Notes under the pieces: generated by a model
What the model was told of the DNA's origin: nothing
The model's database searches: none
The model's input: only the letters and a program-made list of their open reading frames with translations
Shown here: positions 1 through 27,648 of the stretch, piece after piece
Numbering within the stretch: position 1 is the stretch's first letter
Layout: the number at the start of each line of letters is the position of its first letter
IMG/VR virus record: IMGVR_UViG_3300035689_000068
Coordinates: 1-27,648 of that record
From: a virus
Length of the DNA stretch: 27,648 nucleotides
Strand: one strand, 5' to 3'
Program-made: the position numbers and the translations under genes

Positions 1-273
1 AAAAATGTTCTCGTCATTCGCTTTCACTAGAAGGGCAGAAAAAAGAGTATTATCTTTGATGCTGTTTTCATCTCTGAAGGATACGTCAAAATACTTACCA
101 TTTCGCTCTACATAATAATCCCCCCAGTGGTAGCCTCTATGTTTGTTCTGGGCATGATTGGAAATGATGAGAGACTTCTGTGCGTGAAACAGTAAAGAGA
201 GTTGTTGGGCGATGATGTATGGGTCACGAAACCGTTTTGGCGCAGTCTGACGATGGTGTAATTGTGCGGTCAT
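1..273 (-). CDS. Hypothetical protein, 3' part cut by window edge
   Basis: The reading frame is open from an ATG at 273 to the window edge, so 91 residues are visible and the C-terminus is missing. The start is supported by a strong AAGGAG ribosome binding site (287-282 on the minus strand) 8 nt before the ATG. The visible part is mixed and polar, with an aromatic stretch around residues 48-55 (GYHWGDYY) and no signal peptide or membrane segment. I do not recognise the family. It continues the leftward cluster of small genes, separated from the gene at 366-974 by a 92-nt spacer that holds a hairpin. Confidence 0.75.
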   Translation of the reverse strand, partial: MTAQLHHRQTAPKRFRDPYIIAQQLSLLFHAQKSLIISNHAQNKHRGYHWGDYYVERNGKYFDVSFRDENSIKDNTLFSALLVKANDENIF

Positions 274-303
274 TTTATAAGCTCCTTAATGCAGTTGGTT
301 TGG

Positions 304-326
304 GGTAACGCTTTCGCTAGATTACC
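304..326 (-). other. Small hairpin between two leftward genes
   Basis: GGTAA (304-308) pairs with TTACC (322-326). On the minus strand the inner part reads GC-GAAA-GC, that is, a possible GNRA-type tetraloop. There is no following U tract, so it looks more like an RNA processing or stability element than a classical terminator. Confidence 0.35.
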
Positions 327-365
327 TTTGGCTAGGCAGTACAAGACTACCCAGCGAGAGAGAAT

Positions 366-974
366 CTATTTGTGAATGTAGTTAGACGATACTTCTAGCT
401 CCTGTGTAATGCGTTGATATTCTTGTAGATGATACTGAGCAGCTTTTTGTTTTTTAGTGCGCTCTACTTGCTCTTGTTGTTTTCGTTGTGTTTCGTACTG
501 TGTTGCATCAAATTCAAAACCGAATAACGATGCAACTCGTTGTGTCTCTTTAATCAAATCGTGAATACTTCCATAGCTTATTGCCTTTTCCACTGCCTTG
601 CCAAGCACTTTTAGGCGTTGTTGAAAGATATTTTTTGGATTTACTCTTTCAGGAGTAGTCCAAATGGGATACGACACCATACGTTCAACAAACTGAAATT
701 CTTGGGTGATTGCATAGCTATGCCCGTTATAGGTGACATACACGACACCTTCCTTTTCTGCCAACTCTTTGAGGTCGTTAGCGGCTCTACGATTGCACAC
801 TTTGTCAGAGCCGCAATCGATGAACAGCACTTCTCCTTGCCATGCTGCTATCATTTCACCAGAAGCGTAGAGATAGCCTTCAGAATCGATTTGCAAGCCA
901 CTGGAAGAGAGGTCGCTAGCGCGTGACAGAAAAGAATTGAGGAGTTGTTCACGCGAGAGATTTTTAGTTTTCAT
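366..974 (-). CDS. Hypothetical early protein with charged C-terminal helix
   Basis: A 202-residue protein that I do not recognise. The frame could extend upstream, but I chose the ATG at 974 because it has a GAGGAAG site (990-984) 9 nt ahead; the upstream extension lies inside the neighbouring gene. The N-terminal two thirds is mixed alpha/beta. The last 60 residues are rich in Q, K, R and E (QRKQQEQVERTKKQK) and are predicted to form a long helix or coiled coil. There is no signal peptide or membrane segment. It overlaps the end of the upstream gene (964-1419) by 11 nt, so the two are probably translationally coupled in the leftward operon. Confidence 0.75.
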   Translation of the reverse strand: MKTKNLSREQLLNSFLSRASDLSSSGLQIDSEGYLYASGEMIAAWQGEVLFIDCGSDKVCNRRAANDLKELAEKEGVVYVTYNGHSYAITQEFQFVERMVSYPIWTTPERVNPKNIFQQRLKVLGKAVEKAISYGSIHDLIKETQRVASLFGFEFDATQYETQRKQQEQVERTKKQKAAQYHLQEYQRITQELEVSSNYIHK

Positions 975-1419
975 TAGCGATAACTTCCTCAGATAAAAGA
1001 TAATGAGTAGAATCGATAATTGTCTCATCTGTACCGAACTCTAGTATCGGTTTATAGTCTTTTACAGTTCTAATACTGATTTGGATAGATTCAAAATCAG
1101 GATAAGTGTAATCCATTGCAACAAGCCGAGCATCGTATTTTTCGAGAAGTAGGCGCAAATCTCGGCGAATGTCAGGCTTAGGCTCAACTTCGTTCTTGAC
1201 GAACACAAACACAGTATCGCCATTAGGGAGCCCACCTTCTTCAAGGCGAAATTTTCCATCTTGAAGCCAATTGTATTCAGCACAGAGTCGAGTTGCAATA
1301 TCTAATGCAGGATTGTTGTCATCAAGAGTTTCTTTGCTGCGAATGATTGCGGGAACACCTTCAGCTTTAGCGCGAAGTTTTCCAGTGACAGAAGACCGAG
1401 AAACTTGGATTGCTTTCAT
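964..1419 (-). CDS. Hypothetical early protein
   Basis: A 151-residue protein of unknown family. The start ATG at 1419 overlaps the stop of the upstream gene (1416-1643) as ATGA, which indicates translational coupling, and it also has its own AGGGAG site 9 nt upstream. The sequence begins with a basic segment (MKAIQVSRSSVTGKLRAKAEG), followed by an acidic, mixed alpha/beta body with PDIRRDLRLLLEKYDARLVAMD near the middle. It is soluble by composition. No catalytic motif stands out. Its position in a dense cluster of small leftward genes suggests early expression. Confidence 0.75.
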   Translation of the reverse strand: MKAIQVSRSSVTGKLRAKAEGVPAIIRSKETLDDNNPALDIATRLCAEYNWLQDGKFRLEEGGLPNGDTVFVFVKNEVEPKPDIRRDLRLLLEKYDARLVAMDYTYPDFESIQISIRTVKDYKPILEFGTDETIIDSTHYLLSEEVIANEN

Positions 1420-1643
1420 CGCCTAATTCTCCCTATAGGTTCAAAATAAAAAGTTGGCTGACCATTAAAAGTAAGTTCAATGCGTTCTGGTGTGTTTAGT
1501 GAGACAGCAAAGCCGTCAGGTACATCACTGTCGAATAGTTGGGTTAGAAGCTTGTCAGGATTGGAATATCTGACAATATCTGTGGTGCTGTGTCCTTTAC
1601 AAGTATGGTGACGTTTCACCCGAGTTTGTTTTTTGGCAGACAT
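1416..1643 (-). CDS. Small hypothetical protein, basic N-terminus
   Basis: A 75-residue protein. The start at 1643 has a strong AGGAGA site (1657-1652) 8 nt upstream. The N-terminus is very basic and has a single Cys-His neighbourhood (KKQTRVKRHHTCKGH), which could contact nucleic acid, but one cysteine is not enough to call a zinc finger. The C-terminal half (SLNTPERIELTFNGQPTFYFEP) looks like two or three beta strands. No family is recognised. The stop overlaps the next start as ATGA. Confidence 0.7.
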   Translation of the reverse strand: MSAKKQTRVKRHHTCKGHSTTDIVRYSNPDKLLTQLFDSDVPDGFAVSLNTPERIELTFNGQPTFYFEPIGRIRR

Positions 1644-1797
1644 TTAAGTATTCTCCTAGAGAGTGCAAGATTTGACGATTAGAGACTTGTTGAAGGTGCG
1701 AAGCTATGCGAGTGAGGTTCGCTTGGTTGCGTGTCTTGGTAGCTTCTTTTTCTGCCACTCCGATGTGGTAGCTATGGGTGAGTTTAGCGAGATTCAT
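1597..1797 (-). CDS. Possible small protein overlapping its neighbour
   Basis: A 66-residue frame that begins with an ATG at 1797 preceded by GAGGT 9 nt upstream. It starts 14 nt inside the end of the 1784-2326 gene and runs 47 nt into the 1416-1643 gene. Without it there would be a 140-nt gap in an otherwise packed operon, and the ribosome binding site is credible, so I keep it. The 47-nt overlap at its 3' end and the lack of any recognisable domain argue against it. The product would be small, polar and slightly basic. Confidence 0.4.
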   Translation of the reverse strand: MNLAKLTHSYHIGVAEKEATKTRNQANLTRIASHLQQVSNRQILHSLGEYLNVCQKTNSGETSPYL

Positions 1798-2326
1798 TTT
1801 TCAATACCTCACGCACGATTGCGATACGTTCTACAATGTGTTTTGCGACATTCCAGTGTTCTACATTGAAAGTAGAGCGGAATTTATTCTTTGACGGCGT
1901 GAAGACATTTAAGAACCAAGGAGAAAACAGATTAAGGCTGCTTCGTGATAAGTCTGAGAGGTCAGGAAATATTACTTTCCCAAACTCCCATACTTCCAAA
2001 TCTTTACCGTCATAGTTCAGAGAGAAGACTGTGCCATCATTAGCAGCTTTCCAAGTCTTTACAATCAAGTGCTTACCGTCAAGTTTGGCTTTGCTGGTCT
2101 TGACCTTGATTTTAGGGTTTTCGAGAACACCAGTTTTCAGCCAGTCGATAGCATTCTTAAAACCGATACAGTAAGCAGGTTGCGCGATATCACCTACGAA
2201 TTGCAGAAAAAGAGGGGTTTTGTGGTCAGTGTCGTAGTGAGTTAGCTGAACTTTGCGATTTTCAAATTGTACATAATCATCAAAACCGAGCTTGGCAAAT
2301 TTAACTGAAGTGTCATAAGTAGTCAT
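1784..2326 (-). CDS. Hypothetical early protein
   Basis: A 180-residue protein with an ATG at 2326 and a GGAGA site 6 nt upstream. It is rich in beta-prone and aromatic residues (for example LFLQFVGDIAQPAYCIGF and LEVWEFGKVIFPD) and ends in a helical, basic tail. It has no signal peptide, membrane helix or recognised catalytic motif. An aromatic-rich, single-domain beta protein of this size would fit a single-strand DNA-binding or inhibitor-like early protein, but the sequence gives no proof and I assign no function. Confidence 0.75.
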   Translation of the reverse strand: MTTYDTSVKFAKLGFDDYVQFENRKVQLTHYDTDHKTPLFLQFVGDIAQPAYCIGFKNAIDWLKTGVLENPKIKVKTSKAKLDGKHLIVKTWKAANDGTVFSLNYDGKDLEVWEFGKVIFPDLSDLSRSSLNLFSPWFLNVFTPSKNKFRSTFNVEHWNVAKHIVERIAIVREVLKNESR

Positions 2327-2356
2327 AATTTTTCTCCAAAACAGTTGGGCAGAAAA

Positions 2357-2384
2357 GGGAGGGGAATTAAGGGTAGCCCCTCTC
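2357..2384 (-). terminator. Candidate intrinsic terminator or attenuator of leftward operon
   Basis: GAGGGG (2359-2364) pairs with CCCCTC (2377-2382); the stem extends by one G-U and one G-C pair to 8 bp around a 12-nt loop. Read leftward, the stem is followed by CCTTTTC. It lies just after the stop of the 2395-2616 gene and before the 1784-2326 gene, so it could partially terminate the leftward transcript between two gene groups. The T tract is short. Confidence 0.45.
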
Positions 2385-2394
2385 TTTAGGGATG

Positions 2395-2616
2395 TTAGTA
2401 GGTCAATCGAATACGCTTTATACCATCCTCTTTTTCGAGAGTGAAAGGAATAGATGCTGTGCTTAGTTCAATAAGCTTTAAGCGTAAATTTTCCCAGTCT
2501 GCATTGTTGTTGACAAGAGAATAGCTGATTTGAGTAGGTGCGTCAAATTTAGGCAGTGGTATCATCTCAGTGCTGTTACGGTTAGATGTACGTCTTGAAA
2601 ATTCTGTGTCTGTCAT
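2395..2616 (-). CDS. Small hypothetical protein
   Basis: A 73-residue protein if started at the ATG at 2616 (MTDTEFSRRTSNRNSTEMIP). A GTG at 2652 would add 12 residues; neither start has a clear ribosome binding site, and I prefer the ATG. The C-terminal half (WENLRLKLIELSTASIPFTLEKEDGIKRIRL) reads as a helix followed by two strands. The family is unknown. The stop is followed by the terminator-like hairpin at 2357-2384, so it may be the last gene of a transcription subunit. Confidence 0.6.
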   Translation of the reverse strand: MTDTEFSRRTSNRNSTEMIPLPKFDAPTQISYSLVNNNADWENLRLKLIELSTASIPFTLEKEDGIKRIRLTY

Positions 2617-2677
2617 GTTTTTAATTGATTGATTGAAATAAAAGCTTCGCACGAAACGATAGAAAAAGTCAAGCGAT

Positions 2678-2860
2678 TTAGTGAAGTTCTTTTTTCACTT
2701 TCATGATGCCAAGCATACTTTCATACGCTTCTAGTTTGGCATCTTTAGCGGCGGTAATTTCGCGAGTATCGTAAATGCGTTGCTCATAACCTAGATGGAA
2801 ACAAGCAAAACCAGATATGACACAGCCTACAAGGAAGCCAAAAATAGTTCCTTCAATCAT
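2678..2860 (-). CDS. Small single-helix membrane protein
   Basis: A 60-residue protein from the ATG at 2860, which has a GGAAAG site 6 nt upstream. It starts with a hydrophobic segment, residues 5-23 (TIFGFLVGCVISGFACFHL), followed by a charged helical tail (about residues 27-60), so it is probably an inner-membrane protein with one transmembrane helix. A GTG at 2986 would add 42 residues with a second hydrophobic stretch and make a two-helix protein, but that start has no ribosome binding site. The size and layout are compatible with a holin- or spanin-like protein or a membrane-associated early protein. No lysis genes are next to it, so I do not assign a function. Confidence 0.55.
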   Translation of the reverse strand: MIEGTIFGFLVGCVISGFACFHLGYEQRIYDTREITAAKDAKLEAYESMLGIMKVKKELH

Positions 2861-3031
2861 GACTATCTTTCCAAAAATAGATGGATACAAGAGGGGTAAA
2901 AATCTCAAGACTTGATTTACTCTTTCTATGAAAGTCCCAAACCCAACTGAAAGCAAGTAACCGAAAATCAAGTTGCCAGTTAACACCGTTAAAGACTACG
3001 GCATTTTTGTAAAATTGTATATCAGGCATTG

Positions 3032-3346
3032 TTAATCGACCTCATAGAAATTGTACTGCTCACCTTTCAACAAAGCATCTACAGCACTAAGTACAGCGTA
3101 TTGTGTATCAGCGTAGTATTTGCCATCTGGACTCTCTAGCACCAAACCACCAAACAAAGCTACATTGACAGTTTGCCAACCATTGCACAGATAGCTCTCT
3201 AGTAGTTCGCAAAGGGCTGTATCGTGTGGTAGCGAGTTAAGATACTCGATTTCATTCTCATCGAGTGTAGAGGGGATGTTAGAACCATCTAGGATAAGAT
3301 ATGCTTTCTTATCACTTAACCGCAATTCAAGACCTGTGTTATTCAT
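3032..3346 (-). CDS. Hypothetical early protein, acidic
   Basis: A 104-residue acidic protein. The ATG at 3346 overlaps the upstream stop as ATGA and also has a GAGGT site 9 nt upstream. The body reads as short strands and helices (TALCELLESYLCNGWQTVNV, then a Gly-rich turn and YYADTQYAVLSAVDALLKG). Small acidic early phage proteins are often inhibitors of host systems, but nothing here identifies a target. No signal peptide or membrane helix is present. Confidence 0.7.
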   Translation of the reverse strand: MNNTGLELRLSDKKAYLILDGSNIPSTLDENEIEYLNSLPHDTALCELLESYLCNGWQTVNVALFGGLVLESPDGKYYADTQYAVLSAVDALLKGEQYNFYEVD

Positions 3347-3660
3347 CGGATAGTTACCTCTCTATAGGTTGTAATCACTTCACAAACATCTAGCACGCAA
3401 TCAAAATCATATTCTTGTTTCAAGAACCAAATCAGATTGGTATCGCTTGTAGCATAGAAGACAAAAGGATTTTCATGGTCATCTGATGACTCGAAGTACA
3501 CGAGATACTTTTTGCGCTTGCCTAGAAGCTGATACAAGCGTTTGATTCCTTTTTCTGAATAAGTCTTGACGTTAAAGAATACGGTCAAGAGGTTATCATC
3601 AGTTGCAAGGCGTTCTAAGTCTGCATCATTCCAAAGACGAGTTGTTATAGACATTACCAT
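3343..3660 (-). CDS. Hypothetical early protein
   Basis: A 105-residue protein starting at the ATG at 3660 or at a second ATG two codons later (3654); upstream GGAT repeats give only a weak ribosome binding site. The composition is mixed: a helical N-terminus (RLWNDADLERLATDDNLLTVFF), a basic middle (KGIKRLYQLLGKRKKYLVYF) and an acidic end. No domain is recognised. It is coupled to the downstream gene through an ATGA overlap. Confidence 0.7.
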   Translation of the reverse strand: MVMSITTRLWNDADLERLATDDNLLTVFFNVKTYSEKGIKRLYQLLGKRKKYLVYFESSDDHENPFVFYATSDTNLIWFLKQEYDFDCVLDVCEVITTYREVTIR

Positions 3661-3692
3661 TCATCCATCCATAGTTATATTAGGGCTAGCAA

Positions 3693-3714
3693 GCCTTGCA
3701 AGACACTACAAGGC
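3693..3714 (-). other. Intergenic hairpin
   Basis: GCCTTG (3693-3698) pairs with CAAGGC (3709-3714) around a 10-nt loop, between the stop at 3732 and the start at 3660. No U tract follows leftward, so it is more likely an RNA processing or pausing hairpin than a strong terminator. Confidence 0.35.
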
Positions 3715-3731
3715 ATAGTCAGAAAAGAAAG

Positions 3732-4685
3732 TTACGCGATACCGATTACCTTAGCAAAGCGCTCAAGTTCTTTCGCTTGAATATCGTGACAGCCAATTCT
3801 AATTCCCCAGTCGAATACACCTTGCAGTGTGAAATTGCCAACTTGTGTATCTTCGGGCATAGCTTGATTTTTGAAGGCAGTATAGAGTGACTTGCAGACT
3901 TTCAAGGGGACTACAGCCCCACGACTTGTTTGGACGCGATTCTCTTCGCTAGGATGTACTCTTAGAACGATAGGGTTTGTATGTGCGTTAGGGTATGTGT
4001 GTGAGATACCAGCAAGCCAGTCAAGACGTTCTTGTTTTGAGCGCTCAAAGGCAAGCCTCTCTTTTTCTGCTTTCTTAGCGTTAGCGGCATCTAGCACCGC
4101 CTGTAGTTCATCAGTAATCTCGAAAGAGAGCAAAGGGCAGTCAACATCAGACAACTCGAAATATTCTTTGATGAGATTGGCTTTAGTAGCGTATTGAAAA
4201 GCCATGTTCTTTCTGTCATCGCTTGTGCGACTGAACTTCTTGAGACAAGCAGACTCTAGCAACTTTAGATAGATATCGTGATACTGTTGCCATATGGATT
4301 CTGGCTTGATGTATTGAGGTCTATCATCGAGGCTAGAACGCCCCACGCCTCTGCCACTACCAATGCAAAGTACATCTTGACTAACCCATTTTGGGATAGA
4401 GTCATATTCAAAAATAGGTTGTGTGACTGCACTGCGAATATCGCTTTGATGACCGCTTGTAGTGTGCGAATAGCTGTAATTATTCAGGATAACCACAAGA
4501 CCTTTAGCACTTTCTCGAAAAGCAGCAATGGGAGTTGAGTAGGAATACAGAACATCACCAATATCACTAGGCAGCTTAGAAGCCCTGAAAGACACATTAG
4601 AGCTTCTACCTTCATCTTGAACACGGTTAGCCCAGATGTGGATACACTCAGAAGCATTAGAGAATACACGTTTGATACGAGCCAT
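3732..4685 (-). CDS. Conserved-looking phage protein of unknown function
   Basis: A 317-residue protein, the largest in the leftward cluster. The start at 4685 has an AGGAA site 9 nt upstream. The N-terminal ~100 residues (motifs HIWANRVQDEGR, LYSYSTPIA, VVILNNYSYSHTTSGHQ) recall a widespread phage protein type with the pattern 'H-x-W-A ... Y-S-Y ... I-A ... Y-S-x-T-T-x-x-H'; this comparison is from memory and needs a profile search. A helical, charged middle (AANAKKAEKERLAFERSKQER, near residues 200-220) precedes a mixed C-terminal domain (residues 230-317). No catalytic motif can be named. Confidence 0.75.
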   Translation of the reverse strand: MARIKRVFSNASECIHIWANRVQDEGRSSNVSFRASKLPSDIGDVLYSYSTPIAAFRESAKGLVVILNNYSYSHTTSGHQSDIRSAVTQPIFEYDSIPKWVSQDVLCIGSGRGVGRSSLDDRPQYIKPESIWQQYHDIYLKLLESACLKKFSRTSDDRKNMAFQYATKANLIKEYFELSDVDCPLLSFEITDELQAVLDAANAKKAEKERLAFERSKQERLDWLAGISHTYPNAHTNPIVLRVHPSEENRVQTSRGAVVPLKVCKSLYTAFKNQAMPEDTQVGNFTLQGVFDWGIRIGCHDIQAKELERFAKVIGIA

Positions 4686-4801
4686 GAGATTTTATTCCTG
4701 TTTTTACAGTAAGTGATTGAGTGAAAAGAGCGCTATAAGCGATAGCTACATTGCTCTTGACTGTCCATAAGTTGTTAGCTTACAGACAGTTAGGAAAAAT
4801 G

Positions 4802-4993
4802 TCAACTTACGCTAGTTAGCGATTTTTGTCTATATTTTCTAGACTTTAGCGGAATACCTTCGTTTTCGCGATAGTCTCGCATGAGTTCGCGTTTCTCTTT
4901 TAGGGAAGTAGCGCAGGTTAGCACTTCCCAACCTTGACCGTAGTTACCAAGGATATCCCATAAGTCTCTAGTCTTGCGAACGTAGTTAGCCAT
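4802..4993 (-). CDS. Small basic hypothetical protein
   Basis: A 63-residue protein that overlaps the end of the upstream gene (4986-5519) by 8 nt. An AGGT lies 9 nt before the ATG. The sequence pattern 'YVRKTRDLW ... GWEVLTCATSLKEKRELMRDYREN' resembles small phage proteins of the 'G-W-E ... D-Y-R-E-N' kind that I have seen in other phage genomes (memory only). It is basic at the C-terminus. Its function is unknown. Confidence 0.65.
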   Translation of the reverse strand: MANYVRKTRDLWDILGNYGQGWEVLTCATSLKEKRELMRDYRENEGIPLKSRKYRQKSLTSVS

Positions 4994-5519
4994 AGATATA
5001 AAACCTGCTTCTAGGGTCGTTTACCTTGTCACTAGCGAAGTTTTTGAGACGTTGCTCAATGTCAAGATTTTCGTTAAAATCAATCTCAGTATGCTTAGCT
5101 TCACGTCTCAACATTTTCCAGCATTCATCGAATAAATCACGGCTACCCTCAAAACTTTTCCAGTAATCTTCCTTAGTCATACGAATAGACTTCCATCGCT
5201 CTTTCAGCGCTTTGCGGATACCTCTAGAGATTGCCTCATCAAACTCAAACCACGGCTCAAATTTAACCCTTGGATTATCTTCTGTAGTGTTGATGTCATT
5301 AGCCAAAAATTCAAAAGGGGAAAACTGTCTATCTTGACTTTCGCACTCATAAGCATAGTTAGTATGGAACTCTAGCCAATTTTGAGAAGTAATTCTAACT
5401 TTCCTATGTTCATCTAAAAATTGACCGTCACCATAGCCACCGATATCTACAAGGTCAATCGATTTTGCAATGCTGTAGCCACGTTGTAGCCCTTCGGCTA
5501 TAATCTCACGTTTGTTCAT
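4986..5519 (-). CDS. Hypothetical early protein
   Basis: A 177-residue protein with an ATG at 5519 and an AAGGAA site 4 nt upstream. The first 60 residues contain a Gly-rich turn (DIGGYGDGQFLDEHRKVRIT). The remainder is strongly helical and charged, with many Trp and Phe (WKSIRMTKEDYWKSFEG). No signal peptide, membrane helix or known motif was found. It is coupled to the downstream 63-residue gene by an 8-nt overlap. Confidence 0.7.
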   Translation of the reverse strand: MNKREIIAEGLQRGYSIAKSIDLVDIGGYGDGQFLDEHRKVRITSQNWLEFHTNYAYECESQDRQFSPFEFLANDINTTEDNPRVKFEPWFEFDEAISRGIRKALKERWKSIRMTKEDYWKSFEGSRDLFDECWKMLRREAKHTEIDFNENLDIEQRLKNFASDKVNDPRSRFYIYG

Positions 5520-5620
5520 TGGTTCCTTACCCTATAGGCAAGTTTAGAGGTTAGTAGAGATATACACTAGTTAGGTGAATACTCTTAGCAACACTGTCAC
5601 TATGCTGCTAGGAATAATCA

Positions 5621-5998
5621 CTACAAGATATTGTCTACACCATAGTACTGTATTAGGCTGTAGAGTTGATGCACTAGTGGCTGTAGTTTCCAATCATTAT
5701 CAGTAGAATCAATGAATGAGAAAAACGCTTTTTTGTCAAACCAACTTGCATCAACTTTGGCACAAATTTCTGCACCGTCTACATAGGTTTGTTTCCATGT
5801 CCTAGAGCCGTCTGCATCATTGCTGCGATATAATACCGTACAGTCACCAATATCGCCCCAACCAGAGTTATACGATATAGCTAGGTTATATTCTTCAAGC
5901 GATTCTTCAAGACTTGCATCAATACCGAAAAAGCCTTTCTCTTGCAGAAGTTCGTAATCTTTTTCTTCTGCTCTTTTTATCAAGTTGTATTGAACCAT
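5621..5998 (-). CDS. Hypothetical early protein, acidic
   Basis: A 125-residue acidic protein, aromatic-rich (YNSGWGDIGD, KQTYVDGAEICAKVDASWFDKKAFFSF). The GAGG upstream of the ATG at 5998 is 12 nt away and therefore weak. It stands between two spacers of 101 and 346 nt, so it may belong to a separate transcript. No function is recognised. Confidence 0.65.
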   Translation of the reverse strand: MVQYNLIKRAEEKDYELLQEKGFFGIDASLEESLEEYNLAISYNSGWGDIGDCTVLYRSNDADGSRTWKQTYVDGAEICAKVDASWFDKKAFFSFIDSTDNDWKLQPLVHQLYSLIQYYGVDNIL

Positions 5999-6050
5999 TT
6001 TATTTCATTGCCTCATAGATAGTTTGAGATTTTTTTGGGGAAAATCGAAA

Positions 6051-6147
6051 TTATGGGATAGGGTTACAAAGGGTACGGGTACTTTTTTTCTAGAGAATAT
6101 TTTATTTCTAGATGGGGTACAATAACCCCTCACCCCTTATCCCATAA
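6051..6147. repeat. Large imperfect inverted repeat
   Basis: The outer arms TTATGGGATA (6051-6060) and TATCCCATAA (6138-6147) are perfect complements. Inside them GGGTTA (6061-6066) matches TAACCC (6123-6128), GTAC (6079-6082) matches GTAC (6117-6120), and TCTAGA (6089-6094) matches TCTAGA (6107-6112) around a 12-nt AT-only loop with one G. The whole 97 bp can fold as a long, bulged stem in RNA or as a cruciform in DNA. Confidence 0.55.
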
Positions 6148-6304
6148 TGTTACAAGCTTTTAAAATACACTTGCAACCTAATACACCAAACACAAACATC
6201 AACATACTTTGGTGATTCTGCAACATCAAAGTTATGGCAGAACCAAAAACCTCGATATTGACTTGGCACGATGTCAAGATACATGATGTAACCTCACGAT
6301 AACA

Positions 6305-6341
6305 ACTAGCGTTAGTGCTAGTCTTAGCTGTGCTGTCAGCT
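6305..6341 (-). terminator. Tandem hairpins after the 6345-6587 gene
   Basis: ACTAGC (6305-6310) pairs with GCTAGT (6317-6322), and AGCTG (6326-6330) pairs with CAGCT (6337-6341). Both lie immediately downstream of the leftward stop at 6345. There is no U tract, so factor-independent termination is uncertain; they could stabilise the 3' end or attenuate transcription. Confidence 0.35.
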
Positions 6342-6344
6342 TAT

Positions 6345-6587
6345 TTATACAATTTCAATCAATGTAATACGTTCTTGTTTATCTTTTAGTGTTTGAAGTT
6401 TACGTTCTAAATCCCGAATATCTCTAGAGATAATGTTAAGAGCCTTATCTTTATGCTCTTCTAAAATAGGCTCATCAGGATGTAAGATGTAGTTTGAATA
6501 TAGCTTATCGTAGTAAGCATCAGTATTTTCACCCATTGCAGAATGAAGCCTTCTTCGGTCTAATGATTCTTTAGTTAATACACTCAT
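6345..6587 (-). CDS. Small helical hypothetical protein, first gene of leftward cluster
   Basis: An 80-residue protein with a very strong AAGGAGA site 7 nt before the ATG at 6587. The C-terminal part (residues about 42-76, EEHKDKALNIISRDIRDLERKL and onward) has the spacing of a coiled coil, with a beta-like ITLIEIV end. No domain is recognised. It is the first gene after the non-coding control region, so it would be the first product of a leftward early transcript that carries the boxA-like leader elements. Confidence 0.75.
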   Translation of the reverse strand: MSVLTKESLDRRRLHSAMGENTDAYYDKLYSNYILHPDEPILEEHKDKALNIISRDIRDLERKLQTLKDKQERITLIEIV

Positions 6588-6631
6588 AATCTTATCTCCT
6601 TAGTTATTTCAAGTGATAAGCTTTACAGCAC

Positions 6632-6650
6632 AGTTAGGACTAGACTAACT
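6632..6650. other. Inverted repeat in leftward leader
   Basis: AGTTAG (6632-6637) and CTAACT (6645-6650) are perfect complements around GACTAGA. The element lies 45 nt upstream of the first leftward start codon, so it would be in the 5' untranslated RNA. Confidence 0.3.
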
Positions 6651-6750
6651 TAACTTGTTTTATTTGCTTTGCTGACTTTAAGTTATAGCAGTATTACAGC
6701 TAACAGACTTTACTAAAGCATTGCATTTACAATTAAGTAGTTTTGTCTTA

Positions 6751-6772
6751 AACGGTTTACTAACCAACCGTT
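6751..6772. other. Inverted repeat in leftward leader
   Basis: AACGGTT (6751-6757) and AACCGTT (6766-6772) form a perfect 7-bp stem around an 8-nt loop. It may fold in the leader RNA of the leftward transcript or serve as an operator. Confidence 0.35.
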
Positions 6773-7050
6773 AGGTTATATCTAGCAGTGCTAGGCTTAA
6801 CTATTCTTACGATTCTACCCATTAAGCGAGATAGACAACGTTTGTCATCGTAATGACTCAATCACGAGATACTAAGCATAAGCTGAATTACGAGTATTTT
6901 CCGAATAACTCAGTCTTATCTTTTCACTCTCACATAACTAACCGTACTTTTCCACTCGCAACCTTATCACAGGATATTTTTTACACAGGTACTAAGCTTT
7001 GACACTCAAGACTGATTACTTGATGTGATTTGACGTTAGTCTATATTCAG

Positions 7051-7094
7051 TTTTCAAGGTACATTGCATAGCCTTGTAGCGCTGGAGAACCCAG
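7051..7094 (-). promoter_or_regulatory. BoxA-like element with upstream hairpin (nut-like site 2)
   Basis: Read leftward, a small hairpin CTGG-GTTCT-CCAG (7094-7082) with a 5-nt loop is followed after 21 nt by ACCTTGAAAA (7060-7051), which continues as CTGAATATAG. From memory, the boxA antitermination element in cyanobacterial 16S-23S spacers contains GAACCTTGAAAA, often followed by CTGCATAG, with a boxB hairpin upstream. The match and order are good, but function is inferred. Confidence 0.45.
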
Positions 7095-7150
7095 ATACTT
7101 GCTAAACTTTTTTAACTTCCTTATAGCTTTGCATACTTCTTTTTGGTTGT

Positions 7151-7175
7151 CAACACTTTTTTAAAATTGGTGTTG
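7151..7175. other. Interrupted palindrome CAACAC...GTGTTG
   Basis: CAACAC (7151-7156) and GTGTTG (7170-7175) are perfect complements separated by 13 AT-rich bases. It lies between the two boxA-like elements and could be an operator or an RNA hairpin. Confidence 0.3.
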
Positions 7176-7194
7176 AGCCAGAAGAAATATGAAA

Positions 7195-7242
7195 TTTTCA
7201 AGGTGCTTAGAGATTTGCTTAGCTAGACTTGGCGCTTTGCGC
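7195..7242 (-). promoter_or_regulatory. BoxA-like element with upstream hairpin (nut-like site 1)
   Basis: Read leftward, a GCGC-AAA-GCGC hairpin (7242-7232) is followed after 27 nt by a second exact ACCTTGAAAA (7204-7195). It is 144 bp upstream, in transcript terms, of the other copy. Two identical hairpin-plus-boxA units in the leader of the leftward cluster resemble a duplicated nut site. Confidence 0.42.
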
Positions 7243-7266
7243 TTCGTTTTGCTTATCTCGTATCTC

Positions 7267-7328
7267 ATGTAAACCAATATAAACCCTATCGATTAAAATG
7301 TAAACCCCCCCCCTGTAGCATGTAAACG
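7267..7328. repeat. Three ATGTAAAC repeats plus a degenerate copy
   Basis: ATGTAAAC occurs at 7267-7274, 7298-7305 and 7320-7327, with a degenerate ATATAAAC at 7277-7284. An inverted copy (GTTTACAT) is at 8303-8310, next to the first rightward gene. A run of nine C residues occupies 7305-7313. The element could be a binding site for a phage or host regulator. Confidence 0.45.
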
Positions 7329-7346
7329 TTTAAAAGTGGCTGTAAG

Positions 7347-7361
7347 CTATACACCGTATAG
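7347..7361. promoter_or_regulatory. Operator-like palindrome CTATAC-ACC-GTATAG
   Basis: A perfect 6-bp inverted repeat with a 3-bp spacer, a form typical of binding sites for dimeric helix-turn-helix proteins. It lies in the leader side of the control region, downstream (leftward) of the candidate leftward promoter. Confidence 0.4.
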
Positions 7362-7425
7362 ATAAAAAAGTTTGAAAATTCTTTTTTGTCCCGTAAATTT
7401 CGTATTAGCATATATCGCGTATGTA

Positions 7426-7461
7426 TGTATTCTCTCTAGTGTTTAGTTTGTATTCTCTCTA
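7426..7461. repeat. Direct repeat TGTATTCTCTCTA, two copies, 23-bp period
   Basis: The 13-bp word is exact at 7426-7438 and 7449-7461. The period of 23 bp places both copies on nearly the same face of the helix, which suits cooperative protein binding. Confidence 0.5.
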
Positions 7462-7590
7462 CACTGCCATTTTTTGGTATCTCTAAGACTTTGTTAGTCT
7501 ACTTAGCTGTATTTGTATGTTTGTTCGTATCACCTAGGCTTACATCTTCAAAATTTGGGGCTATTTTCAATCGGATATTTTTAATCTCCC

Positions 7591-7620
7591 ATTATATTAT
7601 TTTCATGTTCGTTATGTGAG
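7591..7620 (-). promoter_or_regulatory. Candidate leftward early promoter
   Basis: On the minus strand a perfect -10 box TATAAT (7596-7591) is preceded by CTCACA (7620-7615) at an 18-bp spacing, which matches four of six consensus -35 positions. It would produce a leader of about 1 kb that carries both boxA-like elements before the first leftward gene. Other promoters in the region are possible. Confidence 0.35.
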
Positions 7621-7758
7621 GGTAAGTGAGGTTCTTTTTTATTTCTCCTTAGTGAAAGTTGTCTGAACGCTTTATTTATGCGCTGAAAGCATTATACAGT
7701 ATAGAGTGTAGCTTAATCTGTATCGTAGGACACTGAATTTATAATGAAAAGGATGATA

Positions 7759-7788
7759 TTTGACTTAGAGATAGATAAGGGATATATG
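7759..7788 (+). promoter_or_regulatory. Weak candidate rightward promoter
   Basis: TTGACT (7759-7764) and TATATG (7783-7788) are spaced by 18 bp. It would transcribe towards the Fur-like element and the rightward block. The support is only similarity to the sigma-70 consensus. Confidence 0.25.
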
Positions 7789-7850
7789 ATATTTGTGTGA
7801 GGGAAGTATGGGATATGCTCATGTGATGTTCGTATATACGAGAGTTAAAC

Positions 7851-7881
7851 GAGAATGAGAATGAGAATGATTATCATTTGC
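7851..7881. promoter_or_regulatory. Fur-box-like element with GAGAAT hexamer repeats
   Basis: Three tandem GAGAAT hexamers (7851-7868) run into GATTATCATTTGC. The 19-mer at 7863-7881 matches the classical Fur box GATAATGATAATCATTATC at 15 of 19 positions, and its core AATGAT-T-ATCATT (7866-7878) is a perfect palindrome. Host Fur binding is inferred from the match only. Confidence 0.4.
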
Positions 7882-7891
7882 TTCCCATCAT

Positions 7892-7905
7892 TAGCTAATT
7901 AGCTA
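7892..7905. promoter_or_regulatory. Perfect 14-bp palindrome TAGCTAATTAGCTA
   Basis: A gapless palindrome 11 bp to the right of the Fur-like element. It could be an operator, although AT-rich palindromes of this length can arise by chance. Confidence 0.3.
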
Positions 7906-7967
7906 CTTCAATAAGTAAACACGCATCTAATTAAACATATAGCAACGAGTTTGCGCCATCACAGCAT

Positions 7968-7987
7968 TGTTCGATAATACTCGAACA
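7968..7987. promoter_or_regulatory. Operator-like palindrome TGTTCGA-N6-TCGAACA
   Basis: Perfect 7-bp arms are separated by TAATAC, for a total of 20 bp, the size expected for a dimeric repressor site. The arm orientation is the reverse of the CGAAC-N4-GTTCG SOS box, so I do not call it a LexA site. The BRO/KilA-like or XRE-like proteins encoded in this window are possible ligands. Confidence 0.45.
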
Positions 7988-8007
7988 TTCATACATACTA
8001 TGAAACG

Positions 8008-8057
8008 TTAGCAAAACAGCGTATTCGATTAGCAAAGTTCTTTATACAGTTAGCAAA
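8008..8057. repeat. Three TTAGCAAA iterons at exact 21-bp period
   Basis: TTAGCAAA is present at 8008-8015, 8029-8036 and 8050-8057, so the start-to-start distance is 21 bp both times. That is two helical turns, which places all copies on one face of the DNA, as in replication iterons or cooperative operators. TTTATACAG also occurs twice nearby (8041-8049, 8072-8080). Confidence 0.55.
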
Positions 8058-8137
8058 AGTATAAGGGAAATTTTATACAGCCTACTCAATCGCCGTAGGG
8101 CTACGAAGTGTCCCGATGATGACGATGATAAATAGTT

Positions 8138-8315
8138 AACTATGTAATTACAAAGATAGATGCCAAAATAAGCCCTTAGCACTTAAAATCAAAATAACCA
8201 CTTACAAAGATACAGCAATTTGCCTACAAGGATAAATAAGCGAATCCAACCTTATCTTTGTAAATCGAAAAATACCTTACATAGTTTTAGGTATGCTACA
8301 ATGTTTACATAGTTT
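8138..8315. repeat. Two interleaved operator-like repeat sets upstream of first rightward gene
   Basis: Set A, TTACAAAGATA: exact at 8148-8158 and 8202-8212, two mismatches at 8224-8234, and an exact inverted copy at 8253-8263. Set B, TTACATAGTT(T): 11-bp direct copies at 8277-8287 and 8305-8315, and a 10-bp inverted copy at 8138-8147 that abuts a set A site. Both sets share TTACA, so they may be variants bound by one protein. Confidence 0.55.
8292..8302 (+). promoter_or_regulatory. Candidate extended -10 promoter of rightward block
   Basis: TATGCTACAAT fits the extended -10 form TGnTAnAAT; no good -35 box is present at 16-18 bp. Transcription would begin near 8309 and leave a short leader of about 26 nt before the start at 8335. 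The TTACATAGTTT repeats flank it on both sides, so a bound protein would be expected to control it. Confidence 0.4.
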
Positions 8316-8334
8316 AAAAAAGTAATGATTGTAG

Positions 8335-9024
8335 ATGACCACAGATTCCCAATTAGTCCATAGTCTGCGAACAGAGTTGAAACGTATACCACCAGACCTA
8401 GAAATCGTAAAACAGGCAGTAGCCGAGCTTACAGACGTAGATTCCGAACCGTCTAAGACTAAAGTAGCTACCTTGATTACTATGATGGTCAGTCAATTTG
8501 CATCTGAGTTATCTAAGCTTACAAAAGCTCAAGATGAAGGTAAAACTATAAAACCTAATAAGTTGGCGCTCGTACTTAAAAATAATGAGTACCTACTTGC
8601 AGATTTTTCAGTTATCTTTGATGAGAATAAGGAAAATCCAAAAATTTACTACAAAGGTGCAAGTGACGCGGAGACAATCTATAAAGCTTATGACTACCTC
8701 CGTAGAGAGTTGGCAGCATTTATTGGTTACAGGGAGTTTGACAACTCCACTATTGCCAGAGCCATCATGCAAGCCAAGAACTACCTTGAATACGACAAAG
8801 AGCTTTTTGATTGCGACATTATAAACGCCTTGGTAATTGAAAAAGCTTACGAACTAAAACAATCAAGAGCTAACAGAAAAAATATTACTATCCCAGCACT
8901 AAAAAAAGTAATCTGCTCTGTAGAGCTTTCTACACAAGAAATTGAGAGTATTTTATTAGCTGCTGGTTGGGAAGTTGTAAAATCGGGTTCTTGCGCTACC
9001 AAATTCTTTAGACCTACCTATTAA
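8335..9024 (+). CDS. Putative DNA-binding protein, first gene of rightward block
   Basis: A 229-residue protein from the ATG at 8335; there is no clear ribosome binding site, but an extended -10 promoter lies about 30 nt upstream. The N-terminal 150 residues are mostly helical and unrecognised. The last ~55 residues (NITIPALKKVICSVELSTQEIE, then a G-W turn and KFFRPTY) look like a winged helix. They align by eye with the C-terminus of the next gene product, in that both have an 'LK-x-V' helix, a second helix, then G-W or G-Y and a final aromatic strand. A role as a regulator or replication protein binding the upstream repeat array is plausible but inferred. Confidence 0.75.
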   Translation: MTTDSQLVHSLRTELKRIPPDLEIVKQAVAELTDVDSEPSKTKVATLITMMVSQFASELSKLTKAQDEGKTIKPNKLALVLKNNEYLLADFSVIFDENKENPKIYYKGASDAETIYKAYDYLRRELAAFIGYREFDNSTIARAIMQAKNYLEYDKELFDCDIINALVIEKAYELKQSRANRKNITIPALKKVICSVELSTQEIESILLAAGWEVVKSGSCATKFFRPTY

Positions 9025-9025
9025 C

Positions 9026-9520
9026 ATGACACAAACATTCGTCTACGCTATCTATTGTCCAAATAAAAACGAGGTAAAAATTGGTTATGCAACTGACCCA
9101 TTAAAAAGATTAGCTTCCTTGCAAACAGGCACAACTGACAGACTTGATGTACTACTAACTTTCGTAGGAGGAATTGTAGAAGAAAAGAAATTGCACGACA
9201 AATTGAGTAATTATAGGATAGGTGGAGAATGGTTCTCTTACAACAAAAAGGTAAGGGAAGAGCTATTAGACGCGGTTTCCAATATGTACCCAGTTTCTGA
9301 CAAAGAAGATTTACTGAAAGTCTTTATAGAAAATTATCTCGAAACCTACTTTTCTTGCTACAAGACTAAAAAACGCACTAGGATATACCTGAAAGAGTTG
9401 AAAGTAGTTTGTAAAGATTTTCCAGAAGCTGACCAAAAAACCCTGAAGGCAACTATGCTAGATTTAGGTTACGAACAAAAAACTGATGCTTCCAGAGTTG
9501 TATTTTTTGAAAAGATATAG
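9026..9520 (+). CDS. GIY-YIG/T5orf172-like protein with C-terminal winged-helix-like module
   Basis: A 164-residue protein. Residues 5-75 match the T5orf172/MUG113 branch of the GIY-YIG superfamily: VYAIY (6-10) for the first strand, VKIGYA (17-22) for the second, DPLKRLASLQTG with the conserved Arg, then EEKKLHDKL and GEWF (67-70). In this superfamily such proteins are either nucleases or DNA-binding modules, and many phage copies are homing-type or regulatory. The C-terminal ~60 residues form a separate module similar by eye to the end of the preceding protein. It starts one base after the upstream stop, so the two genes are probably co-transcribed. A DNA-cleaving or DNA-binding function is likely; the exact role is unknown. 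Confidence 0.8.
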   Translation: MTQTFVYAIYCPNKNEVKIGYATDPLKRLASLQTGTTDRLDVLLTFVGGIVEEKKLHDKLSNYRIGGEWFSYNKKVREELLDAVSNMYPVSDKEDLLKVFIENYLETYFSCYKTKKRTRIYLKELKVVCKDFPEADQKTLKATMLDLGYEQKTDASRVVFFEKI

Positions 9521-9562
9521 TAAAATGACACAAAACTTCTAAACAAACCAAGATAACTAACC

Positions 9563-9859
9563 ATGCCCAATCCTAAATCATTCGCCCTGACCCTCAGCCT
9601 CCTTTTATGCCCCATAGCGCCAGCGTTTTCTTTCTCGTTCCCTCACGAAGACATTCGCCCATACCGACAGCCCACAGTAGTTCAAAAAGTACGCATCAAA
9701 ATACCTAACAACTGCTACACCTACGTGGAGCGCGATTTTACCGAACGACTCTACTGCAAACCCGACCAGTTCTTTCTACACCTGTCCGACGGCGAGATGC
9801 GCCGAGTCAGCGAGGTACAGTACAATAGAAATAACATTGGACAACCTCTTATACGATAA
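9563..9859 (+). CDS. Small exported hypothetical protein
   Basis: A 98-residue protein with a clear Sec-type signal peptide: a basic start (MPNPK), a hydrophobic core (FALTLSLLLCPIAPAF) and probable cleavage near residues 22-25. The mature part has two Cys (NNCYTYVERDFTERLYCKPDQF) that could form a disulfide. The codon use is richer in C and G than in neighbouring genes, which suggests a separate origin. There is no good ribosome binding site. Phage-encoded exported proteins of this size may act in the envelope, for example in superinfection exclusion, but nothing here proves that. Confidence 0.65.
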   Translation: MPNPKSFALTLSLLLCPIAPAFSFSFPHEDIRPYRQPTVVQKVRIKIPNNCYTYVERDFTERLYCKPDQFFLHLSDGEMRRVSEVQYNRNNIGQPLIR

Positions 9860-9861
9860 TC

Positions 9862-10671
9862 ATGCAACATTTTGTCTCGTTTCACTTGTCTCAAGCCAAT
9901 TTCATTCGCCTCAGTGACAAGAACATCAATGCCGCTAGAGAATTGAGCGTTAAGAATTTAAATAACCAAAGCAATCCCAATAGCTTCACTCAACTCAGTG
10001 GACTAAAACGCATTGAGGGGCTTGAGCGACATGACGCTATTCAACACACCCCTATAACTAAACAGCACTACAAGACTTTAGTAGGAAAAGACCCGAACCA
10101 GTATTTTCCAGAAAGTAGTTTGGCTAGAACTGGAGGCATGAGTACAACACCAATGCCCTTAGCTCAGAACGTACCAGAAAAAGTAAATACAGCTACAGAA
10201 CTAATGACAAATGTGATTGGCGCACCTAGAGGAAGAGATAGGGCAAACGTAAGGTACACCGATTCCTTACCCTCTAATGTTACTCCAGATGTGGTGCATA
10301 GTTACATTAAAAAAAAGAATACTGAGCCTGAAAGACTTGCAGCTATGTTGCCTTTAGGGTATGAAATTGAAAATGTCTCTAATCAACAATTTAGAGAAGA
10401 TTACATAAAAAGAATGCGAGGGTCTAAAGATAGATTACTTCCTGAAAAACCAAAGTTACCAACTAAACCTTCTTTGTACGATAAATATCAGGCTAGAAAC
10501 ACCTTTACAGATAATTACCCAAGATACGGTAATGTAAAATATGACGAGTGGGAAGCTAGAAAATTAACAGGGGGGTTGGAAGCAGGGCTTACCCCACTAC
10601 CACCAAAAACCGAAAATAAACTACGTCAAATCTCTAACAGAAGATACGAAGAACAAAGGAACGCCCGATGA
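9862..10671 (+). CDS. Hypothetical protein, basic, Pro/Asn-rich
   Basis: A 269-residue protein that begins MQHFVSFHLSQANF, with an amphipathic aromatic N-terminus, followed by long polar, low-hydrophobicity stretches rich in Pro, Asn, Lys and Arg. It looks partly disordered. No signal peptide, membrane helix or catalytic motif is visible. It begins two bases after the upstream stop and ends in an ATGA overlap with the next gene. The N-terminal motif resembles an internal Met region of the kinase-like protein downstream (MQHFADF at residue 193). A virion-internal or DNA-associated role would fit, but this is inference. Confidence 0.7.
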   Translation: MQHFVSFHLSQANFIRLSDKNINAARELSVKNLNNQSNPNSFTQLSGLKRIEGLERHDAIQHTPITKQHYKTLVGKDPNQYFPESSLARTGGMSTTPMPLAQNVPEKVNTATELMTNVIGAPRGRDRANVRYTDSLPSNVTPDVVHSYIKKKNTEPERLAAMLPLGYEIENVSNQQFREDYIKRMRGSKDRLLPEKPKLPTKPSLYDKYQARNTFTDNYPRYGNVKYDEWEARKLTGGLEAGLTPLPPKTENKLRQISNRRYEEQRNAR

Positions 10672-10874
10672 CTACCGAAGACACCACAGCAACCAAGAAA
10701 CCTTCGCCCAAGCTACCTAGCATCTTTCCCCCTAAACTGGAAGAACTAAAAGGCATGACTGGCAAAAAAGCTGACAAAAAAATGCTAAAACAAGTCGCCA
10801 AACCCCCACTAATGCCAAAAGCGTTGCAGAAAAAGAATGCCAGCGCTGAGTTACTTTCCAGAATTAAGGGCTAG
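10668..10874 (+). CDS. Small Lys/Pro-rich protein
   Basis: A 68-residue, highly basic protein (about a quarter Lys) with many Pro. Its start overlaps the previous stop as ATGA, and its stop overlaps the next GTG start by one base (TAGTG), so it is embedded in a tightly coupled gene string. Such compositions are seen in small DNA-condensing or scaffold-like phage proteins. No domain is recognised. Confidence 0.7.
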   Translation: MTTEDTTATKKPSPKLPSIFPPKLEELKGMTGKKADKKMLKQVAKPPLMPKALQKKNASAELLSRIKG

Positions 10875-11233
10875 TGGCAAGCAAAAGAACTAAAGTACCT
10901 CTTGAGAAGGTAACTAGAGAAAAAATTGCGAGTTTCATGAGGGCAAGCGGATTTGTTGTCCAGCAGGAGGTGGTCGTGCCTACTGGTCGCATCGATATTT
11001 TGGTTAAGGAATATAAACCAAACGGAGAAATCGTTAACTACCTAATCGAGTGTAAGCGTTACGGAGACAGCAATTCAATCAAAAATGCAATAGGTCAGTT
11101 AAGAACGTACTCGACCCACTACGGCAAAAACACTAAGTTGTATATATGCACCAGCGACCCCACACCACTAAACAAGGAAGCTCAAAAAGTACTTGCTTGT
11201 AACCCTGATATTCTTTATAAAGTGTTTACATAA
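10874..11233 (+). CDS. PD-(D/E)XK superfamily nuclease, small
   Basis: A 119-residue protein with a GTG start at 10874 inside the upstream TAG stop; TTAAGGG just upstream gives a ribosome binding site. The core motifs of the PD-(D/E)XK fold are visible: the N-terminal helix with Glu (residues 15-20), GRIDILV with Asp41, IECKR with Glu59 and Lys61, and QLRTYS with Gln75 and Tyr79. The protein is little more than the catalytic core, similar in size to archaeal Holliday-junction resolvase-like or restriction-like nucleases. It may resolve branched DNA, repair DNA, or attack host DNA; the sequence does not decide between these. Neighbouring genes are unknown or kinase-like. Confidence 0.85.
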   Translation: MASKRTKVPLEKVTREKIASFMRASGFVVQQEVVVPTGRIDILVKEYKPNGEIVNYLIECKRYGDSNSIKNAIGQLRTYSTHYGKNTKLYICTSDPTPLNKEAQKVLACNPDILYKVFT

Positions 11234-11234
11234 T

Positions 11235-12266
11235 ATGCATACTATTAACTTCGCCAAAATTCGTAACGCCAAGACTCTTCTCCTTACACCAGACAAACGT
11301 GTGCTGCACTTCCCTGCCACAAACAAAGTACGCATCGATAATATTCTCCCAGATGAACTTCATTATCGCTCGGCAGCCCAACGCAGTAACAAAAAAGAAT
11401 ATGCTAACGCCAACACAGCAGCCTTAGAGACGGGTTTAGTGCCTCCAGTACAAAACTACCGTGAACGAGGTAACATGACCTCCTACACGCAAGATTACGC
11501 AGGTAGGCGCTTACCTAATAAACTTGAAGGGATAAAACCAAAAGAACAATATAAGCTGGGTAGTCAAGTAGGTCGTATACAAAATCGTTTACGTGAACAA
11601 GATTTAGGGCATACCGATATTCATGAGGGTAATATAGTTAGAAGCAAGCCGAACGGTAGAGAGGTGAAGCTCATTGACAATGCATCAATTGAAAACATTA
11701 AAGACAAATACGATGAGCAACTGCTAAAAAACTTGCATCATGAGAATGGTTTAGGCACACCATTTATGACAGGTTACAATAGTAGAATCAATTTTACACA
11801 GGAAAAACAAATGCAACACTTTGCCGACTTTGGATTAGGTCGACAAGCATTGAACTATATTGGTCAACATCCAGTAAGAACAGCCGCAGGAGCGACGGCA
11901 TTGGCAGGAGCAGTTAAAGGTTCTGGAGTATTCGAGACAGAAGAAGAAAAGGCGAATACCTCTGGGCTTGGTCGTTTAGGGAAAATAATTAACAACTCTG
12001 CATTAGGAGCAGCAATTGGCACTGGAGGTATGGTAATCAATCAAAAAGCCTCTCAGCTAGGTGCTGATGCTGCTCGAAAATATAAACGTAAAGCTACTCC
12101 TGACCCTTATGCCAATCCCGCAAGACAAGCTGGACAGGCTCCTCAGTCAAGTAGCATAGATGATGATACTTCACCTACTTTTCAAAGGGAGAATAACCGT
12201 ATTTGGGAAACACCTAAAAAGTCTAATGGTAATGATTGGTTTGACGTACCTAACGGTTGGGACTAA
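11235..12266 (+). CDS. Kinase-like protein with hydrophobic C-terminal segments
   Basis: A 343-residue protein. I chose the ATG at 11235, one base after the previous stop; a longer frame would overlap the nuclease gene. Residues 50-150 follow the order of a protein-kinase/aminoglycoside-phosphotransferase C-lobe: an alpha-C-like helix (EYANANTAALETGLVPPV, 55-72), a hinge-like segment (YTQDYAGRRL, 84-93), a helix, then the catalytic loop H126-x-D128-x-x-x-x-N133 (HTDIHEGN) and a DFG-like IDN with Asp148. No glycine-rich loop or clear ATP-binding Lys is visible, so it could be a divergent kinase or a pseudokinase. Two weakly hydrophobic Gly/Ala-rich stretches (about 211-230 and 255-268) and a disordered Pro/Ser tail follow. 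A second start may exist at Met193. Confidence 0.75.
   Translation: MHTINFAKIRNAKTLLLTPDKRVLHFPATNKVRIDNILPDELHYRSAAQRSNKKEYANANTAALETGLVPPVQNYRERGNMTSYTQDYAGRRLPNKLEGIKPKEQYKLGSQVGRIQNRLREQDLGHTDIHEGNIVRSKPNGREVKLIDNASIENIKDKYDEQLLKNLHHENGLGTPFMTGYNSRINFTQEKQMQHFADFGLGRQALNYIGQHPVRTAAGATALAGAVKGSGVFETEEEKANTSGLGRLGKIINNSALGAAIGTGGMVINQKASQLGADAARKYKRKATPDPYANPARQAGQAPQSSSIDDDTSPTFQRENNRIWETPKKSNGNDWFDVPNGWD
11800..11813 (+). promoter_or_regulatory. Possible internal translation start in kinase-like gene
   Basis: An AGGA-containing site (around 11800-11803) lies 7 nt before an in-frame ATG at 11811 (Met193). Use of it would give a separate 151-residue C-terminal protein with the hydrophobic segments but without the kinase-like core. 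Its first residues (MQHFADF) resemble the N-terminus of the protein at 9862. Confidence 0.3.
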
Positions 12267-12991
12267 TCCTCATCATCTTCCTCAATCTGACTAAGCAATG
12301 CCAGCTTCTTTTGCAGTTCAGTCTGTAATCTTTGGCGCTCTTTAGGGTTCTTCAATCTTTCAACAGTTTTACTACGGTTAAGTTGCTCAAGTAACTCCTG
12401 ATTAGTTTTAGGAGCGTTTTCCATTACTTTGCCATGTAATTCATGCAATGCTTTCAACCCTTTGATGCCCTCATTGAGCGCCTTGAGGTCAACTTTCTCA
12501 TACTCTCGAAAATCTATATCATCATTGCTATCCATAGCCTCAAGCAAGTCGCCATACTTTTGCTCAAGCCCTAAATTAATCAATCTCACCCCTTTACGAA
12601 TAATGGCTAAGCTGTTCGCCTCAGTCTCGCTCTCCTCGTTGGTGAAATAGCCAAGCTCAGTACCAAGCGCTTCTTCCTGTACTCGCGCCAAGTAACTGTC
12701 TCGCAATCCGCCCCAACCTTCGATAGCTGATTTCTTAGTTAGCTGGCTGACACCAACACCAAATTCCTCGGCAAGTTCTTGCAGATTGTAGCTCTCAGAC
12801 CAAATCCGTGTATGCCCCTTCTCCTCGTCGAACTCCTCAATACGCTTGCCAAGAATATATGCGCGTTTGATATCTGTCCAGTTTACCCAGCTTGTCTTGC
12901 TGAGTTTATGTATCGTTATCTTTTGCATTTCAGGCTGTTCACTATTCAAATTTCGTAGTGATTGCAGCTTTTGCTCGATGTTGTTAGCCAT
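12263..12991 (-). CDS. Terminase small subunit-like protein
   Basis: A 242-residue protein. Residues 41-105 match the layout of phage terminase small subunits: 'W-x-D-I-K-R-A-Y-I-x-G' followed by a helix-turn-helix (NLQELAEEFGVGVSQLTKKS) and the typical 'A-x-x-E-G-W-x-x-x-R' helix. In the family this domain binds the packaging site, and the helical C-terminal part oligomerises and contacts the large subunit; the C-terminus here is helical and very acidic at the end (EEDDED). It is on the strand opposite to the large subunit, which is unusual. Its stop codon overlaps the stop of the convergent kinase-like gene by 3 nt. Confidence 0.7.
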   Translation of the reverse strand: MANNIEQKLQSLRNLNSEQPEMQKITIHKLSKTSWVNWTDIKRAYILGKRIEEFDEEKGHTRIWSESYNLQELAEEFGVGVSQLTKKSAIEGWGGLRDSYLARVQEEALGTELGYFTNEESETEANSLAIIRKGVRLINLGLEQKYGDLLEAMDSNDDIDFREYEKVDLKALNEGIKGLKALHELHGKVMENAPKTNQELLEQLNRSKTVERLKNPKERQRLQTELQKKLALLSQIEEDDED

Positions 12992-13343
12992 GTCTCAAAA
13001 TTTCTTTTTTCTGCACGCCGTAAGGCGCTTGATTGTTGTCTATGTACTCTACCACGTTCTTTAATGGGCTATATAATTTCAAGTCTAGTTCTTTATGCGT
13101 CACTATCCACACCATCACTGCATTAGCCGCCACAATATTTTTTTCTGACGGCATGATAACTTTTAAATACTCGATAGTGCGTAGATTTTTGGCATCACAT
13201 TTAGCAAAGTCAATCAAGAACTGTACTCCAATTATGTCAGGTGGTATGTAACGCTTGACAGGCTGCTTAAGGATGCTATCTTTAATCTGAACTTTGAATC
13301 GAGACACAGGAAAGTGATATGATTGCTTAGTATAAGATAACAT
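12984..13343 (-). CDS. Hypothetical protein, coupled to small terminase gene
   Basis: A 119-residue protein started at the ATG at 13343; a TTG five codons further upstream is possible but would overlap the large terminase start. It overlaps the small terminase-like gene by 8 nt, so the two form a leftward pair. The sequence is basic at the N-terminus and has a mixed alpha/beta body (PPDIIGVQFLIDFAK, ANAVMVWIVTHKELDLKLYSP). No family is recognised. Its start codon is 8 bp from the divergent large-terminase start, which leaves no room for separate promoters between them. Confidence 0.6.
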   Translation of the reverse strand: MLSYTKQSYHFPVSRFKVQIKDSILKQPVKRYIPPDIIGVQFLIDFAKCDAKNLRTIEYLKVIMPSEKNIVAANAVMVWIVTHKELDLKLYSPLKNVVEYIDNNQAPYGVQKKEILRHG

Positions 13344-13351
13344 ACATAAGC

Positions 13352-15034
13352 ATGGCAATCAGACAGAAAAATTCCAATGACATAAGTGATGCCGAGCTTC
13401 GTAGGATGAGTGACGCGCTCGACGATGTGTTGGCAGAAAAAGCAAGTAAAAAGTTGCGCCACTTCTACGCATGGGCTTGGGGTTTTCATCAAGGTGTTCC
13501 TTTAGAAAAAAACTGGCACATTGACTGTGTTGCTGAACACGTAGAGGCAGCTTTAAATCGACAAATAAAGCGACTAATTGTTACTGTACCTCCTCGTAGC
13601 GGGAAGACGACTATCACTTCTATCTCTGCTCCTGCATTTAGGTGGATATCCCACCCTGAAGAAAAATTCTATCTGAGTTCACACAAGTTAGGTTTATGCA
13701 CTAGTAACCTGATTGCAACTCGAAATATTGTTAATCACCCAGATTATAAGAATAGATACTGTAATCCAGACCACGAATGGTTCAGTTTTAAATTATCAGA
13801 CGACCAATCAACTAAGACTAAGATTAGCAATACAGGTAAGGGAGAGATAAATATATCATCTCCAGATACAGGTATTATCGGTAGTGGAGGCACTGTATTT
13901 CTTATAGATGACATTATCGATGAAGAGATGTATAAAAATGAGTCTATACGAGAACAGAGAAATAAGTGGGTGACTGACCAGTTATTCGGTAGAACTAATG
14001 ATTTTAACTCAGATGTCCGAATAGCTATCAATCAAAGACTAGGCGATAGCGACCTTGTAAATCATTTACATAACAAATTTATAGGAGAAGACTGTTTTTT
14101 TGAACTTTGTATACCTGCTGAGTTCGCTAAGCGCAAAACTTACTTCTCCCCTTTGGGTGAAAAGTGGAATGACCCCAGAAAAACAGAAGGGCAATTGCTA
14201 GATAAAACCAGAATACCTTTAAAATTATTAGATGGATTAGACCCAATCCGCCGTAAAACTCTATTCAATCAAGACCCCAGTGGTGGTGGCAAAGGCATAA
14301 CCATCAGTGAAACAGATATCAGGATTGTATCTCAAAAGCCAACTAAGCTAGATTCTATGATTATTATGTGGGACTTGACCTTTGCAGCATCTCAAGCCTC
14401 TACATCATGGAACCTCGGTGCAGTAGTGGGCAGAAAAGAAAATAACTATTATGTAATTGATGGTATTCGAGCAAAGTTAGATATTGTGGGGCAAATGGCA
14501 GCTATCAAAAAACTAGCCAAGAAATATCCTCAAGCCGAAATTGGCGTAGAAGCAAAAGCTAACGGAGAAGCAGTAATGCGCTTGCTTGCTAGCGAATTTC
14601 CTAATATTGTACCTTTTCGTCCTAGTGTTTGGGGGGGGAAAGCTCAAGCTGACAAAGAAAAAAGGTTCGGTGCAGTAGTACCATTTATCAAAAACGGTCA
14701 ATTGCACGTTTACAAGCCTCATTTAACAGACTATACGCTTGATGAAACTTATGACCCAGACCACGCTATTAATGAACTAGTTGGCTTTCCTCTATTCTCG
14801 ACTAATGAGTGGGTAGATGATATAAGTTATGCTGTAGGATACTTGAGCCAGCAAACAAGTAATAATGTAATCATGCTGTTTGGAGACAACAATCCAAAAC
14901 TTACTGAAGATGAATATTGGGAAAATGACAGATTTGCTAAGAAATATAATCCAGACTATAATGAGGCTAACGACCTATGTATTTTCACCGACACCATCCC
15001 ATCCGCAGAGGATATCAATGCCATCCAGTTCTAA
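13352..15034 (+). CDS. terL: Terminase large subunit
   Basis: A 560-residue protein, full length for the family. The ATPase domain has Walker A PPRSGKTT (residues 80-87), Walker B VFLIDD (182-187) followed by acidic residues, and a coupling segment RIAINQR (224-230). The nuclease domain is RNase H-like, with acidic residues at D342 (WDLTF), E401 (VEAKANG) and D490-D491 (WVDDISYA). The protein pumps phage DNA into the procapsid and cuts the concatemer. A weak purine tract precedes the ATG at 13352. The gene is divergent from the small-subunit-like gene, with starts 8 bp apart, and overlaps the next gene by 17 nt. Confidence 0.95.
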   Translation: MAIRQKNSNDISDAELRRMSDALDDVLAEKASKKLRHFYAWAWGFHQGVPLEKNWHIDCVAEHVEAALNRQIKRLIVTVPPRSGKTTITSISAPAFRWISHPEEKFYLSSHKLGLCTSNLIATRNIVNHPDYKNRYCNPDHEWFSFKLSDDQSTKTKISNTGKGEINISSPDTGIIGSGGTVFLIDDIIDEEMYKNESIREQRNKWVTDQLFGRTNDFNSDVRIAINQRLGDSDLVNHLHNKFIGEDCFFELCIPAEFAKRKTYFSPLGEKWNDPRKTEGQLLDKTRIPLKLLDGLDPIRRKTLFNQDPSGGGKGITISETDIRIVSQKPTKLDSMIIMWDLTFAASQASTSWNLGAVVGRKENNYYVIDGIRAKLDIVGQMAAIKKLAKKYPQAEIGVEAKANGEAVMRLLASEFPNIVPFRPSVWGGKAQADKEKRFGAVVPFIKNGQLHVYKPHLTDYTLDETYDPDHAINELVGFPLFSTNEWVDDISYAVGYLSQQTSNNVIMLFGDNNPKLTEDEYWENDRFAKKYNPDYNEANDLCIFTDTIPSAEDINAIQF

Positions 15035-15404
15035 AGATTACATTACAGACAAGCTTGTGTATAGTGTTTCTCTCTCCTTTCCTATGGATAAGGTCAGAAT
15101 GTTCATGCTGCATTGGAAAGACCTTGTAGTAGCCCTAAATTTATCTACAGTTCAACGCCAACTTTATTTTTTGTCTCAAGTTTTGTATTTAACTGGAGAG
15201 TTTCTATATCAAAACGATTTTGAACTACTGTATAAAATTGCTAATGACTGGAAAAAATACAACCTGAATCAGTACGCAGACGCAGGTGACTTATATGGAA
15301 TAATCAGAACTCTTAGTCCTATCGAGCATGACTTAACCAGTCTCGAATACTTAGAGCGCTTACAACAACAATTACAGCCTCAAACTTGTGCCAACCATCC
15401 TTAA
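15018..15404 (+). CDS. Hypothetical protein downstream of large terminase
   Basis: A 128-residue protein. I chose the ATG at 15018 because it has a good GAGGA site 6 nt upstream; an upstream extension of the frame lies inside the large terminase gene. The sequence is helical and aromatic-rich (LYFLSQVLYLTGEFLYQNDFELLYKIANDW) with a Gln-rich end. No family is recognised. Its position after the large terminase might suggest a head-tail connector or tail-fibre-related function, but the proteins that follow are fibre-like, so its role stays open. Confidence 0.75.
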   Translation: MPSSSKDYITDKLVYSVSLSFPMDKVRMFMLHWKDLVVALNLSTVQRQLYFLSQVLYLTGEFLYQNDFELLYKIANDWKKYNLNQYADAGDLYGIIRTLSPIEHDLTSLEYLERLQQQLQPQTCANHP

Positions 15405-17232
15405 ACATACTTTAAATAATGACTCGCTTCCATCACCTCATGAAATTGCTGTTGGTGAACTTGTCCTAGCGCTCAAAGATGAACAAGCGATTCTTTATAC
15501 TAAGGATTTTACTGGCAAGATATTCGAGATTGGAAAAGGTGTCCAAAAGTTCACTGAACTACAAGATGTCAATATAGTTAATGCGCGTGATGGCGATTTT
15601 TTTGTTAAGTCAGGCAATGAGTTTACAGCAGCCTCCCAAATTGGAAATCTTAATAGACTTAGCGACCTTGAAATAAATAACCCTGCAAATGGTCAATATT
15701 TACGATATGACCCCATCAAAGAAGCTTATGTGAATGCAAATCCATCTTATGCACTATCACAACTTACAGACGTAGATTTGACAGGTCTGACCACCAATCA
15801 AGTACTGTATTGGGACTTAGTAGCAGGTAAATGGAAACCTCGAACTAGGCTCAATTTAGTAAACGAACTTAGTGATGTTGAGCTGACACCTACAACAGGA
15901 ACCGAAGATGACCCTCATCGACATCAAATATTATCTCTTGATGCTGGTGGAACAATATGGAGTAATCAAGACCTTCAAATTATTCGTGACCCTAATCCCA
16001 CTTTAAGCAATAACCTTAACGCAAATGGTAATTATCTTTACAATTCTTTCAGTAATGTTAGTAGTATTCTGGCTAACTCCCCTACTATTAATCTTCCTTA
16101 CTCTACTTCAGATTATTGGATTGTAAACGGAGTCCCTCTAGAGACTCAAGCTCAATGTATTATTTTGCCTCAGATTTCCCCTGCAAGTAATCAAGCAGCA
16201 GTAATGCTAATCGAGATACGTCAAAATACTGGGCAAATTCTTATCGGTGGGCTTACAAACGTTAAATATGAAGACGGTAGAGCTATTCGATTATCAGGTT
16301 CTGGCAAAACAGACATTATCACTATCCTTGTTCAGAATATTGGGGGTATACTTACTACCTATATTACAGCCGCAGCCCTCAATATAGCCACATTAGGTCA
16401 AGGAGGAGTTCCTGCGTGGAGATATGATATCGAGAACAATCAAACTCAATTGCTAGCGGCTCCTAAACTATACGACGATTACTTTAAATATGTCAAACTA
16501 CTACTAGATTTTGAGACACAAACATGGCGCAGTAAGCTTTGGTATGAAGATAAAAGTAGTTTGTCAGTCCCGATAGCAGTACTCGGAGTTACACAACAAG
16601 ATACAGATATTACAACCTTCGGAATCCCTAATAAAATAGCCGAGTTTGATAATGTTATTGATACCATTACAATCTCTCCTACTGCAACTATTAACGTGAT
16701 AGGAGATTTTACTTTCGAGTTCTATCTTCAATATCAAAACACAGCTTTTTATGAATCAGCTTCAGAAATTACGCACAATTATTTCATTTCAGATAACTTC
16801 AGTATCACTTACACTGGTCAGCTAACCGCCAGCACTCAAAATCTTACGCTCACATTAGTTATTGGCTCTAACACCTATACATTTGACAACGCCAACCGAC
16901 TTTTTAGATATCAAAATAGTCGTTACATATTTTTTTCTGTCACGCGAGTGGGGACGAGCATCAAAGTACATTGTGATGGGCAACTGCTAACAGAAAAAGA
17001 AGGCTTGGTTACAGATTCCCCAGTAACTAATTTGGCTATTGCATCAGCAGAAGTAAGTATGATAGGACGTATTGACTCAATACGCTTAACAGTAGGCAAA
17101 GGAAGATACACTGATGCTATTTATCAACCTCCAGCGATGAGGTTTGGTCGCTTGGGGGGACTTGAAAATGTGGTTCACTCTCAGTCTTTTAATTACTTTC
17201 ATCGCAGTATTGGTAATCAGATATTCTCTTAA
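15388..17232 (+). CDS. Tail fibre-like protein with C-terminal LamG-type domain
   Basis: A 614-residue protein with a GTG start at 15388, 17 nt inside the previous gene. The start is chosen because the N-terminus (PTILKHTLNNDSLPSPHEIAV, then GELVLALKD and LYTKD) matches the virion-attachment start of many phage tail fibres. Residues 57-166 hold three to four repeats of about 33 residues of the form 'L-x-D-V/L-x ... G-Q-Y-L-x-Y-D ... W-x' (LSDLEI at 91, LSQLTDVDL at 123, LSDVEL at 161). The C-terminal third has a concanavalin A/LamG-like jelly roll ending in IDSIRLTVGKGRYT. It probably binds a surface glycan of the host. Confidence 0.85.
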   Translation: MPTILKHTLNNDSLPSPHEIAVGELVLALKDEQAILYTKDFTGKIFEIGKGVQKFTELQDVNIVNARDGDFFVKSGNEFTAASQIGNLNRLSDLEINNPANGQYLRYDPIKEAYVNANPSYALSQLTDVDLTGLTTNQVLYWDLVAGKWKPRTRLNLVNELSDVELTPTTGTEDDPHRHQILSLDAGGTIWSNQDLQIIRDPNPTLSNNLNANGNYLYNSFSNVSSILANSPTINLPYSTSDYWIVNGVPLETQAQCIILPQISPASNQAAVMLIEIRQNTGQILIGGLTNVKYEDGRAIRLSGSGKTDIITILVQNIGGILTTYITAAALNIATLGQGGVPAWRYDIENNQTQLLAAPKLYDDYFKYVKLLLDFETQTWRSKLWYEDKSSLSVPIAVLGVTQQDTDITTFGIPNKIAEFDNVIDTITISPTATINVIGDFTFEFYLQYQNTAFYESASEITHNYFISDNFSITYTGQLTASTQNLTLTLVIGSNTYTFDNANRLFRYQNSRYIFFSVTRVGTSIKVHCDGQLLTEKEGLVTDSPVTNLAIASAEVSMIGRIDSIRLTVGKGRYTDAIYQPPAMRFGRLGGLENVVHSQSFNYFHRSIGNQIFS

Positions 17233-17233
17233 T

Positions 17234-18214
17234 ATGAGTACAACCATATTTCCCCACACAGTTAACGAAAACAAAGCTGACTACAACTTAATACCTGTGG
17301 GAACTTTACTATTGGGCTTTACCTCCAAAAATATTACTACTAAAACATACAAAAACAATGTAGCTATTGTAGGGAATAGTAAGCGTAATCTCAAAGACTT
17401 CATCGAATATTACTCTTACAGTGATGGCTCGATACTTCGTTTCTACAAAGGCAAATTAACAACCACTGTGCCTAATATATATTTAAGAGATATTGAAGGA
17501 ACAGTAATAGCAGGAATAGGTGATTATCTTGCAGTTACCAGTCTTGGTACTGTTACTAACGTAGGCAGAAAAGAATACTCTGTCAGTCAATTAAGTGATG
17601 TGGTCGATTCTATTTCATCTGATAAGTATGCTCTAACCTACAATGGTGATGTTTGGGTATATGCACCTGAAGCTTCGGCATTAGGCAGATTTGAAGATGT
17701 GACTTTTGCTACAGTACCTTACGGGGTTTTTGTATCCTATTTTGCTCCAGTTAATCAAGGGGGGTTTGGAAATAGTTATAGAATCTTGCCTTTGAGTATT
17801 ACTTGGGATAGGTCGCCCATTCTCGGAGGCACATTAAATTGTAATGGCAAGTCTTTACGCAACTTAACTTATTATTCTCAAAATATACAAGCTTCATCTC
17901 CTGTATCAACTTTATCTGTAGATACGATTACTTATAATGAAATCAATATAATTTGCGAGGATAATGTCAAAGTACTCTCTTTAGATATTATTGTTAACCA
18001 AACTCATCTCAAGTATTTTACACTTAATCTAATAAATTTTGAAGGGATATTGAGCTTATCTTCATCTCAAGCTGAAATTATTTTTGAAAACGGTTACTTA
18101 GCAAAAACAAAAGGAAAAGATAATACCTACACCCTGTTGGCATATAGAGATGATGTTAAACTAAGAGTTATCATGCTACACAAAAATCGAAATCTCAATG
18201 TATTTACAAACTAA
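17234..18214 (+). CDS. Second tail fibre-like protein, paralogue of preceding gene
   Basis: A 326-residue protein from the ATG at 17234, one base after the upstream stop. The frame is open further upstream and would add a false transmembrane segment from the overlapping gene, so I reject that extension. The N-terminus (TTIFPHTVNENK, then IPVGTLLLGF) and a single YSVSQLSDVV repeat mirror the preceding fibre protein. A later segment (PILGGTLNCNGKSLRNL) corresponds to PTLSNNLNANGNYLYNS in it, so the two arose by duplication. It lacks the LamG-like end and finishes in a beta-rich domain. It is likely part of the adsorption apparatus. Confidence 0.75.
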   Translation: MSTTIFPHTVNENKADYNLIPVGTLLLGFTSKNITTKTYKNNVAIVGNSKRNLKDFIEYYSYSDGSILRFYKGKLTTTVPNIYLRDIEGTVIAGIGDYLAVTSLGTVTNVGRKEYSVSQLSDVVDSISSDKYALTYNGDVWVYAPEASALGRFEDVTFATVPYGVFVSYFAPVNQGGFGNSYRILPLSITWDRSPILGGTLNCNGKSLRNLTYYSQNIQASSPVSTLSVDTITYNEINIICEDNVKVLSLDIIVNQTHLKYFTLNLINFEGILSLSSSQAEIIFENGYLAKTKGKDNTYTLLAYRDDVKLRVIMLHKNRNLNVFTN

Positions 18215-18989
18215 CAGCAAAGAAGGTAATAATACCCCAGTTGAAGTTGAAGTAGTCCAAAGTCCTAACTTTGAAATATTTGGTACAACTGTACATCTGC
18301 CTCCAAGCTCTAGTCTTAATACCATCCTTCTTTTGGCGTTATTAGTTCAAAATCTCACTAACCTATTTAAAACAAAACCCGTAGAGTTTGCTATTGATTT
18401 GCTTAGAGGTGGCGACCTAGAGCTACTTGAAAGACTGGATGATATAGCTGTAGAGCTTCGAGAGCTTACAAAAGCCGATAGAGTCCTCATTGCAGGATTC
18501 CACAATGGTAAAAAGAATACAATATATCATTGGAAAAGATTATCGGTTCTGGCAGAAGCTACTAGATTAGGTATAGAACCTGTTGCATCAAAACTGAAAG
18601 ATGTGGATACCTATTCTGTTATGACAAAAGCAGATTATGATTTACTATCTACATTGAAAGCCGACCAACAATACGTTCACACGCATCAAGATTTACCAAC
18701 CATTAGCGCTAAACAAAAAAGATTCCTAAGCACTTGTTACATGTTTGGGCAATATGTCTGCTTATTAGTTGATGACATTGCAGATGCACCTCATGGAATT
18801 ATCTTTGTTCAATACGATAGCCGTGAAAAATGTGAAGTACAAACAGAGAGTGAGATAGGCTGGAGTGATGCTACTAGAGACATGGCTTATCAGAAAGCAA
18901 TGATAGTTAATAATCTTATTTATGACAGAGGCACTTCAAGAATGAATAAAATTTTTGATTTTGTTAAAAAGAAATTGAGGATTTTCTAA
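18198..18989 (+). CDS. Membrane-anchored or virion protein with GAF-like domain
   Basis: A 263-residue protein that overlaps the previous gene by 17 nt. Residues 38-57 form a hydrophobic helix (SSLNTILLLALLVQNLTNLF). Residues about 82-235 resemble a GAF-like sensor domain: ELTKADRVLIAGFHNGKK with the 'R-V-x-x-x-x-F-H-N-G' pattern, a helical insert, then MFGQYVCLLVDDIADAPHGIIFVQYDS, which reads as the final strands. GAF domains bind small ligands or act in dimers. The presence of one in a late phage gene is unusual. It ends in a basic helix (MNKIFDFVKKKLRIF). The family call is by eye. Confidence 0.65.
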   Translation: MYLQTNSKEGNNTPVEVEVVQSPNFEIFGTTVHLPPSSSLNTILLLALLVQNLTNLFKTKPVEFAIDLLRGGDLELLERLDDIAVELRELTKADRVLIAGFHNGKKNTIYHWKRLSVLAEATRLGIEPVASKLKDVDTYSVMTKADYDLLSTLKADQQYVHTHQDLPTISAKQKRFLSTCYMFGQYVCLLVDDIADAPHGIIFVQYDSREKCEVQTESEIGWSDATRDMAYQKAMIVNNLIYDRGTSRMNKIFDFVKKKLRIF

Positions 18990-18992
18990 ACT

Positions 18993-19529
18993 ATGCTTTA
19001 CAGAAAAGATGGCGGAATTTTCAGTCGTGCCTCGGCTATTGTCAACATTCTAACTCAGCTTGATACCGTAGTTCAGCCAGCTTATATTGATGATGAGACT
19101 CTAGCTCTTTACGGTTTTATCCCTGACCCAAACCTAACTAGTCCTGTCAGTCAAACTCCGACTCAAGAGCAAAGAAAAGCAGCATTGTCCAGTGTAGATT
19201 GGGTTATTGGTGCTGCACACTTGCCAGAACAAACCAAGGCATCTATTGAAGCATGGAGGTGGATAGTTAGAAATTTGCCTCAAATAAATTTAAGTGCAGA
19301 CATTCCGCCATTACCTAAAGTAAAGGGAGTTGCAGGATATTTTTCAGATGCAACACTAACTCAAAGCGAAGCTGACCAGATTAAAAACTATGTAACACAA
19401 GACGAGGGATGGCTCACTTTCTTACAAATATGGAAGGAGCTTGGATTTACTTACTCTAAACAAACTGTGACCAACTTATTGACGGCTTACACAAATGTGG
19501 CTTTAGATGAAATTATCCGCAGCCTATAA
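18993..19529 (+). CDS. Hypothetical late protein
   Basis: A 178-residue protein from the ATG at 18993, with GAGG 11 nt upstream. The N-terminus is helical (SRASAIVNILTQLDTVVQPAYIDD). The middle is Pro- and Thr-rich (PDPNLTSPVSQTPTQEQRKAA) and the C-terminal half is helical. There is no signal peptide or membrane segment. It lies between the GAF-like and the large adhesin gene and overlaps the latter by 23 nt, so it may be a baseplate or adhesin-assembly protein. No family is recognised. Confidence 0.7.
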   Translation: MLYRKDGGIFSRASAIVNILTQLDTVVQPAYIDDETLALYGFIPDPNLTSPVSQTPTQEQRKAALSSVDWVIGAAHLPEQTKASIEAWRWIVRNLPQINLSADIPPLPKVKGVAGYFSDATLTQSEADQIKNYVTQDEGWLTFLQIWKELGFTYSKQTVTNLLTAYTNVALDEIIRSL

Positions 19530-22500
19530 TCACTCTTTCTCTGCTGGCTATTCTTACACCAGTCAAATATATGATGTTGCAAAACTTATTCCGAATTTGA
19601 ATGGGTTGTACTTGTGTGACCCAGACTATCTAACGTTCTCTAAAATTGGGGCAAGCGAAACCAACCAAGTCCAGACTATCTACAACCTGCTGTTTGATGG
19701 GAATTTTCTCCAAGCTTCAAGTAATTCTCCAACACTTATTACTGGCGATAGTCAGTTCAATGGGCAACCTAGTATAGACTTTGCAAATAGTGGTAATCAA
19801 TCTTTACTATTCAGAAGCCCAGTAAAGGTTGGTACATTAATAATTGTTTATCTTACAAGAGTTGCAGGTAGTTTTCCTGTGTACTCTTTTGGCTCCATAG
19901 CTGGCGACCCCCCAACATTTTTTGATATCTTTCGTTCTGGAGTTACTTCTCTATGGGCAGAACAACCTCTTGCAAATAACTCTATTTATAATGCAACATC
20001 ACGAATCAATAGTCGTTCAGTATCGCCAGATGTATTCATTCCTCTAAACAATACTCGGATACTTAGTGTAACTAACATAGATAATGCTAATCAATATGAG
20101 ATTGTCTCTGGCTTTGGCGGGAGTGCTAGTGGAGGGGATTTAAGTGTCAGAGGTAAAATAGCCGCAATCATCACAGCAGAATCTCCTTGTCCATTAGATA
20201 TACTTGCATCAGTTGAAGCAAAGTTAGCTGAGATATATGTCAACTACAATGGAGTGTCAATTTCTTCTCAGCCATCATTCAGATTGTTCGTTGATGCTTT
20301 TTTTAGTTTTGATTTTGCTACTATTGCTGTTGACGAGTTTTTTGATATTGTTAGCTATACCTATGTATCTCCTAGTGGATTAGGACTCAGTTTTACAGGC
20401 TCAATTTTATCGGGCTATGTACCAGAAGTATTTGATGGTGAGTTCACTATAAGTATTACCAATAGTAATAGCATGGTATCTACTTTTAGTTTTAGTTTGG
20501 AAACTGTTCGTCCTGACCCATTTGTACTAGACTTCCCACAACAATCTAATATAACCGTAGCTCTTTCTACACTAAAAGATAGTGATGACATTCCTTACGG
20601 GATTTACGCCGATACATTTGGGAATATAGTTAAATGGGAAGACTGCCGACGATTACCTAATAAACCTTTATACATAGCAAGTGACATAGGAACTAATCAA
20701 ATCACTTACGATGGAGCAACTGCGTCTTTTATAACTAATAGCTCTTTCAATCCCAGAACACTATTAGGAACAGCCGTTAACTGCAAAACATTAATCTGGG
20801 TATACAAACAAAAGCAAATTGGGGAGCGCTTTATGGCTAATGGCTTTCCAGATATATTTGCTAACGGTGTTCTTTGGACTACTACTACCAGTGAGGAAAT
20901 ATTTGGTACAACAGCTATAACTCAACTTAATACAAAGGTTAATAAGGTTGCGGTAAATGCCTTCAATTATCGATTCCCAAATGAATATGGGGCAATTATT
21001 ACTGCAACTAATTCTGGAACATCGATACCTTTTAGTGGTCTTACTTCTCAATTAAAAGGAGAACTACTGTATTTTATCGGTTGGTCGGTTGCATTGGGCG
21101 ATGATGAACTTGCAACGGCTACTCACCTCTTAGCTAATAAATTTTTTGATTCGACATTATTACTCTTCAGTACTGAAACAGAGTTCAGATACACTGAAGA
21201 CGTTATTGTTAACCTTAACAAAAAGGTTACTGAAATAGCTGGTAACGCCGTAGACTACGAGATACTAGTTAACCACTATTCCGCGACAATAGATGGTGAC
21301 GACCTTACATTTACTTGTCCAACTGATGACTTTATCGAGTTCACTATTCGCGCTTACACAGATGCTGAATCAATTACTTTCAGTTTTAATGTCAGCATCA
21401 CTTTACTTACTAATCAACTTTATATCGACCTGAAAGGGTTGCTCAACACCTTCAGCTCATTTTTTATCGTGACCCCTGATGCTGTCACTTTATCTGGTGG
21501 TAACATACTTCAACTTGATGAGTATCGCACTAACGGTCAGGGACTTCTTGGGGTGAATGCAGTAAATTATGTCACACCAACTCAATTAGATGGGCTTCCA
21601 GCAGCTAGATTCAACATAGATGGTTCCTCACGGCTAGATTTCGGTACACCTAGCAGTAGTAGTGGGTATTGTTTCATAATGACCTACATTCGCAAAGCAG
21701 GGCAAACTGGGGCAGCTTTCTTATTTGGTCAAGATAGTAACAACATTTTTAATTCTGGTAATGATGGCGAACTCCTAGCAACAGACTTCTTTGGGGACGT
21801 TTGGGCAAACGGGGCAGAAAGGGAACGTGACTATGTGTTACCTGAAGAATCGCTTAGTGTGGTTATCTTCAACTCAACCGACTTGGTGACCATTAACTCT
21901 ATTGCCAAAGACAGGGTGTTTGATGACAGGAGTGTAAAGGGCAGCGTAGCCATGTTTTGCATTGTTGACTACAATATTGAGCCTGAGTTATTTACGCCAA
22001 TTGAGCAAAGCATTCGAGACTATTATCAACCAGCCAAAATAGTCACACTGCTGAACTTCGATAGCAGTATTACCGACCAGAGTTATCGCGCCAAGACCTT
22101 GACCAGCAATATCTCGGTACTCGACACCGTAACTAAAAAATTTGGAGCCGCAAGCTTCCCTATCAGCAAAAATAGCGTTCCAGCTTACGTGCAGATACCC
22201 AATGACTCAGACTATTCTTTTCTGTCGGGCGATTTTACAATTGCAGGTTGGCTACTTACTGACCGTGCTACTGATGGTGAAGTCGTTAACATATATAGCC
22301 AGCAAGGTTTAGCCATATTCTTTTCTACCGACCGATTATACTTGGGGCGCTCATTGATACTTGGACTTGCTCTCTTTTCTGTTGCCTTGCCTTTATCCTC
22401 AACTGTGTTCAATCACATCGCTTTGACAAGACAGAATGGGACACTTAGATTGTATGTTGGTGGAGTTCGAGTGTACGAAGCTGTTGATGATTACGAATAT

Positions 22501-22653
22501 CGCGATTGGAATACTGACGCACAAATAGGACAAGCCACTGCAATAACTACGAGTGGCTTGAACATCAATTTAGATTCATTTGTGGTGTACAGAAGGATTT
22601 CGCTTTACAATGGTGTAAGCTTCTTACCTCCTAGTAGTGCTTATGCTGTCTAA
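19507..22653 (+). CDS. Large modular adhesin/tail fibre with four lectin-like domains
   Basis: A 1048-residue protein. Three domains of about 210-230 residues (roughly 20-250, 340-555, 650-860) each begin with an 'N-x-L-x-x-x-Y' type strand and end with a hallmark helix of the kind 'G-x-x-A-x-x-I ... L-S/D-x-x-E-x-x-x-x-L-x-x-x-Y' (for example DILASVEAKLAEIYV near 231-245). Between them are two ~85-residue Ig- or cadherin-like linkers (about 255-335 and 555-640). The C-terminus (about 868-1048) is a classical LamG/concanavalin A-like domain (GDFTIAGWLL, FNHIALTRQNGTLRLYVGGV). It is probably a host-recognition protein. The stop overlaps the stop of the opposite-strand gene. Confidence 0.85.
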   Translation: MKLSAAYNHSFSAGYSYTSQIYDVAKLIPNLNGLYLCDPDYLTFSKIGASETNQVQTIYNLLFDGNFLQASSNSPTLITGDSQFNGQPSIDFANSGNQSLLFRSPVKVGTLIIVYLTRVAGSFPVYSFGSIAGDPPTFFDIFRSGVTSLWAEQPLANNSIYNATSRINSRSVSPDVFIPLNNTRILSVTNIDNANQYEIVSGFGGSASGGDLSVRGKIAAIITAESPCPLDILASVEAKLAEIYVNYNGVSISSQPSFRLFVDAFFSFDFATIAVDEFFDIVSYTYVSPSGLGLSFTGSILSGYVPEVFDGEFTISITNSNSMVSTFSFSLETVRPDPFVLDFPQQSNITVALSTLKDSDDIPYGIYADTFGNIVKWEDCRRLPNKPLYIASDIGTNQITYDGATASFITNSSFNPRTLLGTAVNCKTLIWVYKQKQIGERFMANGFPDIFANGVLWTTTTSEEIFGTTAITQLNTKVNKVAVNAFNYRFPNEYGAIITATNSGTSIPFSGLTSQLKGELLYFIGWSVALGDDELATATHLLANKFFDSTLLLFSTETEFRYTEDVIVNLNKKVTEIAGNAVDYEILVNHYSATIDGDDLTFTCPTDDFIEFTIRAYTDAESITFSFNVSITLLTNQLYIDLKGLLNTFSSFFIVTPDAVTLSGGNILQLDEYRTNGQGLLGVNAVNYVTPTQLDGLPAARFNIDGSSRLDFGTPSSSSGYCFIMTYIRKAGQTGAAFLFGQDSNNIFNSGNDGELLATDFFGDVWANGAERERDYVLPEESLSVVIFNSTDLVTINSIAKDRVFDDRSVKGSVAMFCIVDYNIEPELFTPIEQSIRDYYQPAKIVTLLNFDSSITDQSYRAKTLTSNISVLDTVTKKFGAASFPISKNSVPAYVQIPNDSDYSFLSGDFTIAGWLLTDRATDGEVVNIYSQQGLAIFFSTDRLYLGRSLILGLALFSVALPLSSTVFNHIALTRQNGTLRLYVGGVRVYEAVDDYEYRDWNTDAQIGQATAITTSGLNINLDSFVVYRRISLYNGVSFLPPSSAYAV

Positions 22654-23486
22654 GCGGCTAAATCAGCCAAAGCAAATTTAGAGTAGGCAACTTGAAGGAT
22701 AGCAAAGTCGTCTTTTGTGTAAACAGAGACAAGGGATTTGTTACCATTAACAATACGATAATCTTTGAGGGGGTCTTTTTGTTTCAGGCTTTTATAAGTC
22801 TCGCAAGTCATACGCCCAAGTCCTGACATCTTCCCTTTGGAAAGAGTAGTCCCACGAAACTCTAGAAGCCACTCAGCCAAAGACCAATTGGGGATATCAC
22901 CAGCAAGTTCTTTAGGAGTAAAGATATCTTCTTTTTCTGCTTCTCGCCTTACAATCTCATCTACAAGAATATTGATGCCATCCATTCTAGAATCTGCAAC
23001 GCGCTTGACTGTTTTCCAATCTCTAACTTCTTTTGTTAAGGCATTGACACTAGAAATTAAAGTGTTCATTGTCTCGTTCAAGGAGTTATTGTCAGAATTG
23101 GCAGAGAATTTAGAAATCTCTTTAATCCAATTGTGCATACCTTGTTTTGCAAACTTCATCGCACTAAATTTTGCAGTTTCGTTTACAGCCCTAGAGTCGA
23201 AAGCATAGTAAAAAATAATCTCGGTAGCAGCTTCCGTAGTAATAATTTTAGCTTGCTGTTCTGAAACAAGTTCAGTATGGAAAACGTCGCCCTCGAAAGA
23301 CTGTAAAGCTTTTGACGTACTACCACTCCGAGAGCTACCAATAAGGTTACGAATACTAGCCTCAGTAACACCGCAAAGCCTAGCTAGCCCAACTTGACTA
23401 ATACCAGAGCGACTGCCATCATTTGAAATATAAAATTCAACACCATTCTCAGCGATTACAGGAGATACAAGTTCTTTGTGTGACAT
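22650..23486 (-). CDS. BRO/KilA-type putative DNA-binding regulator
   Basis: A 278-residue protein. Residues 28-48 (ISQVGLARLCGVTEASIRNLI) form a helix-turn-helix in which Ala-Arg-Leu-Cys-Gly-Val fills the turn. It is followed by VSEQQAKIITTEAATEIIFYYA and NETAKFSAMKFAKQGMHNWIKEI, a pattern I know from phage-antirepressor-like proteins widespread in cyanobacteria (memory only). The C-terminal part has a helical region and a second basic domain (GKMSGLGRMTCETYKSLKQ). It probably regulates phage transcription. The start at 23486 has no ribosome binding site but has an extended -10 promoter about 35 nt upstream. Its stop overlaps the adhesin stop. Confidence 0.75.
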   Translation of the reverse strand: MSHKELVSPVIAENGVEFYISNDGSRSGISQVGLARLCGVTEASIRNLIGSSRSGSTSKALQSFEGDVFHTELVSEQQAKIITTEAATEIIFYYAFDSRAVNETAKFSAMKFAKQGMHNWIKEISKFSANSDNNSLNETMNTLISSVNALTKEVRDWKTVKRVADSRMDGINILVDEIVRREAEKEDIFTPKELAGDIPNWSLAEWLLEFRGTTLSKGKMSGLGRMTCETYKSLKQKDPLKDYRIVNGNKSLVSVYTKDDFAILQVAYSKFALADLAA

Positions 23487-23518
23487 AAAGTTGTTTATTT
23501 GTAGTTAACATTAAACTA

Positions 23519-23529
23519 ACTATAACATA
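23519..23529 (-). promoter_or_regulatory. Candidate extended -10 promoter of BRO/KilA-like gene
   Basis: On the minus strand TATGTTATAGT fits the extended -10 form TGnTATAnT. The expected start of transcription is about 26 nt before the ATG at 23486. No consensus -35 box is present. Confidence 0.35.
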
Positions 23530-23592
23530 CTTTAAAACGATAGTTGTATCTACTTAAAGGTATAACTTGATAAGGTTATTTTGCGGGTTATC

Positions 23593-23669
23593 TGCGAACG
23601 CTAAAACTATTGTGCAGTAGGGGTTCTAGCTAAAAATATACCCCAAAAACCCCTACTAAGTGCGAACGC
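23593..23669. repeat. Long-loop hairpin flanked by TGCGAACGC direct repeats
   Basis: AGTAGGGGTT (23616-23625) and AACCCCTACT (23648-23657) are perfect 10-bp complements around a 22-nt loop. The unit is bracketed by two exact 9-bp direct repeats TGCGAACGC at 23593-23601 and 23661-23669. It lies between two leftward regulatory genes and may be a terminator for the upstream one, an operator, or the trace of a small mobile insertion. Confidence 0.5.
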
Positions 23670-23689
23670 CTTTTGTTAGTTTACTTTTC

Positions 23690-24244
23690 TTATAACTCAA
23701 GAATACCTGAAAATTGGCTCAGATAATTGCTTGGGTCAAGTTCGTCGAGTTCGCCCTTCCGTTTCATTTCCCGTTCACGCAAAAATTTCTCACGCTTAGC
23801 TTGCAACTCCTTCATATAGTTATCAGACTTCTCTAGCGTCTTGAGTTCGGCTGGGGTAGCTGTGCCGTGATGCCGTCTCAGTTTATATAGGAAGACTTGT
23901 GAGTGACGGAACTTGAGGTATAACTGCTCTTTTGTTTTGTCTTCGCTCCTATAGGCTTTCTTGCGAAGTAATACAAACTTGCCAAGACCGAAAATATCAA
24001 TAGGTGCAGTCTCATCAGCACATAGTTGAGCTTCAATAGCTTTGGTAATTTCGCGTAGAGTTTGGTAGACGAATGCTGGTGTCAAGAAACTACCTGTATC
24101 TGGGAATCGGTCAAGCAAGTTGGCATGAGCTTGGAAAACATAGGCAGGAATATGCTTGCGCGTTTTCTTAGTTACATTGATAAGGTCTTTTTCTTTTTTC
24201 TTTCTTACTGTATCGACGTAAGGTTCATGTGTAGGTTGTGTCAT
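23690..24244 (-). CDS. HU/IHF-like DNA-binding protein
   Basis: A 184-residue protein. Residues 55-125 carry the HU/IHF layout: a helical part (TPAFVYQTLREITKAIEAQL), then the conserved 'I-x-I-x-G-x-G-x-F' strand (IDIFGLGKFVLLRKKAYR, 82-99), a basic beta arm, and the closing YLKFRHSQVFLYKLRR, equivalent to 'I-x-F-x-x-S-x-x-L'. A basic N-terminal extension (about 50 residues) and a charged, helical C-terminal tail (about 60 residues, KREKFLREREMKRKGE) distinguish it from host HU (about 90 residues). It would bend or coat phage DNA, or help replication or packaging. It is divergent from the head morphogenesis gene, with 38 bp between the starts. Confidence 0.65.
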   Translation of the reverse strand: MTQPTHEPYVDTVRKKKEKDLINVTKKTRKHIPAYVFQAHANLLDRFPDTGSFLTPAFVYQTLREITKAIEAQLCADETAPIDIFGLGKFVLLRKKAYRSEDKTKEQLYLKFRHSQVFLYKLRRHHGTATPAELKTLEKSDNYMKELQAKREKFLREREMKRKGELDELDPSNYLSQFSGILEL

Positions 24245-24282
24245 ACTATATAGATATACATATTCCTAATAATCTTAGCATC

Positions 24283-25878
24283 ATGCGAAAACAGTCTAAT
24301 AGCTTCAAAGAGTTCAAGACGCAAGAGTACTTTAAAGCAATAGCGGAGTCTATCTTAAGTGTTCGCAGAGCAATCAATAGTGATTTTGCTAAAAATACTT
24401 TTGTGGATGAACTGGCTAAATGGATTGCCAAATCGAATGCAAGTATCTATGAAGTACCTAATAAGCTTTTCGAGAGGTTTGCAGAAAAGAATGTGAGCGA
24501 TGTTACTGACAAGTATTTTCTTAAGGTGCAGGTCGAGTTCAACAAGGTACTGACCACCAATTTTGAGTCGATGATTAAGTTGGCTATTAGGCATCAGATG
24601 TACGATTACCTTTACGAGTATGGTAATGATGACATTAGGAAGTACTTTGACACGCAAGTTATAACTGAAGATACTAAAGAACTATCCGCAGAGTTCGCAG
24701 CCAATGATGACTATGGGCAAAATATGCAAAATCGAGCTAGATATAGTTTGACAAGAAATGCAGTAAATAATCTACTAAACCAACGAGCAGAGCAAACCAA
24801 CATAAATGATGTAGCTAAAGTGCAAGAGCGCGTAAAGATAGCTGATGAGGTGTCGCGCAATGTGTATATGCTCAATAAGATAAGTGATAGTACTAACAGT
24901 GCTAAAGCTGCCATGATGAACTTCTTGTACGGCAGCAACGATGAAAAACAGAACTTCATATCGAGCAACTATCTAGGTAAGCGCCGCCGAGTGCTTCAAT
25001 CTTCTTACTCAACTGAAAGCAACAAACAGATTCGTAAAGCTGTGGCACTATTCTTAGCAGATAACCGAGAATATATTACTAACATCAAATCTCAACGAAA
25101 TAAATACGAATATGACCTCAACTTGCTTAAAGTACGCATCAGGAACATTATCAACAAAGACACTCAAGGTCTTCAAGGGGCATTTAAGCAGCAGTCACCA
25201 GATGTAATTGTGAAGACCGAGTTAAATATCGCATACAACTTCGGTAAGGTAGCTGCGTTCGGAGGTAAGGCGGATAGATATAAACGGTTCCGATGGAATG
25301 TTGACCGTGAATATGCGCTTATCAGTCGTTATAAGCGATTGACTAGTGGAAGCAAGAGAACTGACCCAGTACCATGTGAGTTTTGTGAAATTCAAGATGG
25401 TCTTGAATACTATCTATTTGAAATTATTAATAATACTAGAAGTGTAGGAGATGTTATTAATTATAAAAAAGGTGGGCAGACTCAATGGCGTAACTACAGT
25501 CATCCTACGATAAGTGCCCACCCCAACTGCCAATGTTTTTGGTCACTTTCGGAAGACATTGACGAAGAAGATTTCGACCCTAAGAAGTCTCCTCCAAATC
25601 GTCCACCTCAAGGTGGCTTAGGTACACCAATTAAGATTGCTATCGCGGCTACTGCATTCGTTGCTGGACTTGCCTTACTCGCATCTAACAAATCACTAGG
25701 CAATGCAACAGCCAAAGCTATTTACTCGACGTTTACAACACCTCGATTGCCTGTACCAGATGCAGCCAACTTACCCCGCATAGTAGAATCAGGACTTGAA
25801 GCACTCAACTTCGTTGGGGCAGAAAAGAATATTGTAAGTAAGGTAGCCAAAAGTGTCCAAATCATCAATCGCGCTTAG
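24283..25878 (+). CDS. SPP1 gp7/Mu F-like head morphogenesis protein
   Basis: A 531-residue protein. I chose the ATG at 24283; the frame opens further upstream with a GTG, which would overlap the divergent gene. The first 300 residues are helical. The core of the gp7/Mu F family follows: KTELNIAYNFGKVAAF (311-326), the basic RFRWNVDREYALIS region, then PCEFCEI (364-370) and HPNCQCFW (413-420), where the two Cys-rich motifs could bind a metal, as in other family members. These proteins sit in the procapsid near the portal and are often ejected with the DNA. After a Pro-rich linker there is a hydrophobic segment (448-468) that is not usual for the family. Confidence 0.8.
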   Translation: MRKQSNSFKEFKTQEYFKAIAESILSVRRAINSDFAKNTFVDELAKWIAKSNASIYEVPNKLFERFAEKNVSDVTDKYFLKVQVEFNKVLTTNFESMIKLAIRHQMYDYLYEYGNDDIRKYFDTQVITEDTKELSAEFAANDDYGQNMQNRARYSLTRNAVNNLLNQRAEQTNINDVAKVQERVKIADEVSRNVYMLNKISDSTNSAKAAMMNFLYGSNDEKQNFISSNYLGKRRRVLQSSYSTESNKQIRKAVALFLADNREYITNIKSQRNKYEYDLNLLKVRIRNIINKDTQGLQGAFKQQSPDVIVKTELNIAYNFGKVAAFGGKADRYKRFRWNVDREYALISRYKRLTSGSKRTDPVPCEFCEIQDGLEYYLFEIINNTRSVGDVINYKKGGQTQWRNYSHPTISAHPNCQCFWSLSEDIDEEDFDPKKSPPNRPPQGGLGTPIKIAIAATAFVAGLALLASNKSLGNATAKAIYSTFTTPRLPVPDAANLPRIVESGLEALNFVGAEKNIVSKVAKSVQIINRA

Positions 25879-25990
25879 CCTTGGTATTGCATTGTTGCTT
25901 CTATTAATCTTTCCACCTGACCCTGATAGAATAAATTTAGCGCGATTATTTTACGCTTTAATATATCTCTTTCAACACCTTCACCCATGA
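25853..25990 (+). CDS. Tiny membrane protein, possible holin-like
   Basis: A 45-residue protein from a GTG at 25853 with an AAGG-containing site about 9 nt upstream. It has two hydrophobic segments, residues 6-20 (IALSLGIALLLLLIF) and 30-40, joined by PPDPDR, which suggests a helical hairpin in the membrane. It starts inside the end of the head morphogenesis gene, and its TGA overlaps the next ATG as ATGA (25987-25990), a junction typical of coupled genes. Size and topology fit a small class II holin or another membrane peptide. The evidence is the coupling and hydrophobicity only. Confidence 0.5.
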   Translation: MSKSSIALSLGIALLLLLIFPPDPDRINLARLFYALIYLFQHLHP

Positions 25991-26586
25991 CCTCCAAACC
26001 GCAACAACGAGCTGAATTTATATTTGAGGGACTTCAAGCTTTTCAACACGTAGACATTCCTTCAGCTTTTGATGCAGCTCGAAATGCAGTATATGGCTAT
26101 CACCCTAGTTTCGGTGACATGAGTGCGCTTCCTATAGCCATGAACGCCCCTAATTTCCCTAAGTGGGCAAAAACAGCCAAAGATACTTATAAAGCTAATG
26201 CTGCGGATAAGCTTCCGACTAGAGTTGCTAAAGCTGCACTTGAAACAGGTGGACATGTTCTACGTGATAGTGAAGGTTGGGGAAATCCAATTGCAGATAG
26301 TATGTCAGCAACTTATAGAAATGTTCGAGGAGTTTATGACAAGCAAAAAGAACTTGGGCGCAAACTAACCCCTAGAGAAGTATTACAAGAATCAGGTAAA
26401 GCTGCATTACAAACAGCTAAGAAGCAAATAATCACAAGACCTAAAATGTATTTTTATGATGCACCAAAAATGGGTGTAGATGCCCTCAAAGGTGCAGTCC
26501 CTAAAATCGGTGAGGCTATCTCTAAGTTACGCAGACCTAAACTTGCTCCGATGTCCATTTCCTTTAAGCATTTTAAGAATTTTTAG
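25987..26586 (+). CDS. Hypothetical basic late protein
   Basis: A 199-residue basic protein with many Ala and Lys helices (AKTAKDTYKANAADKLPTRV, KAALQTAKKQIITRPK) and an amphipathic, aromatic C-terminus (MSISFKHFKNF). There is no signal peptide, membrane helix or catalytic motif. Its position between the head morphogenesis gene and the protease is where internal head proteins or scaffold-related proteins are found, and its composition would suit a DNA-associated internal protein. The start overlaps the end of the small membrane ORF as ATGA; the 3' end overlaps the convergent XRE-like gene by 14 nt. Confidence 0.7.
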   Translation: MTSKPQQRAEFIFEGLQAFQHVDIPSAFDAARNAVYGYHPSFGDMSALPIAMNAPNFPKWAKTAKDTYKANAADKLPTRVAKAALETGGHVLRDSEGWGNPIADSMSATYRNVRGVYDKQKELGRKLTPREVLQESGKAALQTAKKQIITRPKMYFYDAPKMGVDALKGAVPKIGEAISKLRRPKLAPMSISFKHFKNF

Positions 26587-26815
26587 AAGGTAACGTTGAG
26601 TTCATAAAAAAGTATGTTATGGGTTTTTCATAATATTTACTAAAAGCCATTAATTCATAAACCTCAAGAGGTCGTTTACCTCGTTCAATTTCACTAACCA
26701 CATCTTGAGAGAAAGAAAAATCTGCCCCCACACTAGCCTGAGATTTATTCTTGGCTTTGCGTAAACTACGAAGCTTTTCCCCGACTTGTTGGTTAAATAA
26801 TGATTTGTCGTTCAT
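26573..26815 (-). CDS. XRE-family helix-turn-helix repressor-like protein
   Basis: An 80-residue protein that consists of a Cro/C1-type DNA-binding domain: GEKLRSLRKAKNKSQASVGA for the first helices, FSFSQDVVSEIERGKRPLEV for the recognition helix and turn, and LMAFSKYYEKPITYFF for the closing helices. It is slightly longer than a bare domain. It would act as a dimeric repressor or antirepressor. It is divergent from the protease gene with 42 bp between the starts, where AT-rich sequence with TATGAT and TATTAT boxes may contain overlapping promoters and its own operator. It has no ribosome binding site. Confidence 0.85.
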   Translation of the reverse strand: MNDKSLFNQQVGEKLRSLRKAKNKSQASVGADFSFSQDVVSEIERGKRPLEVYELMAFSKYYEKPITYFFMNSTLPSKNS

Positions 26816-26857
26816 GTTACGATAATACTTATATAGTTATGATAGCGCATTAGCTAA

Positions 26858-27648
26858 ATGAAGAAAACCTCGCCTAATATTGCATATTTTAAAGCCCCAA
26901 CATCAAGAGCCAACTTTGAGTTGGGGCAGGTGTTGGTAACTGGCGTTCCTATCAAGGACGAATACACTGCTTTGGTTGCCACTGAAGGCAAATTTACAGA
27001 TAGCACTGATGTTGAGCATGAATTTACTCCTGAACGTTTGCAAACAATTGTCGAACATACTAACAAAGCTATTGATAGTGGCACTGTAGTTCCAGTTTGT
27101 GCCGACCACAAGAAGGATATCCCCAACACTATTGGAAGTATTTCTGGAAGAGCTTTCACTAAAATAATCACACCAGAAGACCTCCCTAATCAGAACTCTC
27201 AACACCTTGTCGGTAAACTAGGGATGTTCTTATCTGGCGTAAAAGTTGCAGCAGCCAAAGGAATCGAAGCGTTGAAGTCTGGAGTCAAAAGCGTTAGCAT
27301 GGGACTTAATCTCGACCCTAATGAACACCGCATCATGGAATTGAGTCTTGTACCAATTCCCGCAATTCCCAACATGGGGTTATTTCACAAAAAAGTCTTG
27401 AAGGCAATGAGCAGCACTGCCAATTTTTCAGGTATTCCTGATAGTGGTAATGCTGTGACATGGGATGAACTTGAGGCTAACGACCAAGCAATTGATGATT
27501 TGCAGGACGAGTACAATGAAATTTGCCAGAAACTGTGGCTTTTGTTAAAAAACGCTTATGATAACGATGGGATTAACATTGACTCCCCTGAAGTTTTATT
27601 GCAATTAATTTATTCTCAGTTAAATGGTTTTAGCGTAAAAATCATCGA
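26858..27648 (+). CDS. Prohead protease-like protein, cut by window edge
   Basis: A protein of 263 visible residues from the ATG at 26858, open to the window edge, so the C-terminus is missing. It resembles phage prohead proteases of the U35/Mu gpI type: VCADHKKD with the candidate catalytic His84, then KSVSMGL with the candidate Ser145 or Ser147, and IMELSLVPIPAIPN with Glu161, which is the typical last conserved block. Such proteases cleave the scaffold and capsid proteins during head maturation and are usually followed by the scaffold and the major capsid gene. After residue 180 the sequence is helical and acidic and may be the scaffold part. Confidence 0.75.
   Translation, partial: MKKTSPNIAYFKAPTSRANFELGQVLVTGVPIKDEYTALVATEGKFTDSTDVEHEFTPERLQTIVEHTNKAIDSGTVVPVCADHKKDIPNTIGSISGRAFTKIITPEDLPNQNSQHLVGKLGMFLSGVKVAAAKGIEALKSGVKSVSMGLNLDPNEHRIMELSLVPIPAIPNMGLFHKKVLKAMSSTANFSGIPDSGNAVTWDELEANDQAIDDLQDEYNEICQKLWLLLKNAYDNDGINIDSPEVLLQLIYSQLNGFSVKII

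Follow-up and report, generated by a model that had tools for sequence, protein, structure and literature searches.

Introduction

Transcription that depends on boxA is understood mainly as the protection of untranslated RNA against Rho and as an aid to rRNA folding, while the use of boxA by phages is known mainly from lambdoid nut sites. What, then, should be made of a host-type boxA that is conserved in a phage whose host genus seems to have no Rho? Such a situation separates the two roles of boxA, and makes the phage leader described here a small test system for boxA action without Rho.

In Escherichia coli, the rRNA antitermination complex needs boxA, which also suffices to form it (PMC10250234). 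The same paper presents a model in which NusB keeps hold of boxA as the RNA is looped out, thus letting the leader and trailer pair, and reports that deletion of boxA lowers 30S activity only about 3-fold. In cyanobacteria, the published boxA is GAACCTTGAAAA, with CTGCATA as the D4 element (PMC8461337). The trn operon of Anabaena (PMC10272220) is the comparison case for leaders of tRNA arrays, and a TrcR operator is reported at its promoter. Cyanobacteria lack Rho, as stated in PMC13289151. Among the papers listed by a literature search that left most subscription journals uncovered, none dealt in its title or opening abstract lines with a cyanophage boxA or with boxA at tRNA arrays.

The Phage and Its Leaders

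The window, by which we mean the whole stretch of DNA analysed, is a virus record of 27,648 bases with a terminase large subunit. Its relatedness to two Pseudanabaena phages, Pam2 (38% of 25 kb covered, 77% identity) and PA-SR01 (34% of 25 kb covered, 79% identity), points to a Pseudanabaena-type host, and the phage is one of a family of viruses of freshwater cyanobacteria. The leader lies in a 1.7-kb stretch around the word ACCTTGAAAA that is without ORFs of at least 60 aa and is flanked by divergent genes, the rightward ORFs running from 8335 and the leftward ones from 6587. In the order of leftward transcription, its features are as follows:

7276 to 7304, minus strand: promoter P1, TTTACA - 17 nt - TATATT; same class with a 17-nt spacer in 11/11 leaders
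7232 to 7242, minus strand: small hairpin GCGC-AAA-GCGC, 27 nt before boxA copy 1; boxB-like in place only
7187 to 7204, minus strand: boxA copy 1, ACCTTGAAAATTTCATAT, 71 nt after P1; among the leaders compared, found also in L016 only
7125 to 7194 (approximate ends), minus strand: long imperfect hairpin that folds and whose 3' arm contains P2; similar arms in L016, by eye
7125 to 7153, minus strand: promoter P2, TTGACA - 17 nt - AAAGCT; homologue with the same spacer in 8/11 leaders
7082 to 7094, minus strand: small hairpin CTGG-GTTCT-CCAG, 21 nt before boxA copy 2; not common to the leaders
7044 to 7060, minus strand: boxA copy 2, ACCTTGAAAACTGAATA, the conserved element, 64 nt after P2
6647 to 7043, minus strand: noncoding region after boxA, no ORF of at least 60 aa; mosaic among relatives
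6929 to 7043, minus strand: RNA module M1, directly after boxA; common to the window, L008, L014 and PA-SR01
6625 to 6643, minus strand: left arm of the stem enclosing the first ORF
6345 to 6587, minus strand: 80-aa ORF in the stem loop; no PHROGs or Pfam match
6318 to 6336, minus strand: right arm of the stem enclosing the first ORF

The leader of PA-SR01 can be aligned with that of the window, and further leaders were obtained through terminase relatives, through the exact word and through a conserved 18-mer found further down. Eleven distinct leaders, picked because they contain the 18-mer, reach upstream of it (the window, L014, L013, L045, L016, L159, L008, L007, L015, PA-SR01 and Pam2), and a twelfth, L010, comes from a contig that ends soon after boxA and hence lacks the 18-mer. 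Pairs that are the same contig were counted once (L014/L024, L008/L091, L016/L158, L007/L161 and L015/L163). L157 and L160, in which the 18-mer match lies inside coding sequence, were excluded, and L162 is too short upstream to include boxA. Neither word nor 18-mer was found in L006, L009, L011, L012 and L017, which do not extend to the leader because they reach at most 5.3 kb upstream of the terminase, against 6.3 kb in the window. None of 26 Pseudanabaena-genus genomes matched the 701-bp leader, in a search without positive control that shows little, and the leader's matches to Lactobacillus and Klebsiella phages, 34-37 nt only, were taken as chance.

The boxA Word and Its Promoters

The first-pass annotation had picked out two occurrences of ACCTTGAAAA, and the window of 27,648 bases indeed has no others; the two lie on the minus strand, at 7204-7195 and 7060-7051. 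Chance is a poor explanation for them: 0.11 copies are expected, and only one shuffle in 100 attains two. Copy 2 runs on as CTGAATATAG, and over the 18 positions of ACCTTGAAAACTGCATAG it has two mismatches and copy 1 three, with no other site in the window within three mismatches (0.08 expected; two attained in 1/100 shuffles). The duplication that the annotation stressed holds in the window and in L016, where a second boxA-like word follows P1, so that each promoter has its own boxA; across the leaders it is not the rule. The two small hairpins exist at the spacing that had been given for them, but are neither above shuffles in the window nor conserved. When the 60 nt that precede copy 2 are shuffled by mononucleotide, 38% of the shuffles fold equally well or better, and folding the 11 leaders revealed no common hairpin of fixed sequence or position; four of them, the window not included, fold better than 95% of their mononucleotide shuffles.

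P1 and P2 are promoters of the sigma70 type. The promoter expression, which was composed after the leaders had been seen, finds one or two hits per leader, corresponding to P1 and P2, and none other in the 819-1624 nt upstream. Promoter-like sites are no more numerous in the region than in its shuffles (8 vs 8.9), and the case for the promoters therefore rests on their conserved place and spacing. In the 11 leaders measured, boxA starts 13-76 nt past the nearer -10 hexamer, and the order of promoter, boxA and RNA on one strand is constant in all 11. The word thus lies close after a predicted promoter, on the sense strand.

Conservation under Changing Flanks

That related phages should keep the word was a prediction that could be checked, and they do. 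Ten of the 12 comparable leaders carry ACCTTGAMAAYTKAATA, and the other two have a diverged form (AAAATTGAAAACAGAATA in L013 and ACCATGACAACCGAATA in L010), while the flanks are not kept. Six relatives were searched whole, and each has exactly one copy of CCTTGAMAAYTGAATA, against none for the reversed control. When the 11 leaders are aligned without gaps on an anchor, 9-11 of them share the letter in each column of ACCTTGAAAANTGAATA, apart from a C/T column at 6; this has to be read with the anchor in mind, in which TTGA, AA and AATA are fixed, four further positions are partly restricted and ACC is free. Flanking columns within 90 nt agree mostly in 3 to 8 of the 11, with four downstream columns at 9 or 10. 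An unanchored 14-mer search, made in the 400 nt around the anchor, also puts the boxA block first, whether the reference is the window, PA-SR01 or L159, its totals over the ten other leaders being 9, 19 and 15 mismatches respectively, vs medians of 42-46. The RNA that follows the word has been exchanged between relatives, the 11 leaders falling into five kinds of module when sorted by eye. Conservation of the word in 10 of 12 leaders while its flanks turn over is what would be expected of an rRNA-type boxA.

BoxA and Its Factors in the Host Genus

The host genus was chosen through a published mibC primer (PMC7142697) that matches Pseudanabaena cinerea FACHB-1277 (L135) in one contig scan, and the host set consists of 26 genomes of the genus of that strain. 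ACCTTGAMAAYTGNATA occurs at 21 places in 13 of them, and its reversed control at none. Fifteen of these places read ACCTTGAAAACTGCATA, the CTGCATA form, and lead, by eye, into the beginning of 23S rRNA; for the words of L137 and L141, the location in the 16S-23S spacer was confirmed with Rfam. The other six have the phage forms, ending in [CT]TGAATA: ACCTTGAAAACTGAATA (four places), ACCTTGACAACTGAATA (one) and ACCTTGAAAATTGAATA (one). In all six cases a tRNA array follows, its first tRNA 31-81 nt further on, and TTGACA lies upstream of the word; these arrays are those of L138, L144, L148, L149, L150 and L155. The 13 genomes without a match, FACHB-1277 included, are uninformative, since draft assemblies may lack the rRNA. 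In three host-genus genomes, the 16S leaders have TTGACA-17-TA...T promoters and no exact copy of the word; the GAACCTAGACAACC that they contain may be the leader boxA. By eye, the diverged word of L010, which lies in the last 450 bases of its contig on the minus strand, resembles this GAACCTAGACAACC.

How close is the phage leader to these host signals? Like the cyanobacterial 16S-23S spacer described in PMC8461337, it has ACCTTGAAAA followed by CTGNATA on the RNA strand, with structured RNA around; unlike that spacer, it reads CTGAATA rather than CTGCATA, has no conserved boxB hairpin, comes right after promoters and is followed by no rRNA. With the tRNA-array leader of the host genus it shares TTGACA upstream, a short untranslated stretch and then ACCTTGAMAAYTGAATA, whereas the phage window has no tRNA and continues with other RNA modules and with small genes. 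The first-pass annotation had proposed a copied host boxA, of the kind that cyanobacterial rRNA spacers carry. The first half of this stands well, the word matching the published cyanobacterial boxA and D4 as well as the 16S-23S spacers of the genus. The second needs amending, in that the likeness to the spacer boxA is real but CTGAATA is the form of the tRNA-array leader and CTGCATA that of the spacer. In sequence, the phage word can be regarded as the boxA of the host clade, and the phage element is very probably a host-type boxA. This reading is well supported, because of the likeness to the host, the conservation against unlike flanks and the place just after promoters.

The factors were searched for in the same 26 genomes. 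NusB scores above the cut-off in every one, and Rho in none, while the Rho search recovers 8 of 14 known genomes used as control. The weak Rho matches, of about 33 bits in 480-aa frames, presumably reflect ATP synthase. An anti-Rho role of the phage boxA is unlikely, since the host genus has no Rho above the cut-off.

The RNA Downstream and Its Stem-Enclosed ORFs

From boxA on, a region of 463 nt folds modestly better than shuffles (z -1.86, with 5/100 as good). In module M1, which could be compared in four sequences, three of the eight pairs of the hairpin at 7027-7003 have changed on both sides, with all cells paired. For the complete 15-pair structure of this module, the covariation score is attained by 4 of 500 shuffles and the number of pairs changed on both sides by 24 of 500.

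Further on, the first small ORF of the operon sits inside a long stem, and this turns out to be a recurrent arrangement. Of 25 stem rows found initially by conserved arms, six pair arms of two different units and were excluded; 18 of the remaining 19 units, which come from the window, L013, L014, L045, L016, L159, L008, L007, L015, L162 and Pam2 as well as PA-SR01, enclose an ORF of 49-112 aa, and one unit in PA-SR01 has no ORF between its arms. One type of stem, with seven units, has 31 pairable positions, eight of them with changes on both sides, and two constant mismatches (C-A or A-C); these counts come from a hand alignment without shuffle control, MAFFT having shifted L045. None of the 10 proteins tested has a Pfam match at 0.01. 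The stem-enclosed small ORFs look like exchangeable gene cassettes carried in RNA hairpins.

Nothing in the window matches Rfam at the gathering score and ARAGORN detects no tRNA there, so that neither the rRNA genes of an rRNA operon nor the tRNA genes of an array follow the word. A mir-1 match obtained at a relaxed threshold in 5900-8340 falls on both strands of the P2 hairpin and was taken as chance. GOLLD and ROOL, examples of large phage RNAs, appear in neither the Rfam search of the window nor that of 5900-8340.

Proposed Function

The leader is probably a promoter-plus-boxA site at which polymerase modified by host NusB-S10 is loaded, an arrangement suggesting that the virus borrows the host machinery for making long structured RNA. 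Host NusB-S10 would bind boxA in the nascent leader RNA and stay on RNA polymerase, as it presumably does on host rRNA and tRNA-array transcripts. The resulting processive elongation complex would pass the leader hairpins without translation, transcribe and help to fold some 400 nt of noncoding RNA, and then go on into the operon, whose first small genes lie in the loops of covarying or conserved stems. As the host genus appears to be without Rho, resistance to pausing and intrinsic termination is a more likely task for this boxA than Rho protection, and so is tethering of the 5' RNA, by which long-range stems could fold and be processed. That the leader is transcribed, that NusB-S10 binds it, that this alters elongation, folding or processing, and that the operon is early are all points that we infer by analogy. 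A role for boxA beyond rRNA has a parallel in bacterial genes such as suhB (PMC5725501); the present case differs from these in concerning a phage, a cyanobacterial host, a noncoding RNA and an operon of small genes.

A broader proposal, which we put forward tentatively and with some doubt, is that of a mock stable-RNA operon. Here NusB-S10 loaded at boxA would tether the RNA, letting long-range stems form and undergo processing, instead of counteracting a Rho that the host genus seems not to have; each stem would hold an exchangeable small gene in its loop, and several cyanophage lineages would place a host-type boxA at tRNA arrays and leader RNAs. The putative link of boxA to stem-enclosed small genes is both the most novel and the least tested part.

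Could the word serve quite another purpose? It might have nothing to do with NusB and mark a place where the RNA is processed or bound by a protein, or it might act as DNA, as a regulator's site immediately past the promoters. A conserved 17-nt block near promoters would suit such a site, and the NusB role is itself read from sequence; yet the identity to host boxA in two kinds of stable-RNA operon would then be a coincidence, and the constant order of promoter, boxA and RNA on one strand also argues the other way, so we judge this unlikely. Promoters close upstream of a host-type site, with the RNA after it free to change, would also be expected of a decoy, a leader RNA made in such abundance that it ties up the host's NusB-S10 and so reduces rRNA synthesis in the infected cell. 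This is improbable in our view, since it requires very high RNA levels, and a single match in each of six relatives and a site where an operon begins better suit a cis-acting role.

A lambda-like nut site acting with an N-like protein of the phage is more improbable still: a phage leader with a boxA, preceded by hairpins in some cases, does recall one, and N-like proteins are hard to recognise by sequence, but no boxB hairpin is conserved. The likeness to lambdoid nut sites (PMC10250234) lies in a phage leader with a boxA that is bound by NusB-S10 there and predicted to be so here; the differences are the host rRNA-type boxA, the want of a conserved boxB and a host genus without Rho above the cut-off. 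We give very little credence, finally, to the idea that a leader of host rRNA or tRNA has been inherited as a functionless remnant. It would account for the strong likeness to the host tRNA-array leader, for the lack of tRNA or rRNA in the window and for two diverged copies; however, both flanks have diverged or been swapped for several kinds of module, and the word has been kept in 10 of 12 leaders all the same.

The Word in Other Viruses

Related words are present beyond this family, and the word itself is enriched in viral contigs. ACCTTGAAAACTGAATA occurs in 91 of these vs 18 for the reversed word, and only 28 of the 91 loci lie inside a stop-to-stop frame of at least 300 nt, vs 17 of the 18 reversed ones (p 4e-7). 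The 91 contigs form 68 flank clusters, and 54 of these count as noncoding under a different ORF rule. At 36 of 50 places the ORF that comes next points the same way as the word, vs 806 of 1711 random intergenic ones (p 3e-4), and the stretch of 40 nt preceding the word shows more structure than its counterparts at random places (p 4e-6). BLAST with Pseudanabaena rRNA detected rRNA at none of the 91 loci. In phage records, a 37-nt probe gave E values of 0.1 or worse among the matches listed, and these were not used.

A tRNA search, which covered 81 of the 91 loci, placed the word 10-15 nt before a tRNA in five contigs. In four of them, which make up one flank cluster (L049 4721-4737, L052 674-690, L080 2386-2402 and L103 11956-11972), it precedes by 13-15 nt a tRNA-Lys that heads a run of tRNAs; in L048 (7491-7507) a tRNA-Thr within a long array follows it after 10 nt. 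A small part of L103 shows relatedness to Synechococcus phages. The supposition that such a signal is not a standard cyanophage feature fails for the present lineage, and in other cyanophage-like contigs tRNA arrays are preceded by related words. That the word heads tRNA arrays in host and phage alike suggests that boxA serves stable RNA more widely.

Several smaller observations accompany these searches. S-CREM1 and S-EIVl have no copy of the word within two mismatches; in S-CREM1 (L170 5236-5251), ACCTTGACAATTTAAC stands before a tRNA-Lys, by eye at the same place as the word of the L103 type. In a cluster of eight contigs (L036, L037, L042, L047, L063, L088, L100 and L105), the word comes 31-32 nt after a TTGATA-18-TTTAAT-like sequence. 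One of these contigs, L088, partially resembles Synechococcus phage S-EIVl, and in L036 and L047 the ORF after the word seems, by eye, to be interrupted, perhaps by a group I intron.

Two further sites of the window deserve mention. At 22653-23486, on the minus strand, a protein is encoded whose residues 14-132 weakly match the BstA abortive infection family in PHROGs (E 1e-4). Between the divergent operons, at 7866-7878 on the minus strand, AATGATAATCATT is followed by CTCATT; the exact 13-mer is present in 7 of the 11 leaders, and the 17-mer at this site is unique in the window. AATGATAATCATT with CTCATT resembles part of the Fur box consensus, and a site of this kind could link the phage switch to the iron status of the host.

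Follow-up and report, generated by a model that had tools for sequence, protein, structure and literature searches.

The window, meaning the whole 27,648-base virus record analyzed here, is from a lineage of cyanobacterial viruses of fresh water that includes the Pseudanabaena phages PA-SR01 and Pam2. It was placed there because the gene described below has syntenic homologues in both phages and the TerL of the window is 79–81% identical to theirs. We focused on an open reading frame (ORF) on the + strand that begins with an ATG at position 11235, ends with a stop codon at 12264–12266, and encodes 343 amino acids. The protein is divided by a seven-residue peptide, MQHFADF (residues 193–199; 11811..11831, + strand), which was identified by pattern matches and marks a fusion junction. 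Ahead of this peptide, here called the tag, is a kinase-like domain (residues 1–192; 11235..11810, + strand), assigned from an 11-member alignment, hmmscan, hhalign, and the presence or absence of the domain among relatives. Behind it is a glycine/alanine-rich, glycine-zipper-like carrier tail with a disordered end (11832..12263, + strand), recognized from stand-alone relatives, tail-only genes, and glycine-zipper matches on relatives.

An untagged PD-(D/E)XK (Mrr-like) nuclease is encoded at 10874..11233 on the + strand (Pfam PDDEXK_9, 5e-8; Mrr_cat, 3e-7). Since it is untagged and adjoins the fused form as well as the tail-only form of the protein described below, we treat it as a mere neighbor, apparently an unremarkable syntenic gene. 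Close to where the locus begins, positions 9026–9520 encode a GIY-YIG/T5orf172-type protein (MUG113, E 5e-11) that is annotated in Pam2 too.

Homologues with the same architecture, including the internal tag, occupy the same locus in Pam2 (gp189, UQS95069.1) and PA-SR01 (QIW88440.1), with an overall identity of 63–65% to the window ORF. The PA-SR01 copy is deposited as “hypothetical” and the Pam2 copy under the name “casein kinase I-like protein 1,” which anticipates the kinase call; the deposited annotation names neither the tag nor the modular tail. Other ORFs of the Pam2 record (ON014754; our L013 and L014) are deposited as botulinum neurotoxin, neurexin, and receptor phosphatase, which look like remote-similarity labeling artifacts on phage structural proteins. 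Together with the window copy and eight sequences added from IMG/VR searches, the two phage proteins make up a family of 11. A wider IMG/VR scan with the pattern GHxDIHxGN recognized no further member, and a search through 84,980 bacterial and archaeal genomes, by peptide patterns only, found no homologue.

The catalytic core of the kinase-like domain

A first-pass annotation of this DNA had read kinase-type residues H126, D128, N133, and D148, in that order, from the ORF, and we find them at those positions. The sequence reads GHTDIHEGN (H126, D128, H130, and N133), followed by LIDN (D148). The alignment and hhalign place the catalytic loop, H126-T-D128-I-H-E-G-N133, at 11610..11633 and D148-N149, in which a metal-binding aspartate replaces DFG, at 11676..11681, both on the + strand. 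In the alignment, H126, D128, H130, G132, N133, D148, and N149 are invariant in 11/11 homologues. The annotation had made its kinase call depend on homologues keeping the four residues it named, and every one of the 11 keeps them all. The loop of the two most divergent members, L054 and L055, reads HTDLHEGN and HTDLHSGN, which is still a canonical kinase loop, with substitutions confined to positions where kinases tolerate change. The pattern H-x-D-[ILVM]-H-x-G-N-x(8-25)-[ILV]-D has one match each in the gene sets of the window, PA-SR01, and Pam2, and zero in 200 residue shuffles of each set.

Other parts of a kinase are less evident. No glycine-rich loop is seen in the kinase-like domain, and K31, which is an arginine in Pam2, and R33, which is invariant, are candidates for the role of the beta-3 lysine. 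For the single sequence, the first-pass annotation had already pointed out that this loop and a clear ATP-binding lysine are missing. E55 (11397..11399, + strand) is invariant in the 11 members and may serve as the alpha-C glutamate, which would make it the candidate partner of either residue. The DFG position reads IDN-A/D, and the ~45 residues between IDN and the tag are too few for a normal C-lobe. The dN/dS of residues 1–192 is 0.07–0.23, from which we conclude that the domain is under purifying selection and is maintained.

Searches with single sequences (hmmscan) matched Pfam ABC1 in 7/11 members (best E 0.0025), RIO1 in one (E 5.8e-4), and Pkinase in one (0.14), and five of the 11 matched the PHROG family “kinase.” All Pfam kinase-clan matches are under the curated cut-offs, the best for ABC1 reaching 17.4 bits against a cut-off of 22.9. 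We then compared the family with a profile of 28 UbiB/ABC1 proteins assembled for this purpose. Here, hhalign aligned the catalytic residues at a score of 41 (P 5e-5, probability 67%), compared with a maximum of 23 in 40 column shuffles, 15 for the reversed profile, and 14 with the core masked. Since the score is far above these controls, we consider homology between the catalytic core and kinases very probable. Significant kinase similarity covers only ~40 residues, the catalytic core, and we detected none to ABC1 beyond it, as masking the core drops the hhalign score to background. The atypical kinases ABC1/UbiB (ADCK; PF03109) and RIO (PF01163) are the best Pfam matches, and their HxDxHxGN loop and later aspartate align with those of the phage domain. 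Unlike them, the phage domain is ~190 residues long, is fused to a carrier tail, and scores under the curated cut-offs. The first-pass annotation had called the protein a “divergent phage kinase or pseudokinase.” This reading is supported in part: the ABC1, RIO1, PHROG, and hhalign matches and the conserved residues speak for a kinase-like catalytic core; judged by sequence, the domain outside the core is too divergent to place.

Structure prediction added little. AlphaFold2 produced no usable model for the full protein (5 sequences) or for residues 1–199 (9 sequences), with mean pLDDT of 34 and 40, respectively. The low-confidence secondary structure follows kinase order (three strands, a long helix, a second long helix, and short strands) and was excluded from the evidence. 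Foldseek with the low-confidence model of residues 1–199 returned no meaningful match. A PDB sequence search aligned the catalytic residues with those of SalKC (E 0.56 and 0.82), and the rest were apparent chance matches. We also considered the T7 gp0.7-type kinases as a parent family, and no profile pointed to them.

The departures from a typical kinase could mean that the domain is a pseudokinase, which keeps the core of the fold and binds a partner instead of phosphorylating it. The missing glycine-rich loop, the uncertain lysine, the replaced glycine of DFG, and the short C-terminal part would suit such a protein. However, pseudokinases often lose the catalytic-loop H, D, and N and the metal-binding D, all of which are invariant in the 11 homologues, and we regard this explanation as possible but doubtful. 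It is markedly less probable that the domain is no kinase at all, with HxDxHxGN and LIDN having arisen by chance in an unrelated fold. The lack of a confident model and the limited stretch of similarity would allow this, but several members independently matched two kinase-clan Pfam families and the kinase PHROG, and the score of the profile comparison greatly exceeds that of the shuffled controls.

The tag and its carrier

The peptide MxHFxxF is found at the N-terminus, at the C-terminus, or at a domain junction in about ten otherwise unrelated proteins per genome. The form [QKR]HFxxF occurs nine times in PA-SR01 against 0.28 expected and nine times in Pam2 against 0.17 expected, mostly at the initiator methionine. 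A DNA pattern for M[QKE]HFxxF, ATGVARCAYTTYNNNNNNTTY, has 53 matches in 11 records, and the reversed DNA pattern has none. All 24 Met-initial copies in the gene sets of the window, PA-SR01, and Pam2 have His3 and Phe4, with Phe or Tyr at position 7, although the selection pattern itself demanded H, F, and F/Y. An IMG/VR scan with MQHFA[DN]F returned mainly the PA-SR01/Pam2 lineage and a few apparent chance matches.

In the window, a protein of unassigned function encoded at 9862..10671 (+ strand) starts with MQHFVSF (9862–9882), and the protein encoded at 25987..26586 (+ strand) ends in KHFKNF (26566–26583). By synteny with PA-SR01, the latter lies directly upstream of the head genes, and its PA-SR01 homologue has the same C-terminal SFKHFKNF; Pam2 gp46 terminates in FQHFANF. 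The third base of the tag His and Phe codons varies. This variation and the C-terminal copies argue for selection on the peptide rather than on a DNA element at the start codon. We also looked for Shine-Dalgarno sequences with an internal start at M193 in mind and saw no clear one at most tagged genes of the lineage.

The proteins that bear the tag are mutually unrelated and include a glycine-zipper protein, an SNF2-type helicase, a DUF5754 protein, and the kinase-like protein. Several of the tagged genes lie in the tail-gene region of Pam2 and PA-SR01, and others lie by the terminase, in the head-gene region, or alone in the replication region. One tagged protein of 121 amino acids (L010:4111-4476) matches DUF5754 (9e-12) and a PHROG labeled “minor head protein and DNA pilot” (3e-6). 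A JAB/JAMM metallopeptidase-like motif, HTHP...S..D, was noticed by eye (Prok-JAB, E 0.12) in tagged Pam2 gp37 (L013:37932-38654), in L075, and in L201:1126-1944. In two records (L012:9597-10001 and L015:4813-5460), a tagged + strand gene sits within the oppositely oriented replication region and ends in PQKPQPEQEPPY or a near variant. Several proteins have a further short element, A[NSD]F or DFG, a few residues past the tag, e.g., MQHFVSFHLSQANF, which is a hint in the sequences of a two-part signal.

The first-pass annotation had described the rear of the kinase-like protein as hydrophobic and disordered regions fused behind the catalytic core. Such a part is present, but it also stands alone elsewhere, starting exactly at the tag methionine. 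Two stand-alone relatives begin there, one with 49% identity over 98 amino acids to the window tail (L105) and one with 50% identity to the tail of L009 (L108). We then used a TerL-based search, which is independent of the kinase gene, and obtained nine contigs with sufficient upstream sequence. Six carry the fusion, and three (L204, L205, and L207) carry at the same locus a tail-only gene that starts at the tag methionine; L204 and L205 share ORF coordinates and may be one phage. With the window, PA-SR01, and Pam2 included, the kinase-like domain is found in 9/12 genomes. The tail-only protein of L207 is 89% identical to the fused tail of L009 over all 153 amino acids, and in L207 DNA, no more than about 30 bases separate the nuclease stop from the tagged ATG. 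From these sequences, the kinase-like domain is a unit that a tagged glycine-zipper carrier has either acquired by fusion or lost.

The tails also appear to move. Synonymous divergence (dS) of domain versus tail is 1.77 versus 0.47 for L002 and PA-SR01 and 2.34 versus 0.42 for L054 and L055, but 0.61 versus 1.75 for L008 and Pam2. Because domain and tail disagree in this way between pairs, it is probable that tails were swapped at the tag or close to it. In the SNF2-type helicase of PA-SR01 (L010:25081-26877, - strand), the tag is likewise internal, just ahead of the helicase part. L078 has a comparable N-terminal extension that continues into a tagged glycine-zipper-like protein, while its helicase is separate with a tag of its own. 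The extension of the helicase contains twin-arginine-like sequences, MNRRNFLKNLG and SRRQFLKNAA (Pfam TAT_signal, E 0.001).

A proposed role in virion loading

Short loading peptides on phage proteins have precedents. The T4 capsid-targeting peptide has an M-x-x-aromatic-x-x-F spacing, similar to MxHFxxF, which we take as a lead. In T4, the capsid-targeting sequence of the IPs and Alt is likewise a short N-terminal peptide on otherwise unrelated proteins (PMC3012670, PMC5694885), and the T-even internal proteins are diverse anti-defense proteins with only this sequence in common (PMC3012670). The tag described here differs from it in sequence and also occurs internally and C-terminally. In phage P1, an N-terminal peptide loads the large anti-restriction protein DarB into the head, and its first 30 residues are enough to bring a reporter into the capsid (PMC9024508); in the present lineage, it is an SNF2-type helicase that is tagged. 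No consensus emerged from the N-termini of the P1 Dar proteins (PMC9024508), whereas about ten proteins have one in common here. Our literature search found no description of a common loading peptide of this kind.

Given a peptide common to diverse proteins, its tolerance at either end or at a junction, and the T4 and P1 precedents, we propose that the tag directs virion loading. The protein consists of two parts, a highly divergent and probably minimal kinase-like domain (residues 1–192) and a carrier (residues 193–343). The carrier, composed of the tag MxHFxxF and a glycine-zipper-like tail, is probably membrane- or pore-associated and is of a kind that the phages also make alone. The tag would act as a virion (prohead) sorting signal for about ten unrelated proteins per phage, with the kinase-like domain as optional cargo packaged in the head and ejected with the DNA into the host. 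At the start of infection, the delivered domain would modify host proteins, by phosphorylation or otherwise, most plausibly those of defense or transcription. By analogy with T7-type kinases, which act on defense proteins by phosphorylation (PMC12345140), modification of host proteins is the likely action of the delivered domain. The first-pass annotation had guessed that the protein is possibly delivered with the DNA, and the shared tag and the tail-only genes, neither of which it had seen, lend this guess indirect support. Of this proposal, the sequences show the conserved catalytic core, the family of tagged proteins, the carriers that stand alone, a kinase-like domain present or missing right in front of the tag methionine, and the exchange of tails; we infer packaging, ejection, enzymatic activity, and target. 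Taken whole, with a divergent kinase-like domain on a tagged carrier that is sorted to the virion, injected, and active on host proteins, we hold the proposal to be slightly favored. The odds are about even that MxHFxxF, at either terminus or at a domain junction, is one shared loading tag for an entire group of effectors that the virion delivers, among them kinase-like, SNF2-type helicase, possible JAB-like peptidase, glycine-zipper, and other proteins, and that cargo domains come and go through fusion precisely at this peptide.

The several tagged genes among tail genes in Pam2 and PA-SR01, together with the glycine-zipper-like tail and the glycine-zipper matches in tagged proteins, make sorting to a tail or membrane site, instead of the head, a live alternative. 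The tail would then help to form a channel for DNA delivery, and the kinase-like domain would be an add-on with a structural or anchoring role. We consider this unlikely, as other tagged genes neighbor the terminase, lie in the region of the head genes, or sit singly in the replication region, and the conserved catalytic residues and low dN/dS speak against a purely structural role. The start MxHFxxF may also be no sorting signal at all, but an element of the translation start or of the mRNA, or what is left of a recent duplication of one gene, in keeping with the position of most copies at the start codon and with the clear paralogy of some tagged genes (the GYVKQANKQLKRL group). The third-base variation, the C-terminal and internal copies, and the unrelated sequences past the tag make this explanation quite improbable.

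The joining of a phage kinase domain to a second functional domain recalls T7 gp0.7 and JSS1_004, a T7-type phage kinase that phosphorylates host defense proteins (PMC12345140). JSS1_004 is an early-expressed gene and has no description as virion cargo, unlike the role proposed here, and a limited literature search turned up no description of a packaged phage kinase. As far as we searched, the tag, the carrier, and the presence or absence of a domain at the tag are not described.

If the proposed role is true, capsid-targeting peptides would be known not only from T4 and P1 but also from long-tailed cyanophages, there with a searchable consensus, and the kinase-like domain would become a candidate for a protein-modifying enzyme that the virion delivers. 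To our knowledge, few host-takeover or anti-defense proteins are known for cyanobacteria. As a loading signal, the tag would pick out in one step which unlabeled phage genes are cargo and would supply a short list of candidates for such proteins.
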